Below are positions 1-64,000 of a stretch of DNA of 64,000 nucleotides, one piece after another (positions within the stretch are counted from its first letter, which is position 1; each line of letters begins with the position of its first letter). A model generated the notes under the pieces. It was not told where the DNA came from, made no database searches, and worked only from the letters and a program-made list of their open reading frames with translations. A program made the translations under genes and the position numbers. Origin of the DNA: Acidobacteriota bacterium (GTDB taxonomy: Bacteria > Acidobacteriota > Thermoanaerobaculia > Gp7-AA8 > JAHWKK01); contig JAHWKK010000010.1 of NCBI GenBank assembly GCA_019347945.1, forward strand, positions 1-64,000, written 5' to 3'.

Positions 1-213
1 GCCCGCTCGGGACGACGTCGGTTTGAGTATGGGGTGCGGAGTTTTGCGGGCTCCGGTTTTCATTCCCGCTTCACCGGCGCAACGCGCCGGTCAATTGCTC
101 AGGATGACGAGTGTTTGGATCTCGCGAGATTAAGCATTCGTCCATGATCGTCGCTTCGCGAAAACGCAGCACTCGTCATTATGAGCCGGGCGCAGCGCGG
201 GCGAAGAATCTAG
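1..213. repeat. Dispersed intergenic repeat elements
   Basis: Bases 1-110 match the reverse complement of 50095-50204 at 108 of 110 positions without gaps. The element holds a hairpin with 8-bp arms (73-80 and 84-91). One of the two differences between the copies falls in its 3-base loop, so the stem is kept. Bases about 165-205 are a second, less exact match (inverted) to about 50390-50434, of the type 'GATTCTTCGC...GCTCAGAATGACGAG' that occurs as dispersed repeats in many bacterial genomes. The element begins at the first base of the window and may extend beyond it. I see no gene here. Confidence 0.85.
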
Positions 214-233
214 GTGGGGGTGGTTGAAGAGTC

Positions 234-270
234 AAGAGTGAAGGACGAGGGTCTGCCTTTTTTCACTCTT
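234..270. terminator. Hairpin and octamer-like repeat tract after pilT
   Basis: The 9-bp arms AAGAGTGAA (234-242) and TTCACTCTT (262-270) are inverted repeats 19 bases apart. They are followed to about 297 by degenerate tandem TTCACTCTTCAC-type units. The tract lies just downstream of pilT on the minus strand, so it could act as its terminator. Similar GAAGAGTGAAGAGTGAAG units occur at 50003-50032, which suggests that the tract is mainly a dispersed repeat. Confidence 0.4.
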
Positions 271-297
271 CACCCTTCACTCTTCACTCTTCTCTTC

Positions 298-1473
298 TTA
301 CGCCTGGTTCGAAAAGTCGAATGGAGAGTCGTCGCTGAACGGATCGGAGTCACCCGGCATCGACAGCTTGCTCTCCATCTCCTCCCGTGCGATGTCGGAT
401 GTCGACTGAATCCCCTGCATTTTGAGTTTGAACTCGTCCGGATTCGAAGCACGTCTGAGCGCTTCCTCGACCGTGATCAGCCCGTTCTTGTAGAGAACGA
501 AAATCGACTGGTCGAACGTCTGCATACCGTACTGCGAGGTGCCCTGAGAGATGGCGTCCTTGATCAGCTTCGTTTTTTCCTTGTTCTCGATGCAGTCGCG
601 GATGTAGCCGGTCGAGATCATCACCTCGCAGGCGGGAACACGGCCGAGCCCATCGGCGCGCGGAAGAAGACGGAGCGAGACGACTGCCTTCAGGACCGCG
701 GCCAGCTGCAGACGGATCTGTTTCTGCTGGTGGGGCGGAAAGACCGAGATGATCCGGTTGACCGTCTCGGTCGCATCCATCGTGTGAAGCGTCGAGAGAA
801 CGAGGTGGCCGGTCTCGGCCGCGGTGAGCGCCGTCTCGATCGTCTCGTAGTCGCGCATCTCGCCGACGAGGATGACGTCGGGATCCTGGCGAAGCGCGGA
901 TCGAAGGGCCTGGGCGAACGACTTGGTGTCGACCTCGACCTCTCGCTGGTTGACGATCGACTTCTTGTCGCGGTGGAGAAACTCGATCGGATCTTCGACC
1001 GTGATGATGTGCTCGGTACGGTGGGCGTTGATGTAGTCGATCATCGCGGCCAGGGTCGTCGACTTTCCGGAGCCGGTCGTTCCGGTGCAGAGAATGAGGC
1101 CGCGACGCTCCTCGCAGATCCTCTCGATGACTTGCGGCAGCATCAGTTCCCTGACCGAGCTGATCTTGACGGGAATGACGCGCAGCACGAGTCCGACCGT
1201 GCCGCGCTGCTGAAAGATGTTGCAACGGAAACGCCCGAGACCCGGTACCGAGTAGGCGAAATCGATCTCGTAATTGTTCTTGAATTTCTCTTTCTGGCGC
1301 GAGGACATCATGGAGAAGGCCATCGCGATGGTGTCCTCCTGCATGAGGCGTTTGAGCTCGACCAGCGGGATCAGCTCCCCGTCCACACGGATGACCGGAT
1401 GGGAGCCGACCTTGATGTGAAGGTCGGATGCCCGCCTCTCGGCTGCAATCTTCAATAAGTCGTTTATGTGCAC
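298..1473 (-). CDS. pilT: Type IV pilus retraction ATPase PilT
   Basis: This is a cytoplasmic hexameric ATPase that powers pilus retraction and twitching motility. With the start used here the protein has 391 residues. It begins with the PilT-like region INDLLKIAAERRASDLHI and has a Walker A motif GTTGSGKST at about 131-139 and a Walker B region DVILVGEMRD at about 189-198. The frame stays open to a TTG at 1500, but the GTG at 1473 has a better-placed AAAGGA ribosome site and matches where family members begin. The C-terminal 25 residues are acidic and low in complexity. No other pilus gene lies in the window, as is common for pilT loci. Dispersed repeats follow it. Confidence 0.95.
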   Translation of the reverse strand: MHINDLLKIAAERRASDLHIKVGSHPVIRVDGELIPLVELKRLMQEDTIAMAFSMMSSRQKEKFKNNYEIDFAYSVPGLGRFRCNIFQQRGTVGLVLRVIPVKISSVRELMLPQVIERICEERRGLILCTGTTGSGKSTTLAAMIDYINAHRTEHIITVEDPIEFLHRDKKSIVNQREVEVDTKSFAQALRSALRQDPDVILVGEMRDYETIETALTAAETGHLVLSTLHTMDATETVNRIISVFPPHQQKQIRLQLAAVLKAVVSLRLLPRADGLGRVPACEVMISTGYIRDCIENKEKTKLIKDAISQGTSQYGMQTFDQSIFVLYKNGLITVEEALRRASNPDEFKLKMQGIQSTSDIAREEMESKLSMPGDSDPFSDDSPFDFSNQA

Positions 1474-1589
1474 CGGACGTCCTTTCAGATACGCCGTCAA
1501 CCACTCATCTTAGCAAACCGGGGAGCTATTTGCCCTTTTCGAGCGGTTTTCCCCTGCTTGCTCATGAGCCCGGGCACGGGCCTCTCTCC

Positions 1590-4500
1590 TCAGGGGATGC
1601 GTACCGGACGGACGAAGGTCTGGTCGGTCGAGCGGTTGTCGACGTACGACGCCCACGCGTAGAAGGCTCCCGGCTGCGACGGAATCAGGATCAGGTAAGC
1701 GTCCGCCGGAGACGATCCGGGGACGACGTCCGTCAGAAGCCTCCCGACGAAACGCGCTTCCTTCGCCCCGACCGGATAGGTCTTCTGACCGAGCATCTGT
1801 CCGCTTTTCGCCAAGACCTGGACGACGACGTGCCCAGGCGTCTCGCTCACGTTGACGATCCCGACATTGGTTCTGAACTCGCTGTTCTCTGTGAGCCCCT
1901 GAATGATCGAGCCGCTCGACGGAATCAAATCCTCTTCGCCGAATCCCGGAATGTACTGCCCGAGGGTTCCCGACAGATCGCGGTCATTGAAGGTACGCGC
2001 CCAGGCGACCAGAGGAACGTCGGAGATAATCTCGAACGTCCCCGCCGTTCCGGGACGGTCGAAGAGCTCGACCACCGAGTCTTCGAAGAAGATGCTCGTT
2101 CCCGCGGGAATGATCAGCGATGCCGGCTCGATCGAAGGCTGTCCGGTGCCCCGGAGTCTGTAGATGATCGTGACGTTGGCGGCGGATCCGTTCCGGTTGG
2201 TGAGCGAGAGATTGGATCGGAAGAAGGTCCCGCCCGCTCCCGCGAGAGAGCCGACACCGTCGATCCACTGGAGCGATCGGGCAGACAGAGTGCTCGAGAT
2301 GTAGGTCGGATCGGAGGTGACGTTGTCGAGCTTCGAAGCGTAGACGAACATCTCCCGGTCCGATTCGACGAGGACGCTGAAAACGTCCAGGCTCCCGGCG
2401 CCCGCCTGGTTGGTGATCCGGTTGACCTGAAGCATGGAGTAAGGCTGGACGGTGATCGGAACGGGAGATCCGAGCGCGACGCCTTCCTCGTCGAAGACGC
2501 GGAGGGTCGCGGTCATCACGATGTTCTCCAGATTCACGACACCGATGTTCGAGCGGAACGACCTGTTATCGGTCAGTCCGTCGATCCTCGCGGAGGTTCC
2601 GTCGCCCTCTTCGAGCAGGACCGCCGGAATGTACTGGCCGGAGGTGCCCGAGAACTGCCCCGGCTGGTTGTAGGTTCGCGTCGTGACGACCGGGACGGGC
2701 AGATTCGAGGGGACTTCGATCACGATCGAGCCTCCGGTGTTCGTCGTCGCTCCGAAGCCTTCCTCGAGCACGTCCGAGAACGCAATCGACTCGCCCGGCT
2801 CGACTCGCCGGATGATGGCGCCCTCGGCTCCTCCGTCGGCCTGAACCGGTGTCGCGAGGTAGCGAAGACGGACTGAGGTCGGCTGGGTCGAGAGGTTCGT
2901 CATCCAGAACGACGTCTTGAAGAAGGAGTTTTGCGCGCCGCGCGTTCGGGCCTGTCCCGGAATGACGCCGCGGATCTCATAGGAGAGGTTGTTGTCGTAA
3001 ACCGGGACGACGCGGGTGATCGAGTCCGAATCCGCGTTGTTCGCGACGGTGAGAGTCACCTCATAGTCCCCTGGTTCGAGGTAGGTGTGCGAAGGATTCC
3101 GTTCCGAGGAGCTCGAACCGTCGCCGAAGTCCCACGACCAGGATGTCGGCTGCCGGATCGATTCGTCTGTGAACTCGACCGGCAAGCCCGACAGAGGCGA
3201 TCGTGGCGACCACGAGAAATCCGCCTCGGGGCTGAGCACCAGTGGAATGCAGGGACCGGGGATGCCGACCTCGGTGACCGTGATGTCGTCGAGGTAGAAG
3301 CCCTCGAACTCGGCACCCGGATCGGTGGTCAGTCTCCACCGGATGCGCACCGTTTCACCTGCGTACGCCGCGAGGTCCGAGGAAAACTCAGTCCATTCCG
3401 TCAGTCCGTCGTTTGTCGCCGGGCCGTTGAAGGCCCCCTGGGTCGCCGGATAACCGCATTGGTTGATGGGTGGATTGAGCGTTTCCGAGAGCGACGATGG
3501 ATAGCCGGATGAGGGCGGCAGGTCACTCCATGATCTGCCTCCGTCGGTGGAGATCTCGACGATGACGCCGTCCCATTGAAACTCGAGGTTGTACCGTGCC
3601 CAGTAAGTGATCGTCGGATTGTTGCCGAGCGTAAGTGCCGGCGTGGTGAGCGCCGCACAGGTGAGTGCCGGGTAGTTTCCGCTCTCGCGACCCGCGAAGT
3701 AGGATTTCGTTCCGCTATGCGCCTGCCGCGTCGAGACGTGCCAGGGAAATTCGAGGTCGACGAGAGAAGAGGTGTCGCCCGCGTCGTCTGTCCAGTCACC
3801 GAATGCCGTCGCCGGACCGGTACTGATTGCGCTGCGACGCCGGATGTTTTTCTCTTCGCGGCCCTCGTGTGGTCCGGTACCGGTGGAGGCCGTATCCTCG
3901 GCGCGGACGATGTAGTGGTAGCGGACGCCGGACTCCACAGTCGTATCAATGTAGCTGGTGTCGTTGCGCACGGAAGCGATCGGCTCTTCGCCCGGAGCCG
4001 GAACGAAATCGGGATCGGTCGAGCGGTAGATGTTGTAGAAGATCGTTTCGCCCAGAGCGCAGCGTTTGGAGGCCGGTTCCCATTCGAGAAACACCGCGCA
4101 ATTCGGACTCGCGGGCGTCGCGGACTGCAGACCGTCGAACTCCGGCTCGATGTCACAGCCACTCGTCGAGGTTCCGAGAGCCGTCGCCGACGCCGGCCCC
4201 TCTCCGCATCCATCGACGCCTCTCGCGCGATAGAAATACGTCTCGCCCCCCTGCGCTCGCGAGTCGGTGAAAAGGCCCGACGCGGAAGACCCGACGTATT
4301 TCCAGTCGTCCGGATCGTCGAGCGGCGCGCGGTAAATCTGCGTCACACTCGATCCGTCGGCAGGCTCGAACCGGAGATCGATTCCCTGAACCGGATTCGA
4401 CGTCGCAGAGAGACGGGTAGGAGCGAAGGTTACAGCCGTGTCGCACGTTTGATGCGAGACCACGAGCGCGTATCCCTGGCGATCTGAGAGAAAAGTCGAG

Positions 4501-6602
4501 TTACCGGGCACGCCATGCGCGCGGACACGAACGGTCCAGCTCCCCGCGGAGGGTGCAGTGAACCGGACCTGCTCGACGTTGTTCCTCCGGTCAGCTTCAC
4601 CTCCCGGTACGCTTTCGCCGGTTGAAGAAAAAACGTTGCCCCGGAACGTCTCGGAACCGTTGGTGACCTCGAGGTCGAGATCATTCACGAGCGCGATGGC
4701 CGAGCCGAATGACGCGGGAGGATCCGACCAGACCAGTGTGGCGCGCAGCTCCTCACCCGAACCGACGTTGACGGCGTACTCGTGAGTGACGCCGGTGGAG
4801 ACGCCGCTGAGGTTGGGGAGATCCCACACGCGCATCTCCCGGGTGTCTCCGGGAAAGAAGACGTTTCCGTCGAGGAAGACGCGCCCCCAGCCGTGGCGAA
4901 AATTGCCGAATTCTCCACCGTCGGGGAGCGGGCGGGTTCCATTGAGGAGAATCGCCTTGATCAGAGTCGAAGTCGCGTCCAGCGAGTCGTCGGAACGTGG
5001 CGAGCCTGTCGGATAGTAGCCCTGCTCGAGATACTGCCGGACGAGCGCGGAACCGCCGGCCGCGATGGGGCTGGCCATCGACGTTCCGGAAAGCGTGCGG
5101 GTCCCGCAGTTGCCGTCGCCGAACGTCGTGTTGCCGCCCGCGGAGACGATCCCCGACCCCGGAGCGAGAAGATCCGGCTTGATTCTCCCGTCACTGGTCG
5201 GCCCACGCCCGGAGAACGAAGCGCTGGTAGTCGGATCGGCGCCGGATGTGAGCGCTCCGACCGCGACGATGTTCTTCGAATTGCCGGGAGAGCCGGAGGT
5301 TCCGGCGCCAGGCCCGTCGTTTCCAGCCGAGGTGAAAATCGTCATTCCCTCGTGCTCGAAAAGGAAGGTGTCGACGATCCGGTCGGTCACGGTGTAATCG
5401 CCGGTGGTGGCGCCGCCGAACGAGTCCGTGTGGGTTTTCGCCCCGGCCCTGAGAGCCTGCAGAAACGTGTTGAAGAGGTCTCCTGCGCCGCTCAGGCAGC
5501 CATCCGACGAGCCGACATCCTGAAAGAGGAGTTGAGCGTTCGGAGCCATGCCGTCTCCGGGATCGATCCCGGGCGATGTGGATGTCGACGGAGTGGCCAG
5601 ATTGTCTCCGACTGCCGAGGAAGCCGTGTGAGTGCCGTGGAATCCCGTCGGGCTACTCCCTCCGGGGCATGTCTCGTTGTCGTCGTAGGGATCGGCGCCG
5701 CGCTGCACCCAGTAACCGATGACCTTCCGGTCGGCGAAGATGCTGCCGAGCTCGGGTTGATCGGTCAGATCGGCCGAGGTGACGGCTTCGACGCCGTTCA
5801 AAAATCGGAAGAAACATGCGTCGACGTCGGCGCCGCTGTCGGCGACGGCGACGATCTGTCCGGTCCCGGTGAGACCACGATTGAAGAACGTTCGCTGAGA
5901 GGGGCTCGTGCCGTTGCCCTGAATGACGCTCGACGCGCGCTCATTCTCGAAGCGGAGCTCGAGAACCGGCTCCAGCCACGCCACGCCGGTCACGCCGGCC
6001 GTTTCGATGACGAACTGGTCGCGCTGTTCGGGCCAGACAGAGACCACGAGACGGGGAACCGCACCGTCATCGATTCGCGTGACGCTCCACGCGCGACCGG
6101 ACTTTTCGATCGTCCGGGCGATCCGCTCGAGATTCTCCCCGCGGAAGGGAACGACGATCACCTCATGCCGGGGGTCGTCGGATCCGGGCCAGAGAGAGCG
6201 ATGCACCTTCCAGCCGGATTGATACGGCTCGACCCATCGAACTCCGGCATGGCTCGCGATCCGGAAGGTCCCGGCGGGAACGCGAATCTGCCATGCGCCG
6301 TCCGGGACGTATCCGACGAACTCGACTCCGGCGCTCTCCAGCTCGTCTTTCCACTCATCGAAGGGGCCCGGGTGGAACTGGAGGAGCGCAAACCGATCGT
6401 CTGTTCGCTCCATTGACTCGATTCCCGCGGTGTCGACTCGTTCGATCAGAGGATCGAACGGTCCCGCATGAATGTGAATCGGGCGCCGGTCCGCCGTTGC
6501 CTCGGCGGCTCCATCGATCCGGACGATCTTCGGACCGGACGCGAACAACGCGGGTCCGCCGACGATCAATGAGACGAGGATTGCACCGATTGTCCTGCGC
6601 AT
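1590..6602 (-). CDS. Large secreted subtilisin-like (S8) protease with PKD domain
   Basis: This 1670-residue exported protein starts with a signal peptide (about residues 1-22) after a GGAAGG ribosome site. The S8 catalytic triad is visible as D255 (VADSGAD), H322 (GFHGTHTAS) and S508 (SGTSMASP), with oxyanion N428. A beta-sandwich P-like domain follows at about 590-715, then two fibronectin III-like stretches (about 725-905) and a jelly-roll-like region (about 935-1110). A PKD domain (about 1124-1202, SWSWDFGDGS) comes next, and then about 465 residues of a repeated all-beta module. That module resembles the stand-alone secreted protein at 33381-34400. The substrate is unknown; extracellular protein degradation is likely. 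No cell-wall or Por-type sorting tail is evident. Confidence 0.93.
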   Translation of the reverse strand: MRRTIGAILVSLIVGGPALFASGPKIVRIDGAAEATADRRPIHIHAGPFDPLIERVDTAGIESMERTDDRFALLQFHPGPFDEWKDELESAGVEFVGYVPDGAWQIRVPAGTFRIASHAGVRWVEPYQSGWKVHRSLWPGSDDPRHEVIVVPFRGENLERIARTIEKSGRAWSVTRIDDGAVPRLVVSVWPEQRDQFVIETAGVTGVAWLEPVLELRFENERASSVIQGNGTSPSQRTFFNRGLTGTGQIVAVADSGADVDACFFRFLNGVEAVTSADLTDQPELGSIFADRKVIGYWVQRGADPYDDNETCPGGSSPTGFHGTHTASSAVGDNLATPSTSTSPGIDPGDGMAPNAQLLFQDVGSSDGCLSGAGDLFNTFLQALRAGAKTHTDSFGGATTGDYTVTDRIVDTFLFEHEGMTIFTSAGNDGPGAGTSGSPGNSKNIVAVGALTSGADPTTSASFSGRGPTSDGRIKPDLLAPGSGIVSAGGNTTFGDGNCGTRTLSGTSMASPIAAGGSALVRQYLEQGYYPTGSPRSDDSLDATSTLIKAILLNGTRPLPDGGEFGNFRHGWGRVFLDGNVFFPGDTREMRVWDLPNLSGVSTGVTHEYAVNVGSGEELRATLVWSDPPASFGSAIALVNDLDLEVTNGSETFRGNVFSSTGESVPGGEADRRNNVEQVRFTAPSAGSWTVRVRAHGVPGNSTFLSDRQGYALVVSHQTCDTAVTFAPTRLSATSNPVQGIDLRFEPADGSSVTQIYRAPLDDPDDWKYVGSSASGLFTDSRAQGGETYFYRARGVDGCGEGPASATALGTSTSGCDIEPEFDGLQSATPASPNCAVFLEWEPASKRCALGETIFYNIYRSTDPDFVPAPGEEPIASVRNDTSYIDTTVESGVRYHYIVRAEDTASTGTGPHEGREEKNIRRRSAISTGPATAFGDWTDDAGDTSSLVDLEFPWHVSTRQAHSGTKSYFAGRESGNYPALTCAALTTPALTLGNNPTITYWARYNLEFQWDGVIVEISTDGGRSWSDLPPSSGYPSSLSETLNPPINQCGYPATQGAFNGPATNDGLTEWTEFSSDLAAYAGETVRIRWRLTTDPGAEFEGFYLDDITVTEVGIPGPCIPLVLSPEADFSWSPRSPLSGLPVEFTDESIRQPTSWSWDFGDGSSSSERNPSHTYLEPGDYEVTLTVANNADSDSITRVVPVYDNNLSYEIRGVIPGQARTRGAQNSFFKTSFWMTNLSTQPTSVRLRYLATPVQADGGAEGAIIRRVEPGESIAFSDVLEEGFGATTNTGGSIVIEVPSNLPVPVVTTRTYNQPGQFSGTSGQYIPAVLLEEGDGTSARIDGLTDNRSFRSNIGVVNLENIVMTATLRVFDEEGVALGSPVPITVQPYSMLQVNRITNQAGAGSLDVFSVLVESDREMFVYASKLDNVTSDPTYISSTLSARSLQWIDGVGSLAGAGGTFFRSNLSLTNRNGSAANVTIIYRLRGTGQPSIEPASLIIPAGTSIFFEDSVVELFDRPGTAGTFEIISDVPLVAWARTFNDRDLSGTLGQYIPGFGEEDLIPSSGSIIQGLTENSEFRTNVGIVNVSETPGHVVVQVLAKSGQMLGQKTYPVGAKEARFVGRLLTDVVPGSSPADAYLILIPSQPGAFYAWASYVDNRSTDQTFVRPVRIP

Positions 6603-6697
6603 TTCGTGAACCTTCCCGGGTAAGGGGTGGACGACCGCTGCGATAAGCTATCGGACGCAGCGCTCAACTTCTGGAAACCATGATACATGGAGACTCG

Positions 6698-7473
6698 ATG
6701 TCCGAACTGGAAACACTGAACGTCGTCGAACGCGAAGGTGTCGTCACGATCGAATTGCAGCGTCCGGAGGTCCACAACGCGTTCAACGACACTCTCATTC
6801 GCGAGATGCTGGAGCTCTTCGACGGTTTCGATGGCCGCGACGATCTGAGAGCCGTGGTGCTCAGGGGGAGTGGAAAGAACTTCTGTGCGGGCGCCGATCT
6901 CAACTGGATGGCGAGCATGGTCGATTACGACCGGAGTCAGAACATCAGGGACTCGGCTGGTCTGGCGAAGATGTTCGCATCGATCAACGAGAGTCCGATC
7001 CCGGTGATCGGACGCGTACACGGCGCTGCGATCGGCGGCGGCGTCGGGCTCGTAGCGGTATGTGATGTGGTCATCGCGGAAAAGGGAGCGAAGTTCGGAC
7101 TCTCCGAGGTGAAGCTCGGGATCCTGCCCGCGGTCATCTCGCCGTACGTCATTCGAAAAATCGGAGAGACACACGCGAGGGCGCTCTTTCTCACCGGCGA
7201 GCGGTTCGATTCCGAACGGGCGCTCCGAATCGGACTCGTCCATACGATCGTCGAGGGCGACGAGAATCTGGACCAGGCCGTCGAGGATACGGTTGCGAAT
7301 CTCCGCACTTCCGGGCCCCAGGCGGTTCGTGAGTGCAAGCGGCTGATCGAGCACGTGGCCCACAGTGAGCTCGCCGAAGCAATCCCCTACACAATCGAAG
7401 CGATCGCCGACCGCCGCACCTCGGAGGAGGGACAGGCCGGTATGAAGGCCTTTCTCAAGAAGGAAAAAGCCCC

Positions 7474-7486
<13 letters not shown>
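6698..7486 (+). CDS. Enoyl-CoA hydratase/isomerase family, methylglutaconyl-CoA hydratase-like
   Basis: This is a 262-residue crotonase-fold enzyme. The loop CAGADLNWM (63-71) and the segment GGGVGL followed by SEVKLGILPAVISPYV are the pattern I know from bacterial LiuC-type 3-methylglutaconyl-CoA hydratases of leucine breakdown. A generic enoyl-CoA hydratase is the alternative. I chose the ATG at 6698 because GGAG sits five bases upstream; an in-frame ATG at 6680 lacks such a site. The stop overlaps the start of the next gene, a biotin carboxylase, which supports a shared acyl-CoA pathway. The gene is divergent from the protease gene, so its promoter should lie in 6603-6697. Confidence 0.88.
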
Positions 7487-8961
<1,475 letters not shown>

Positions 8962-8985
8962 CCCCACCCGGAGGGGGGAGAGCAA

Positions 8986-9171
8986 ATGAGTATTGACGAG
9001 GATCTGGAGCTCGAGGAAGGAATGACCCAGATGGTGCTCGACCAGGGGGTCGCGTTGCAGGCCGTGATCAATCTTCTGGTCGAAAAAGGAGTGCTGAGCG
9101 AAGCAGAGCTCGCGGCAGCCGTCGATCAATTGATCGAAGACCCGGAATTCGAGCAAACCGAGCAACATTGA
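8986..9171 (+). CDS. Small acidic hypothetical protein
   Basis: This 61-residue, strongly acidic, helical-looking protein has a strong GGAGGGG ribosome site just before its ATG. It lies between the biotin carboxylase and ribBA in the same direction, with gaps of 24 and 9 bases. It has no cysteine, no membrane segment and no biotinyl-lysine motif, so it is not the missing carrier subunit. The pattern [16 protein letters not shown] looks like a short helical protein-interaction module. I do not recognise the family. The gene spacing and ribosome site make a real gene likely. Confidence 0.7.
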
Positions 9172-9180
9172 GAGGGCGTC

Positions 9181-10401
9181 ATGTCCGAAGAGCGAGCTGA
9201 TCCATTCGCCAGCATCAGGGACGCCGCCGAGCGATACCGCCGGGGCGAGATGGTGATCATCGTCGACGACGAGGACCGGGAGAACGAGGGGGACCTCTGT
9301 CTGGCGGCCGAGAGGGTGACGCCCGAGGCGATCAACTTCATGGCGAAGTACGGGCGCGGGCTGATCTGTCTCGCGCTGACCGAGGAGCGGTGCGAGGAGC
9401 TGGGCCTCCCCCTGATGGTCGAGCGGAACACGTCGAACTTCGGTACGGCGTTCACTGTGTCGATCGAAGCCCGGGGAAGGGTGACCACCGGCATCTCGGC
9501 AAGGGATCGGGCAGAGACGATTCGAACGGCAATCGATCCCGAGACGAAGCCCGCTGACCTCGTGAGGCCTGGTCACGTCTTTCCGCTTCGCGCCAGAAAA
9601 GGTGGTGTGCTGAAGCGAGCCGGGCAGACCGAAGCGTCGGTCGACCTCGCCGCGATCGCTGGCGTTACCCCGGCCGCGGTCATCTGCGAGATCATGAAGG
9701 ACGACGGAACGATGGCCCGGCTTCCCGACCTTCGTGAGTACGCGGTCGAGCACGGGCTCGTGATCGTTTCCGTGGCCGAGATCATCCGATACCGGATGCA
9801 GATGGAGAAGCACGTCTACCGAGTCGCATCTCCGAAGCTGCCGACTCCTTATGGCGAGTTCCGAGTCATCGCGTACCGCAGCGACATCACGGGCGAAGAG
9901 CACGTCGCGCTGACGATGGGCGAGATCTCGGAGGAGGACGAGGTTCTCGTCCGGGTTCACTCTGCGTGTCTGACCGGAGATGTTTTTGGATCGGATCGAT
10001 GCGATTGTGGCGACCAGCTGGAGAAGGCGCTCGAGCTGGTGGCCACCGAAGGAAAAGGCGTGATCCTCTATCTTCTCCAGGAGGGCCGTGGCATCGGCCT
10101 GCTGAACAAGCTCAAGGCTTACCAGCTCCAGGACGAAGGGGACGACACGGTCGAGGCGAACCAGAAACTCGGTTACGCTCCGGACATTCGCGATTACGGA
10201 ACCGGAAGCCAGATTCTTCGCGATCTGGGTGTCCGGAAGATGCGTCTGCTGACCAACAACCCGGCGAAATATGTGGCGATCGAAGGCTATGGTCTGGAGA
10301 TCGTCGAGCGGATTCCGCTCGAGATCGTTCCGTCGGAAGGAACACGTAAATACCTGGAAACGAAAAAGAAAAAGCTGGGACACATGCTGGAGCTCGTTTG
10401 A
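9181..10401 (+). CDS. ribBA: RibBA: DHBP synthase / GTP cyclohydrolase II
   Basis: This is a bifunctional cytoplasmic enzyme supplying both branches of riboflavin synthesis. The N-terminal half makes 3,4-dihydroxy-2-butanone 4-phosphate from ribulose 5-phosphate and shows [11 protein letters not shown] at 29-39. The C-terminal half opens the GTP ring and shows the zinc cysteines C263, C274 and C276 ([11 protein letters not shown]) and the QEGRGIGL signature. At 406 residues it has the normal fused length. No other rib gene is nearby, so it is not part of a complete rib operon here. I saw no clear FMN riboswitch upstream; the gap to the preceding small gene is only nine bases. Confidence 0.96.
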
Positions 10402-10453
10402 AAACGGGGAAAGCGCAGGAGAAGATCGTCGTTCTGGTCGTCAGGCGGCAGAG

Positions 10454-11155
10454 ATGACCCACACCGGACCCATTCTCGAAGGCAGGGGAGCGACCGACTA
10501 CGAGCGATACATTCGCACGGAGGAATTGCTCGAGCTGCAGAAGAGTCCCGAGGATCTGATCAATCCGGACGAGATGCTTTTCCAGACCACGCATCAGGCG
10601 GCCGAGCTGTGGCTCCGTCTGGTCGACTACGAGATCGAGCGGGCAAGGGCGATGATCAGCGAGAGGCAGATTCACCAGGCGGCGGATCTTCTGACGAGAG
10701 AAGCATGGATCCTCGATCTGCTGAGAAAGCAGATCGAGATTCTGGAGACGATGGCGCCGGCCGACTATCACGTGATCAGGACCTCGTCGCTCGGCAGGGG
10801 AAGCGGTCAGGAGTCACCGGGGTTTGGTCGATTGCTCGACGTCGGAGAGCGGGTCTGGCCCCAGGTGGAAGCTCTGCTGGAGTCGCGAGGCGTCCGGCCG
10901 ATCGATGTCGAGCGCGAGCCGGCGGTCCACTACGACCTCCACCGGCTGATTCAGGCGCTGCTCCAGTACGACGAAAATTTCATGAAATGGCGGTACACAC
11001 ACATGAAGCTCGCGATGCGGGTGATCGGGTCGCGGGTCGTGTCTCTGAAGAATGTGCCCGTGAGTCAACTCGAAAATGGGACCAGGGAGCCGTTGTTTCC
11101 CGCGTTGTGGGAGATGATCAGTGACCTCACTGAAGAGATCAGGCCCGTTTATTGA
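10454..11155 (+). CDS. Divergent tryptophan 2,3-dioxygenase-family heme protein
   Basis: This 233-residue protein belongs to the TDO fold by its N-terminal Y-x2-YI-x-T-x2-LL-x-LQ pattern, the HQAAELWLRL helix (H47) and the heme-ligand helix WRYTHMKLAMRVIGS (H183). Canonical TDO opens the indole ring of tryptophan to N-formylkynurenine. Two usual substrate-binding features are altered. The FQSxQFR arginine segment reads GQESPGFGRLL (118-128), and the GTGGSSG loop after the heme helix is replaced by VVSLKNVPVS. Its substrate may therefore not be plain tryptophan. The start ATG at 10454 follows GGCGGCAGAG. It is 52 bases after ribBA. No kynurenine-pathway gene is adjacent. Confidence 0.8.
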   Translation: MTHTGPILEGRGATDYERYIRTEELLELQKSPEDLINPDEMLFQTTHQAAELWLRLVDYEIERARAMISERQIHQAADLLTREAWILDLLRKQIEILETMAPADYHVIRTSSLGRGSGQESPGFGRLLDVGERVWPQVEALLESRGVRPIDVEREPAVHYDLHRLIQALLQYDENFMKWRYTHMKLAMRVIGSRVVSLKNVPVSQLENGTREPLFPALWEMISDLTEEIRPVY

Positions 11156-11245
11156 TTCCGTGAACGGGCGGTGGCGAACGAATTGCTGAACATCATGGAA
11201 GGGGTAAGATGAGACAGATGGACTGTCAGGCTTCGGAAAACGATC

Positions 11246-11275
11246 TTGACCCGGCAAACCATGGGTCGTTAGACT
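11246..11275 (+). promoter_or_regulatory. Candidate sigma-70-type promoter for the TPR lipoprotein
   Basis: TTGACC (11246-11251) is followed 18 bases later by TAGACT (11270-11275), a fair match to -35 and -10 boxes. It sits in the 209-base gap between the TDO-like gene and the TPR lipoprotein gene, about 90 bases before the latter's start. The match is modest and the call is tentative. Confidence 0.35.
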
Positions 11276-11364
11276 CGCGAGCCGACTCATCAGAGCCGCT
11301 GAGGCGACCTTCGGTTCCGGCTCGGGCCGGCAGGTGCGGCAAGCAAACAATGGAGAATATTTCG

Positions 11365-12183
11365 ATGAAGCGATCACTGTGCCTGATCACTGTCGTCGCG
11401 CTTTCGTTCGCGACGATGGCGTGCAACCAGGTGCGCGCGCGGAGCACGATTCAGGATGCCAACAGGTTCTACATGGAAGGCAACTACGGCGAGTCGCTCG
11501 AGCTGTACAAGCGGGCACAGCAGCTCGAGAACTTCGATGAGCTGGACCGGATGATCGGTTACAGCCATCTCGGCCTGTTCAAGGCGGGCGATCCCTCCAC
11601 GGGAGTGCATGCGAGGCAGGCGGCGGCCTATCTGAATCGCTATCTGGAAGAGGCCGACGATCCTGCTGCAGAGGAAGTGCTGATCAATCTCCTTTTGAAC
11701 TCCGACCAGACTGACCTGGCGATCCAACGGCTCGAACGATCGCTCGAAGACGACCCGGACGACGTCCTGGTGATGAAGTCGATCGCGAATCTGCTCGCGA
11801 CAAAGGGAGAGGCTCGGGACGCGTTGGTCTGGTACCAGCGAGTCATCGACACCGAGCCGACCAAGGAGAATTTTTACACCCTCGGTGTAATCCTCTATGA
11901 GATGGTGTCCAAAGGGCTGGCGTCGTCCCGTGAAGAGGCGCTCGAGTTCATCGAGAGGGGGAAGGACAATCTGGGCCAGGCTCTCGAGCGCGATCCCGAG
12001 TATTTCGACGCGCTCGTTTTCACGAACCTGCTGTATCGTGAGGAGGCCGTCCTGACGGACGACTTCGAAGAGAAAACGGCTCTGATCAACCAAGCCGACG
12101 AATACCGGCAGCGCGCAATCGCGATTGCACGGAAGAGAGCCGCCGAAGCCGAGGCGGAAGCCGCAACAACGCCGTCAGAATAA
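11365..12183 (+). CDS. TPR-repeat lipoprotein
   Basis: This 272-residue exported protein begins with a hydrophobic signal ending in FATMAC, a weak lipobox with C20 as the likely lipidated residue. The rest is helical tetratricopeptide-like repeats (for example FYMEGNYGESLELYKRAQ and ARDALVWYQRVIDTEP), a scaffold for protein binding, and ends in an alanine/glutamate-rich helix. The start at 11365 has GGAG nine bases upstream. It lies 11 bases before tonB and is probably co-transcribed with the TonB-ExbBD genes, so it may be an accessory of that envelope machine. The partner is unknown. Confidence 0.82.
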   Translation: MKRSLCLITVVALSFATMACNQVRARSTIQDANRFYMEGNYGESLELYKRAQQLENFDELDRMIGYSHLGLFKAGDPSTGVHARQAAAYLNRYLEEADDPAAEEVLINLLLNSDQTDLAIQRLERSLEDDPDDVLVMKSIANLLATKGEARDALVWYQRVIDTEPTKENFYTLGVILYEMVSKGLASSREEALEFIERGKDNLGQALERDPEYFDALVFTNLLYREEAVLTDDFEEKTALINQADEYRQRAIAIARKRAAEAEAEAATTPSE

Positions 12184-12194
12184 CGGAGAGAGCG

Positions 12195-12920
12195 ATGTTC
12201 GAGACCACAGCTGTCGAATCGCGCAAAAGGCCGATGGACAAACGCCGGGCAATGCTGCTTCCGATCTCGATCGGACTGCACGCCGCGGCGCTGATCGCCG
12301 TCGTTTTCATGACGATCTGGGCGGTACAATTTCCCACCAACTCACCGCCGCAGGTCGTTCAGTACTCGGTGGCAGCAGCCCCACCGCCGCCACCGCCTCC
12401 ACCCCCACCGCCGCCGCCACCGAAGGCGGTGGTCCAGACCACCACCCCGGTCGAGGTCGTCCAGTCCACGCCCGACGTCGCTCCGACCGTGATTCCGGAC
12501 GAAATTCCGGACCTGCCGGAGCCCGCGCAGGTTGAAACAGGGGTCGAGGGAGGCGTCGAGGGCGGCGTCGAAGGTGGTGTCGTCGGAGGCGTCCTCGGTG
12601 GAGTGATCGGTGGAGTGGTTGCCGACACCGGCCCGGTTCGAGTGGGCGGCGATGTCAAGGCTCCCGAGGTCATCCGAAGAGTCGAGCCGGAATATACCGA
12701 GGTGGCGCGTCGAGCGCGCGTCTCCGGAATCGTCATCGTCGAAGCCGTGATCGACCGGAAGGGCAACGTCACTGACGTCAAGGTTCTGAAGCCGCTCTCA
12801 TTCGGACTCGACCAGTCGGCGGTTGATGCTGTGAAGAGATGGAAATTCAGACCGGGAACGCTCAATGGGCAGCCGGTCGATGTCATCTTCAGTTTGACCG
12901 TCAACTTCAGGCTGAACTGA
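12195..12920 (+). CDS. tonB: TonB-family energy transducer
   Basis: This protein has an N-terminal membrane anchor (about residues 24-46), a run of about 12 prolines (about residues 60-72) and a periplasmic linker. Its C-terminal TonB domain (about 160-241) contains EPEYTEVARRARVSGIV and ends AVKRWKFRPGTLNGQPV. It transmits proton-motive force from the ExbB/ExbD complex to outer-membrane receptors. Between the proline run and the TonB domain is an unusual GGV(E/V/L/I) four-residue tandem repeat (about 116-140). The ExbB and ExbD genes follow directly. No TonB-dependent receptor lies in the window. Confidence 0.93.
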   Translation: MFETTAVESRKRPMDKRRAMLLPISIGLHAAALIAVVFMTIWAVQFPTNSPPQVVQYSVAAAPPPPPPPPPPPPPPKAVVQTTTPVEVVQSTPDVAPTVIPDEIPDLPEPAQVETGVEGGVEGGVEGGVVGGVLGGVIGGVVADTGPVRVGGDVKAPEVIRRVEPEYTEVARRARVSGIVIVEAVIDRKGNVTDVKVLKPLSFGLDQSAVDAVKRWKFRPGTLNGQPVDVIFSLTVNFRLN

Positions 12921-12969
12921 CGACCAAGAGAAGAAAAGACAAATCCCGTAAGGGCTAGGAGGATACGTA

Positions 12970-13668
12970 ATGGCTGGTTTTTCACCAATGGAAATCTGGG
13001 AGACGATGACGATCATCGTCAAGTCGACCTTCATCCTGATGGTTCTGATGTCCCTGTACTCGATCTGGGTGATGATCGACCGGTTCATCCTGTTTACCCA
13101 GGCAAAGAACCAGTCGCTCAAGCTGCTCGGTTCGCTCTCGAACGTGCTGAGTCGCGGCGCGTACCAGGAAGCGATCGACGTCACCAAGAAGTACAAGAAG
13201 AGCCACCTCGCAAAGGTCATCGCGGCGGGTCTTCTCGAGTTCGAGGCGGGACGGCGAGACAAGAGAATCACCGATCACGAGATCACAGTGGAAGCGGCTC
13301 GCCAGGGTATGGACCGGACCGCGATGATCACGGTTGCCGAGCTGAAGGAGAATCTCGGCGGGCTCGCGACCATCGGCGCGACGGCGCCTTTCGTCGGTCT
13401 TTTCGGTACGGTCGTCGGAATCATCAACGCCTTCGAAGCCATCGGTCAGGGCGCGGGCCTCAACGAGATCTCGGTCGGCATCGCCGAGGCGCTGATCTCC
13501 ACCGCCGTCGGACTGTTCGTCGCAATCCCGGCCGTCTGGGCTTACAACTACTTCCAGAACCGCGTCGACCGCTTCACCGTCGAGATGTCGAATTCAGGCT
13601 CCGAGATGTCGATCTATTTCATCAAGGAAGCAGAATCCGGGGGTATGAGTGAGTCACGGGCAACCTAA
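12970..13668 (+). CDS. exbB: ExbB/TolQ/MotA-family proton channel
   Basis: This 232-residue inner-membrane protein has a first transmembrane helix near residues 13-35 and two more within about 125-200. It carries the family core (GLFGTVVGIINAF, followed by ALISTAVGLFVAIPAVWAYN). It forms the stator/channel that couples proton flow to TonB. A strong AGGAGG ribosome site precedes the ATG. The start of the following exbD lies within its last codons, so the subunits are translationally coupled. A TolQ role is possible, but the adjacent tonB argues for ExbB. Confidence 0.93.
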   Translation: MAGFSPMEIWETMTIIVKSTFILMVLMSLYSIWVMIDRFILFTQAKNQSLKLLGSLSNVLSRGAYQEAIDVTKKYKKSHLAKVIAAGLLEFEAGRRDKRITDHEITVEAARQGMDRTAMITVAELKENLGGLATIGATAPFVGLFGTVVGIINAFEAIGQGAGLNEISVGIAEALISTAVGLFVAIPAVWAYNYFQNRVDRFTVEMSNSGSEMSIYFIKEAESGGMSESRAT

Positions 13669-14125
13669 ACAAAACAAGCTCGTCGAGCTGGCGTCGAGTC
13701 CGATGACGTCGCAAATCAACGTCACGCCGTTCGTCGACGTCTGTCTGGTGCTGCTGATCATCTTCATGGTCGTCACGCCGATGGTCGAGGCCTCCACCAA
13801 CATCACGCTTCCGACTACGGAATCGCCCGAGAAAACGGAAGAAGAGGGTCAGATCGTCATCTCGGTCAAGGATGGGATTGCGTACTTTAGTGGCAACGCG
13901 GTGCGGGAAGAGGATCTCGTCAGAGCGCTCGAAGAAAAATTCGAGGAGAACCCGGGAACTCAGATCGCGGTCAAAGGCGACAAGTTCGGCAAGTATGGTG
14001 ACGTGATGGCGGTTCTTCGAGCCGCCCGGGAGGTCGGATTCGAGAGGATCGGACTTGTCACCGAGCCCGAGGATCGTGCCGCCGCAATGCGTCGCATCAC
14101 CGAGGAAGAAGCTGGTGTCCAGTAA
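13649..14125 (+). CDS. exbD: ExbD/TolR-family protein, first copy
   Basis: This 158-residue bitopic inner-membrane protein has a transmembrane helix with the essential aspartate in INVTPFVDVCLVLLIIFMV (about residues 26-44) and a periplasmic domain. It works with ExbB in the TonB motor. The GTG start overlaps the exbB reading frame by 20 bases. It is one of two consecutive, clearly different ExbD paralogues. Such pairs are found in other TonB systems and may form mixed dimers or serve different transducers. Confidence 0.92.
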   Translation: MSHGQPKQNKLVELASSPMTSQINVTPFVDVCLVLLIIFMVVTPMVEASTNITLPTTESPEKTEEEGQIVISVKDGIAYFSGNAVREEDLVRALEEKFEENPGTQIAVKGDKFGKYGDVMAVLRAAREVGFERIGLVTEPEDRAAAMRRITEEEAGVQ

Positions 14126-14152
14126 ACCCATGATTCGGAAAGGAGCAGATCG

Positions 14153-14599
14153 ATGCAGGTAAGTGGTGGTACCGGCGGATCGATGTCGGAGATCAATGTG
14201 ACGCCGATGGTCGACGTCATCCTCGTGCTGCTCATTATCTTCATGGTGATGGTTCCCGTCGTTCAGATGGGCTATCTGGTGAGGGTTCCACCGAAGCCGG
14301 AAGAAGGCGTCACCGTGGTCCCCGACCCGACTCAGATCATCCTGCGATACGACAAGGACGGAAACGCGTTCATCAACAAACAGCAGGTTCCGCTCGCCGA
14401 GTTTGGCCCCAGGCTGGAGCAGACGCTGAAAGGAAACACAGGGAAGATGGTGTTTTTCGCCGGCGATCCGGAAGCCAACTACGACGAGACGGTCGATTTC
14501 CTCGACACGGCACGCGCGGCAGGAGCCGAGAACATCGGCATCATCGTCGAGGACATCTGGCAACCGAGCGAAACGATGCGGGAGCTGGCGAGGGAGTAG
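14153..14599 (+). CDS. exbD: ExbD/TolR-family protein, second copy
   Basis: This second ExbD paralogue has 148 residues. It has the same membrane-helix motif INVTPMVDVILVLLIIFMV and a periplasmic domain that differs widely from the first copy (RVPPKPEEGVTVVPDP and onward). It follows the first copy after 27 bases with GGAAAGGAG as ribosome site. It is the last gene of the tonB-exbB-exbD-exbD unit, because a strong intrinsic terminator follows at 14629. Confidence 0.92.
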   Translation: MQVSGGTGGSMSEINVTPMVDVILVLLIIFMVMVPVVQMGYLVRVPPKPEEGVTVVPDPTQIILRYDKDGNAFINKQQVPLAEFGPRLEQTLKGNTGKMVFFAGDPEANYDETVDFLDTARAAGAENIGIIVEDIWQPSETMRELARE

Positions 14600-14628
14600 T
14601 CCGGTTCGTCATCGCGTTGAACTGAATG

Positions 14629-14656
14629 GGCACGCGTTCCACCGCGTGCCTTTTTT
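14629..14656 (+). terminator. Intrinsic terminator after the second exbD
   Basis: A perfect 8-bp stem (GGCACGCG 14629-14636, CGCGTGCC 14643-14650) with a 6-base loop runs straight into six T residues (14651-14656). It ends the TonB system operon and separates it from the thiolase gene. Confidence 0.9.
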
Positions 14657-14696
14657 CTGAACGCATTCGTCCACTCCCTGAAGAACGGAGGAATCC

Positions 14697-15884
14697 TTGA
14701 AAACCGCAGAGCGAAAAGAAGTCGTCATTCTCGACGGCGCCCGAACCGCGATGGCGGAGTACGGCGGCCATTTCACCGAAATCACCGCTCTCGACCTCGG
14801 CGCTCACGCCGCCTCGGCTGCCATGAAGCGAAGCGGAGTCGAGCCCTCGGAGATCGATCACGTCATCGTCGGCAATGCGCTGCAGACCTCCGGCGATGCG
14901 ATCTACGGAGCACGCCACGTGGGCCTAAAGGCAGGCGTGCCGAAGGAAGTTCCGGCTCTGACCGTCAATCGTCTCTGCGGCAGCGGCATCCAGTCGATCG
15001 TCTCGGCCACCGAGCAGATCCTGCTCGATGAGGCCGAAACCGTGCTCGCGGGCGGAATGGAGAACATGTCGCAGGCTCCGCACGTCATCCGCGGCGCCCG
15101 CACCGGATTCCGACTGGGCCAGGGACAGCTCGAAGATTCGTTGATGGTCGCCCTGCTCGACACCTACTGCGGCTTCTACATGGCGCAAACCTCGGACAAC
15201 CTCTCGCGAAAGTACGAGATCTCGCGGGAAGCCCAGGACGAGTACGCCATCCGCAGCCAGGAGCGCGCTGCCGAAGCTGCGAAGGCCGGAAAGTTCGACG
15301 AGGAGATCGAGCCGATCGAAGTCGGCAGGAAGAAAACCGTCGTCGACAAGGACGACCACATGCGTCCGGATACGACCTTGGAGGGCCTCCGGAAGCTCAA
15401 GCCGGCGTTTTCCCAGGACGGTTTCGTCACCGCCGGAAACGCCAGCGGTATCGTCGACGGTGCTGCGATGGTCGTGGTGACGACGGGGGATGGTGCGAGG
15501 GCGGCCGGAAAGAAACCGCTCGGCCGGATCGTCTCATGGGGGATCGCCGGCTGCGATCCCGCGATCATGGGGATCGGACCAGTGCCCGCGATCGGAAGCG
15601 CGCTCGACCGCGCGGGAATGAAGCTCGACGAGATCGATCTGATCGAGATCAATGAGGCCTTCGCCGGCCAGATCCTCGCCGTCGTCAAAGAGCTCGGCAT
15701 CGACGAAGAGAAACTCAACGTCAACGGCGGCGCGATTGCGCTGGGGCATCCGCTGGGGGCGACCGGGACCCGGCTCGTCTATACGCTTCTCAAGGAGCTT
15801 CGCAGAGCTGGTAAGCAGTACGGCCTGGCCTCCGCCTGCATCGGCGGTGGGCAGGGAATCGCGATGGTGGTCGAAGCCGTGTAG
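14697..15884 (+). CDS. Acetyl-CoA C-acyltransferase (thiolase)
   Basis: This 395-residue thiolase family enzyme forms or cleaves 3-ketoacyl-CoA. The nucleophile C94 is in NRLCGSGIQS, H351 is in the GHPLGATG motif and the second acid/base C381 is in SACIGGGQG. The start is a TTG with GGAGG five bases upstream. The sequence is closest in style to acetoacetyl-CoA thiolases (biosynthetic or degradative); the exact chain length cannot be read from sequence. It is monocistronic by position, with a terminator upstream and hairpins downstream. It could act with the crotonase and carboxylase at 6.7-9.0 kb. Confidence 0.93.
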   Translation: MKTAERKEVVILDGARTAMAEYGGHFTEITALDLGAHAASAAMKRSGVEPSEIDHVIVGNALQTSGDAIYGARHVGLKAGVPKEVPALTVNRLCGSGIQSIVSATEQILLDEAETVLAGGMENMSQAPHVIRGARTGFRLGQGQLEDSLMVALLDTYCGFYMAQTSDNLSRKYEISREAQDEYAIRSQERAAEAAKAGKFDEEIEPIEVGRKKTVVDKDDHMRPDTTLEGLRKLKPAFSQDGFVTAGNASGIVDGAAMVVVTTGDGARAAGKKPLGRIVSWGIAGCDPAIMGIGPVPAIGSALDRAGMKLDEIDLIEINEAFAGQILAVVKELGIDEEKLNVNGGAIALGHPLGATGTRLVYTLLKELRRAGKQYGLASACIGGGQGIAMVVEAV

Positions 15885-15901
15885 CAGCGTGAGAATCGTA
15901 A

Positions 15902-15948
15902 GCCGCCGAAAGGCGGCGCCAGAGCGCACCCCCGGCTTTCAGCCGGGG
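15902..15948. repeat. Double hairpin after the thiolase gene
   Basis: Two consecutive stem-loops occur. GCCGCC-GAAA-GGCGGC (15902-15917) carries a GNRA tetraloop, and CCCCGGCT-TTC-AGCCGGGG (about 15930-15948) follows 12 bases later. There is no T-run. The pair may work as a terminator or mRNA stabiliser for the thiolase gene, or be a REP-like dispersed element. Confidence 0.6.
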
Positions 15949-16108
15949 CACACAACCGCGACGCCTCTCAATGCCCGAGCCCCTTTCAACGGACGACAGA
16001 ATCCGGTCTCTACCCGAAACAGTGTGACGGAGCAGTCAAAGCCTGGCCGGCCGACGAACCCACCGAGCTTCCGGGACGTCTTTATGAGTGAGAAGCGTCG
16101 AGACGACG

Positions 16109-16564
16109 ATGAGACGACCGATCCTCCTAGCGGTAGGTATACTCCTTCTGGTCGCAGCGACCGGCCAATCGGTTCTGCCTGAGCGCCCGGTCACGCTCTG
16201 CAGTGTAGTTGCCGGTTTTTCTGGTCGACTGTTCGAGTCTCTGATCGTCTCGGCGCTTCCCCTTTCCGGTTCATCCGACGGAGTCCGCACCGATGTGGAG
16301 CTCGTTCTCGCGGAGCAGATCCCGTCGCCGGAGGAGGTAAGCGAAACACCCACCGCGGCCGTACCCACTCCCGAGCTCGCCCGGCTGTCCCTGACCCCAT
16401 CCACCGAACCACTCGGGGGCTTCAGCGCCGTATGGTTGAATGGCCGCGCCATCGACGAGCTCACTTCCCTCGCAGCGAAAGCCTCGGTGCACCGGATCAA
16501 AGTCCATCGTGCGAACCAGCTCCCAGCGGTCGCATCGGTCGAGTCGCCAACCTGCACCGGTTGA
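16109..16564 (+). CDS. Hypothetical exported protein
   Basis: This reading frame encodes about 151 residues, beginning with a convincing signal-like segment (RRPILLAVGILLLVAATGQS) and continuing with a Ser/Pro/Thr-rich region. I recognise no domain. A competing open frame covers the same bases on the other strand, so the gene is uncertain. The signal peptide and the intergenic setting between the thiolase and the minus-strand genes favour the plus strand. Confidence 0.35.
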   Translation: MRRPILLAVGILLLVAATGQSVLPERPVTLCSVVAGFSGRLFESLIVSALPLSGSSDGVRTDVELVLAEQIPSPEEVSETPTAAVPTPELARLSLTPSTEPLGGFSAVWLNGRAIDELTSLAAKASVHRIKVHRANQLPAVASVESPTCTG

Positions 16565-16639
16565 CCCGGGCGGGCTCAACGACCAGGACTGCCGCGACGA
16601 AGAGCGATGTCGTGGCGTGGCCGGATCAGGCAGTTTCAA

Positions 16640-17026
16640 TCAGACCGCGAGGGCCAGGGCGATGAGAGCGCCCAGAAGAAGGAGCGACCCGGCTGCCGAA
16701 CCGCAGCCACCCGACCGGTGGAGCGGCTTCCATTGGTGTTGCTGTTTCCAACTGTCGTCTCCGCGAGCGTAGGCGAGGAACACCTGGATCAGCTCCTCCT
16801 CGGACAGACTCTTTCCGGTCGCCTCGAAGTGCCGGGAATCGTCGAGCTCCTTGTATTCGAGTTGATACCCCTCTTCACGAGAGCCCGCGGTTTGCAGGAA
16901 AAAATGATCGGACCGCGCAAGAACGACAAACGAGTCGACGCCTCCGGGAAGAGATCTGATCGCGTTCACGATCTGATCGGAGGTCGGCTCGGAGAGATCG
17001 GGTCCTGTCCCTGTTGAAAGCTTCAA
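16640..17026 (-). CDS. Hypothetical protein with C-terminal membrane tail
   Basis: This 128-residue protein of unrecognised family has a compact N-terminal domain (SDQIVNAIRSLPGGVDSFVVL, then a W/Y-rich end GDDSWKQQHQW) and a final hydrophobic helix. The tail RSGGCGSAAGSLLLLGALIA ends at the C-terminus without the arginine cluster usual for GlyGly-CTERM or Myxo-CTERM sorting tails. It has no N-terminal signal peptide, so it may be tail-anchored in the inner membrane. It lies upstream-to-downstream with ksgA on the same strand, 161 bases after it. Confidence 0.6.
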   Translation of the reverse strand: MKLSTGTGPDLSEPTSDQIVNAIRSLPGGVDSFVVLARSDHFFLQTAGSREEGYQLEYKELDDSRHFEATGKSLSEEELIQVFLAYARGDDSWKQQHQWKPLHRSGGCGSAAGSLLLLGALIALALAV

Positions 17027-17187
17027 ATGTCGCCTCGCGACGAAGCAGCTCCTCAGACGGCTGCCCGCGACGGATGATTGTACCGGTCGGGTCGTGCTTC
17101 CAGGAGCATGGCGTTCCTCCTGCCCGCCGGACTTTCATGGGCGCCGCGTCGATGCCACGAATCCGCGTGGCTTCTCGGAGGTGTCAA

Positions 17188-17991
17188 TCAGCGGCTGGGC
17201 GCTTTCCCCAGGCCGAGAGCCACAGCCAGCCGGTCGAAGTCGTCGAGCGTGAGCGATTCGGCCCGGGCGGCCGGCTCGATTCCCGCGTCTCCGAGGGCGC
17301 TCTCGATCGCCTGGCGCGACGGCCCCTCGAATCCCGCCAGGATGTTGTTGATAAGCGTCTTTCTTCGCATCCGGAAAGCTGCGGAGATCAGCTCCTCGAG
17401 TGCATCTGCAGGAGTCATCAGGTCGGGCTCCGCACGCTCGAATCGAACAACCGCGCTTCTCACCTTCGGCTGGGGACGGAACGCCCCCGGTCCGAGCTCG
17501 AGGACGAGCTCGCAGTCCGCGTGAATCTTCGTCGCGACGGTCAGGTACCCGTAGCTCTTGCGGCCAGGGGGGGAGACGTAGCGTTCGGCCACGTCCTTCT
17601 GAACCATGAAGGCAGCGCTGAGAAAACCGGGGTGGCGAACGATCCGCGCGATGATCGGGTTGGCGACGTTGTAAGGGAGGTTTCCGAAGGCGTGGAACGC
17701 TCCCGGCGGGAGCGGTGCCTCGACGGCGTCGGCCTCGACGACCTCGAGATCCCGCCCCTCGAACTTCGAGCGAAGCCAGGCCACCAGATCCGGATCGATC
17801 TCGAGAGCCGTGACGGACAAGCCTCGATCGAGCAGCGCTTCCGTCAGAGCACCCTTTCCAGGTCCGATCTCGAGCACGACCGCCCGCGGCTCGGGATCGA
17901 TCGCATGGGCGATACGGTCTATCGCCCGCCGATCCTGGAGAAAATTCTGCCCCCAACGTTTCTGTGGCGTGTGATTCGATGGCCCGTTCAC
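17188..17991 (-). CDS. ksgA: 16S rRNA dimethyladenosine transferase KsgA/RsmA
   Basis: This enzyme dimethylates A1518 and A1519 in 16S rRNA during small-subunit assembly. The 267-residue protein shows the opening motif RWGQNFLQD, the S-adenosylmethionine site EIGPGKGALT (41-50) and the catalytic GNLPY motif (103-107). The length is normal. It is divergent from moxR, leaving only about 51 bases (17992-18042) for the promoters of both. Confidence 0.96.
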   Translation of the reverse strand: MNGPSNHTPQKRWGQNFLQDRRAIDRIAHAIDPEPRAVVLEIGPGKGALTEALLDRGLSVTALEIDPDLVAWLRSKFEGRDLEVVEADAVEAPLPPGAFHAFGNLPYNVANPIIARIVRHPGFLSAAFMVQKDVAERYVSPPGRKSYGYLTVATKIHADCELVLELGPGAFRPQPKVRSAVVRFERAEPDLMTPADALEELISAAFRMRRKTLINNILAGFEGPSRQAIESALGDAGIEPAARAESLTLDDFDRLAVALGLGKAPSR

Positions 17992-18042
17992 TGCGTTAAA
18001 GTAACTCAGGAAGCTTCAAAACAGGTGGAAAGCGGAGGAGGA

Positions 18043-19044
18043 ATGGTCGAACAACTCGACGAGCAGACGATGAATGAGCGGTTGGCCGCTGCCCATGAGC
18101 GGATCGTCGCTCTCAGGAGGGAGATCTCTCGGGCGATCGTGGGCCAGGAGCGCCTGATCGATCGGCTTCTCGTGGCACTGCTGGTTCGCGGCCACGTGCT
18201 GCTCGAGGGGGTCCCGGGACTGGCCAAAACCCTGCTGGCGAAGGTTCTAGCATCGTCGGTCGAAGGGACGTTCAAGAGGATCCAGTTCACCCCGGACCTT
18301 CTGCCGGCCGATCTCACAGGAACCCTGATCTTCGACCCCGCGCGCGGCATCTTCACGCCGCGATTGGGGCCGATCTTCGCCAACATCGTTCTGGCCGACG
18401 AGATCAACCGGGCCCCGGCGAAGGTTCAGAGCGGTTTGCTCGAAGCGATGCAGGAGCGACAGGTGACCATCGGAGACGCCACATGGGCACTTCCCGATCC
18501 TTTTCTGGTCATCGCGACCCAGAACCCGATCGAACAGGAGGGGACGTACGTGCTTCCGGAAGCGCAGGTCGACCGCTTTCTGATGAAGGTAATGGTCGAT
18601 TATCCGGAGCGGGAGCAGGAGGAGAAGATGCTGGCGATGTACCTCGATCCAGCGAGCATGGAGATCGACATCCGGAAGATCCTGAACCTCGACGATCTCG
18701 AAGCTCTCATGGCGATGGTCTCGCGAGTGCACGTCGACGAGCGGATCATCCGATACATCGTCGCCATCGTGTCCGCCACCAGGGACCCGCGGGAGGGACG
18801 GATTGTCCGGCTGCGGGAAAAGATCGAGTTCGGTGCTTCTCCACGCGCCTCGATCGCGCTGGCACACGCGGCGAAAGGGTTCGCATTCCTCCAGGGGAGA
18901 GGGTATGTGGTTCCGGAGGACGTCAAGGACGTCGCGCCGGATGTGATCCGGCATCGGTTGATTCCAACCTACGAAGCGGTTGCCGAGCGAATGACTCCCG
19001 ACATGATGATCCGGGAGATTCTGGGGGCCGTACCGGTACCGTGA
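18043..19044 (+). CDS. MoxR-family AAA+ ATPase
   Basis: This 333-residue cytoplasmic chaperone-like ATPase has Walker A GVPGLAKT (56-63) and Walker B VLADEINRAP (116-125), plus the usual IATQNPIEQEGTY sensor region. MoxR proteins mature or insert metal ions in partner complexes that contain von Willebrand A domains, and here the partners are encoded directly downstream. The ATG at 18043 has a GGAGGAGG ribosome site. The stop overlaps the next gene's GTG by four bases. It is the first gene of the Bat-type operon. Confidence 0.93.
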   Translation: MVEQLDEQTMNERLAAAHERIVALRREISRAIVGQERLIDRLLVALLVRGHVLLEGVPGLAKTLLAKVLASSVEGTFKRIQFTPDLLPADLTGTLIFDPARGIFTPRLGPIFANIVLADEINRAPAKVQSGLLEAMQERQVTIGDATWALPDPFLVIATQNPIEQEGTYVLPEAQVDRFLMKVMVDYPEREQEEKMLAMYLDPASMEIDIRKILNLDDLEALMAMVSRVHVDERIIRYIVAIVSATRDPREGRIVRLREKIEFGASPRASIALAHAAKGFAFLQGRGYVVPEDVKDVAPDVIRHRLIPTYEAVAERMTPDMMIREILGAVPVP

Positions 19045-19964
19045 AGCGATTTCTGGATTGGTTTCGGAGAGAGTCGCCCGCGCCGCGCGAAGATGCGGAC
19101 GCAAGACGTCTGCGCCATCTGGAGCTGACGACTGCAAAGCTGATCAGGGAAGGTTTCACCGGTCAGTTTCATGCGGCATTTCACGGACGCGGCATCGAGT
19201 TCCATCAGTTGAGGCACTATCAGCCGGGTGATGACATTCGAACGATCGACTGGAACGTGACGGCACGGAGCGGAGTACCCCATGTCAAGGAGTTCATCGA
19301 GGAGCGGGATCTGACCATCATGATCTGTCTCGACACTTCAGGCTCGATGGGATTCGGTTCGGTCGACCGACGGAAGATCGACGTCGCGGTCGAGCTGGTG
19401 TCGGTGTTCGCCTTCGCCGCGAATCACAGCCGCGACCGGGTCGGTCTGGTCACGTTCGGTGACGAGATCCGCGCCCATCTTCGTCCGGGCCGCTCGACGC
19501 AGCACGTCCAGCGATTGGTGCGTGACGCGTTCGGCGCCGGATCGCGGTGTCATGGAGGATCCGACTATGCCGTACTGGCCGAGTTTCTCGCAGCAACGCT
19601 GAAGCGCCAGTCGATCATCATCCTCCTGACGGATCTCCTCGGAGGAAGCGAACCGGCGCTCCGCCCGGTCGCCTTCCGGCACGATCTGATCATCACGAGG
19701 ATTCTCGATCCTCGCGAGCGCGCTTTTCCGTCGCGTGGTATCGCGGAGCTCGAGGATGCCGAAACCGGGGAGCGCATCGCCGTCGATCTCGGCAGAGCGG
19801 GCACCTCGCAGCTGTTCGCCCAGGTGGAGCGCTCGCTCGAACGGGAGGCAATCCGGTCCGCAACCGACGTCCTCAATCTGTCGACCGTCCGTCCCTTCGA
19901 TCGGGATCTGATTCGTTTCTTCGAGAGCAGGATCGCCAGATCCTCGAGGAGGATCGCATCCTGA
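19041..19964 (+). CDS. DUF58 domain protein with vWA fold
   Basis: This 307-residue protein has the DUF58 hallmark RHYQPGDDIRTIDWNVTAR (58-76) and a partial MIDAS motif DTSGSM (98-103). It normally pairs with MoxR. The GTG start overlaps the moxR stop by four bases, which fixes the start. The basic N-terminus and lack of membrane helices suggest a cytoplasmic, membrane-associated role. The biochemical function is not known for the family; metal-dependent protein binding is inferred from MIDAS. Confidence 0.9.
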   Translation: MKRFLDWFRRESPAPREDADARRLRHLELTTAKLIREGFTGQFHAAFHGRGIEFHQLRHYQPGDDIRTIDWNVTARSGVPHVKEFIEERDLTIMICLDTSGSMGFGSVDRRKIDVAVELVSVFAFAANHSRDRVGLVTFGDEIRAHLRPGRSTQHVQRLVRDAFGAGSRCHGGSDYAVLAEFLAATLKRQSIIILLTDLLGGSEPALRPVAFRHDLIITRILDPRERAFPSRGIAELEDAETGERIAVDLGRAGTSQLFAQVERSLEREAIRSATDVLNLSTVRPFDRDLIRFFESRIARSSRRIAS

Positions 19965-20731
19965 GAAATCTGATCCTGTTCCTCCTCGTGATCGGCCTGG
20001 CGGCGGCGGCTGCTGCTGCTCCGACCGTGGGAGAGCCGTTTGCGATCGATTATCCGATCGAGCCGGGCGCCCGTCTCCTGCCGGCGCCGGGGCAGAGCCC
20101 GGACTGGGAGGTCATCTCGCAAGACGGCAGCCACATGGTTCTGCGAGCCTTCCGTCCCGGAGATCTCGAACTTCGATTCGAGATTGTCGACCGTTTCGGA
20201 CGCGCTCGAAGCCTGGTCATTCCGCAGACGATTCAATCGGTCCTCGCCGAAGGTGAGACCGACCCGGCTCCGCTGTCCGGCCCGGTGCCGCCCCGCATAC
20301 AACCGATTGGCTGGATCCTCCCGGCCGTCGCGACGCTCGCTGCTCTGCTTCTCTGGTTTCCTCTGCTGCGCGTCCGAAGAGGCGTCGCAAAGGAAGGCTC
20401 CCGGATCCGACGCCGGACGTTTCGTGAGGAGCTCGAGCGCATCCGGGCACTGGACCAGAACGCGGATCGATATTCGGAGCTCGCGAACGCGCTTCGGGCT
20501 TTACTGTCCGAGCTCGACGGAAATCTCGGATTGGAGCTCACCTCGGCCGAGGTGATCGCGCAGACCACGCTCCGGATGTCCCGTCGTTACGGCCACGCGC
20601 TCGCCGTTGTTCTCCGGTTTGGCGACAGGGAGAAGTTTTCAGGCTGGGGAGCTGATCCGGGCAGGTTCGACGAAGTTTTCATGCTCGCCGAACAATTCGC
20701 GTCGCTCGAACCGCGCGAGGTGGCCGCATGA
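19961..20731 (+). CDS. Bat-operon membrane protein (DUF4381-like)
   Basis: This protein of about 256 residues has a signal peptide (LRNLILFLLVIGLAAAAAAA), a short periplasmic domain, one transmembrane helix (IGWILPAVATLAALLLWF) and a cytoplasmic helical tail. Position and architecture match the single-pass protein (DUF4381-like) between DUF58 and BatA in aerotolerance operons. No ATG, GTG or TTG gives a complete signal peptide. The best start is CTG at 19961, overlapping the previous stop as CTGA, with GAGGAGG eight bases upstream. A GTG at 19988 would cut the signal peptide. Confidence 0.75.
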   Translation: MRNLILFLLVIGLAAAAAAAPTVGEPFAIDYPIEPGARLLPAPGQSPDWEVISQDGSHMVLRAFRPGDLELRFEIVDRFGRARSLVIPQTIQSVLAEGETDPAPLSGPVPPRIQPIGWILPAVATLAALLLWFPLLRVRRGVAKEGSRIRRRTFREELERIRALDQNADRYSELANALRALLSELDGNLGLELTSAEVIAQTTLRMSRRYGHALAVVLRFGDREKFSGWGADPGRFDEVFMLAEQFASLEPREVAA

Positions 20732-21735
20732 GCACCCAGTGGGCTGATCCGCTCTGGTTCGGGGTCGTGCTGTTGCTGGTTCTGCGAGTGTGGCTGGCGA
20801 TCGGGGACACGCGCCGGGGTCGCTTCGCATTCCGCTTCTCATCGCTGCAGCTCGTCGACACCGCGCGAGCGAAAGCAGGACCGACTCGATGGATCCCTTT
20901 CACGCTCGAGCTCGCGGGCTTGATCCTCGTGATCATCGCACTGGCCAGACCCCAATGGGTCGAGACGTCGGAGAACCAGCGGGAGGGAATCGACATCGCG
21001 ATTGTCCTCGATGCATCCGGCAGTATGGCGGCGGAGGACTTCCGCCCCGACAACCGATTCGCCGTCGCCCGGCGCCTCGTGTCGGAGTTCATCGACCAGC
21101 GCACCGATGACCGTATCGGGATCGTCACGTTCGGTTCCAGAGCGGCCACACGAGCGCCCGTCTCGTTCGATCGCGACATCGCGAGAATGAGCCTGGCGGC
21201 AGCACAGATCGGCGAGAACGGGGACGGTACGGCGATCGGCCAGGCGGTCGCGACGGCCGTGAATCGACTCAGACCCTCGAAAACCGAGTCACGCGTCATC
21301 ATTCTCCTGACCGATGGCGTGAACAACTCCGGCACGGTCGATCCCAACACCGCTGCGGAGCTCGCCGCCGCGCTGGGAATCCGCGTCTATACGATCGGGG
21401 TGGGGAGTCTCGGACCCGTGCCGGTTCCGGTGAGATTCCAGGATCCCTTCACTAATCAGATTCGAACGCGCTATCAGTACATCCGGGCGGATCTCGACGA
21501 GGAAATACTGAAGCGTATGGCGGAAGTCACGGGAGGACACTACTTCCGTGCCACGGATTCGGAGGCGCTCGAGGCGGTGCTCGATCGGATTGACGAGCTC
21601 GAACGCTCCGAGCTCGAAGCTCCGGAACATTACCGGGTCGAGGATCGCTATTTCCGGCCGCTCACCTGGGGCCTTGCTCTCCTTTTCATTTCAGCACTCA
21701 GCGGGAACACACTATGGATCCGGATACCCAGCTGA
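20728..21735 (+). CDS. batA: BatA-like von Willebrand A membrane protein
   Basis: This 335-residue protein has two N-terminal membrane helices (about 8-24 and 58-74), a vWA domain with a complete MIDAS motif DASGSM (95-100) and a C-terminal helix (LTWGLALLFISALSG). BatA-type proteins belong to the Bacteroides aerotolerance (Bat) systems, thought to support envelope protein quality or stress resistance. The ATG overlaps the previous stop by four bases, and the next gene starts inside its last codons. A Ser/Thr-rich MIDAS implies divalent metal binding. Confidence 0.9.
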   Translation: MSTQWADPLWFGVVLLLVLRVWLAIGDTRRGRFAFRFSSLQLVDTARAKAGPTRWIPFTLELAGLILVIIALARPQWVETSENQREGIDIAIVLDASGSMAAEDFRPDNRFAVARRLVSEFIDQRTDDRIGIVTFGSRAATRAPVSFDRDIARMSLAAAQIGENGDGTAIGQAVATAVNRLRPSKTESRVIILLTDGVNNSGTVDPNTAAELAAALGIRVYTIGVGSLGPVPVPVRFQDPFTNQIRTRYQYIRADLDEEILKRMAEVTGGHYFRATDSEALEAVLDRIDELERSELEAPEHYRVEDRYFRPLTWGLALLFISALSGNTLWIRIPS

Positions 21736-22691
21736 CCTTTGCCAGACCGGAGCTTCTGGCTCTGATTCCGCTCGCGCTCGTCCTCGGGATCGTCGGGTAC
21801 TGGATGGAGCAGCAGAGACGCCGGCGGGCGAACCGGTTTCAGTCGGAGCGCCTTCGTGGTGTCGGTCTTCCGGCGCGCGCAGCGGCGCCCTGGCTCTGGA
21901 GTCTCGCCGTCGTTTCCGCGCTCGTAGCGATAGCCGGGCCGAGATACGGAATGGTCGAGATGCCGACGATGACGTCGACTCAGTCGACGGTGATCGTTCT
22001 GGATGTTTCGAACAGCATGCTGGTCGAAGACGTCGGTGCCCCGCGACTGTCAGTCGCAAAAGCGATCATGAACGAGGTTCTCAATCGCATCGGAGGGCGC
22101 GTCGGGCTGGTCGTTTTCGAGGGGAGCGCCGAGACCCTCGCACCGATCACGGACGATCATGCTGCGGTCCGCCTCATGCTCGAGTCGATCGGCACCGGGG
22201 AGCTGGTCACATCGGGGTCGAGCATCGGGCTCGCGCTCACCACCGCGCTCGACCTCTTCGAGCGCGCCGGGACGGATTCCGGAATGATGATACTGGTCAG
22301 CGACGGCGAGAACCGCGGTGGAACCGTCGATCGCGCGCTGGAAACAGCTCGCCAGCGAAACGTGCGGATCCACACCGTGCTGGTCGGCACTCTCGCAGGT
22401 GGCCCGATCCCTGCCGATGATGGGAACCTCCGGGATGATGACGGCAGGATCGTCGTCAGCCGGGCACGTCCGGAGGACCTCCGGAAGATCGCGGCGGAAA
22501 CGGGCGGGTCGTATTTCGAGAATCCCTTCAACGAGAGCGGTGTGCGCGGGATCGCCAGCACCATCGGACGAGGCGGCACCGCCGAGGATGACGCTACCGT
22601 CGCGGTTCCGGCCGATCGGTATCAGCTTCCGCTCGGCATTGCTCTCCTCTTCTTTCTTCTCTCCTCTTTCGTCAGGAGGGGTGCGGAATGA
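21714..22691 (+). CDS. batB: BatB-like von Willebrand A membrane protein
   Basis: This second vWA protein has 325 residues. Its membrane helices are near 14-30 and 60-77 and at the C-terminus (PLGIALLFFLLSSF). The MIDAS motif reads DVSNSM (97-102), the form typical of BatB. It starts 22 bases before the batA stop, so the two are likely made in a fixed ratio and may form a heteromer. The beta-sheet core (GLVVFEGSA, LVTSGSSIGLAL) is intact. Confidence 0.9.
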   Translation: MDPDTQLTFARPELLALIPLALVLGIVGYWMEQQRRRRANRFQSERLRGVGLPARAAAPWLWSLAVVSALVAIAGPRYGMVEMPTMTSTQSTVIVLDVSNSMLVEDVGAPRLSVAKAIMNEVLNRIGGRVGLVVFEGSAETLAPITDDHAAVRLMLESIGTGELVTSGSSIGLALTTALDLFERAGTDSGMMILVSDGENRGGTVDRALETARQRNVRIHTVLVGTLAGGPIPADDGNLRDDDGRIVVSRARPEDLRKIAAETGGSYFENPFNESGVRGIASTIGRGGTAEDDATVAVPADRYQLPLGIALLFFLLSSFVRRGAE

Positions 22692-23341
22692 AGCTCCTGG
22701 TTCCCATGATCATCGGGGCTCTGTCGTTCGGAACCGTCTGGAGCGCGCTCACTCGGGAGTCGAGCTCGTCGCGTGCGGCCGCAGAGGGAATCGAGGCGTG
22801 GGAGCGGGAGGAGACGGGCGCGGCAGCGGAGGCATTCGGAACCGCCTGGCAGATACGGAAAGACCCCGGTTCCGCCTTCAATCTCGGAACGACACTGGCC
22901 GCGGGAGGCGAGCGAGATCTCGCGCTCCGCTTCCTCGAACAAGCCCGGACCGATCCTGGTCTCGCACCCGCATCCTTCTACAACGAAGGGACATTCGAGC
23001 TCGGGAACGGGAATCTGGAGGCATCGATCGAGGCGCTCAAGCAGTCGCTGAGACTCGACCCGGGCAATCGCAACGCCAAGCGAAACCTCGAGATTGCGCT
23101 GCAACAGCGCGAGGAGGAACAAAGCCGCAACCAGGAACAGCGCGGAGGCGGAGAGGAAGGCGAGGATCAGCAGCAGCAACCCGAGGAGGGCGAACAGGAG
23201 GGCCGAGAGTCGGAGGAGGGGAGCGAGGCCGAATCCGACCCCCGGCTCGAATCGATCCTGCAGTCGGTCGAAGATCAGGAGCGGGAAGAGCTTTCGAGGA
23301 TGCGTCGTGCACGAGCCCGAAGCCGGGGCAACGACTGGTGA
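22688..23341 (+). CDS. batC: BatC-like TPR protein
   Basis: This 217-residue exported protein has an N-terminal signal or anchor (MKLLVPMIIGALSFGTVWSA). Tetratricopeptide repeats follow (SAFNLGTTLAAGGERDLAL, ASFYNEGTFELGNGNLEAS, LKQSLRLDPGNRNAKRNLE). A highly charged Glu/Gln-rich stretch (about 138-180) leads into a basic tail. Position between BatB and BatD and the TPR content identify it as BatC-like. It overlaps both neighbours by four bases. The charged segment is probably a disordered spacer. Confidence 0.87.
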   Translation: MKLLVPMIIGALSFGTVWSALTRESSSSRAAAEGIEAWEREETGAAAEAFGTAWQIRKDPGSAFNLGTTLAAGGERDLALRFLEQARTDPGLAPASFYNEGTFELGNGNLEASIEALKQSLRLDPGNRNAKRNLEIALQQREEEQSRNQEQRGGGEEGEDQQQQPEEGEQEGRESEEGSEAESDPRLESILQSVEDQEREELSRMRRARARSRGNDW

Positions 23342-24894
23342 ACCGGATCTTTCTGCTCCTGATTCTTCTGATCGCAAGTCCCGTCGCGGCCGAAGTTTCG
23401 ATCGAGGGAGTTCCGGAGACCGTCGAAACGGGAGAGCTCTTCGACTTCGATCTCGTGCTCGAAGGGGATGACTGGTCGAAGGCCCCGGAAGAGATCGATG
23501 CTTCGAACGTCACAATCGATGGGCCGCCCGATCAGTCCACCGAGTATCGCCGGATCGACGGGGAAGTCGAGAGGATCAGGAGGTACCGTTATCGGGCCGT
23601 CGCCGGTGATCCGGGACCGGCCTGGATCGGGCCGATCGTGTTCAATCGCGGGGCTTCTGCGATCCGGGTCCACCTCAATGTCATGGAATCGAGCGTGCGC
23701 GCGGGGCTCGCACAGAGGCTCGCGGGGCCGGGTCCGTGGCTGATCGCCCGAACCGAGGACACCGAGACGTGGGAGGGAGCTCAGGTGATCGTCAGCTGGG
23801 ATCTGGTCTCCGAGGAAGCAGTGACCCGTACGGTCGTGCAGGAAGTGCCCGATACTGACGGCTTTCTGGTCGAGGAGATCGATCCCGGCGACGATCGGAT
23901 CGAGCGGATCGCCGGAAAAATCTACGTCGTTCGCTCGATCAAGAGGCTTGCTCTGGTCCCCCTCTCGGCCGGCGAGCACGATATCGGGTACGTCGAGGTG
24001 ATTGTGAACCTCGATCGATCGGGGCGCTGGACCGACCTTTTCGGTGCGCGGCTTCCGGTTTCGGTCAGGCGGCGCTCCCGACCTCTGACCATCTCCGTTG
24101 CGCCCCGTCCGCCGGGCGCGCGGCACCTCGGAAAGTTCGAAATGGAGTGCTCGCGCCCGACCGTTTCGCCCGCGGGACCGGTCGTGATGGACGTGAGGCT
24201 GCGAGGGGAGGGAAACCTTCGGACCGTCCGTCCGCCAGCCTGGAACAGGGAGATCGATGCCCTCACACGGATCGAGCCCGGTCCGGTGAGCTGGACCTGG
24301 GACGGGAAGGTCCTCGGAATGAGCCGGAACTGGCGCTACCTGATCTTCCCGAAGGACTCCGGCGCGATGGATCTTTCCGAGCTCACGTTTTCGTTCTTCG
24401 ATACCGGGATGAAGACGGAGCGAACGGTTTCCTGCAGGCCGCACAGGATCATCGCGATGGCCTCCCGAACGCCCCCCTCCGCGCCCGACGCCGGCGCGGA
24501 GATCGGCGGGGAGCCTCCGGAGACGCGGCGAGTCGAAGGCGAAGGAACGCGTTCAGCCATACTGATTGCCGGGGCGCTGGCACTCGCGGCGGTCCTCGGA
24601 CTCTCTCTGCTGATCGGGAGCCGAAGACGGTCCCGCCTCAGGCGCCGGATCGAAAAGGAGCTCCTGGTTGCTGCCGGGCAGAGCGACTCGAGGCAGTCGG
24701 TCGAGCGGGTGCTCGTGCGGCACGGATTGAGACCCGAGGACCTCGAGGCCGGGGTAGGAGAGCTCGAGGACACGTGGCGATCGGTGGTTTCGGCGATCGA
24801 CGAGAGGCGCCGGGAGCCGTGGAGAGCGGACGAGCTGTCCTCCCTGATCGCCGCACGCCTTGGCGAGCTCGCCGATGAGATGAGTCGCCGTTGA
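23338..24894 (+). CDS. batD: BatD-like (oxygen tolerance) membrane protein
   Basis: This 518-residue protein has a signal peptide (NRIFLLLILLIASPVAA), beta-rich periplasmic domains of the BatD type (EVSIEGVPETVETGELFDFD at the mature start), a late transmembrane helix (SAILIAGALALAAVLGLSLL) and a cytoplasmic helical tail. The GTG start overlaps the batC stop by four bases. BatD is the large periplasmic member of Bat systems. It ends the operon; an AT-rich promoter-like gap follows. Confidence 0.87.
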   Translation: MNRIFLLLILLIASPVAAEVSIEGVPETVETGELFDFDLVLEGDDWSKAPEEIDASNVTIDGPPDQSTEYRRIDGEVERIRRYRYRAVAGDPGPAWIGPIVFNRGASAIRVHLNVMESSVRAGLAQRLAGPGPWLIARTEDTETWEGAQVIVSWDLVSEEAVTRTVVQEVPDTDGFLVEEIDPGDDRIERIAGKIYVVRSIKRLALVPLSAGEHDIGYVEVIVNLDRSGRWTDLFGARLPVSVRRRSRPLTISVAPRPPGARHLGKFEMECSRPTVSPAGPVVMDVRLRGEGNLRTVRPPAWNREIDALTRIEPGPVSWTWDGKVLGMSRNWRYLIFPKDSGAMDLSELTFSFFDTGMKTERTVSCRPHRIIAMASRTPPSAPDAGAEIGGEPPETRRVEGEGTRSAILIAGALALAAVLGLSLLIGSRRRSRLRRRIEKELLVAAGQSDSRQSVERVLVRHGLRPEDLEAGVGELEDTWRSVVSAIDERRREPWRADELSSLIAARLGELADEMSRR

Positions 24895-24918
24895 CAGTTC
24901 ATACCATTTAATGCTCAA

Positions 24919-24924
24919 TATAAT
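24919..24924 (+). promoter_or_regulatory. Candidate -10 box in the AT-rich gap before the Lpt genes
   Basis: A perfect TATAAT occurs in an unusually AT-rich stretch (24895-24950), 80 bases before the next gene. The only good -35 (TTGACA at 24891-24896) is 22 bases away, which is too far for a standard promoter; a weaker TTCATA (24898-24903) is 15 away. It is a plausible start of the lptCA-lptB-rpoN transcript. Confidence 0.45.
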
Positions 24925-25004
24925 CGACAAAATGATCTATTCATCGGCACGACGATGGGTCGTGAGATCCGCGGAACTAACGGTAATGCAGCGATGTTGC
25001 GGGT

Positions 25005-26981
25005 GTGCGCATGCAGCCTGAACTGGTCAAGCGTCTCAGAATAGCTCTGCCGACGCTCTTTGCGTTGTTCGCGATCCTGCTCGTTGTGAGCTGGAGGGAT
25101 CGCGCTCCGGACGTCGAGGCGCTCGAAGCGACCGACGAAAGCCGGGGAGCGGATCGCGCCGAGTTGATCTCGTACGAGTTCGAGGACACGCATCTGGTCG
25201 GCTCGCGAATCGTGGCGAAGATCCGGGCGAGGAAGACGGTCGGTTTTGAGTCGGGATGGTACCGGCTGGAAGAGGCGAGGCTGACGTTCTTCTCGGAGGA
25301 CGGTGGAACCTACGAGCTGGATGCGCCGCGGGTCGAGCTTCAGGCGAAAACGCGCGAGGCGAGGGCCGACGGAGGGGTCCGGGTGACCTCGAGCGACGGG
25401 CTCGATCTGCGCACGGAGGCAATTGTCTTCGACGGTACCACGCTGGAGAATGAGATCCCGGTCCGCTTCACGATGCCGCCGTGGCGGGGAAGCGCCAACG
25501 GGGTCGACCTCGATGTGGAGGAGGCGTCGCTGCGGCTTCACGGGGGCGTCGACTTTGCGATGCAGCGTGCGGGGGAAGCAGACCCGTTCACGCTCGAGGC
25601 GTCGGAGGCGAACCTGAACCGCGGCTCGGGCGAGACTCGATTCAGCGGCGATGTCACGCTTCAGCAGCGGACCGACATTGTTCGATCCGACGAGTTGATC
25701 GTCGTATTCGACGCCGATCGGACGCAGCTGGTCGGAATGGAGGGAAGGGGAAACGTCCAGATGATCGTCGCCTCCGATTCGGCGATCGGCGGCGTCAATG
25801 TCTCCGCAATGCCGGGAAACCGGGAGATCACTGCAGCCGCGTTCGACGTGAGAGTGGATGGCGATGGGGAGATCCGCGCGATCACGGCACGATCGGGGGA
25901 AGGAAAGCGGGTTCGTGCGAGGCTGGAAGGCGCGGTCGAACGGTCGGTCGAGGCGGACCTGATGACGGTCAACTTCACCCGGAAGCGGGCCGAGTCGATC
26001 GAAGGAAGCGGCAGTGTCCGGATCGTGGAAACGGGGGAGCGCGCGGGTGCAATCGAGGCCGAGCGCACGGTCATGACGATCGACCAGCGCAACGGTCAGG
26101 TAAGTCACGTGATGATGGACGGGAACGTTCGATTCTCCAACCCGGAGGCCACCGCGACTTCGACGAACGCGATTTTCAATGTGGGGAGTGATCTGATCAG
26201 GCTCACCGGCTCGGTCGAGAAGAGCCCGACGATCGAGAGCGGGTCCTACAAGGTGAAGGCAGGGGTGATCGAGCTGGAGCCCGGGAGCAGCATTCTGAGA
26301 GCCCGCGACCAGGTCGTCGCCGAGCTCTCCGGAGGGGGATCGGCAAATCTGTTCGGCGACGAATCGAGTCCGGTCTTCGTCAACTCGGATTCGATGGTGG
26401 TGAGAGAGGACGACGATCTTGCCGCTTTCAGTGGAAGCGTGCGTGCCTGGCAGGGCCGAAATACGCTTTTCGCGGACGACATCCAGATCACCAACGGCGG
26501 CAATGACGTGATCGCCCGGGGAAAGGTGAGAGGGGATCTGGTCGACCCGAACGCTCCCGCTGGTTCGCCGGTCGAGATCGAGGCTCCGAGGTTGCGCGTC
26601 GACCGGCTGGCGAGCGTCATCGAGCTCGACGGTGGAGTCGTGGTGCGGCAGCAGGGGAGGGTGATGCGAGCCGAGGAGGCGCGGCTGTTTCTGAATGAGT
26701 CGAACCGTCTGGAAAGGATGACGGCAGATGGGCGATTGATCGTCGAGGAGCTGGCGACCGGGAGGTCCGCGACGGGGGACTCGGCCGTTTACGAGCTGTC
26801 AACCGGAACGATCTCGGTCGACGGCAATCCCGCCACTCTCAACGATGCGAGGGGGTCGGTGGCAGGGCGGCGGATCGTATTCGACCTGGCCAGCAACCGC
26901 GTACGCGTCGAGAGAGGTGATTCCCAGACTGAAGCGACATACAATCAGGCCGGTGGATCGGATGATCCTTCTAGCCAGTGA
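25005..26981 (+). CDS. LptC/LptA-like LPS export protein (fused OstA domains)
   Basis: This 658-residue protein has an N-terminal membrane anchor (about 11-29). An LptC-like beta-jellyroll region follows ([35 protein letters not shown]), then several LptA/OstA-type repeats ([57 protein letters not shown]). LptC and LptA are normally separate and form the periplasmic bridge that carries LPS to the outer membrane. Here one chain seems to combine them. The LptB gene follows with a four-base overlap. The start may be GTG 25005 or ATG 25011; neither has a strong ribosome site. Confidence 0.85.
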
Positions 26982-27757
26982 CCGAAACCGCGACAAGACC
27001 CGCCCCAGGCGGCCTCGAAGAGCACTCGCTCCGCGACAGGCTCTCGACCCGGAATCTGCTCAAGATCTACCGGGGTCGAAAGGTCGTGCGGGACGTTTCG
27101 ATCGACATCCGCAAGGGTGAGATCGTCGGACTCCTCGGCCCGAACGGGGCCGGCAAGACGACGACTTTTTACATGACGGTCGGATTGACCCGTCCCGACG
27201 CCGGAAGCGTAATGCTCGGCCGGGAGGAGATCACCGATCTTCCGATGTATCTCAGGGCGAAGCGGGGGATCAGCTATCTGCCGCAGGAGCCGTCCATTTT
27301 TCGGAAGCTGACGGTCGAGCAGAACCTGATGGCCGTTTTCGAGACGAGGAACATGCCGGCTGCCGAACGAGCTCAGCGCACCGAGCAACTCCTCGGGGAG
27401 TTCGGTCTGACCCACATCGCGCGAAACCGGGCCTATTCTTTGTCGGGAGGCGAACGGCGGCGATGCGAGATCGCCCGGAGCCTGGCGATCGATCCGGCAT
27501 TCATCCTGCTGGATGAGCCTTTCGCGGGAATCGATCCAATCGCAGTCTACGACATCCAGAAGATCGTTCAGGGGTTGTGTGAGAGGGGGATCGGTATCCT
27601 CATCACCGACCACAACGTGCGCGAAACTTTAAGAATCACCGATCGCGCCTATATCATTAAGGAAGGAGAAATCTTCAGACAGGGCAATCCCCGAACGCTC
27701 TCCGAAGACCCGGAGGTCAGGCGGATTTACCTCGGCGAAGAGTTCAGTCTGATCTGA
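26978..27757 (+). CDS. lptB: LPS export ABC transporter ATPase LptB
   Basis: This cytoplasmic ATPase powers LPS extraction with LptF/LptG (not in the window). Walker A is GPNGAGKTT (54-62), the signature LSGGERRR (155-162) and Walker [14 protein letters not shown]. The tail [19 protein letters not shown] is characteristic of LptB. The GTG start overlaps the lptCA stop. It has a roughly 24-residue N-terminal extension relative to most LptB proteins. It is followed after 29 bases by rpoN, the same order as in many proteobacteria. Confidence 0.96.
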
Positions 27758-27786
27758 ACGAAGGGCCGCACCGGTCCACACTCAAA

Positions 27787-29226
27787 ATGGCACTCGAACA
27801 GAAACTCAACCTCAAGATGTCTCAGAAGCTGATCATGACGCCTTCGCTGCAGCAGGCGATCAAGCTTCTGCAGCTGAGCAAGCTCGAGCTTCAGGAGGTC
27901 CTCAACGAGGAACTGCTGGAAAATCCGCTGCTGGAGGAGTCGAAGCAGGAAGAAGAGCCCGAGGCGAAGGCCGAGGAAGAGCGGAAAGAGGAAGACGACA
28001 AAGCGCGCGAAGCGGAGACCGGAGAGAAGGATTCGTTCGACGAGATCGATTACGAGGCCTATTTCCAGGACTACGTCGACTACGGCTACAACCCTCGAAT
28101 GTCGGAGGAGTACGAAGAGTACAGGATCGAGAACACGCTGACGAAGCCGCCGGATCTCTGGGACCATCTCTCATGGCAGCTCTCGATGTCGGATGCCCCT
28201 CCTCGCATCAAGGAGATCTGCGTTTTTCTGATCGGGAACGTCGACGAGGACGGCTACCTCAGAGCGTCACGGGAAGAGCTGCACGAGGCCGACTCGAGCT
28301 GGACCGACGAAGAGATCGATCAGGCGGTGGCAAAGCTCCAGTCGTTCGATCCCGCGGGCGTTGGAACGAGGGATCTGCGAGAGTGTCTTATGAACCAGCT
28401 CGAAAGGCTGGAGATCGAGGACGAGGTGGTGAATCAGGTCGTCGATCAGCATTGGCAGCTGTTCATGAATCGCCAGTACGCCCAGATCGCGAAGGCGATC
28501 GGCGTCGAGCTGAAGGAGCTCGAGGTCGTCGTCGAGACGATCAGACAGCTCGATCCGAAGCCGGGTCGCCGCTACTCCTCAGAGCGAGCGGTCTACGTCG
28601 AGCCAGACGTTCACGTCTACAAGGTCGGCGACGAATACGTGATCGTCCTCAATGAGGACGGAATGCCGAAGCTGAGAATCAACTCCCGCTACCGGAGAAT
28701 GCTCAGCCAGATGAACTCGAAGGAAGAAGGGGAAACGGTCAACTACATCAAGGAGAAGATCCGATCCGCCGTCTGGCTGATCAAATCGCTCGATCAGCGC
28801 CAGCGAACGATCTACAAGGTCGCACAATCGATCGTGAAGCACCAGCGCGAGTTTCTGGAGCTCGGCATCGAGCACCTTCGGCCGCTCGTTCTTCGCGACG
28901 TCGCCGACGACATTCAGATGCACGAGTCGACCGTCTCCAGAGTCGTGTCGAACAAATACATCCACACCCCACGGGGCGTCTTTCTGATGAAGTATTTCTT
29001 CCACAGTGGTATCGACAGCGACTACGGCGAGGACATCTCGAGCCTGGCCGTCAAGAAGAAGATCAGGACCTATATCGACCAGGAAGACCCGAAGAAACCT
29101 CTTTCGGATTCAAAGATCATGAAGATACTGAACGACGAAGGAATCAATATTGCGCGGCGGACGGTGGCCAAGTACCGCGACGAATTGAACATTCCGTCGT
29201 CGACGGATCGAAAGGCCATTTTCTGA
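27787..29226 (+). CDS. rpoN: RNA polymerase sigma-54 factor RpoN
   Basis: This is the alternative sigma factor for enhancer-dependent promoters (-24/-12). Residues 1-50 form the Gln/Leu-rich activator-interacting region I (LKMSQKLIMTPSLQQAIKLL). A strongly acidic region II follows (about 55-90), then the core-binding domain and a C-terminal DNA-binding part ending with the RpoN box ARRTVAKYR (456-464). At 479 residues it is complete. The linkage lptB-rpoN-hpf-hprK-rapZ is a classic arrangement. No enhancer-binding activator gene lies in the window. Confidence 0.97.
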   Translation: MALEQKLNLKMSQKLIMTPSLQQAIKLLQLSKLELQEVLNEELLENPLLEESKQEEEPEAKAEEERKEEDDKAREAETGEKDSFDEIDYEAYFQDYVDYGYNPRMSEEYEEYRIENTLTKPPDLWDHLSWQLSMSDAPPRIKEICVFLIGNVDEDGYLRASREELHEADSSWTDEEIDQAVAKLQSFDPAGVGTRDLRECLMNQLERLEIEDEVVNQVVDQHWQLFMNRQYAQIAKAIGVELKELEVVVETIRQLDPKPGRRYSSERAVYVEPDVHVYKVGDEYVIVLNEDGMPKLRINSRYRRMLSQMNSKEEGETVNYIKEKIRSAVWLIKSLDQRQRTIYKVAQSIVKHQREFLELGIEHLRPLVLRDVADDIQMHESTVSRVVSNKYIHTPRGVFLMKYFFHSGIDSDYGEDISSLAVKKKIRTYIDQEDPKKPLSDSKIMKILNDEGINIARRTVAKYRDELNIPSSTDRKAIF

Positions 29227-29239
29227 GCCAGGAGGGCCA

Positions 29240-29809
29240 ATGACAGTCACCGCAGAAACCATCGAGATATCCGGACGCAACGTCGAAGTCACGGATCGGC
29301 TTCGAAAGCTGATCGAAGAAAGGTTCTCGAAGATCGAAAAGTACTTCACCGACATCATCGAGGTGCGATGTGTTCTGCAGCAGGAAAAGCACCGGAACAT
29401 CTGTGAGATCTACGTCGTCGGCAAGGATTATGATGTGAAATCGATCCAGGAAGCCGACACGATGGAAGAGGCCGTCAAGGCGACCATTGGCAATCTGAAG
29501 AGCCAGGCCCGCAAGGAACGTGAGCGGATGACCGACCATCACCGCAGGGATGGGTCCACCGCGAAGCAGCGGGGGAGCGAGTGGCAGGTTCAGATCTTCC
29601 CGCGCAAGCCTTCGTCCGACTCCTATCTGTCGAGAATCATCCGGACCGATCGGCTGCCGATCGAACCGATGACGGTCGAGGAGGGAGCGATGAAGCTCGA
29701 TGACTCGAGCAATGAGTTCATCGTATTTCGAGACTCGGATACGGAGAGAGTCACCGTCATCTACAAACGAGCGGACGGAAACTTCGGTCTGATCGCACCG
29801 GAGTTCTGA
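29240..29809 (+). CDS. hpf: Ribosome hibernation promoting factor, long form
   Basis: This 189-residue protein has an N-terminal S30AE domain (about 1-100, IEISGRNVEVTDRLRKLIEE), a variable linker and the C-terminal dimerisation domain (about 130-189, IIRTDRLPIEPMTVEEGAMK). Long HPF joins two 70S ribosomes into inactive 100S dimers in stationary phase. It lies 13 bases after rpoN in the same unit. The ribosome site is CAGGAGGGCC. Confidence 0.95.
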   Translation: MTVTAETIEISGRNVEVTDRLRKLIEERFSKIEKYFTDIIEVRCVLQQEKHRNICEIYVVGKDYDVKSIQEADTMEEAVKATIGNLKSQARKERERMTDHHRRDGSTAKQRGSEWQVQIFPRKPSSDSYLSRIIRTDRLPIEPMTVEEGAMKLDDSSNEFIVFRDSDTERVTVIYKRADGNFGLIAPEF

Positions 29810-29826
29810 GGAGAGAATCGCGCCCA

Positions 29827-30864
29827 ATGCGTCAGGAAGACTTCATTCACGCGAGAGCGGGAGTTCTCCTTTCCGGGGAGCTCGAGGATCTCGAACTGAC
29901 GCAGGTCATCGGTTTCGACGGACTCGAACGGCCGATCGAACGGCCGCGCGTGCAGAAACCCGGACTCGCATTCGCCGGCTACTACGAATACGTCAAGCCG
30001 TGGCGGGTTCAGATCATCGGGGAATCCGAGACCAACTACCTCCTCAGCCTTCCTCCCCGGCTCAGGGAGAAGCGTGTGCGCGACGTGACTGCGCGCGACA
30101 TCTCCTGTTACGTCGTGACCAAAGGAATCGAACCTCTGGACGACTTCGTCAAGGAATGCGAGAAGAGCTCGGTCCCGCTCTTTTCGAGCAAGGCTCTCTC
30201 CTCCCAGGTGATCAACCGAATCACCTGGTTTCTCGAGGAAGCGATGGCGCCGACGATCACCATGCATGCGGGACTTCTCGACGTATACGGCATCGGTGTA
30301 CTGCTGCTCGGTGACAGCGGTGTGGGGAAGAGCGAGTGTGCGCTCGACCTCATCTACCGCGGGCATCGACTCATCGCGGATGACAACGTCACGATCAAGC
30401 GCCACCCGAATGACGTTCTGCTCGGCTACGCTTCCGAAGCGCTCGGCCATCACATGGAGTTGCGCGGTATCGGGATCATCAATATCGCGGACCTGTTCGG
30501 AGTGGCCTCGACCCGCGAGGTCAAGCCGATCGATGTCGTGGTTCGTCTCGAACGATGGATCGAAGGCAGCGAGTACGACCGGCTCGGTCTCGATGTCGAA
30601 CAGCACGAGATGCTCGACGTTCTCCGTCCGCTGGTGCGCCTCCCGGTAGCTTCCGGACGGAACCTCGCCCTTCTCGTCGAGATCGCGGCACGCAACCACC
30701 TGATCAAACTTCAGGGTTATCGAACCGCCGAACAGTTCTCGAAGGGTCTCGATCAGCGGATCGCCGCACAGAGCGGCGAGCCGGAAGACCCGGCAAGGAA
30801 GTTTCCGAGCAAACAGGTCCTGCAGCATGCCACGCAAATCAAGAACAAACGTCACGCGAAATAG
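29827..30864 (+). CDS. hprK: HPr kinase/phosphorylase
   Basis: This is a bifunctional kinase/phosphorylase acting on a serine of HPr. The 345-residue protein has an N-terminal domain and a C-terminal kinase core with P-loop GDSGVGKS (162-169), followed by the signature MELRGIGIINIADLFG. In Gram-negatives with this operon it is thought to regulate PTS-linked nitrogen/carbon signalling rather than sugar uptake. The C-terminal 25 residues are a basic extension. It lies 17 bases after hpf and 9 before rapZ. No HPr or EIIA gene lies in the window. Confidence 0.95.
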   Translation: MRQEDFIHARAGVLLSGELEDLELTQVIGFDGLERPIERPRVQKPGLAFAGYYEYVKPWRVQIIGESETNYLLSLPPRLREKRVRDVTARDISCYVVTKGIEPLDDFVKECEKSSVPLFSSKALSSQVINRITWFLEEAMAPTITMHAGLLDVYGIGVLLLGDSGVGKSECALDLIYRGHRLIADDNVTIKRHPNDVLLGYASEALGHHMELRGIGIINIADLFGVASTREVKPIDVVVRLERWIEGSEYDRLGLDVEQHEMLDVLRPLVRLPVASGRNLALLVEIAARNHLIKLQGYRTAEQFSKGLDQRIAAQSGEPEDPARKFPSKQVLQHATQIKNKRHAK

Positions 30865-30873
30865 AGTGCGGCG

Positions 30874-31800
30874 GTGAGTGAGTTCGGAAGTCTCGTTTTC
30901 ATCACCGGGCTCAGCGGAGCTGGAAAGAGCTTCGTCCAGAGCACGCTCGAAGACCTCGGCTTCTACTGCATCGATAATCTGCCGATGAATCTCGTCGGAG
31001 GATTTCTCGACGAGATGGCCGGGGAGAATTTCGACAAGGTCGGGATCGTCGTCGATGTCCGCACGCATGACTTCGCCGAGGAGTTTCCGGTCCTGTTCCG
31101 CGAGATCAAACAGAAGCACACGAACGCCGTGCTGATGTTTCTCGAGGCGAGCGACGAAGTGATTGCACGCAGATACTCCGAGACCAGACGTCCCCATCCG
31201 ATCTCCGATATGCCGGTGATCGAGGCGATCAGGCTCGAGCGCGAGATCCTCGAGTCCATCCGGTCCGACGCCGACATCGTGCTCGACACATCCCAGTTTT
31301 CGGTCCACGAGCTCAAGGCCTTCATCGTCGACCGGTTCGACGTCATGGGAGTCGAGCGCAGGATGCTGGTGACCATCCGGACTTTCGGATTCAAGTACGC
31401 CGGCCCCTCGAATCTCGATCTCCAGTTCGACCTCAGATTTCTTCCGAATCCCTATTTTGTCGAAGGCCTGAGCAAGAAGACAGGCCTGGACAAGGAGGTC
31501 GTCGAGTTTCTCGAGAACAGCTCCGATTACAAGGAGACCGTGAAACGGCTCACCGAGTTTCTCGAGTTTCTCCTTCCTCAATACGAGCGTGAGATGAAGA
31601 GCTATCTCTCGATCGGAATCGGCTGCACCGGAGGAAGGCATCGGTCAGTCGCCGTCGGAGAGGCGCTCACGCGAAAACTCGTCGAGCGCGGCTTCCCGGT
31701 CGAGCTGATCCACCGCGACATTCGCCGTGCCGACGACAGGCGTGCAGCGGACGGCAGCGAAGGATTGCGTCGGATCGAGCGGCGCTCCCGCCCCGCCTGA
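30874..31800 (+). CDS. rapZ: RNase adapter RapZ (P-loop GTP/ATP-binding)
   Basis: This 308-residue protein has an N-terminal P-loop GLSGAGKS (12-19) and the conserved C-terminal GIGCTGGRHRSV. In E. coli RapZ guides RNase E to the GlmZ small RNA to control glucosamine-6-phosphate synthase; the role in other phyla is less clear. The GTG start is set by the neighbouring hprK stop and the N-terminal P-loop position. It is the last gene of the rpoN cluster; a hairpin follows at 31828. The usual downstream PTS genes are missing. Confidence 0.95.
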   Translation: MSEFGSLVFITGLSGAGKSFVQSTLEDLGFYCIDNLPMNLVGGFLDEMAGENFDKVGIVVDVRTHDFAEEFPVLFREIKQKHTNAVLMFLEASDEVIARRYSETRRPHPISDMPVIEAIRLEREILESIRSDADIVLDTSQFSVHELKAFIVDRFDVMGVERRMLVTIRTFGFKYAGPSNLDLQFDLRFLPNPYFVEGLSKKTGLDKEVVEFLENSSDYKETVKRLTEFLEFLLPQYEREMKSYLSIGIGCTGGRHRSVAVGEALTRKLVERGFPVELIHRDIRRADDRRAADGSEGLRRIERRSRPA

Positions 31801-31827
31801 AGTCGCGACCAGCCAGGATCGGAGGTA

Positions 31828-31852
31828 GTCGGACGTGCCTCACCCGTCCGAC
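31828..31852. terminator. Hairpin between convergent rapZ and subtilase genes
   Basis: GTCGGACG (31828-31835) pairs with CGTCCGAC (31845-31852) across a 9-base loop. It lies exactly between two convergent genes and could end transcription from both sides. It lacks a T-run, so it may need Rho or other factors. Confidence 0.45.
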
Positions 31853-31869
31853 ATCTCCGCGCAATCCCG

Positions 31870-33291
31870 CTACCTTCGGCGGACGCCCGCAACGCGTCGG
31901 TGCGAGGAAAACTTTTCGGGCTCGAGATAGCGAGCCGCCGCTTCCACGTCGATCAGCCCGAATCCGTAGACCGGATCGGGTCCCGGATCGCCAAGGTCGT
32001 GCGCGGTCGAGCGGAGCGCTGCGACGATCTCGTCGCCAGTCGACTCGGGGGAGAACGCCCGCAGCAGCGCGACGGCACCGGTCACCCAGGGTGCCGCCAT
32101 CGAGGTACCCGTCCGCGTTCCCCACACCGAGAACTCCTCCGGACCGAGCCAGACCAGCTCCCCCTCGATCGCTTCGAGCAAATGGCCGGTCGACCTTGCG
32201 ACCCCGACCACCGGCAACCAGTCGCCCGGATCGCGGAGGGAACCTTCGAACGCTCCGCCCCCCTCCTCGTCGTCTTCGTAGAGGTTGAACACGATCACGG
32301 CCACCGCGCCCGCGGCCGCGGCGTTTCGCTCTTTCTCCGCGAAAGTCAGCTCGCCACGCTCTATCAGCGCGATCGCACCCTCGACCTCCGCGGGAAAGTC
32401 CTCGGGAAACCCGAGACCGCACGCCACGATCCGGCCGCGAAGATCCGGGTCCGGCGCATAACCCATCACTTTCGCGTCGTAACTCGTGCCGTCCGCGGTC
32501 GTCACTCCTCTGACCTCGTACCAGTCGGAGGATTCGATCTCGACCCCGGGTGCGACGAAATCGAGGGTGACCCCGCGCTGCGAGAAGGGACTCACGATGC
32601 CGTCCCGGTCGACGGATCCGACCGACACCACGCCGGGATGCGACGCGGGATAGCCGAGCTCCTGCGAGTTCGGGAAATCGTTTCCGGACGCTGCGATGAT
32701 CGTCACTCCCGCGTCGAGAGCCCGGTCGATTGCTTCACGATTCGCAGGAATGTCCTCGACCGAGAGTGAGATGTTGACGACGTCGAGCGAATTCGCAACG
32801 GCCCAGTCGAGCGCATTCTGAAATGCACGGTTATAGAGGCGGCCGATTCCGTCGAGAACTCTCAGCATGTAGACGTCGGCGTCAGGGGCGACGCCAACGA
32901 TACCGTTGGCATCATTACGAGCCGCAATGATCCCGGTGACGTGCGTACCATGTCCGATCTGATCCTTCGGAGGTTCCGCAGAATTGATGAAATTGACGCC
33001 CCCGCGGTAGTTGGTCGGAAGGTCGGGGTGCGAAAGATCCATCCCGCTGTCGATCACGCCGACCCGGGCAGTTCCTCCGCGTGTGAAACGCCACAGCGCC
33101 ACGGCGCCAATCTGTTCGAGCCCATAGGGAACGGTCTGCGGGATGATCTCGGTCGGCAGCGATACGTACTGCGGCTCCAGCGGAGGAATGCCGGGGTCCA
33201 CCTCGGCCGCAAAGGCCGGGTGGGCCGGTGCCATCACGAGGGCGGCCAGAAGATGAACGGTTGCTCTGGTGAGTTTCTGCATCGCCTCCAC
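31870..33291 (-). CDS. Secreted subtilisin-like (S8) protease with PA insert
   Basis: This 473-residue protein has a signal peptide (about 1-28, cut after AFAA). The catalytic triad is D81 (VIDSGMD), H114 (GHGTHVTG) and S397 (GTSMAAP), with oxyanion N204 (ASGND). A protease-associated (PA) domain of about 110 residues (about 275-385) is inserted between the His and Ser regions, as in some extracellular subtilases; it usually controls substrate access. The translation start may be M1 or M4. It is divergent from the secreted protein gene at 33381. It has no PKD or C-terminal repeat module, unlike the protease at 1590-6602. Confidence 0.93.
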   Translation of the reverse strand: MEAMQKLTRATVHLLAALVMAPAHPAFAAEVDPGIPPLEPQYVSLPTEIIPQTVPYGLEQIGAVALWRFTRGGTARVGVIDSGMDLSHPDLPTNYRGGVNFINSAEPPKDQIGHGTHVTGIIAARNDANGIVGVAPDADVYMLRVLDGIGRLYNRAFQNALDWAVANSLDVVNISLSVEDIPANREAIDRALDAGVTIIAASGNDFPNSQELGYPASHPGVVSVGSVDRDGIVSPFSQRGVTLDFVAPGVEIESSDWYEVRGVTTADGTSYDAKVMGYAPDPDLRGRIVACGLGFPEDFPAEVEGAIALIERGELTFAEKERNAAAAGAVAVIVFNLYEDDEEGGGAFEGSLRDPGDWLPVVGVARSTGHLLEAIEGELVWLGPEEFSVWGTRTGTSMAAPWVTGAVALLRAFSPESTGDEIVAALRSTAHDLGDPGPDPVYGFGLIDVEAAARYLEPEKFSSHRRVAGVRRR

Positions 33292-33380
33292 GGATTATCG
33301 CATCCATGTCCCGTTTGACGAGGAATCGAATTGAGGGTGGCACCGTTTCAAAGGATGCCGGACCCCGGAAAGGCTCGAAC

Positions 33381-34400
33381 ATGAGAATCTCCGGATCCAT
33401 TCTTACAGTCGTACTGCTGACACTCCTCGCCTCCACACCAGCGTCGGCGCAGGTCAACGATACGTACGCAATACCCGCGGTCGCGCATCAGCCAGGCGCG
33501 GCGGGTACCGCCTGGCGTTCGGCCCTCCATCTGTTCAATCCGCACACGTACACGCTCGTGATCTCGGTGACCTTCCTCCGTACTCATGGAGAGATCGGCG
33601 ACGAGGTGATCGTCGAGCTGGGGCCGAACGAATCGATCTCGACCGACGACGTACTCGACGAGTGGTTCGGGACGACGGGCGGGGGTTCGCTTCTGCTCGC
33701 AACCTTTCCGGAAGACAATCCCGGGGTTTCCGACGACACGATTTCACGATCGTTTGTCGCCCGGAGCAAGACCTACAACGTGACCCCGACCGGAGGGAGC
33801 TACGGTCAGGAAGTGCCCGGAGTCTGGGCCGGGCTGCTCGATTTCGAGTTCGACGGAATCACCTCGATCGCCCATGGTGTGACCCACTCCGGCGTTCCGG
33901 GACTGAGCGGTTTCAGAACCAACGTCGGGGGGGTCAACCTCGGAGACGAGACGGTGGTTCTCCTCCTCACGGTGTACGACAGTGCAGGAAATCCGATCGC
34001 CGACACGTTCAACCAGCCGCTCGAGTTCCTGCTTCATCCGTATGCGCACGAACAGCAGGGCCTTCCGATCGCGGGGGTGGATCTCACGCTCGAGTTCCTG
34101 CTGGACGACCCATCACAGCAGTCGGTCGTCTTTCCGTACGTCACCGTCGTCGACAACCGGACCGGAGACGCGGAGTTCATTCATCCGACGCTGCTGGCCG
34201 CGCCATCAGTTCTGTTCAACGGAGTGAGCGGCGCCTCGCGACTCGAGACGAAGAGTGAGCAGCGGGGACGGGAGATCACGATCGACGATGCGCGCAGAGC
34301 TCGCGCCAGGACGGCCCGGGTCGGAACGATCCGTTCCGAGGGCGGTGAGGTGAGGGTGATCCCGGATCGGCGTGGTCTGAGTGAGGTGGATGAGGAGTGA
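33381..34400 (+). CDS. Secreted all-beta protein sharing a module with the large protease
   Basis: This 339-residue exported protein has a signal peptide cut near TPASAQ. The body has the pattern PAVAHQPGAAGTAWRSALHL, SISTDDVLDEWFG, FRTNVGGVNLGDETVVLL and VTVVDNRTGDAEF. The same order of motifs occurs in the last 465 residues of the protease at 1590-6602 (for example FRTNVGIVNVSE and YVDNRSTDQTF). I do not know a named domain for it. A surface or cell-attachment role is only a guess. ATG 33381 has GGAAAGG seven bases upstream. The C-terminal 50 residues are highly charged and extend past the module. Confidence 0.8.
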   Translation: MRISGSILTVVLLTLLASTPASAQVNDTYAIPAVAHQPGAAGTAWRSALHLFNPHTYTLVISVTFLRTHGEIGDEVIVELGPNESISTDDVLDEWFGTTGGGSLLLATFPEDNPGVSDDTISRSFVARSKTYNVTPTGGSYGQEVPGVWAGLLDFEFDGITSIAHGVTHSGVPGLSGFRTNVGGVNLGDETVVLLLTVYDSAGNPIADTFNQPLEFLLHPYAHEQQGLPIAGVDLTLEFLLDDPSQQSVVFPYVTVVDNRTGDAEFIHPTLLAAPSVLFNGVSGASRLETKSEQRGREITIDDARRARARTARVGTIRSEGGEVRVIPDRRGLSEVDEE

Positions 34401-34419
34401 GCGTGGGCGGGGAGTATGA

Positions 34420-34453
34420 CCGGGGCCGGACGATTACGATCGTCCGGCTCCGG
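34420..34453. terminator. Strong bidirectional hairpin
   Basis: A 15-bp stem with one G-T pair (34420-34434 with 34439-34453) closes on the tetraloop TACG. It lies between the convergent secreted-protein and ABC-permease genes, so it can serve both. There is no long T-run on either strand. Confidence 0.75.
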
Positions 34454-34468
34454 TGACTTTGCGCGAGG

Positions 34469-35812
34469 TCAGGCGACCTTGAGCCATCGCCACAGCTCGG
34501 GAATCGTCGGACGCTTTCCGTAGGAGAGAATCCCCACGCGGAAGATCTTGGCCGTGATCCAGAACATCACCCAGATGGCAAGGATCGATCCGGCGACCGC
34601 GAGCGCCACCTGCCAGAAGGCGGGCTCGGAAACGAGGATGCGTACGAACATCGTGATCGGCGCAAAGAGCGGGAAGAGCGAGAGTCCAACCGACATCGCC
34701 GATTCGGGATTGAGCACGATCGGCATCATCAGGATCCAGGGGATCATCAGGATGAGAATGACGGGAGTGATGAACTGCTGCGCTTCCTTCTCCGAGTTGC
34801 AGACCGCTCCCGCAATCGCGTACACGCAGACGTATTGCAGGTACGCGAGAATGAAAAAGATCATGAAGTAAACGCCGATTGCTGGTCGGACGAACGAGAA
34901 ATCCTCAGTCATGCCGGCCGGCATCTTCGAGCCCGCGTAGCCGTACAGGAGAGCGGCCATCCCCACCCATACCGCCAGCTGGGTCAGCCCGACGGCGGCA
35001 AGCCCCAGAACCTTACCGGCGAGAAGCTCGATCGGCTTCATCGACGAGATGAGGATCTCGACGACCCGGTCGGTCTTCTCCTGGATGATTCCCCGCATCA
35101 CCTCGGTGCCGTAGAGAAACGAAGGAAAGATGAGCAGCCCGGCAAAAAGAAACGCGATGATGAAGCCCATGTCACCGCCACGCTTCTCTTCGCCCGAGCG
35201 GGTGAGCTGCACGGTCTCGAAGGGAACGGTCTTCAGGATCTGGTCGAGATCCTCGATCGGCAGGCCACGCTCGGCGAGCCGAGTCCGTTGAATCTCACGG
35301 TTGACGGATCTCCCGATCCGCTCCTTCGCGACCAGCTCCGTCGCCGAACGACTGAAGTACGACATCTCGGCCTCGGGATTCTCGAATACGTCCCCCGGGA
35401 TGATCACGACGCCATCGATGACGTCGTCACCATCGTCACTCTTCTCGACCATCCGATCGAGGTACGGCTGCGCGACCTCGCGAACGTCGGGCGAGCCGGA
35501 AGCGTCGATCCAGTTCGAATTGATGCTTTGCTGCTCGGCTCCTTCGATCTCCGGACCGCGATCGGTATCCAGAGGCGACCGATCGGCATCCGGCTCTCCC
35601 TTGCCCTGCACTTCGGTGACCGCTGCACCGAGCCGGCCCGTTCCGTCGACGACGACGACGTTCTTGCTGCCGAAAGCCTTCGAGGCGAGCAACGCCGGAA
35701 CGAAAATCATGGCAGCGAAGATACCCGGCATCAGAACGGTGAGAATCAGGAAGGATTTCTTCCTGACCGCCTGCAGATACTCTCTCTTGATGACCGCGAA
35801 TGTCTTCTTCAT
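34469..35812 (-). CDS. ABC-2 type permease, NatB-like
   Basis: This 447-residue inner-membrane protein has one N-terminal helix (KKSFLILTVLMPGIFAAMIF), a large extracytoplasmic domain and five or six C-terminal helices (for example IAFLFAGLLIFPSFLYGTEV). This is the layout of NatB-type exporters. In Bacillus, NatAB exports sodium; substrates in other groups are unproven. It overlaps the ATPase gene by four bases, and the two make one transporter. The motif TDRVVEILISSMKPIELLAGK is typical of the family. Confidence 0.92.
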   Translation of the reverse strand: MKKTFAVIKREYLQAVRKKSFLILTVLMPGIFAAMIFVPALLASKAFGSKNVVVVDGTGRLGAAVTEVQGKGEPDADRSPLDTDRGPEIEGAEQQSINSNWIDASGSPDVREVAQPYLDRMVEKSDDGDDVIDGVVIIPGDVFENPEAEMSYFSRSATELVAKERIGRSVNREIQRTRLAERGLPIEDLDQILKTVPFETVQLTRSGEEKRGGDMGFIIAFLFAGLLIFPSFLYGTEVMRGIIQEKTDRVVEILISSMKPIELLAGKVLGLAAVGLTQLAVWVGMAALLYGYAGSKMPAGMTEDFSFVRPAIGVYFMIFFILAYLQYVCVYAIAGAVCNSEKEAQQFITPVILILMIPWILMMPIVLNPESAMSVGLSLFPLFAPITMFVRILVSEPAFWQVALAVAGSILAIWVMFWITAKIFRVGILSYGKRPTIPELWRWLKVA

Positions 35813-36729
35813 GCCGCCGGCTCCTCGTCGCGCAACGTTCCGGCGCCGACCTGGTCGATGAATATCTCTTCGAGTGATGGAGTCGCGATCTCGAACCGCC
35901 GGATCGGGATCCGGCCGGTGACGTCGCGAAGCAGTGTCTGGGAATCGGCTCCGTCGCTCATCGTGATCTCGGCGGTGGATCCATGGATGGTGCTTCGCTC
36001 GACTCCGGGAAGCGACTCGAGAAACGACGCGTCTCCCTCGAAATCAATCTGAACGCGGTTCCGTGCAGCTTCCCGGCGGATCTGGTCGAGCGGGCCCGAA
36101 AGAACGACTTTGCCGTTGTGGATCAGAACGATCTGATTCGCGAGCTTTTCGGCTTCTCCCATCATGTGCGTCGAGAGAAGGATAGTCTTTCCGGAGTCCC
36201 GGAGGTCCCGCACGATGTTGCGTACCAGGACGACGTTCACCGGATCGAGACCCGACATCGGCTCGTCGAGGATGATCAGATCGGGATCGTGGAGCAGCGC
36301 GCCGATGAACTGGATCTTCTGCTGATTCCCTTTCGAGAGCTCTTCGACCTTCACGTTCTTCTTTTCGAGCAGCTCGAAACGATCGAGCCAGTATTCGGCG
36401 CGCTCGCGAACCTCCGGACCGACTCGATCCTTGATCTCCGCCAGAAAGAGTACGTGCTCCATCAGCTTCATCTGCTTGTAGAGACCGCGCTCCTCCGGGA
36501 GATAACCGACCCTGTCCTGGAAAGATCCAGCTTCACCTTCCCAGTGAATCGTTCCTTCATCCGGATAGAAAATCCCGGTGATCATCCGGATCGTCGTCGT
36601 CTTCCCGGCACCGTTCCGACCGAGCAGGCCGGTGATCGATCCCTTCGGAACCTCGAAGCTCACCCCGTCGACCGCACGGACTTTTCCGAACGTTTTTCTG
36701 ATGTCGTTCACCTTGAGTATCGTTTCCAT
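35809..36729 (-). CDS. ABC transporter ATPase, NatA-like
   Basis: This 306-residue ATP-binding subunit has Walker A GRNGAGKTT (37-45) and a Walker B segment LIILDEPMSGLDP. The signature reads ELSKGNQQKIQF, the variant SKGNQQK form found in Nat- and drug-type exporters. The C-terminal about 75 residues form the DUF4162-like tail (VQIDFEGDASFLESLPGVER) common to these ATPases. It is the first gene of the two-gene operon and pairs with the permease that follows it. Confidence 0.94.
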   Translation of the reverse strand: METILKVNDIRKTFGKVRAVDGVSFEVPKGSITGLLGRNGAGKTTTIRMITGIFYPDEGTIHWEGEAGSFQDRVGYLPEERGLYKQMKLMEHVLFLAEIKDRVGPEVRERAEYWLDRFELLEKKNVKVEELSKGNQQKIQFIGALLHDPDLIILDEPMSGLDPVNVVLVRNIVRDLRDSGKTILLSTHMMGEAEKLANQIVLIHNGKVVLSGPLDQIRREAARNRVQIDFEGDASFLESLPGVERSTIHGSTAEITMSDGADSQTLLRDVTGRIPIRRFEIATPSLEEIFIDQVGAGTLRDEEPAA

Positions 36730-36750
36730 CGGGCGGATTATACGGGTTGA

Positions 36751-36910
36751 ACGAGAGGCGAGCGACGAGAGGCGAGCGACTAGGGGTGGTGCGCTCGCTT
36801 CGCTCGCGATCTGCGGATCACTGAAGATCTTCCAGGACTCCTCAGTTGATCGCGGCGAACGGAGTGAGCCTCCTTCCCTAGTCCCTAATCCCTAGTCCGT
36901 AATCCCTCAT
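36751..36910. repeat. Short tandem repeats in the gap before the GDT1-family gene
   Basis: Two perfect 14-base copies of ACGAGAGGCGAGCG lie at 36751-36764 and 36765-36778. At 36874-36910 there is a degenerate 7-8-base tandem (CCTAGTCCCTAATCCCTAGT and onward). Between them is a GC-rich GCTCGCTTCGCTCGC palindrome-like run. The 212-base gap (36730-36941) otherwise shows no gene; it must hold the promoters of both flanking divergent genes. Confidence 0.8.
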
Positions 36911-36941
36911 ACTGGCATGACCATGGCTGAGGCCCCCCGGG

Positions 36942-37529
36942 ATGCCGACACCGGAAGATCTGCAGGCTTTGACGGCCGCTTTCACGATCGTCTTCATCGC
37001 CGAGCTCGGCGACAAGACCCAGCTGCTCATCGTCGCTTTCGCCGCCAAGATCGGATTCGCCCGGACCGCGATTACGCTCGTGCTCGGCAGCATCCTGGTG
37101 TCGGGAGTATCGGCCTTCCTCGGCGGAGCACTCCAGGACGTTCTTCCGCAGAGAACGATTCAGATCGCTGCAGCGGTATTGCTGATCGGGTTCGGCCTCT
37201 TCCTGCTCTTCAGAGGCTCCGAAGAGGAGGAAGAAGAAGTGAAGGAGGTGCGCGCCGCTGGATGGTTTCGGCCGGTGGCTGCGGCGACGACGGTGTTCGT
37301 ACTCGCGGAGATCGCGGACAAGACGATGCTCGCGACCCTCGCGCTCGCGGCCGGCACCGGACGCCCTCTGCCGGTCTGGGCTGGAGCCTCGGCCGGGCTG
37401 ATCGCGGCGAATGTGATCGCCATCGCGCTCGTCGGGGCGTTCATCGCGCGCATCTCGGATCGCATGCGCGACGTCGGAGTCGCCGTGATCTTCATCGTCT
37501 CGGGAGTGATCCTGCTCCTCTGGTCGTGA
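36942..37529 (+). CDS. GDT1/TMEM165 (UPF0016) family cation transporter
   Basis: This 195-residue inner-membrane protein has about six helices in two repeated halves. Each half carries the family motif E-x-[GA]-D-K-T: E21-L-G-D-K-T26 and E123-I-A-D-K-T128. The two motifs line the ion path. Family members export Mn2+ (bacterial MneA/Mnx types) or exchange Ca2+/Mn2+ for protons. The acidic linker RGSEEEEEEVKEV divides the halves. The second motif has Ala instead of the usual Gly. No manganese riboswitch (yybP type) is recognisable upstream by eye. Confidence 0.92.
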   Translation: MPTPEDLQALTAAFTIVFIAELGDKTQLLIVAFAAKIGFARTAITLVLGSILVSGVSAFLGGALQDVLPQRTIQIAAAVLLIGFGLFLLFRGSEEEEEEVKEVRAAGWFRPVAAATTVFVLAEIADKTMLATLALAAGTGRPLPVWAGASAGLIAANVIAIALVGAFIARISDRMRDVGVAVIFIVSGVILLLWS

Positions 37530-37577
37530 GCGAACCCGGTCACCCGTTCCCTGGGAACAGCACACCGAGCCACCCGT

Positions 37578-38300
37578 TCAGCGCACCTCCAGAACCACCA
37601 CCGTCAGGTCGTCGCTCTGGATTCCGTTCGAAAAACTGTCAGCCCCGGCGACGAGCTCTTCCGCAATCGATTCCCGATCGGAGCCTTGCAGGATGTCGAG
37701 GACTCTCTGTTCTCCTATCTCTTCTCCGTCAGGCGAAGTCGCCTCGATCAGCCCGTCGGTGTACATCACGAGCCGGTCGCCCCTGCGGAGCCTGAACGAT
37801 TCCTCACGCCAGAGCGAGACCGGAAGGATTCCGACGACCGGACCGGTCGAGGGAATTGAGACCGTCGAGCCACCGCGCGGGCCGGCAGGGGACGGCTCGC
37901 TGACGAGCAGAGGCGAAGGATGACCCGCATTCACGATCGTCATGTTCAGACGTGAATCGATCCGTCCGACGATGGCCGTGACGAACCGGTTTCCCGGCAT
38001 CTCCCGCACGACGACGTCATGAATGCGCGCGACCAGCTCGGCGGGACTCGACGAAGCGCACTCGAAAATCGCTCGATCGAGCTCTTCCTTCATCAGCGCC
38101 CCCAGAAGAGACGCACTCAGCCCCTTCCCCGCGACGTCGCCTACCGCGAACCAGAAATCTCCGCCGACCTCCTCGGTGAAGTAGAAATCACCGGTGAACT
38201 CGCCCGCGGGAATCGAGATCGCGTCGATGCCGATGTCGGGCGGACGAACCAGCACATCCGGGTGCGGAACCGTACGGGGAGCGAGTATCGTCTCAGGCAC
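37578..38300 (-). CDS. SpoIIE/RsbU-type PP2C serine phosphatase
   Basis: This 240-residue protein consists almost only of the PP2C-SpoIIE domain: GGDFWFAVGDVAGKGLSASL (metal-binding aspartates), then NAGHPSPLL, VMYTDGLIEA and a final SDDLTVVVLEV. Such enzymes dephosphorylate anti-sigma-factor antagonists. It has no sensor, PAS, GAF or HAMP domain. The GTG at 38300 overlaps the end of the anti-sigma/methyltransferase fusion gene by eight bases and follows GGAG, so the two are likely translated together. The open frame continues upstream inside the neighbour, but that part is a shadow. It has no visible anti-anti-sigma (STAS) partner. Confidence 0.88.
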   Translation of the reverse strand: MPETILAPRTVPHPDVLVRPPDIGIDAISIPAGEFTGDFYFTEEVGGDFWFAVGDVAGKGLSASLLGALMKEELDRAIFECASSSPAELVARIHDVVVREMPGNRFVTAIVGRIDSRLNMTIVNAGHPSPLLVSEPSPAGPRGGSTVSIPSTGPVVGILPVSLWREESFRLRRGDRLVMYTDGLIEATSPDGEEIGEQRVLDILQGSDRESIAEELVAGADSFSNGIQSDDLTVVVLEVR

Positions 38301-39189
38301 TCGCCGTCTCCGGCATGCATCGGAGGCAGGCGCGAAAACCCTTTCGGGCGGCGTCCTCCGCGCTTCTGAACGGAACTCGGTTCTCCTCCCGGATCCTGCG
38401 CGCGTCCCTGCAGGAGGGGAAGCAGTAGATTCGCGTCGTGGCGGAACCGACGAACCGTACGCCCTCCCGCGCGAGCGAATCGAGAAGCTCGATCGGTGCC
38501 CCCTCGGATCGAAGGACTCTCCGCTTGCGATCAGGGCCGAATGCATAGTTGCCGACGCCGCCACTCGACGGGACGACTCTGTGGCAGGGGAGGACGAAGG
38601 GCATCGGATTGTTCGCCATCACGTTGCCGACGGCCCGAATCGCCCGAGGACGGCGAACCGCGCGGGCCACCCAGGCATAGGGCCGGACCTCACCTCGCGG
38701 AATCTTTCGGATCGTGGTCAGCACATCGCGCTCGAACTCGGTCAGTCCGCTGAAATCGATTGCATCGAGTCCGATCGGGAGCCCGAGCATCGCCGCTTCG
38801 ACCGACTTGCGGCAGTTCTCCGGAATCGGCGCGCGTCTCAACTCGCGCCCGAAACGCTTGCGGTAGCGCTCGCGAAAATCACTTTCATCGGCAGCGGCGA
38901 TGTCGACCATGCGGAGACCGGCGCTCGAGAATGCCACCCAGACGCGGTCACCATCGAGATCGAACGAGTCGTAAGAATCGAGGACCGAGCTGCAGACACG
39001 TTCGGCGAGCGACTCGGAAGGGGAGTGACGAAGTGAGCGGGCGAGCGCGGCGAATCCCTCGAGATCAGTGACTGATTCCTCGCAGCTCGGGCAGTCGTCG
39101 AGATGCTGACGGATGCGGTCTCGATCCTGCGAATCGATCTCATCGGTGCGCATCGCATCGATATGCGTCAGCACGTTTCGGCATTGCAT
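38293..39189 (-). CDS. Anti-sigma (ZAS) - O6-methylguanine transferase - Ada zinc domain fusion
   Basis: This 298-residue protein of unusual architecture has three parts. Residues 1-40 form a zinc anti-sigma motif: C3, H29, C33, C36 (H-x3-C-x2-C). Residues about 80-235 form an Ogt-type O6-alkylguanine-DNA alkyltransferase with FSGLTEFERDVL, an RAVGNVMANNP segment and the active site P201-C202-H203-R204-V205. Residues about 243-293 form an Ada methyl-phosphotriester domain with C256-x3-C260 and C288-x2-C291 (IYCFPSC, RACLRCMP). In E. coli Ada the zinc domain is N-terminal and followed by an AraC-type HTH; here it is C-terminal with no HTH. The ATG at 39189 has a GGAGAGG site and lies inside the end of the sigma gene. 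Confidence 0.9.
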   Translation of the reverse strand: MQCRNVLTHIDAMRTDEIDSQDRDRIRQHLDDCPSCEESVTDLEGFAALARSLRHSPSESLAERVCSSVLDSYDSFDLDGDRVWVAFSSAGLRMVDIAAADESDFRERYRKRFGRELRRAPIPENCRKSVEAAMLGLPIGLDAIDFSGLTEFERDVLTTIRKIPRGEVRPYAWVARAVRRPRAIRAVGNVMANNPMPFVLPCHRVVPSSGGVGNYAFGPDRKRRVLRSEGAPIELLDSLAREGVRFVGSATTRIYCFPSCRDARRIREENRVPFRSAEDAARKGFRACLRCMPETASA

Positions 39190-39821
39190 GATTGAGCCTC
39201 TCCTTCCGAGAGCGCTGCTCTCAACAACTTCAGTGAACGGAAGACGCGGCCGCGAAGAGCGGATTCGGTCTGTCCTGTGCACTTTGCGATTTCCTGATAC
39301 GACATCTCTTCCATGAAACGGAGCACGATCAGCTCTCGGGCATCGTCGGGAAGCGACTCGATCGCGCGCTCGAGCGCGTCCCTTTCCTCCCGCGCCTCGA
39401 CGATTCCGGTCACCGATATCGCCGGGACTAGCGGGCCGATCCTCCCGTCGTCGAATTCGGAGAGCGGACGCTCCAGATCGTGATTGTGACCGCGCCGCCG
39501 GTTGAGCGACAGGTTACGTGCAATCCGAAAGAGCCATGGCTTGAGCGCCAGCTCTCGAACGCGGCGGCCGTCGTACTGGCTCGTGAGCGCGTGGTGTGCA
39601 CGAACGAATGCGTCCTGCACGACTTCCTGCGCGTCGAGAGGACTCTGGAGCAGCCTGTTCGCATAGTTGAAGAGCGAGGTCTCGAACCGCGCGACCAGCC
39701 GCTCGAAGGCGCCGTCCCGTGATTCATGTACGGCGAGGGCGAGTTGTTCGCTGTCAGCGGTCAGAGCCGTTCCTCCTGTCCAGGTGCTTCTCACAATCTC
39801 AGTAACACGGCATCGGGCCAT
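39168..39821 (-). CDS. ECF-type RNA polymerase sigma factor
   Basis: This 217-residue group IV sigma factor has a region 2 (LFNYANRLLQSPLDAQEVVQDAF, with the -10 recognition part WLFRIARNLSLNRRR) and region 4 (LPDDARELIVLRFMEEMSY, QEIAKCTGQTESALRGRVFR). It has no region 3 domain. Its gene overlaps the anti-sigma fusion gene by 22 bases. The first 19 residues before LTADSEQ do not look like sigma sequence. AGGAGG sits seven bases upstream of a CTG at 39764, so translation may begin there. It is divergent from the ABC ATPase gene, with which it shares about 55-110 bases of upstream DNA. Confidence 0.93.
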   Translation of the reverse strand: MARCRVTEIVRSTWTGGTALTADSEQLALAVHESRDGAFERLVARFETSLFNYANRLLQSPLDAQEVVQDAFVRAHHALTSQYDGRRVRELALKPWLFRIARNLSLNRRRGHNHDLERPLSEFDDGRIGPLVPAISVTGIVEAREERDALERAIESLPDDARELIVLRFMEEMSYQEIAKCTGQTESALRGRVFRSLKLLRAALSEGEAQSCNAETC

Positions 39822-39876
39822 CGCGTTCGCGCTTCGGTCCGGACCCTCCGCGCCACCATTCTGCTACGCTCGCGAG

Positions 39877-40617
39877 GTGGCGTCCGAGATCATTTTCGAC
39901 GAGGTCGGGTACGAGGCAGGTGAAACCACGATTCTTTCCGGAATCTCGATCGCCATTCACCCCGGCGAGACCGTCTCGTTCATTGGTCGGAGCGGCGCCG
40001 GAAAGACCTCGGCGCTCCGAATGATCAACGGGCTCCTCTTCCCGACTGAAGGAGCTGTCACCATCGATGGTGAGACGACTAAAGAGGTGGATCTCATCGA
40101 GCTGCGAAGGCGGACCGGCTATGTCATCCAGGGAACGGGCCTCTTTCCCCATCGGACCGTTTTCGACAACGTTGCCACCGTCCCTCGACTCCTCGGATGG
40201 GAGGAGGGGCGCGTGGCACTCGAAGTCGATTCGATGCTCGAAGCCGTCCGGCTTTCGGCGCCGAAGTACCGCTCGCGGTTTCCCCGGAGCCTGTCGGGGG
40301 GCGAGAGACAGCGCGTCGGGATCGCCCGTGCACTCGTCGGCAAGCCGGACATTCTCCTCTGCGACGAGCCGTTCGGCGCGCTCGATCCGATCGTTCGTCT
40401 GGAGCTTCAGGAGCTCATCAGAGACCTGAAATCGCGCCTCGGAGCGACGGTCGTGTTCGTCACCCATGATCTGACCGAAGCGCTGCGGGTCTCGGATCGG
40501 GTGCTGCTGTTCGAGGCGGGAAGCGTCGTCGTCGAGGCGACGACCGCGCAGTTTCTCCAGTCCCGGGTCCCCCTGGCCAGAACGTTCATCGACGCGGCGG
40601 GAGTCCGAGCATCGTGA
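39877..40617 (+). CDS. Osmoprotectant-type ABC transporter ATPase (OpuCA/ProV-like)
   Basis: This 246-residue ATPase has Walker A GRSGAGKT (37-44), the signature LSGGERQR (139-146) and Walker B LLCDEPFGALD (160-170). It energises uptake of quaternary amines such as glycine betaine or choline. Unlike many OpuCA proteins it lacks the C-terminal CBS domains. The GTG start at 39877 puts the protein at the usual N-terminus, where IIFDEVGYEAGETTIL begins the nucleotide-binding fold. The permease gene overlaps by four bases. Confidence 0.93.
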   Translation: MASEIIFDEVGYEAGETTILSGISIAIHPGETVSFIGRSGAGKTSALRMINGLLFPTEGAVTIDGETTKEVDLIELRRRTGYVIQGTGLFPHRTVFDNVATVPRLLGWEEGRVALEVDSMLEAVRLSAPKYRSRFPRSLSGGERQRVGIARALVGKPDILLCDEPFGALDPIVRLELQELIRDLKSRLGATVVFVTHDLTEALRVSDRVLLFEAGSVVVEATTAQFLQSRVPLARTFIDAAGVRAS

Positions 40618-41240
40618 CGGGGGAGCTCGGCGCGCAGATCATCCGGCTCACCCTCGAGCACATCCGGATCGTCGGGATCGCGGTGATCGTGGCTACCATC
40701 ACGGGGATACCCCTCGGTCTCTGGTGCGCGACCGGGACGATGGCAGGGCGCGCGGTGCTGCGTGTCGTCGACGCCGTGCAGACAGTTCCGTCATTGGCCA
40801 TGTTCGGCTTCCTGATTCCGGTCCCGTTCATCGGAGGAATCGGAACGAAAACCGCGATCGTCGCGCTCGTTCTCTACTCGCTCCTCCCGATCGTCCGGAA
40901 TACGGTCATCGGAATCCGGGAGGTCGACCCCGATGTGAGGGAGGCCGCCGTCGCGATGGGTATGACCACAGGTGAGGTGAGGCGACAGATCGAGATTCCA
41001 CTGGCGCTGCCGGCGATCATCGGTGGTGTCCGGCTCGCGGCGATCATCGGGATCGGTGTGGCGACGATCGCCGCGGCGATCGGAGGTGGTGGGCTGGGCG
41101 ATTTCATCTTTCGAGGAATCGCGATGGTCGACACGACGCTACTGCTGGCAGGGGCGCTGCCGGCCGCCGTGCTCGCGCTCGCCGCGGACCTGATTTTCAC
41201 GCGGATGGAACGAACGATCGCACGAAGGATGGGCCGATGA
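40614..41240 (+). CDS. Osmoprotectant-type ABC permease (OpuCB-like)
   Basis: This 208-residue inner-membrane protein has about five or six helices and the EAA-type cytoplasmic loop EAAVAMGMTTGEVRRQIEIP that couples to the ATPase. The opening region IPLGLWCATGTMAG and the PSLAMFGFLIPV segment are typical of betaine/carnitine permeases. It starts with GTG overlapping the ATPase stop, and its stop overlaps the start of the substrate-binding gene. Confidence 0.92.
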   Translation: MTGELGAQIIRLTLEHIRIVGIAVIVATITGIPLGLWCATGTMAGRAVLRVVDAVQTVPSLAMFGFLIPVPFIGGIGTKTAIVALVLYSLLPIVRNTVIGIREVDPDVREAAVAMGMTTGEVRRQIEIPLALPAIIGGVRLAAIIGIGVATIAAAIGGGGLGDFIFRGIAMVDTTLLLAGALPAAVLALAADLIFTRMERTIARRMGR

Positions 41241-42106
41241 CGCGGTTCATCTCGATCACTCTCCTCGTGATCTCGTCTGCACTCGGATGCGCCGAGGCCG
41301 GGCGGGACCGCATCGTCGTCGGATCGAAGAACTTTACCGAGTCGGTGATCCTCGGGGAGCTCGTTGCGCAGACGCTCGAAGCATATGGGTGTGCCGTCGA
41401 CCGAAGGCTGAACATGGGAGGGACCTTCGTCGCCAACAGCGCTCTGCGGTCGGGGGACCTCGATGCCTATCCCGAATACTCCGGAACCGCACTGACGGCA
41501 ATCCTCGATCATGAGCCCGTCATGGACCGTGAAGAAGTGAGGAGAATCATCACCGAGGCGTTCGAGCGCTCCGGGATTGAGTGGAGCCCGGATCTCGGGT
41601 TCGAGAATACGTTCGCGATGCTCGTGCGGGCAGAGGATGCGGAGAAACACTCGCTCCGGACCATCAGCGACCTCGTGCGGGTACAGGAAAGCTTCCGGCC
41701 GGGATTCGGATACGAGTTCGCGGACCGCGCGGACGGATGGCCGGGACTGCTCGAAGCCTATGGGCTCGAGTTCTCGACGGCTCCACGGACCATGGATCTC
41801 GGATTGACCTACCGGGCGCTCGAGAGCGGCGAGGTCGACCTGATCGCGGGCAACTCGACCGACGGCCTGATCGACAAGCTCGGCCTCGTCATGCTCGAGG
41901 ACGATCGCGAGTATTTTCCGCCTTACGATGCCGCAATCGCCTACCGCGCCGACATCGACGGGAAGTGCTCCGGAGCGAGCGGCGCTCTCGACGGGCTCGG
42001 CGGAGCCATCGATGAGAGCGAGATGCGCCGGATGAACCACGCCGTCGATGCGGAAGGCCGCACGCCCCCCCAGGTCGTCAGAGAATTGCGCGACCGATTG
42101 GAGTAG
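41237..42106 (+). CDS. Osmoprotectant-type substrate-binding lipoprotein (OpuCC-like)
   Basis: This 289-residue exported protein has a lipobox-like ALGC (C18). It is of the OpuAC type, with an opening IVVGSKNFTESVILGEL and the fold elements DAYPEYSGTALTAIL and LGLTYRALESGEVDLIAGNS. It binds a compatible solute and delivers it to the permease. The ligand (betaine, choline or carnitine) cannot be decided; I did not trace the aromatic-cage tryptophans or tyrosines. It ends the three-gene operon and is convergent with the ferritin-like gene. Confidence 0.93.
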   Translation: MTRFISITLLVISSALGCAEAGRDRIVVGSKNFTESVILGELVAQTLEAYGCAVDRRLNMGGTFVANSALRSGDLDAYPEYSGTALTAILDHEPVMDREEVRRIITEAFERSGIEWSPDLGFENTFAMLVRAEDAEKHSLRTISDLVRVQESFRPGFGYEFADRADGWPGLLEAYGLEFSTAPRTMDLGLTYRALESGEVDLIAGNSTDGLIDKLGLVMLEDDREYFPPYDAAIAYRADIDGKCSGASGALDGLGGAIDESEMRRMNHAVDAEGRTPPQVVRELRDRLE

Positions 42107-42123
42107 AGCGGACGGCTCCGGGA

Positions 42124-42591
42124 TCAGGTGTTCTGTTCGACGAAGGTCTCGATGTCACCCGGCTTCCGGAGCATCTTGTCGACCTCCCACAGATGCATCT
42201 GCTCCTCGTAGACCTTCTGCCGGCTGTACTCCTCGAGCGTGACGTCACGGTGCTCGACCAGTGTCAGCAGCTCCTCATAAAGCTTGAGTCCCTCCCGCTC
42301 GGTGCCGAGCGCCTCCCGGAGAATGTCTCCGATGTCGTGCTTGTGTGTTTCCAGGAGTGGTCCGACCTTGAGCGAGGGATGTTCACCGAGTGAGGTGAGC
42401 AGCTCGCCCGCCTCCTGCGCGTGGGTCATCGACTCGTTGGCCTGCTCCCGGAGCCAGGAGACGATCGGGATCCGGGTGTACCCGAAAACCATGAACGAGT
42501 AGTGCGTGTAGCGCACGACTCCTGCAAGCTCCATTTCCAGGATGCGATTCAGCAGATTGACGACTTTTGGTTTGTCCAGTTCTTTGCTCAT
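42124..42591 (-). CDS. Bacterioferritin-like di-iron protein
   Basis: This 155-residue four-helix protein shows candidate di-iron ligands: E21, E53, H57, E98 and E130-x2-H133. The first ExxH site reads ESMTH, with Glu one residue earlier than usual and Ser in its place, so that ligand set may be altered. It resembles small bacterioferritin/Dps-like proteins that store or oxidise iron. Its start is only 30 bases from the start of the divergent M48 protease gene. Haem-binding Met (bacterioferritin M52) is not evident. Confidence 0.85.
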   Translation of the reverse strand: MSKELDKPKVVNLLNRILEMELAGVVRYTHYSFMVFGYTRIPIVSWLREQANESMTHAQEAGELLTSLGEHPSLKVGPLLETHKHDIGDILREALGTEREGLKLYEELLTLVEHRDVTLEEYSRQKVYEEQMHLWEVDKMLRKPGDIETFVEQNT

Positions 42592-42621
42592 GCCGTCGCC
42601 TTATGCGATTTGCGAGCCGCG

Positions 42622-43896
42622 ATGAAACGACTGGGAATCTTCTTCGGCATCGTTACCATCGCTGGTGGCATTGCGATCGGCCTTCAGGCTGCCCGCAGCG
42701 AGTCCGGCGAGGAAGATTCCGCCGCTTCGGAGGTTCTCGAGGAAGCTGGCCTGACCGTCACCGAGGAGATGAGGCGACACAGCCTGACGCGCAACGTCAT
42801 CTACTTCGGCGGGGCCGCCGCCAGCTGGATCGCCCTCGCAGTCCTCCTCTGGAGCGGGTGGTCCAGGCGGATACGGAATGTTTCGGAAAGGGTCACCGAC
42901 GGCCGTCTCGGCTCGCGTCTTCTGTACGCTGCACTGCTCGTGACGGCCCTTTCGCTGATGCTCTTTCCGATCGAGCTGTACGCCGGCTTCATCGTTCCTC
43001 ACCAGTACGATCTGTCGAACCAGTCGTTCGCCGAATGGCTGATCGAAGGAGTCAAGGGCTTTCTGATCGCCGTCGTTCTCTCGGCACCTCTGATGGCGGG
43101 TGTGCTCGCGCTGATCGACCGCTGGCCGAAGCGATGGTGGCTCGCGGCCTGGGCGCTGAGCGTGCCGCTGACGATCGTGCTGGTCTTTCTCGCGCCGATT
43201 GTGATCGAGCCGCTCTTCAATGACTTCAAACCGCTCGGAAGGTCGGCGCTCGAAAAGCGGCTTCTGAATCTCGCAAATGACGTCGGGATTGCGGACTCGC
43301 GGGTTTTCGAGGTCGACAAGTCGAAGCAGACGAGGACGCTGAATGCCTACGTCACCGGAGTCGGAACCTCCAAACGAATCGTCATCTGGGACACGCTGCT
43401 CGATGCGATGAGCGATGACGAGGTGGTGTTCGTGATGGCACACGAGATGGGACACGACGTCCGCCATGATTTGTGGAAGGGGATGGCGTTCTCGGCGGTG
43501 GTGACGTTTGCCGCGTTCGGGCTCGGATCGATCGTCATCGCGCGAGGGATCTCGCGTTTCGGGCGCTCCTGGGGCGCGCGGGGACCATCCGACCCGGTCG
43601 TGCTTCCCTGGATGCTTCTCAGCGGCTCGGTGCTGATGTTCCTGATCAGCCCCGGCATCAACGCCTATTCACGGGCGGTCGAGCGTCGGGCAGACCTTTT
43701 TGCGCTCGAGCACACCGGGCTCGCAACGGACGGTGCGAGCGCATTCGCGACGCTTGCGAAAGCCGCGAAGACTGACCCTGATCCGCATCCGTTCATCCGA
43801 TTCTGGCGCTACGGCCATCCCACGATCGTCGAGCGGATCGAGCTCGCGCTTCGATGGGACGAGGAGCACGCGCGAACCGGCGACCGGCAGCGCTGA
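42622..43896 (+). CDS. M48 family zinc metalloprotease (STE24-like)
   Basis: This 424-residue inner-membrane endopeptidase has several N-terminal helices (about 6-22, 60-78, 100-122, 140-165), a catalytic HEMGH (274-278) and the third zinc ligand E354 in ERRADLFAL. This is the layout of Ste24/CAAX prenyl proteases; bacterial relatives are HtpX and other quality-control proteases. The ATG at 42622 gives the natural N-terminal signal-anchor (KRLGIFFGIVTIAGGIAIGL). The C-terminus includes HPFIRFWRYGHPTIVERIEL, typical of the family. Confidence 0.94.
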   Translation: MKRLGIFFGIVTIAGGIAIGLQAARSESGEEDSAASEVLEEAGLTVTEEMRRHSLTRNVIYFGGAAASWIALAVLLWSGWSRRIRNVSERVTDGRLGSRLLYAALLVTALSLMLFPIELYAGFIVPHQYDLSNQSFAEWLIEGVKGFLIAVVLSAPLMAGVLALIDRWPKRWWLAAWALSVPLTIVLVFLAPIVIEPLFNDFKPLGRSALEKRLLNLANDVGIADSRVFEVDKSKQTRTLNAYVTGVGTSKRIVIWDTLLDAMSDDEVVFVMAHEMGHDVRHDLWKGMAFSAVVTFAAFGLGSIVIARGISRFGRSWGARGPSDPVVLPWMLLSGSVLMFLISPGINAYSRAVERRADLFALEHTGLATDGASAFATLAKAAKTDPDPHPFIRFWRYGHPTIVERIELALRWDEEHARTGDRQR

Positions 43897-43960
43897 TCGT
43901 GTTACGAGACTTCCGATCGGCCGATCGCAGCGTGTCTTCTGTTTCGCAAGCTCGATCAGC

Positions 43961-44140
43961 GGCGGCTCAGCAGGAGCTTCGCCCTCCCGGTAATGGGGGA
44001 AGTCGCGCAGCTCGGGACGGGCCGGCTCAGCAGGAGCTTCGCCCTCCCGGTAAGGGGCGAAATCGCGTAGCTCGCGACGGGACGGCTCAGCAGGGGCTTC
44101 GCCCTCCCGGTAAGGGGGGAAATCGCGCAGCTCGGGACGG
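43961..44140. repeat. Three tandem 60-bp repeats
   Basis: Units at 43961-44020, 44021-44080 and 44081-44140 are near-identical (GGCTCAGCAGGAGCTTCGCC and onward). The period is exactly 60, so any frame crossing it stays open. On the minus strand it would read a repeated YREGEAPAEP motif, a well-known pattern of dispersed repeats in several phyla. The surrounding gap (43897-44275, 379 bases) holds no convincing gene. A partial GAAATCGCGCA echo follows at about 44154. Confidence 0.9.
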
Positions 44141-44234
44141 GGCCCGGTGATGCGGAAATCGCGCAAGCTCGAGACAGTGCAGCGCAGCAGGCACGCTGAC
44201 CTTGCCAGGAAGCCGCGCGCCCCGGCCGATTGTC

Positions 44235-44240
44235 TATAAT
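44235..44240 (+). promoter_or_regulatory. Candidate -10 box before transketolase
   Basis: TATAAT lies 36 bases upstream of the transketolase ATG, with TG at 44231-44232. No good -35 is 16-18 bases away (TTGCCA at 44202 is too far). It lies between the 60-bp repeats and the gene, where a promoter is expected. Confidence 0.4.
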
Positions 44241-44275
44241 CGGGCACGCCGTCCGGCAGAAGGGATCCCAACCGA

Positions 44276-46390
44276 ATGAGCACTTCAGAGGCTGAGAGAA
44301 CCGCAGATCGTGCGTCCGCCGTCGTCGACGCCGCCGAGAGCCGAAACGAAAAGAAGAAGCGGAAGGAGAAACTCGACGAGCTCTGCGTCAATACGATCCG
44401 GTTTCTGGCCGTCGATGCCGTCGAGAAGGCGAACAGCGGACACCCCGGCACGCCGATGGGGATGGCGGACATCGCCTATGTGCTCTGGACCGAATTTCTG
44501 CGGCACGATCCGAAGCATCCCGACTGGATCGGTCGCGACCGCTTCATCCTTTCGGCCGGCCACGCCTCGATGCTCCTCTATTCGCTGCTTCACCTCACCG
44601 GATACAAGGAGATGACGCTCGATCAGCTTCGCGATTTTCGCCAGTGGAATTCGAAAACGGCCGGCCACCCCGAGTACGGCCACGCTGCGGGAATCGAAAC
44701 CACCACGGGCCCACTCGGCCAGGGGTTCGCCAACGGTGTGGGAATGGGCCTCGCGGCAAAGATGATGGCCGCCCGATTCAATTCCGATGAGAACGCGCTC
44801 ATCGATCACTACGTCTACTCGATCTGTTCCGATGGTGACCTGATGGAAGGCGTCGCCTCCGAGGCCGCGTCCCTCGCCGGACATCTCGGTCTCGGCAACC
44901 TCATCTACTTCTACGACGACAACCTGATCACGATCGAAGGGGAAACCCGGCTCGCGTTCTCGGAGGATGTCGGCAAAAGGTTCCAGTCCTATGGCTGGCA
45001 GGTGCAGAAGATCGACGGCCACGATCGCGACGCGATCCGTCGGGCGATCAGAAAGGCGCAGCGGGAGAAAGCGAAACCTTCGCTGATCATCTGCCGGACG
45101 ATCATCGGATGGGGGGCGCCGAATCTTCACGGAACCGCCGAAGCGCACGGCGCGCCGCTCGGTCCCGAAGAAGTCCGCTTGACCAAACAGGCGCTCGGAT
45201 GGCCGCTCGAAGAGTTCCACGTCCCCGATGGGGTCCGGGAGCACTTCGAGAAGAAGACGAAGAAGCTCGTTCGGTCACGGCGTGCATGGGACAGGAAGAT
45301 GCGGCAATGGCGTGAGACGAATCCCGAGATGGCGGCGATGTGGGACGGGTTCTGGAAGCACGAGATGCCGGCAGGCTGGATCGACACCCTCGTGAAGGGT
45401 GTCCGAACCAGTGAAAAGTCGGCAACACGATCCCTCTCCGGGAAGGCGATCCAGGCTCTGTCGAACATGGTTCCATTCCTCGTCGGCGGATCGGCGGATC
45501 TCGGACCCTCGAACAACACGACGATCAAGGGAAGTCAGAGCATCGCCCGAAAATCAGTCGAGGGACCACCGCCGGATCGGGACGTCTTCACCGGACGGAA
45601 TCTTCACTTCGGTGTGCGGGAGCACGCCATGGGAGCGATCGTCAACGGGATGACGCTGGCAGGACCATGGCGGGCCTACGGCGGAACGTTCCTCATCTTT
45701 TCCGACTACATGCGACCGAGCATCCGTCTCGCGGCGCTGATGAACATTCCATCGATCTTCGTATTTACACACGATTCGATCTTTCTGGGAGAGGACGGGC
45801 CGACGCATCAACCAGTCGAACATCTCTGGGCGTTGCGGGCGATCCCGAATCTCCATCTGTTCCGTCCCTGCAGCGACGTCGAGACGGCGATGGCGTGGGG
45901 ATGGGCCGTCGTGAAGAGCTCGGGTCCCACGGCGATGGCGTTCACGCGTCAGAAGCTCGCACCGGTCGAGTACCCCGACGATTTCGATCCGGAAACCGTC
46001 TGGAAGGGAGCTTACGTTCTCCGCGAGAGTGAAGGTGATGATCCGGTGACGCTGCTCGCCACCGGCTCCGAGGTTCCCGTGGCGATCGAGGCCGCGGAGC
46101 GACTTGCGGGTCGTGGGCAGCCGGTCCGGATCGTCTCCGCTCCATGCCTCGAGCTGTTCGACGCACAGAAACCGGCGTACAGAAAGAGGGTGCTCGGCGA
46201 CCGATCGAGGATCGTCACGATCGAGGCGGGCTCGACGATCGGCTGGTACCGTTACGCTGACGACGGCGCGCTCCACATCGGGGTGGAGCGGTTCGGTGCT
46301 TCCGCGCCAGCGGAGGTTCTGGCCGAAAAGTACGGGCTGACCGCCGATGCGGTCGTGACCGAGATCGAGAAATGGCTGGCAGCGAAGTAA
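44276..46390 (+). CDS. tkt: Transketolase
   Basis: This thiamine-diphosphate enzyme transfers two-carbon units in the pentose phosphate pathway. The 704-residue protein has an unusual N-terminal lead of about 30 charged residues. The core follows: [35 protein letters not shown], the TPP motif CSDGDLMEG and later [20 protein letters not shown]. The C-terminal half, with the family ESTGWYRYAD-like end here as [16 protein letters not shown], is complete. It appears monocistronic or leads into the transporter gene 25 bases on. Confidence 0.97.
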
Positions 46391-46415
46391 ACCGGGAAGT
46401 CATGCAGCCCGGCCG

Positions 46416-48617
46416 ATGAAGTTTCCCTTCCTCAGAAATGCACCCCCGCCAGCGGCCGTCGTTGAGCCGAATCCCGGCGGGCTCGGAACGTTCGGTGGTG
46501 TATTCACCCCTTCGATACTGACGATCCTCGGCGTCATCATGTATCTACGGTTCGGATGGATTCTGGGAAACGCCGGGCTGACCGGAACGCTCGTGATCGT
46601 GACCCTTTCTACGGCGATCACGTTTCTCACGGCGCTGTCGATCTCCGAGATCGCAACCGACCAGCATGTCCGGGCCGGCGGAGCGTATTACATGATCTCC
46701 CGTGCGCTCGGGGTCGAATCGGGGGGCACGGTCGGAATTCCCCTCTACATCGCGCAGGCGCTCTCGGTCGCTCTCTACACGGTCGGTTTCGCGGAAAGCC
46801 TCAACCGGACATTTCCGGTTCTCGACGCGAAGATCACCGGCGTGATCACGACGATTCTGATCGCGGCGCTGGCGATGAGAAGCGCGCAGGTGGCCATCAA
46901 GGCGCAGTACTTCATCATGGCGGCCATCGCGATTTCCCTCGTATCGCTTTTTCTCGGGGATCCGATCAGCGCGCCGATGACCGAGCCCGTCGTCGACCCT
47001 GCACCTTTCTGGGTTGTCTTCGCGGTTTTCTTTCCGGCCGTCACGGGGATCATGGCCGGCGTCAACATGTCGGGAGACCTGCGGAACCCACGAAAGTCGA
47101 TCCCGACCGGAACGATCGCAGCGGTGATCGTCGGATACGTCATCTACATGGCGATCCCGCTCTACCTTCGCAACAACGCCAGCGCGGAGCTTCTCGTGGC
47201 CGATCCGCTGGTGATGACAAAAATCGCCTTCATTGGAAATGCGATTCTCCTCGGGGTCTGGGGAGCGACGCTCTCGAGTGCGCTCGGCAGCATTCTCGGG
47301 GCGCCGCGAGTCCTGCAGGCGCTTGCACGGGATGGTGTGCTGCCGAACTGGATGGGCTGGCTGGGACGAGGCAGCGGCGCCGGGGACGAGCCGAGAATCG
47401 GAACCGTGTTCACCACGGCGCTCGCACTCGTGGCGGTCTGGCTGGGAGATCTCGACGTGATCGCTCCAGTCCTCACGATGTTCTTTCTGACGACCTACGG
47501 CGTGTTGAACATCACCGCCGGGCTCGAACGATTTCTCCAGAGCCCCTCGTTCCGCCCGACGTTCCGTGTGCACTGGGCGTGGTCACTCCTCGGCGCGCTC
47601 GGTTGTATCAGTGTCATGTTCCTGATCAACCCCGTGGCGACCGTCGTTGCCTTTCTGACCGTGCTGACGATCTATCTCTGGCTCGAAAGGTCGGAGATGA
47701 GCGTTGCATGGGGAGACATTCGCCGCGGGATGTGGCTGACGCTCATTCGGACGGGCCTGATGCGGCTCGAACCGGGAGCAGATCCGAAGACCTGGCGTCC
47801 CCACATTCTCGTACTCTCTGGAGCGCCGTCGAGGCGCTGGCATCTGGTCGATCTCGCCAACTCGCTCTCTCATAACCGCGGGCTGATGACCGTTGCATCG
47901 ATTCTGGATGCCTCGGTTCCTCCGGCGCGCCGGGTCTCGATGGAATCGACGGTGCGCGAGTACCTGCTGGACCGCGGAGTATCGAGTCTCGTCAAGGTGA
48001 TCAGTGCTCCGTCCCCATTCGAGGGCGTCGAGACGCTCATCGAAGCGTATGGCCTCGGCCCGGTCATGCCGAACACGATCATGGTGGGCGGGACCGCCGA
48101 GGAGGCGAAGCATGCCCGATTCTGCGAGATGATCCGGCACGTTCACGAGTCGAAACGCAACATTCTGATCGTCGAGAACACCATCGAAACAGAAGCTCGG
48201 AAGGATGTACGGAGAATCGATGTCTGGTGGGGAGGGTTGCGCTCGAACGGCGGCCTGATGCTGCTGCTGGCTTACCTGCTGAAGACCAGCTTCGAGTGGC
48301 GCGGTTCGCGTGTCGTCCTCAAGATGGCTGCTGCCGATGAGAGCGCCGCGCAATCGGCAAGAGCCAATCTCGAATCTCTCACGACCAGATCGCGCACAGG
48401 AATCGAGTACGAGGTGATCGTGATGAACGGGAAGACCTTCGATGAGATTCTGCAGAGCTCTTCGAAGGACGCCGATCTCGTCTTCATGGGACTTGCAGAG
48501 CCGGGCGACGACTTTCCGGACTACTACGAGCGTACCGTGAAGCGTTCCCGAAGCCTTCCGACGACGGTTTTCGTATTGGCCGCCGAGGATGTCGATTTCG
48601 GCGCAACCTTTCGCTAG
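46416..48617 (+). CDS. Cation-chloride-cotransporter-like APC family permease
   Basis: This 733-residue membrane protein has about 12 helices in the first 430 residues (GTFGGVFTPSILTILGVIMY, YYMISRALGVESGG, GVNMSGDLRNPRKSIPTGT). The C-terminal cytoplasmic domain of about 290 residues contains WRPHILVLSGAPSRR. Together these resemble eukaryotic SLC12 Na-K-Cl cotransporters; bacterial relatives are known but few are characterised. Amino-acid permeases of the same APC fold are the alternative, but they lack such a tail. It follows transketolase by 25 bases. Confidence 0.88.
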   Translation: MKFPFLRNAPPPAAVVEPNPGGLGTFGGVFTPSILTILGVIMYLRFGWILGNAGLTGTLVIVTLSTAITFLTALSISEIATDQHVRAGGAYYMISRALGVESGGTVGIPLYIAQALSVALYTVGFAESLNRTFPVLDAKITGVITTILIAALAMRSAQVAIKAQYFIMAAIAISLVSLFLGDPISAPMTEPVVDPAPFWVVFAVFFPAVTGIMAGVNMSGDLRNPRKSIPTGTIAAVIVGYVIYMAIPLYLRNNASAELLVADPLVMTKIAFIGNAILLGVWGATLSSALGSILGAPRVLQALARDGVLPNWMGWLGRGSGAGDEPRIGTVFTTALALVAVWLGDLDVIAPVLTMFFLTTYGVLNITAGLERFLQSPSFRPTFRVHWAWSLLGALGCISVMFLINPVATVVAFLTVLTIYLWLERSEMSVAWGDIRRGMWLTLIRTGLMRLEPGADPKTWRPHILVLSGAPSRRWHLVDLANSLSHNRGLMTVASILDASVPPARRVSMESTVREYLLDRGVSSLVKVISAPSPFEGVETLIEAYGLGPVMPNTIMVGGTAEEAKHARFCEMIRHVHESKRNILIVENTIETEARKDVRRIDVWWGGLRSNGGLMLLLAYLLKTSFEWRGSRVVLKMAAADESAAQSARANLESLTTRSRTGIEYEVIVMNGKTFDEILQSSSKDADLVFMGLAEPGDDFPDYYERTVKRSRSLPTTVFVLAAEDVDFGATFR

Positions 48618-48669
48618 TCGGTAGAATGGCCAGGCACGGGGTTCGCTCCGCTCGCACGCGCACCCGCTC

Positions 48670-49953
48670 ATGATTCTCTTCACCTCACCGATCGCGATTC
48701 CGGCCTTCCTTTTCTGGCTGATGGTCTTCACGATCGCCGGGCTCATCCTGATCCTCTATTCGACGCTTCACAGGCGGGACCCCGATTACGACATCGACCA
48801 CCCCGAGAGTCTCCGGGACGCCCGTTTTTCGATCACGGGACTGACCCACGGCGCGGCGAAGCGCGGCAACAGGGTGACGCTGCTGCAGGACACTGATTAT
48901 TTCGACGCTCTGATCGAGGCGATCGACGGCGCCCGCGGCTCAGTCAACTTCGAGACGTATCTCTGGGAAGAGGGGAAGGTCTCGGACAGGGTGACCGACG
49001 CTCTTGCACGAAGCGCGAGAAACGGCGTAGACGTCCGCGTGATGCTCGACGGCTCGGGAGGCTCGATCACTCAGGAGCAGAAGCAGCGTCTTCAGGAAGC
49101 CGGAGTCGCACTCACCAGCTATCATCCGTTCAGGCTGAGCAATCTCGGCAAGATCAACAACCGGGATCACCGGAAAATCTGCGTCGTCGACGGTCGAATC
49201 GGTTTCGTGGGAGGCCACTGCTTCACCGACGACTGGATGGAGGGGCGGAAGGGGAAACCGGCGTTCCGCGACATCACCGCCAGGATCGAAGGTCCGGTCG
49301 TTCACGACATCCAGTCGACCTTCAGCGAGAACTGGGTCGAAGAGACCGGAGACGTGTTCATCGGCAATGCTTACTTTCCGGAGCTCGAGAGGGTCGGCGA
49401 GGTCGAAGCGCACGTCACCTGGATCACGCCCGCGGGTATCCCCTCGGCGGTCAAGCTTCTCCATTACCTCGCGATCACCTGTGCGACGAAACGGGTCTGG
49501 ATCCAGAATCCCTACTTTCTTCCGGACCCCGACGGCATCGACGCTCTGATCGAGGCGGTCGACCGTGGCGTGGATGTTCGTGTGATGGTCCCCGCGACCA
49601 AGGTGACCGATCACCCTATCGTGCAGCATGCAGGGCATCATAAATTCGGAGCGATGCTCGACGGCGGGATCCGCATTTTCGAATACGAGCGGACCCTCCT
49701 TCATCAGAAAGTTCTCACGGTCGATGGAACGTGGGCTGCCGTCGGCTCCACGAATTTCGACGATCGCTCATTCGAGATCAACGACGAGATCACGGTCGGA
49801 TTCTGGGACGAAGGTGTGGCGAAGGAGCTCGAGCAGATTTTCGAAAGGGACCTCGAGCACTGCACCGAGATGAATGCCGGGGACTGGCGAAAACGAGGGC
49901 TCGGTCACAAGCTGATCGATGGAACCTTTTTCATCATCAACGAACAGTTGTGA
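48670..49953 (+). CDS. Cardiolipin synthase (phospholipase D family)
   Basis: This 427-residue enzyme joins two phosphatidylglycerols to make cardiolipin. It has an N-terminal membrane helix (about 10-31) and two HKD motifs: H167-R-K169-x4-D174 and H345-Q-K347-x4-D352. The lead-in NRDHRKICVVDG and the closing STNFDDRSFEINDE are typical of ClsA/ClsB enzymes. Only one N-terminal helix is visible (ClsA has two). It is the last gene before the 831-base repeat island. Confidence 0.93.
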   Translation: MILFTSPIAIPAFLFWLMVFTIAGLILILYSTLHRRDPDYDIDHPESLRDARFSITGLTHGAAKRGNRVTLLQDTDYFDALIEAIDGARGSVNFETYLWEEGKVSDRVTDALARSARNGVDVRVMLDGSGGSITQEQKQRLQEAGVALTSYHPFRLSNLGKINNRDHRKICVVDGRIGFVGGHCFTDDWMEGRKGKPAFRDITARIEGPVVHDIQSTFSENWVEETGDVFIGNAYFPELERVGEVEAHVTWITPAGIPSAVKLLHYLAITCATKRVWIQNPYFLPDPDGIDALIEAVDRGVDVRVMVPATKVTDHPIVQHAGHHKFGAMLDGGIRIFEYERTLLHQKVLTVDGTWAAVGSTNFDDRSFEINDEITVGFWDEGVAKELEQIFERDLEHCTEMNAGDWRKRGLGHKLIDGTFFIINEQL

Positions 49954-49956
49954 CAA

Positions 49957-50032
49957 GACAGGATTCAGGAGCCAGGAAACAGGATTCAGGAGACGGAGCT
50001 GAAGAGTGAAGAGTGAAGAGTGAAAGAGGGTT
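49957..50032. repeat. Degenerate octamer repeats, left side of repeat island
   Basis: Repeats of CAGGATTCAGGAG occur at about 49961-49998, then GAAGAGTGAAGAGTGAAGAG at 50003-50032. The first set is the reverse complement of the CTCCTGAATCCTG units at 50440-50625, so the island is bounded by inverted tandem tracts. No gene is seen. Confidence 0.8.
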
Positions 50033-50094
50033 AAAGGGTGAAGTAAATGGGAGAGTAGGGAGGTACGAGGGTGACATCCATTGCCTCCATCGTT

Positions 50095-50204
50095 TCGTCA
50101 TCCTGAGCAATTGACCGGCGCGTCGCGCCGGTGAAGCGGGAATGAAAACCGGAGCCCGCAAAACTCCGCACCCCATACTCAAACCGGCGTCGTCCCGAGC
50201 GGGC
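50095..50204. repeat. 110-bp dispersed repeat, second copy (inverted)
   Basis: This is the gapless reverse-complement match to bases 1-110 (108/110). It contains the conserved hairpin ACCGGCGC / GCGCCGGT (50114-50121, 50125-50132) with loop GTC. Nothing here resembles an IS terminal repeat or transposase. The copies are about 50 kb apart, so a REP/MITE-like non-autonomous element is possible. Confidence 0.9.
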
Positions 50205-50389
50205 GGTCGGGTGGGCAAGCGAGGGACCTTGCAGGGTGGGACATCAGCCCAAGCGAAGCGCTGCAAAAGGTCGAAGTCCACGCAATTTCGTGGTCGTTTC
50301 ATCAGGAGCCGCCGAAGGACGGCGAAGGAGCCCGGGGCGGGTCGTGAATCCCCAGGTAATCCCTTTCGTTCCCTCCATTCACGAGCCCC

Positions 50390-50625
50390 CGGCCAGATTC
50401 TTCGCCGCGCTTCGCCGGCTCAGAATGACGAGTGCTTCGCTCCCGAATCCTGTCTCCTGAATCGTGTCTCCTGAATCCTGTCTTCTGTCTCCTGCCTTCT
50501 GAATCCTGGCTCCTGTCTCCTGAATCCTGTTTTCCTGAATCCTGTCTCCTGCCTCCTGGATCCTCTCCCGTGAATCCTGGCCCCTCAATCCTGGCCCCTC
50601 AATCCTGTATCCTGATTCCTTGACT
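50390..50625. repeat. Right side of repeat island: GATTCTTCGC element and octamer tract
   Basis: Bases 50390-50434 carry the GATTCTTCGC...GCTCAGAATGACGAG element (compare 165-205). Bases 50440-50625 are a long degenerate tandem of 7-8-base units such as GAATCCTG and TCTCCTG, running straight on. The promoter of the rpsA operon must lie after it (50626-50784). I see no gene in 49954-50784. Confidence 0.85.
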
Positions 50626-50784
50626 CGTTTGCAACACGGTCGCTAAACTGCGACGCCTGACGCATTTGTCTCCAGCTGGGACTTCGTGCGCCGGGTTTGT
50701 TCCGATTCGCCCTCGGCTGCGCCCGTGCGGAAGGCGGGCCGAAGATTGCGGACTGGAAACGAAAGGAGGAGGTACCCCCGCGCT

Positions 50785-52647
50785 ATGCCGCCCACTGAAA
50801 AGGTCAAAGACCCGAACGATCATCCGAAGGGAGAAAAGGATCTCGAATCCATCGGAATGGAAGAGCTGCTCGAGATGTACGACGAGAAGCTCGGCGAATT
50901 CAACGAAGGTGAAATCGTCAAGGGAAGGGTCGTTCACGTCAAGCCTACCGAGGTGGTCGTCGACATCGGGTACAAGTCCGAGGGAATCGTTCCGATCGAA
51001 CAAGTCACCGATTACGCGGGAAACGTCAGAGTCAGCCCCGGTTCGCAGCTCGATGTGTTCATCGAAAAACTCGAGCATCCGAGCGGCTACGTGCAACTCT
51101 CACGCGAGAAGGCCGAGCGGGTTCTCGTCTGGGATGAGCTCGAGAAACAGTACAAGGCGGAGGAGACGATCTCCGGCCGGGTTCTCGACCGGGTCAAGGG
51201 GGGCTTGTCGGTCGACGTAGGCGTCAAGGCCTTTCTTCCCGGCTCCCTCGTCGATGTCCGCCCGGTGAAGAATCTCGACAGCCTCAAGGGGAAAGAGCTC
51301 GAGTTTCGCATCATTTCATTCGACAAGCGGCGCTCGAATGTCGTTCTGTCCCGCCGAGCCCTCCTCGAAGAGAAGCACGAGAAGATGAAGAAGGAGACGT
51401 TCGAGCGTCTCGAAGAGGGAGCCAAGATCACCGGCACCGTGAAAAACATCACTGACTACGGAGCCTTCGTCGATCTCGGCGGCGTCGACGGCCTTCTTCA
51501 CATCACCGATGTCTCCTGGGGGCGCGTCAATCATCCCTCCGAATACTTCAACGTCAACGACGTGATCGAGGTGGTCGTTCTCAAGATCGATGAGGAAAAC
51601 GAAAGAGTCTCGCTCGGGTACAAGCAGCGAACCTCGGATCCCTGGCTGGACGTCAGCGATCGCTATCCCATCGGGTCTACCGTCCATGGCAAGGCGGTTT
51701 CGCTGACCGACTACGGAGCCTTCGTCGAGCTCGAAGAAGGCGTCGAGGGACTCGTCCACATCTCCGAGATGTCGTGGACCCGGAGAGTCAAACCCTCGAA
51801 GCTTCTCAATGTCGGTGATGAGATCGATGCCGTAGTCACTGACGTCGACGACGAGAACCGTCGGATTTCACTTTCGCTCAGGGCGCTCGAGACCAATCCG
51901 TGGGACACGATCGAAGAGCGTTACCCGGTCGGTGCAACGATCACCGGAAAGGTCAGAAACCTGACCGACTTCGGGGCATTCGTCGAGGTCGAGGACGGGA
52001 TCGACGGGCTGGTCCACATCTCGGACATGTCATGGACCCGCCGCCTCAAGCACCCCAGTGAAGTCGTAAAGAAGGGAGACGAGGTTACCGCGAAGGTCAC
52101 CGCGGTCGATGCTTCGAGTCAGCGGCTCTCGTTGTCGATCAAGGAGTTCATGCCGAACGAATGGGACGACTACGCTCGCGATCGGAGCATCGGGGACGAA
52201 GTGATTGGAACGATCTCGAAGATCACCGATTTCGGGCTCTTCGTCAAAATGTCCGAGGGAGTCGAAGGTCTGATCCATCTGTCGGAAATTGAACGGACGC
52301 CCTCGGACAATCTGGAAGGGATGTTCAGTCCGGGATCGCCGATCCGGGCACGGCTGATCAAGATGGACTGGGCGGAGAAAAAGATCGGACTTTCGCTCCG
52401 GGACGTCGAACCGCTCAGCGACGACGAGAGAGCAGCCTGGGAGCGTGGAGAGCTCGAGAGTCCCGGCGGTGAGCGAGGCACACCGATCGTTCAGACGCGG
52501 GGCGATGGACTTTCGGAGACCCTCGGCGACTCGGGACTGGCCGCACTCAAGGGAAAGCAACCGTCCGGAGAGCAAGCCGAGGCGCCCGAGGAAGAGGATT
52601 CGGAACAGGGCGATGACGAGTCGGCTGAGGACGACAGCGAAGAATGA
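50785..52647 (+). CDS. rpsA: 30S ribosomal protein S1
   Basis: This 620-residue protein has six S1 (OB-fold) domains, visible as repeated VKNITDYGAFVDLGGVDGLL, VSLTDYGAFVELEEGVEGLV, VRNLTDFGAFVEVEDGIDGL and ISKITDFGLFVKMSEGVEGL after two more divergent N-terminal copies. S1 holds mRNA on the 30S subunit. The C-terminal 70 residues are acidic (EEEDSEQGDDESAEDDSEE). ATG 50785 has GGAGGAGG 12 bases upstream. It starts a long operon running to about 61829. Confidence 0.96.
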   Translation: MPPTEKVKDPNDHPKGEKDLESIGMEELLEMYDEKLGEFNEGEIVKGRVVHVKPTEVVVDIGYKSEGIVPIEQVTDYAGNVRVSPGSQLDVFIEKLEHPSGYVQLSREKAERVLVWDELEKQYKAEETISGRVLDRVKGGLSVDVGVKAFLPGSLVDVRPVKNLDSLKGKELEFRIISFDKRRSNVVLSRRALLEEKHEKMKKETFERLEEGAKITGTVKNITDYGAFVDLGGVDGLLHITDVSWGRVNHPSEYFNVNDVIEVVVLKIDEENERVSLGYKQRTSDPWLDVSDRYPIGSTVHGKAVSLTDYGAFVELEEGVEGLVHISEMSWTRRVKPSKLLNVGDEIDAVVTDVDDENRRISLSLRALETNPWDTIEERYPVGATITGKVRNLTDFGAFVEVEDGIDGLVHISDMSWTRRLKHPSEVVKKGDEVTAKVTAVDASSQRLSLSIKEFMPNEWDDYARDRSIGDEVIGTISKITDFGLFVKMSEGVEGLIHLSEIERTPSDNLEGMFSPGSPIRARLIKMDWAEKKIGLSLRDVEPLSDDERAAWERGELESPGGERGTPIVQTRGDGLSETLGDSGLAALKGKQPSGEQAEAPEEEDSEQGDDESAEDDSEE

Positions 52648-53618
52648 GCTACTCTCCCGAGCACGAATCGGGAGCGCCGGCTCCCATCGAACCGCCGCCG
52701 CGTCCCCAACCGAAGCCGCGGGAGCGTCGCAGGCTCAGTCCCGGCGCGATTCTGGTCTTCGTGGCGAGCCTCGTTTTTCTCGTGGCCGCCATCATCGTCG
52801 CGGTCGCGATCGCTTCGGCATTCGACGGGAAGGCGATCACCCTGCGCAACTCGGTCGCCGTCATTCCCATTGAAGGGGCGATCGTCGATTCGCGCGACAT
52901 CGTCGAAACCCTTCATCGATACCGGGACGACGCCAACATCGAAGCGGTCGTCATCCGGGTGGATTCACCGGGCGGCGCCATCGTGCCCTCCCAGGAGATT
53001 CATGACGAAATCATCAAGTTCCGTGAAGAGAGCGGGAAACCGGTGGTCGCCGCCATGGGAGGAGTTGCTGCGTCGGGCGGCTACTACATTGCCGCAGCCT
53101 GCGATCGGATCATCGCCGGACGCGGGACGGTGACCGGCTCGATCGGGGTCATCACCCAGTGGATGAACATCGGCGGGGTTCTCGACTGGGCGCACGTCGA
53201 GCCGATCACGATTGCCAGCGGCGAGATGAAGGACACGGGATCGCCCTACCGGGATCTCACCGAAGAGGAGCGCGCCTTCTATCAGAGTTTCGTGAACGAA
53301 CTGCTCGATCAGTTCGTAGCCGACGTGGTCCAGGCGAGGAAGCTCGACGAAGCAGAAGTGCGGCGCCTCGCTGATGGCCGCGTTTTCACCGGAGTGACCG
53401 CGAAGGATCTGGAACTGGTCGACGAGCTGGGCAATATCTGGGATGCGATCGACCTCGCTGCTGATCTCGCAAGCGTCGAAGAGCCCAACGTGATCTATCC
53501 GAAGCGATGGGAACCAGGGTTGCTGGACTACCTGTTCGGATCCGATAGCCAACGGACCTCCGTACTGAGCAGACTTGCCGGAGAAACGACATCCCCGTTT
53601 TATTACCGGTGGAAATGA
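52644..53618 (+). CDS. sppA: Signal peptide peptidase SppA
   Basis: This 324-residue membrane serine protease degrades leftover signal peptides. It has a proline-rich cytoplasmic N-terminus, one helix (about 34-58), catalytic S144 (AASGGYY) and probable catalytic K196 (SGEMKDTG). It overlaps the rpsA stop by four bases and its own stop overlaps the next gene. The size fits the short (half-size) SppA form. A region with VIRVDSPGGAIVPSQEIHDE is the substrate groove. Confidence 0.94.
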   Translation: MSYSPEHESGAPAPIEPPPRPQPKPRERRRLSPGAILVFVASLVFLVAAIIVAVAIASAFDGKAITLRNSVAVIPIEGAIVDSRDIVETLHRYRDDANIEAVVIRVDSPGGAIVPSQEIHDEIIKFREESGKPVVAAMGGVAASGGYYIAAACDRIIAGRGTVTGSIGVITQWMNIGGVLDWAHVEPITIASGEMKDTGSPYRDLTEEERAFYQSFVNELLDQFVADVVQARKLDEAEVRRLADGRVFTGVTAKDLELVDELGNIWDAIDLAADLASVEEPNVIYPKRWEPGLLDYLFGSDSQRTSVLSRLAGETTSPFYYRWK

Positions 53619-53953
53619 GTGGGGGCAGAGTGAGCGAGAAAGAGAAGAAACCGGTGCTGACGAAGGCCGACCTCGTCGAGCGAGTCTCGAGGACTGCCGA
53701 TCTTCACAGGCGGAATGCGGAAGAAATCGTCAACGTCTTCCTCGACTCCATCATCGGATCTCTGCGGAGGGGCGAGAAGGTCGAGCTCCGCGGATTCGGC
53801 AGCTTCAGACTCCGGCACCGCAAATCGCGCGTGGGTCGCAATCCGAAGACGGGCGAACGTGTCGACGTACCGCCGAAGATGATTCCGTATTTCAAGGTCG
53901 GCAAGGAGCTGAAGAATCTGATCAACGATGATGATCAGGATACCGACTCCTGA
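53615..53953 (+). CDS. HU/IHF family DNA-binding protein
   Basis: This 112-residue nucleoid protein has the usual helical base (LTKADLVERVSRTADLHRRN) and the DNA-binding arm motif GRNPKTGERVDVPPK. It has a charged N-terminal and a short acidic C-terminal extension (DDDQDTDS). ATG 53615 overlaps the sppA stop (ATGA). The position after rpsA-sppA resembles ihfB, which lies beside rpsA in E. coli, so IHF-beta-like is possible, but HU cannot be excluded. Confidence 0.93.
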   Translation: MSGGRVSEKEKKPVLTKADLVERVSRTADLHRRNAEEIVNVFLDSIIGSLRRGEKVELRGFGSFRLRHRKSRVGRNPKTGERVDVPPKMIPYFKVGKELKNLINDDDQDTDS

Positions 53954-53959
53954 AAACAA

Positions 53960-54448
53960 GTGCGAGTATTGTTCACTCCGTGGAGGTACGAATACTTGAT
54001 CTCTCCCAAAGGAGCCCAGGAGGAGTGCATATTCTGCGTGGCTGCACGCGGAGGTGTCTCCCGGGACACGCTGACGCTGGCCCGCACGGAGAACGCCGTC
54101 GTGATGCTCAACCGCTACCCATACACGAACGGACACGTCATGGTTGCGCCGGCCGAGCACGAGGCACGCCTCTACGATACGGACGAGGCAGTTCTGGGAG
54201 AGCTCATGCGGGTGACCGCACACGCGCAGCGACTGCTCGCGGACCACTATCACTCCGACGGGTTCAACGTGGGAATGAACTTCGGCGAAGCGGCGGGGGC
54301 AGGCGTAGCCGATCACTACCACATCCACATCGTTCCGCGATGGAGCGGCGATTCGAACTTCATGTCGGTGACCGCCGACACCCGGATCGTGCCCGAGGAT
54401 CTGGAAGAGACGTGGGAGCGGCTGGCTCCGGCCTTCGAGTCCTTTTGA
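53960..54448 (+). CDS. HIT family nucleotide hydrolase/phosphorylase
   Basis: This 162-residue protein has the histidine triad H119-Y-H121-I-H123 (HYHIHIVPRW). C23-I-F-C26, at the start of the domain, may bind zinc. The body contains NRYPYTNGHVMVAPAEHE. HIT proteins hydrolyse nucleoside phosphoramidates or Ap4A-like compounds. It starts with GTG seven bases after the HU gene stop. It is most like the Ap4A-phosphorylase branch; the substrate is not certain. Confidence 0.92.
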   Translation: MRVLFTPWRYEYLISPKGAQEECIFCVAARGGVSRDTLTLARTENAVVMLNRYPYTNGHVMVAPAEHEARLYDTDEAVLGELMRVTAHAQRLLADHYHSDGFNVGMNFGEAAGAGVADHYHIHIVPRWSGDSNFMSVTADTRIVPEDLEETWERLAPAFESF

Positions 54449-54467
54449 CGAGAGTGTGGCGCCGGCC

Positions 54468-55577
54468 ATGAAACTCTGTGTCGTCGCGGGTGAAGCCTCC
54501 GGCGATCTCCACGGAGCCGACGCGGTCCGGGAGCTCCGAAAGCTCGATCCCGATCTGGTCGCCTTCGGTATCGGTGGCGATGAGCTCGCGGCCAGCGGTG
54601 TCGAGCTGCTTCATCACGTTCGCGACCTCGCAATCGTCGGTCTGTTCAACGTGATCCGCCATCTTCCGATGTATCGCCGGGTGTTTCGCGAGCTGGTATC
54701 CAGAATCGAGCAGGAGCGACCCGACGCGATTCTTCTCATCGATTTTCCCGACTTCAACCTCCGAATCGCCAGGGCCCTCCAGAAACTCGATATTCCGATC
54801 TTCTACTACATCTCTCCCCAGGTCTGGGCGTGGCGCTCGGGGCGGATCCGGGAAATCGCGCGTACGGTCGATCACATGATGGTCGTGTTTCCCTTCGAAA
54901 AGCTTCTCTATGAAGGAAAGATGAAGGCCACCTGGGTCGGCCATCCGCTGGTGGAACAACTGGAAGATCTCGTTCCAACGCGTCCGCGGCCCCTTCCGGA
55001 GGGGAAGGTGAGGCTCGCGATCCTTCCGGGGAGCCGGCTGATGGAGATCGAGGAGCTCCTTCCGGAGATGATGAGAGCCCTCGATCAGTTCCGTGCCGGG
55101 AGGAAGGTCGAGGCCTTCATCATCAAGGCTCCCACGATCTCGCGAGAACAGCTCGAAGCGGCGGCTCCCGGATGTACGCTGGCAGTGGAGCTGGTCAGCT
55201 CGGAAGGACGAAAGGCCCTCGCATCGGCGGATCTGGCGATCGTCTCATCGGGCACCGCAACACTCGAAGCCGCGATTCTCGGGGTCCCGTGCGTGGTGAT
55301 GTACCGGCTTCCACGACTGACATGGCTGGTCGCGAGGCGGATCGTCAGACTCGAGAACGTCAGCCTGGTCAATATCGTCGCCGGACGCGGTCTGGTACCG
55401 GAACTGCTGCAGCGAGACGCCACCGGAGAGCGGGCCGTTCAGGAGCTGGAACGTCTTCTCGAGCCGGATCAGTGGAAGAAGGTGACCACGGGGCTGCGGA
55501 GCGTCTACGAGAAGCTCGGCGGCGAGCGCCCGGCCGCGAACGTTGCCCGGATCATCATCGAGGAAGCTCGAAAATGA
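54468..55577 (+). CDS. lpxB: Lipid-A-disaccharide synthase LpxB
   Basis: This glycosyltransferase joins UDP-diacylglucosamine and lipid X to form the lipid A disaccharide. The 369-residue protein opens with VAGEASGDLHGADAVR and has YISPQVWAWRSGRIREIA and LAILPGSRLMEIEELLPEM, all LpxB hallmarks. ATG 54468 matches the family start better than the upstream GTG 54456. It overlaps msbA by four bases. LpxB next to MsbA supports lipid A synthesis and export here. Confidence 0.96.
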   Translation: MKLCVVAGEASGDLHGADAVRELRKLDPDLVAFGIGGDELAASGVELLHHVRDLAIVGLFNVIRHLPMYRRVFRELVSRIEQERPDAILLIDFPDFNLRIARALQKLDIPIFYYISPQVWAWRSGRIREIARTVDHMMVVFPFEKLLYEGKMKATWVGHPLVEQLEDLVPTRPRPLPEGKVRLAILPGSRLMEIEELLPEMMRALDQFRAGRKVEAFIIKAPTISREQLEAAAPGCTLAVELVSSEGRKALASADLAIVSSGTATLEAAILGVPCVVMYRLPRLTWLVARRIVRLENVSLVNIVAGRGLVPELLQRDATGERAVQELERLLEPDQWKKVTTGLRSVYEKLGGERPAANVARIIIEEARK

Positions 55578-57472
55578 CGCTGCGCCGCATGTTCAGCTAC
55601 ATCGGTCCATACCGTGGCTGGGCGACCATTGCGGTGATCGCCATGCTCACCGTCGCCCTGAGCAATGGCGCGCTCGTGGCTCTGACCCGGCCCCTCTTCG
55701 ACGAAGTGCTCACCGATGCCTCGGAGGGAGCCGAGCCCGCTGCGGATGAGCTCTCACTGGTACAGCGGATCGTGCTGAAGCGAGATCTGCCTGAGGGTGA
55801 GCGGGGGGCTCTCATCAATGCTTTCGACGCCGTCGTGCTCCCGCTCGGAGATTGGTGGGACGGACTCGGGGAGTCGCGATGGCGCTGGATACTCGTGGGC
55901 CTGGCCGTCGTGACCGTAGTTCGATCGTCGTCGATGTTCTTTTCGGAGTACTCCTTCAAGCGCGTCGGCCTGTCCGCGGTTCGCGATATCCGGAACGAGC
56001 TCTATGAAGCGATCATTCATCAGAGCAGCAACTTCTTCACGCAGAAATCGACCGGCGAGCTCGTCAGCCGGATCGTCTCGGACGTCGAAGCCATTCAGCT
56101 CGCGGTCTCCGATCGGCTCGGTGACGTCTTCCAGGAATCCGCGAACCTGATCATCCTCACGGGTTATGTTCTCTATGTAAATACCGAGCTCTCATTGCTC
56201 GCGTTCTTCGTCGCTCCGGTGATCGTGATTCCGATCGTGCAGTTCGCACGGCGGTTGAAACGGGCCACGCGAACGACCCAGGAACGGATGGCCGATGTTT
56301 CGACGCTTCTCGAGGAGACGATCCGGGGTGTCCGAATCGTCCGGGCGTTCGGTATGGAACGTTTCGAGATATCGCGCTTCCACGAGTCGACCGACCGCCA
56401 TCTCTGGATCAATCTCAAGGCGCGGCGGATTCAGGCGATGAGCTCTCCGGTGATGGAGCTGCTGGCCGGCGTCATCATTCTCATGCTCGTCTCCTACGCC
56501 GCCTTCAGAATCCGGGCTGGCGCGATGACGATCGGCGAGTTCGTTTCTTTCGTTCTGGCGCTTTCGATGATGTACCAGCCCGTCAAGAAGCTGAACAAGG
56601 CGAATCTCGCGATTGCCTCCGCTCTTGCAGCGGCCGAGCGCGTCTTCGAGATCGTCGACAGCGCGAACGAGGTCGCCGAAAAACCGAACGGGGTGGAGCT
56701 CACAGGAATCGGCTCGGGGATTCGCTACGAGAACGCCAGTTTTTCGTACGACGGTACACGGCCGGTGTTGCACGATTTCACTCTCGACATCAAGCCGGGA
56801 GAGATGGTTGCTCTCGTCGGCTCCAGCGGTGCCGGAAAATCGACGATCGTGAATCTGCTTCCGAGATTCTACGACGTCGATGAAGGGCGAATCACCATCG
56901 ATGGAGTCGACATTCGCGATGCCACGCTGACCTCGCTCCGAGGACTGATCGGCATCGTCACCCAGGACGTGATCCTTTTCAACGACTCCGTCCGCCGGAA
57001 CATCGCCTACGGGCGGGAAGAGGTTCCGACGGAGGCGATCGAGAGGGCGGCGGAGAGTGCCAACGCGATGAGTTTCATCGAGCAACTGCCCGATGGACTG
57101 GAGACGTGGATCGGCGAGAGCGGGACACGGCTGTCGGGGGGCCAGCGCCAGCGTCTCGCGATCGCCCGGGCGATTCTGAAGGACTCCCCGATTCTGATTC
57201 TCGACGAAGCGACCTCGGCTCTCGATACCGAGTCCGAACGGCTCGTCCAGCAGGCGCTCGAAAACCTGACGCGAGGGAGAACCACGCTGGTGATCGCCCA
57301 TCGTCTTTCCACAGTGAGGAGAGCGAATCGCATCATCGTGCTCGATCAGGGCCGGATCGTCGAAGAGGGGACGCACGACCATCTTCTCGCGATGGGCGGC
57401 GTATACGAGCGGCTCCACCGCATGCAGTTCAGCTCCGATGATCCGGCCCTGGTCGAGGACAATGGCGACTGA
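55574..57472 (+). CDS. msbA: Lipid A flippase-like ABC exporter MsbA
   Basis: This 632-residue half-transporter has six N-terminal transmembrane helices and a C-terminal ATPase with Walker A GSSGAGKS, signature LSGGQRQR and ILILDEATSALD. An unusual loop of about 55 residues (SEGAEPAADELSLVQRIV and onward) lies between helices 1 and 2. It flips lipid A-core across the inner membrane in lipid A producers. Its partners lpxB and an acyltransferase flank it. It starts with ATGA overlapping the lpxB stop. Confidence 0.93.
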   Translation: MTLRRMFSYIGPYRGWATIAVIAMLTVALSNGALVALTRPLFDEVLTDASEGAEPAADELSLVQRIVLKRDLPEGERGALINAFDAVVLPLGDWWDGLGESRWRWILVGLAVVTVVRSSSMFFSEYSFKRVGLSAVRDIRNELYEAIIHQSSNFFTQKSTGELVSRIVSDVEAIQLAVSDRLGDVFQESANLIILTGYVLYVNTELSLLAFFVAPVIVIPIVQFARRLKRATRTTQERMADVSTLLEETIRGVRIVRAFGMERFEISRFHESTDRHLWINLKARRIQAMSSPVMELLAGVIILMLVSYAAFRIRAGAMTIGEFVSFVLALSMMYQPVKKLNKANLAIASALAAAERVFEIVDSANEVAEKPNGVELTGIGSGIRYENASFSYDGTRPVLHDFTLDIKPGEMVALVGSSGAGKSTIVNLLPRFYDVDEGRITIDGVDIRDATLTSLRGLIGIVTQDVILFNDSVRRNIAYGREEVPTEAIERAAESANAMSFIEQLPDGLETWIGESGTRLSGGQRQRLAIARAILKDSPILILDEATSALDTESERLVQQALENLTRGRTTLVIAHRLSTVRRANRIIVLDQGRIVEEGTHDHLLAMGGVYERLHRMQFSSDDPALVEDNGD

Positions 57473-58157
57473 GAAACGGTCCATCTCCGGCCGGATTCTT
57501 CCGATCGTCGCATCGGGGCTGATCCGGATTCTGGATCGCACGGTCAGGCTCCGCTGGCTCGGCTCGGAGAATCTCGACGCCGTGCAGCAGGGCGGACAAA
57601 ACTTCATCCTCGCTTTCTGGCACGGTCAGATTCTGATGATGATCCGGTCCGGCTTTCGACTTCCGATGACCGCGATGATCAGCCAGCATCGCGATGGACA
57701 GATGATCGCCGACACCATGGCGAGATTCGGGGCGACGGCCGCGCGTGGCTCCACTACGCGAGGCGGGAGCGGAGCCGTCCGCGACATGGTTCGGGCAGCG
57801 AGAGACGGATCGAATCTCGCGATCACTCCCGATGGTCCGAGAGGGCCGCGGCACGTCGCCCAACCGGGTGCGATCGCTCTCGCACGCGCTTCCGGGTTAC
57901 CAATTCTGCCCGCGGCCTTCGTGAGTGATCGGAAATTCGTCGCGACCTCCTGGGACCGGTTCGAGGTGCCCTATCCGTTCTCACGAGGGGTTTTCTGGTT
58001 CGAAGCGCCGATGAAGGTGGAGCGGTCGGCCGACTCGGACGAGCAGGAGCGGCTGCGGTACGATCTCGAGAAAACGCTCCAGCGGATGGCCGCGGCGGGA
58101 GAGGAGGAATTCGAGTCGTTATGGTTGAGAGCGCAAAGCGAGCGTCCGGCGACGTAA
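57462..58157 (+). CDS. DUF374 lysophospholipid/lipid A acyltransferase-like
   Basis: This 231-residue membrane-associated protein has FILAFWHGQILMM near residue 50, followed by ISQHRDGQMIADTMARFG and RGSTTRGGSGAVRDMV, and ends the core with LAITPDGPRGP. This is the DUF374 (LPLAT) family, which carries a WHG-type motif in place of the HX4D of other acyltransferases. It probably acylates lipid A or a related lipid, as its msbA/lpxB neighbours suggest. ATG 57462 overlaps the msbA end by 11 bases. Confidence 0.87.
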   Translation: MATEKRSISGRILPIVASGLIRILDRTVRLRWLGSENLDAVQQGGQNFILAFWHGQILMMIRSGFRLPMTAMISQHRDGQMIADTMARFGATAARGSTTRGGSGAVRDMVRAARDGSNLAITPDGPRGPRHVAQPGAIALARASGLPILPAAFVSDRKFVATSWDRFEVPYPFSRGVFWFEAPMKVERSADSDEQERLRYDLEKTLQRMAAAGEEEFESLWLRAQSERPAT

Positions 58158-59032
58158 TCAGCATGACCGGCTTCGGTCGAAGTGCCATTTCCGACGAATC
58201 GGGATCCGTCACGGTATCGATCCGGTCGGTCAACCACCGCTTTCTCGATCTCAGCGTCCGGCTCCCCGAGCCGCTGTGGGAGCTCGAGCCTCGGGTGCGA
58301 GCACAGGTCTCCGAACGCCTGCGGAGGGGAAAGGTGGAGATTGCTGTACGAACCACGCGGTCCGAATCCTCCGGCAGGCGGCTGCTCATCGACGAGGATC
58401 TCGCGGTCGATGCCATCCACCGCCTCGAAATCGTGGCGCGGGGCCTTGAGATCGACGAGAAACCGGGGCTCGACACGCTTCTCCGGATTCCGGGAGTTGT
58501 CACCGTCGAAATGAGCGATGAGGACGAAACCTGGAAGCAGACGGTCGTGGAGCTTCTGGAAACAGCGCTCGACGCCCTCATGGAGATGAAACGGCAGGAG
58601 GGGCGGGCGATCGCGGAGCATCTGGGGGGGATCCTGGCTGCCGCGCGCCAGGAGCTCGGCAATCTGGTCGCGCTTCGCCACGAAGCAAGGGACGAGCTGG
58701 TCTCGTCGTTTCGCAAGCGCCTCGACGATCTGGCGGGAACCCTCGACGTCGAGATCAGAGAGGATCGCCTCGCTCAGGAGCTTGCCCTGATGGCGGAGAA
58801 AACCGACATCGAAGAGGAGCTCAACAGAATCGGAAGCCATCTGGATCAGATGGACAGCGTGGTGGAGGAGGGTGGCGAGATCGGAAAGAAGCTCGATTTC
58901 CTCTGTCAGGAGCTCAATCGGGAAGTGAACACGATCGGCTCGAAAGCGCGAACGACGGGCCTCCGAAGCTCCGTTGTAGAATTCAAGACGCTGATCGAGC
59001 GGCTCCGCGAACAGGTTCAGAATGTCGAATAG
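58121..59032 (+). CDS. yicC: YicC family endoribonuclease-like protein
   Basis: This 303-residue protein has the classic opening MTGFGR (from M15 if the start is 58121) and the C-terminal end SSVVEFKTLIERLREQVQNVE. YicC proteins have been linked to RNA turnover and stationary-phase survival and typically lie before gmk, as here. The family start may instead be ATG 58163, directly at MTGFGR. The current start overlaps the acyltransferase by 37 bases and has a GAGGAGG 12 bases upstream. Confidence 0.93.
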   Translation: MVESAKRASGDVISMTGFGRSAISDESGSVTVSIRSVNHRFLDLSVRLPEPLWELEPRVRAQVSERLRRGKVEIAVRTTRSESSGRRLLIDEDLAVDAIHRLEIVARGLEIDEKPGLDTLLRIPGVVTVEMSDEDETWKQTVVELLETALDALMEMKRQEGRAIAEHLGGILAAARQELGNLVALRHEARDELVSSFRKRLDDLAGTLDVEIREDRLAQELALMAEKTDIEEELNRIGSHLDQMDSVVEEGGEIGKKLDFLCQELNREVNTIGSKARTTGLRSSVVEFKTLIERLREQVQNVE

Positions 59033-59699
59033 ATCGAATGCCGAACGGCATCCCGACGGAATTCTCTTCATTGTGTCGGGTCCGTCCGGGGCCGGTAAGA
59101 CTTCCCTGATCGAGCACGTGAGGGTCACGACTCGACTGTGCGGAGTCAATCTCCACTTCTCCGTCAGCCACACGACGCGCCTTCCGAGACCGAACGAATC
59201 CGACGGTCAGCAGTACCATTTCGTCGACGACGACACCTTTACCGGGATGGTCGAGCGGGGGGAATTTCTGGAATGGGCCAACGTTCACGGCAAACGGTAC
59301 GGTACTGCGCGGTCGGAAGTGCAGGGGAGACTGTCGAACGGGGAAGACGTGATCCTCGACATCGACGTTCAGGGCGCCCGTATCATTGCGGAAGATGCTC
59401 TGTTGCTCCCGCACTCGCTCAGCGTGTTCGTGTTTCCCCCATCGTTCGAGGAATTGGAGAAGCGGCTCAAGAAAAGGGGTCTGAACAGTGAAGCCGAGAT
59501 CGAAATGAGGCTCAACAAGGCGCTTCACGAGATCGAGCACGGTCTGGAGTTCTACGATTACGTCATCATCAACGACGATTTCGAAGTTGCGGCCAAATCG
59601 CTGGAGGCTGCAATCATCGCCCGGAAGCTGAGGGGCGCATCGGTTGCCGGGCAGCTGCGCGAAATGGCAGAGAGATTCAGGAGGGTACATGGCGCATAA
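59022..59699 (+). CDS. gmk: Guanylate kinase
   Basis: This enzyme phosphorylates GMP to GDP. The 225-residue protein has P-loop GPSGAGKT (20-27), the GMP-binding SVSHTTRLPRPNESDGQQYHF region and WANVHGKRYGTA. It lies between yicC and rpoZ, the most common bacterial order. It overlaps yicC by 11 bases and rpoZ by 11. There is an additional C-terminal helix relative to the shortest Gmk forms. Confidence 0.96.
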   Translation: MSNRSNAERHPDGILFIVSGPSGAGKTSLIEHVRVTTRLCGVNLHFSVSHTTRLPRPNESDGQQYHFVDDDTFTGMVERGEFLEWANVHGKRYGTARSEVQGRLSNGEDVILDIDVQGARIIAEDALLLPHSLSVFVFPPSFEELEKRLKKRGLNSEAEIEMRLNKALHEIEHGLEFYDYVIINDDFEVAAKSLEAAIIARKLRGASVAGQLREMAERFRRVHGA

Positions 59700-59943
59700 G
59701 TACACGTTTGACAATCTCCCCGAGGGGCTGAGCAGTAAGTTTCAGTACGTGATGCTCGTGGCGAGAAGAGCCGAACAGATCATCGGAGGCTCGATGCCGA
59801 AGGAGAAGACGAAGCATTCGAAACCTTCGCGGATCGCAATGCATGAGGTCGACAACGATCTGGTGCAGTGGAGCCTCGCCGAAATGAGCGAGGAAGAGCT
59901 CCAGGCGGCTGGCTTCGAGGACGCCGCCTCGCTGGAAGAATGA
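59689..59943 (+). CDS. rpoZ: RNA polymerase omega subunit
   Basis: This 84-residue subunit binds the beta-prime C-terminus and helps core assembly. It shows the omega pattern SSKFQYVMLVARRAEQIIGG and KPSRIAMHEVDNDLVQW. The start at 59689 overlaps the gmk stop by 11 bases; GAGGG lies upstream. The gene order gmk-rpoZ-coaBC is conserved in many bacteria. Confidence 0.93.
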   Translation: MAHKYTFDNLPEGLSSKFQYVMLVARRAEQIIGGSMPKEKTKHSKPSRIAMHEVDNDLVQWSLAEMSEEELQAAGFEDAASLEE

Positions 59944-59947
59944 TCCC

Positions 59948-61174
59948 GTGAACGTTCTGCTCGGCGTTTCCGGTGGCATCGCGGCGTACAAGACGCCGGA
60001 TCTGGTCCGCCGCCTGCGCGACGCCGGTCACGACGTTCGGACGATTCTGACGACCAACGCGACGAGATTCGTTTCTCCGCTCTCGATCGCCGCCGTATCC
60101 GCTCATGGCGTCATCACCGACCAATGGGGAGATCCGTCGCGCGGCGGCGTCGACCACGTCGAGCTGGCTCGCTGGGCTGACGTTCTTCTGATCGCTCCCG
60201 CGACGGCGAACACGATCGCCAAACTCGCGACCGGTATTGCCGACGACGCGCTGTCGACCTATGCGGTCGCTCATCGCGGCCGGGTGATCCTAGCGCCGGC
60301 AATGAACAGTTTCATGCTCGACCATGTGACCGTTCGCCACAACCTCCGCATCCTCGAGGATCGGGGCATCGAGGTGATCGAGCCCGATACCGGGCTTCTT
60401 GCATGCGGGGATGAAGGTCGTGGCCGCCTGCCGGATCCCGAAGTCATCATCGCCCGGCTGCAAAGCCGGAATGTCGTGGGGCGCGACCTCGAAGGTATCC
60501 GGATTCTGATCACCGCCGGTCCGACGCGTGAAGCGATTGATCCCGTCCGGTACATGACGAACCGCTCGTCGGGTCGAATGGGCTATGCGCTCGCCGAGGC
60601 CGCATCGCGGCGCGGGGCGAGCGTGATTCTCGTTTCGGGTCCCGTCGAGATCGCCCCTCCGGTCGACGTCCGCGTGGAACGCGTGACTTCCGCTTCTGAG
60701 ATGCGGGACGCGGTCATCGCTCTGGCTCCCGAGCAGGACGCCGTCATCATGGCTGCGGCCGTGGCTGACTTCACGCCAGAAGTGGTTTCGGGATCGAAGA
60801 TCAAGAAGGACGCACATGAACGGTTCAGCATCGACTTCGTGAAGGCGCCCGACATCGTCTCCGAGCTCGCGGCGCTCAAACCGCGACCGGGCGTCGTCGT
60901 CGCCTTTGCGGCTGAGACGAACGATCTCGAGAACAACGCGAAGTCCAAGCTCGCCGCAAAGGGGGTCGATCTGGTCGTGGGAAACGACGTCTCCCGGACG
61001 GACATCGGTTTCGACTCTCCGGACAACGAAGTCGTCATTGTCGGGCGCGACGGTGACCTCACCCGGCTCGGCAAGGCGTCGAAACGGGAGATCGCGCACG
61101 CAATTCTCGATCAGACTCGAGCTCTGCTGAACCAACGCCGTACGCCCAGCCGGGAGGAACATACCGTTGGGTGA
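59948..61174 (+). CDS. coaBC: Bifunctional CoaBC (phosphopantothenoylcysteine decarboxylase/synthase)
   Basis: This enzyme makes 4'-phosphopantetheine for coenzyme A. The N-terminal CoaC part (LLGVSGGIAAYKTPDLVRRL, APATANTIAKLATGIADD, LAPAMNSFM) binds FMN. The C-terminal CoaB part (ITAGPTREAIDPVRYMTNRS, NDVSRTDIGFDSPDNEV) ligates cysteine. The 408-residue length is normal. It starts with GTG four bases after rpoZ and its stop overlaps the next gene by eight bases. Confidence 0.96.
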   Translation: MNVLLGVSGGIAAYKTPDLVRRLRDAGHDVRTILTTNATRFVSPLSIAAVSAHGVITDQWGDPSRGGVDHVELARWADVLLIAPATANTIAKLATGIADDALSTYAVAHRGRVILAPAMNSFMLDHVTVRHNLRILEDRGIEVIEPDTGLLACGDEGRGRLPDPEVIIARLQSRNVVGRDLEGIRILITAGPTREAIDPVRYMTNRSSGRMGYALAEAASRRGASVILVSGPVEIAPPVDVRVERVTSASEMRDAVIALAPEQDAVIMAAAVADFTPEVVSGSKIKKDAHERFSIDFVKAPDIVSELAALKPRPGVVVAFAAETNDLENNAKSKLAAKGVDLVVGNDVSRTDIGFDSPDNEVVIVGRDGDLTRLGKASKREIAHAILDQTRALLNQRRTPSREEHTVG

Positions 61175-61829
61175 GCGCCTCCGCTGGGAAGCGGAGATGC
61201 TGAGAGATCTCGGCTGGACCCATCTGAAGCCGCGAACGGTCAGTCCCGAAGAGGATACGTCGAGCGGCGAGGATGTCGAGCGACTCGCGGCGGTGGAGGC
61301 AGTTGCAGCGGGATGCGTTCGGTGCCGTCTGAGCGAAACGCGCACGACCGTCGTGTTCGGCTCCGGAAACCCTCGCGCGAGGCTGATGTTCATCGGAGAA
61401 GCGCCCGGTCACGAAGAAGATCTTCAGGGGCTTCCTTTCGTCGGGCGCGCCGGGCAGCTGCTCTCCGACATCATCCGGGCGATGAAGCTTACGCGCGAGG
61501 CGGTCTACATCGCCAACGTCATCAAGTGCCGCCCCCCCGGAAACCGGAACCCGCTTCCGGACGAGATCGCCTCCTGCCATCCTTACATTCTGCAGCAGAT
61601 CGAGCACGTCTCGCCGGAGGTGATCGTGACTCTCGGAAAGTTCGGCTTTCAGGCTCTGACCGGATCGGATCAGCCGATCTCGCGAGCAAGAGGACACTGG
61701 CAGTCGTTCCTCGACGTCGATCTGATGCCGACCTACCACCCGGCCTACCTGCTGCGAAATCCTTCGGCGAAGAAGGATGTCTGGACGGACATGCGGGCGG
61801 TCATGAAGCGGCTCGGAATCCAGGGCTGA
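61167..61829 (+). CDS. Uracil-DNA glycosylase, Fe-S (family 4-like)
   Basis: This 220-residue DNA repair enzyme removes uracil. It has the four iron-sulfur cysteines C50, C53, C121 and C137, with the 2- and 15-residue gaps typical of family 4. GEAPGHEEDLQGLPFVGRAG, VIKCRPPGNRNPLPDE and TYHPAYLLRNP complete the pattern. The start is TTG 61167, overlapping the coaBC stop; the first 45 residues are an extra N-terminal extension. It is the last gene of the long operon. Confidence 0.94.
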   Translation: MGERLRWEAEMLRDLGWTHLKPRTVSPEEDTSSGEDVERLAAVEAVAAGCVRCRLSETRTTVVFGSGNPRARLMFIGEAPGHEEDLQGLPFVGRAGQLLSDIIRAMKLTREAVYIANVIKCRPPGNRNPLPDEIASCHPYILQQIEHVSPEVIVTLGKFGFQALTGSDQPISRARGHWQSFLDVDLMPTYHPAYLLRNPSAKKDVWTDMRAVMKRLGIQG

Positions 61830-61857
61830 TCCGCCGGCGGGTTCGCCGGAGGGAGAG

Positions 61858-62133
61858 TCAGCCTCGAAACGACTCGGCGATCTCGCGCAGCCGCTGGACG
61901 ATTTCGTCCGTGGGCGCCTGCTCGACCGTGTAGGAATCGAAGCGCTGAAGGATCGGATCGATCATTCCACGTTGCACGAGCATCGTTCTGAAGGCGATGA
62001 AGCGGTCCCGGAGCTCGGGCGGGAGCGAGCGCTTGCGGGATCCATCGGCGGCGATCGGTTCCTCGCCGGCTCCCGAGCTCATCTCGGCGGCGAGCGCCGA
62101 CGCTTCGTTCGCAATCGACGTGGTTTCGGTCAT
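61858..62133 (-). CDS. Small hypothetical protein
   Basis: This 91-residue protein of unknown family lies 28 bases beyond the uracil glycosylase, convergent. It has a Ser/Ala/Glu-rich N-terminal half and a helical C-terminal half (LPPELRDRFIAFRTMLVQRG, then EIVQRLREIAESFRG). It has no cysteine, no signal peptide and no membrane helix. The codon use fits the genome rather than the DNA that follows at 62160. Confidence 0.6.
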   Translation of the reverse strand: MTETTSIANEASALAAEMSSGAGEEPIAADGSRKRSLPPELRDRFIAFRTMLVQRGMIDPILQRFDSYTVEQAPTDEIVQRLREIAESFRG

Positions 62134-62195
62134 CGGTCGAATTCTATCGAAACCCGGGGTCGGGTCTGAACTTGGAACCCCAATTTTCCAATTTT

Positions 62196-62303
62196 CCGGC
62201 CCTCGGCAAGCATTTCCACGACGGTCGCAACAGGGATGCGAAGTCCCCGAATGCAGGCCACGCCACCCATCTTGCCGGTTTTAATCTTGGTTCGCTCAAA
62301 GCT
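62196..62303 (-). pseudogene. DUF433 antitoxin gene fragment
   Basis: On the minus strand one frame reads SFERTKIKTGKMGGVACIRG followed by LRIPVATVVEMLAEG. This is the N-terminal core of DUF433 proteins (often antitoxin-like, next to PIN-type toxins). The frame has no start codon in place and breaks off after EG into unrelated sequence (KIGKLGFQV). No toxin gene follows. It is too short for an intact gene and reads as a remnant. Confidence 0.75.
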
Positions 62304-62429
62304 CCTCGGCGAGGCCGAATGGCAGCGAGTTTGATGTGCCGACTGGACGTCGGTGATTGCGATCTGGAAGAATCCGGCGCGTGAGTCGGGGTCTTCGTGC
62401 GGTCGCCGTCATGCTCAGCCGAGGCGGTG

Positions 62430-62672
62430 CGCCGCGGTTCCGAGGAGCGTATGGCGCCGATCCTGATGACGGCGATCACGGCCGGTCTGGCGCTGATCCC
62501 GCTCGTCATCGCCTCGGGTGCCCCCGGCAACGAGATCCAGAGCCCAATGGCGCAGGTCATTCTGGGCGGCCTCATCACCTCCACATTCCTGAACCTCGTC
62601 GTCGTGCCAGCCCTGTACCTCCGGAAGGACCGGCAGACTTCGAACGCTGACGTAAAGTTGAGTTTCTGGTGA
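62430..62672 (+). pseudogene. RND heavy-metal efflux (CusA/CzcA-like) C-terminal fragment
   Basis: The frame [20 protein letters not shown] and onward (about 80 residues, including [20 protein letters not shown] and [11 protein letters not shown]) is the last part of a heavy-metal efflux RND pump. The preceding thousand or so residues of the pump are missing. The fragment ends normally with a stop at 62672. It cannot function alone. It marks a rearranged or imported segment. Confidence 0.85.
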
Positions 62673-62688
62673 ACAACGCGACCTGCTT

Positions 62689-63996
62689 TCATTCTTCTTG
62701 GGACGTGTCTTCTGATGAGCTCCTTTGCTGGACTGGATTTGTATCGCTCTCCTCGGGTGGCCGGACATTGCGGAACATTGTGAGAAGCAGAAGGTCATAG
62801 ACAATTTTCAGGCTGCCGCCGAGTACCAGCGGCCAGCCAAAGCCGGAGGCTGAGAGCAATGCACCCGCCATCATCGGACTGGCTGCCGCCGCGAGACTGC
62901 GCGGTACGGCGGTCACGCTCGCCGCCGCTGCGCGCTCGCCGGGCGTGACGACCGCCATCACATAGGAGGTGCGGGTCGGCACGTCCATTTGCGAGAGCGC
63001 GCTGCGTACCAGCAGGAGAGCGACGGCCGGACCGAGGCTCGGCATGAACGGCACCAGCACCAGGCAGATATTCGCCGGCAGATGGGTGAAGACCATCGTG
63101 TTGACCAGCCCGATCCGGCGCGCAATCGGCACAGCGACCAGATAGGAGAAGGCCGAGAGTAGCCCGGTCCAGAAGAAGATCGCCCCCGCCGCGGTAAGTG
63201 AAAGGCCGAACCGCTCGAACAGCCAGAGTGCCAGAAGCGACTGAACGACGAAGCCCCCGCCGAATGAATCCAGGCTGAACAGGGCGGCCAGCTTCAGGAC
63301 AATGCGGCGAAACTTGCGCAATGGCTCGGCCGGTTCGGCTGTTGAACCGGGCACTACGGCGGGCAGCCGCCGGTAAAGGAGCAAGGCCGCAAGCCCGAGC
63401 AGCGCATAAAGCAGGAAGGCCGCCTGCAAGGCAGTCTTGAGGCCAACTGCGAAGTGTTCTCCCATTATCTCGGGCAGCCCGGCCGCAAGGGCGCCGACGG
63501 CGGCGGCCAGCGAGCCTACGAGGCTGTATCGGGCGAACAGCGCCGTGCGGTCACGGTCTGCTACAGTGCGGGTAAGTTGCGCCTGCTCCAGCGGGAGGAA
63601 CAGGCTGACATCGCCTGAGGATGGGTTGAGGGTGCCCACGAAGGCGATGATGAGAAGGGGCCAGAAATCGTCAACCAGCGCAAAGGCGATACCCGTAAGC
63701 ATCATGAGCAGCGCTGCGCCCATCAGCAGCCTGCGTCCGGAGAACCGGTGAGCGTAAAGGCCGATCAGGAGGGTGAGTACCGATGAACCGGCCAGGGTCG
63801 CCGTGGCGGCAATCCCGACCTCAAGAGCGCCGTAGCCGAGCGTGGCGAGATACACAGGCAGCAGCAGGCTGACCAGGCCGTCGCCGAACGCGCGCAAGCC
63901 CCGCGATGTCAGCAGCAGGGCGGCGTCGCTTCCGGCACTTTCCGGCAGGATGCCGAGCCTTCGCTTCCCCGATACTCCCGCCGGCCCCGTTCTCAC
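62689..63996 (-). CDS. MFS transporter
   Basis: This 435-residue inner-membrane transporter has 12 predicted helices and a central cytoplasmic loop (about 210-225, LYRRLPAVVPGSTAEPAEPL). Helix 1 carries LLLTSRGLRAFGDGLVSLLLP. The substrate is unknown; similar proteins are drug or sugar exporters. The start GTG at 63996 lies five bases from the window end, so the protein may extend further upstream. By eye, codon choice is richer in CTG/GCC and poorer in GATC/TCGA than in neighbouring genes, which suggests acquired DNA together with the RND and DUF433 debris beside it. Confidence 0.85.
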   Translation of the reverse strand: MRTGPAGVSGKRRLGILPESAGSDAALLLTSRGLRAFGDGLVSLLLPVYLATLGYGALEVGIAATATLAGSSVLTLLIGLYAHRFSGRRLLMGAALLMMLTGIAFALVDDFWPLLIIAFVGTLNPSSGDVSLFLPLEQAQLTRTVADRDRTALFARYSLVGSLAAAVGALAAGLPEIMGEHFAVGLKTALQAAFLLYALLGLAALLLYRRLPAVVPGSTAEPAEPLRKFRRIVLKLAALFSLDSFGGGFVVQSLLALWLFERFGLSLTAAGAIFFWTGLLSAFSYLVAVPIARRIGLVNTMVFTHLPANICLVLVPFMPSLGPAVALLLVRSALSQMDVPTRTSYVMAVVTPGERAAAASVTAVPRSLAAAASPMMAGALLSASGFGWPLVLGGSLKIVYDLLLLTMFRNVRPPEESDTNPVQQRSSSEDTSQEE

Positions 63997-64000
63997 CGAT

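Follow-up and report, generated by a model that had tools for sequence, protein, structure and literature searches.

The window analysed here, a 64,000-nucleotide stretch from a soil acidobacterium, encodes an ECF sigma factor followed by a sensor protein in which a zinc anti-sigma (ZAS) domain is fused to an Ogt/MGMT methyltransferase domain and an Ada metal-binding (Ada-Zn) domain. The pair, which is conserved in many bacteria, appears to be a different solution to the task of the classic Ada response to alkylation. The adaptive response to alkylation is the textbook example of sensing through repair and, to our knowledge, has so far been described only with DNA-binding activators (Ada, AdaA and Cada2). 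Here it appears to be joined to a ZAS anti-sigma factor, a combination not described in the literature searched, and sequence comparison supports this interpretation in outline, with a mechanism that is a proposed one. If true, this sigma/anti-sigma version would mean that the same irreversible methyl-transfer signal has been adapted to a different type of transcription switch. A possible role for an uncharacterised ECF group would also emerge, together with an explanation of how alkylation repair may be regulated in members of several phyla.

Table 1. Features of the sigma/sensor operon (window positions)
Feature	Position	Strand	Details
ECF sigma gene	39168..39794	-	208 aa from GTG; Pfam Sigma70_r2 and r4_2; conserved N-terminus
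ZAS-Ogt-Ada_Zn sensor gene, predicted anti-sigma factor	38293..39189	-	298 aa
Zinc anti-sigma domain (C3, H29, C33, C36)	39079..39189	-	Residues ~1-37, then helix to ~53
Ogt/MGMT domain, acceptor C202	38500..38985	-	Residues ~69-230; PF01035
Ada metal-binding domain (C256, C260, C288, C291)	38308..38466	-	Residues 242-294; PF02805
SpoIIE-type phosphatase gene, third and optional operon member	37578..38300	-	PF07228, E-value: 2e-40; start GTG 38300
Predicted autoregulated ECF promoter, CGAACG-N14-CGTGTT	39804..39829	-	9 nt before sigma start GTG

The sigma gene precedes the sensor gene, whose start overlaps the sigma stop (Table 1). An earlier note, made from the DNA letters, had described a 298-residue sensor next to an ECF sigma gene with a 22-base overlap, and the gene coordinates and Pfam matches bear this out. 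Its sigma start at 39821 was wrong. This ATG falls inside the conserved promoter (39804-39829), so GTG 39794, which aligns with the starts of all relatives, was adopted instead. From there the protein begins with a pattern common to its relatives (M/V-K/R-N/S-S/T-W-T-G-G) and has the sigma2 and sigma4 domains of an ECF sigma factor, without sigma3. The sensor start is settled because some clades offer only one possible ATG. The SpoIIE-type phosphatase gene overlaps the sensor stop, such that the operon reaches 37578; a gene of this type comes next in 10 loci, those of the window and nine relatives. Divergent from the operon is a glycine-betaine-type ABC transporter operon (39877-42106; ABC_tran, BPD_transp_1 and OpuAC).

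Three Pfam families match the sensor: zf-HC2 at residues 3-36 (23.0 bits, barely above the cut-off of 22.2), DNA_binding_1 at residues 151-230 (94.3 bits) and Ada_Zn_binding at residues 242-294 (48.9 bits). The N-terminus also matches the NCBIfam RsrA model (E-value: 4e-7) and an NCBIfam anti-sigma model (E-value: 2e-6), and a profile built from residues 1-75 matches RsiW, an anti-sigma factor of solved structure (5wuq; E-value: 0.0011). This N-terminal helical domain carries the features by which ZAS (ASDI) proteins are recognised, an H-x3-C-x2-C motif with an upstream Cys ligand. The gene also lies directly beside an ECF sigma gene, with the sigma upstream in 22/22 cases. The AlphaFold model of the fusion (mean pLDDT 91, pTM 0.75) places four helices in the N-terminal unit (residues 3-8, 10-14, 20-32 and 34-53), at slightly lower confidence. 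In structure comparison, VIA aligns residues 69-232 with the methyltransferase domain from the C-terminus of Ada (1sfe, Z 16.8), and Foldseek pairs the C-terminal part of the model with the methylated N-Ada/DNA structure 1u8b (38% identity) as well as with the N-Ada structure 1wpk. The Foldseek and VIA lists include no anti-sigma fold for the N-terminus, but they are taken up by matches to the Ogt domain.

The Ogt domain has the PCHR acceptor motif and the catalytic residues of an Ogt/MGMT protein. Residues Y171, R185, N194, C202, H203, K222 and E229 are invariant in 35 sequences, some of them without ZAS; we take their counterparts in human MGMT to be Y114, R128, N137, C145, H146, K165 and E172. 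The four cysteines of the Ada domain have a spacing of 4/28/3. The sensor thus has the metal-binding domain of an Ada-type regulator but not its AraC/HTH part: Pfam and NCBIfam scans of the sensor found no HTH family, and the model leaves no space for one.

The ZAS-Ogt-Ada_Zn fusion is found behind an equivalent sigma in 22 acidobacterial genomes of four families, 17 from one order (the window's own included) and five from two other families. Because 22 genomes carry this fusion, a sequencing or assembly artefact is ruled out. Conserved homologues with this domain order, whose absence the earlier note had held to count against its reading, accordingly exist beside the sigma. Within the order of 17 genomes, the full-length fusions are 44-54% identical to the window protein and the partner sigmas 52-59% identical. 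The two genes overlap by 11 nt in most loci and by 22 nt in the window, while one locus has an 87-nt gap. The residues singled out by the earlier note (the ZAS ligands, P201-C202-H203-R204-V205 and the Ada cysteines) are present as claimed, and in the alignment of 17 fusions the PCHRV motif and all nine key Cys/His residues (C3, H29, C33, C36, C202, C256, C260, C288 and C291) are invariant. The four Ada cysteines and the Ogt acceptor remain invariant in 35 sequences with identity down to 29%, ZAS-less sensors included. In the sigma tree, the ZAS-type sigmas form one clade (support 100/99). A single origin of all sensor-linked sigmas is not shown by this tree, in which the other sigmas fall in several clades.

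A dyad search of the upstream regions found CGAAC-N16-GTGTT directly before the sigma start in 22/22, where the best dyad in shuffled sequence reaches 2-3/22. Such a conserved -35/-10 promoter is expected of an ECF sigma gene and is predicted to be autoregulatory for the sigma operon. With 9 nt between the -10 element and GTG 39794, the transcript would have almost no leader. In the window's own 3.72-Mb genome the strict pattern has a single match, before the sigma operon, and hence this genome has no predicted repair-gene target besides the sensor; strict, one-mismatch and relaxed searches for a repair regulon there gave only the sigma operon and chance-like sites. A related promoter pattern has 38 matches over 17 genomes, compared with five for the mirrored control. 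The promoter is also located just upstream of a PF06718 (DUF1203) gene in all six related genomes that possess one, and DUF1203 proteins may have a role in the alkylation response that has gone unrecognised. The window's own genome encodes a canonical Ada (Ada_Zn-AraC-Ogt) as well, and its gene is divergent from a DUF1203 gene (L189:2931-4650; G000:C8 ~110430-112150). A sigma promoter was sought between these two genes, but none was seen.

Related sensors without ZAS exist as well. In a genome scan, Ogt-Ada_Zn proteins turned up immediately after ECF sigma genes in Chloroflexi, Pseudonocardia, Frankiales and Rokubacteria, and also in one Dehalococcoidia genome, one Holophagae genome and other acidobacterial families. 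An ATGA overlap between the sigma gene and the ZAS-less sensor gene is frequent. Strong sensor matches are present in 37 of 346 Actinomycete genomes, with an ECF sigma just upstream in 28 of the 30 loci read; most of the sensors sampled there are Ogt proteins that carry a short N-terminal extension but no Ada-Zn. The architectures form a graded series (Ogt alone, Ogt with Ada-Zn, and ZAS with Ogt and Ada-Zn) of which the window protein is the fullest form. Because ZAS-less sister sensors remain paired with a sigma, the general design does not depend on ZAS. These sensors have a short N-terminal helix ahead of Ogt and no recognisable anti-sigma domain. The helix is the sole candidate for sigma contact in these proteins, a weaker step in the argument, and a structure model of one such sensor (pLDDT 72, pTM 0.44) is too low in confidence for use.

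The link to alkylation repair comes from these sister systems. In two Pseudonocardia loci (L054 and L058), the sensor gene is followed by an AlkB-like gene (PF13532), and a third Pseudonocardia locus has a second Ogt and a nucleic-acid 2OG-oxygenase (PF09859). A promoter with the pattern GCAACC-N14/15-GKGTTC is common to the sigma genes of Pseudonocardia, Frankiales and Chloroflexi. This pattern was derived from sigma upstream regions and then used to search whole genomes, where both L054 and L058 have it ahead of a second Ogt gene and L058 also has it ahead of its run of oxygenase, sigma, sensor and AlkB genes; these sites played no part in defining it. This promoter sharing is the strongest evidence for an alkylation-repair regulon probably controlled by the sigma family, and it concerns the sister systems rather than the window's genome. 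Because AlkB, 2OG-oxygenase and second Ogt genes adjoin the sigma or bear its promoter in Pseudonocardia, the predicted tie of the sigma/sensor family to alkylation repair is well supported.

The proposed model for the sigma/sensor pair, which we consider probable, is an alkylation-damage response in which the fusion holds the sigma and irreversible self-methylation during repair frees it. Without damage, the ZAS domain of the sensor and the helix that follows it would keep the co-translated ECF sigma from RNA polymerase, as ZAS homology, operon layout and the overlapping genes suggest. O6-methylguanine and methyl phosphotriesters are products of methylating agents. C202 of the Ogt domain and C256 of the Ada-Zn domain would accept methyl groups irreversibly, a role to which the invariant catalytic residues of both domains point. 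The sensor, altered by methylation or by engaging damaged DNA, would then let the sigma go. As each sensor molecule serves once, the number of methylated sensors would count lesions. Free sigma would fire CGAAC-N16-GTGTT promoters, among them that of its own operon, providing more sensor for both repair and renewed silencing, and in six relatives the predicted DUF1203 promoter. The Actinomycete and Chloroflexi sisters would work from an equivalent layout without ZAS, and in Pseudonocardia their predicted targets are Ogt, AlkB-family and nucleic-acid 2OG-oxygenase genes. Counting against the model are the marginal zf-HC2 score, the sigma pairing of sensors that lack ZAS, the single strict promoter and the canonical Ada in the window's own genome, and a sigma tree that does not unite all sensor-linked sigmas. 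The sigma-switch interpretation had already been put forward in the earlier note. Comparative evidence upholds its conserved ECF sigma/ZAS-Ogt-Ada-Zn wiring without an HTH and its tie to alkylation repair, while the binding of the sigma and its methyl-triggered release are steps that we infer. On balance we also lean, with some reserve, towards a broader reading: an anti-sigma factor with covalent, suicidal methyl-DNA repair as its input would constitute a second, sigma-based adaptive response in Acidobacteriota, Chloroflexota, Actinomycetes and Rokubacteria, in which a methyl acceptor frees the sigma and DUF1203 is a new alkylation-response gene.

The methyl acceptor that serves as the trigger may be either cysteine. 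In E. coli Ada the switch is the Ada-Zn cysteine, and by this analogy the switch had been placed at the first Ada cysteine; C256 stays a candidate. C202 is at least as likely, because most sampled Actinomycete sisters are Ogt-only and because the PCHR cysteine is the transcription switch in Caulobacter Cada2, where C267G is constitutive and C267A is dead (PMC10957082). As most actinobacterial sisters possess the Ogt domain only, the ancestral system may have been triggered through the PCHR cysteine.

The same observations bear on other roles for the sensor. It could be a partner or co-activator of the sigma instead of its inhibitor, such that methylated sensor binds the sigma or promoter DNA and aids transcription while ZAS is a docking module only. 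Both Ada and Cada2 act positively with RNA polymerase, and the short helix before Ogt in the ZAS-less sisters would fit such a role, as would the listing of ECF122 among groups without cognate anti-sigma factors in a review (PMC8999054). This alternative is nevertheless unlikely. The sensors of the window's clade begin with a domain that can be recognised as anti-sigma and whose four zinc ligands are invariant, a sigma gene followed and overlapped by its regulator gene is how sigma/anti-sigma pairs are usually arranged, and the sensor lacks an HTH.

Zinc-thiolate sites of ZAS domains react with oxidants, as established for RsrA and ChrR, and the C3/H29/C33/C36 ligands could likewise make ZAS a redox or thiol sensor of electrophiles. 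Ogt and Ada-Zn would then be the repair output, with stoichiometry kept by autoregulation. Such a role is quite improbable. Sensors without ZAS stay sigma-paired, so Ogt/Ada-Zn should be the conserved sensing element; the acceptor cysteine is invariant where ZAS is missing, and no RsrA-like extra reactive cysteine is conserved in the ZAS part of the 17 aligned fusions. It is more improbable still that there is no signalling at all and that a repair enzyme is merely co-expressed with an unrelated sigma, ZAS being a vestigial or structural zinc finger. Although Ogt and Ada-Zn are repair modules with intact catalytic residues, this explanation is opposed by a strict pairing that is seen in 22 genomes and recurs in Chloroflexi, Actinomycetes and Rokubacteria, by the autoregulatory-type promoter in 22/22 and by the promoter common to sigma, Ogt and oxygenase genes in Pseudonocardia.

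With release of an ECF sigma by a methylated sensor as the preferred reading, the fusion invites comparison with systems already described. Its Ada-Zn four-cysteine and Ogt PCHR methyl-acceptor modules are also those of E. coli Ada and B. subtilis AdaA/AdaB, which combine suicide repair with transcription control and positive autoregulation, as is predicted for the fusion. Unlike E. coli Ada, the fusion has no AraC/HTH part, its domain order is reversed with Ogt ahead of Ada-Zn, and its output would pass via an ECF sigma instead of a DNA-binding activator. Cada2 resembles it in the proposed switch by PCHR-cysteine methylation and in its direct-repair regulon (PMC10957082), but lacks the Ada A-box and has HTH domains for DNA binding, whereas the fusion has ZAS and Ada-Zn and no HTH. 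RsrA, ChrR, RsiW and RslA share the N-terminal H-x3-C-x2-C motif with an upstream Cys ligand and the gene position directly after an ECF sigma. The fusion differs from them in that the sensory part behind its ZAS is a DNA-methyl acceptor, and no description of such a sensory part for any anti-sigma factor was found in the literature searched.

The earlier note knew of no described system with this wiring. This holds for the ZAS fusion and its mechanism: the literature searched (primary ECF reclassification excepted) contained no description of a ZAS-Ogt-Ada fusion or of an anti-sigma factor with a DNA-repair input, nor did the literature searched describe the sigma promoters or DUF1203 as a target. 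The fusion, its promoter and its targets thus appear to be undescribed. It needs qualifying with regard to ECF122, in whose neighbourhood 6-O-methylguanine methyltransferases are noted by a 2022 review citing the ECF reclassification (PMC8999054). The review's passage on ECF122 treats this as genomic context, gives no cognate anti-sigma factor, calls the mechanism unknown and does not mention a ZAS or Ada-Zn fusion. What ECF122 shares with the window's pair is an ECF sigma with an MGMT-type neighbour.

Some sister loci encode variant sensors. In an acidobacterial locus (L135, genome G230), the ECF sigma gene is followed by a gene for an Ogt protein that lacks Ada-Zn and has an N-terminal domain of ~50 residues without zinc ligands or a match in Pfam. 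This N-terminal domain is perhaps a zinc-free anti-sigma variant. In two Actinomycete loci (L288 and L289), PCHR and Ada-Zn are intact and the neighbouring Ogt residues are eroded; these sensors may serve in sensing only, through the Ada-Zn cysteine.
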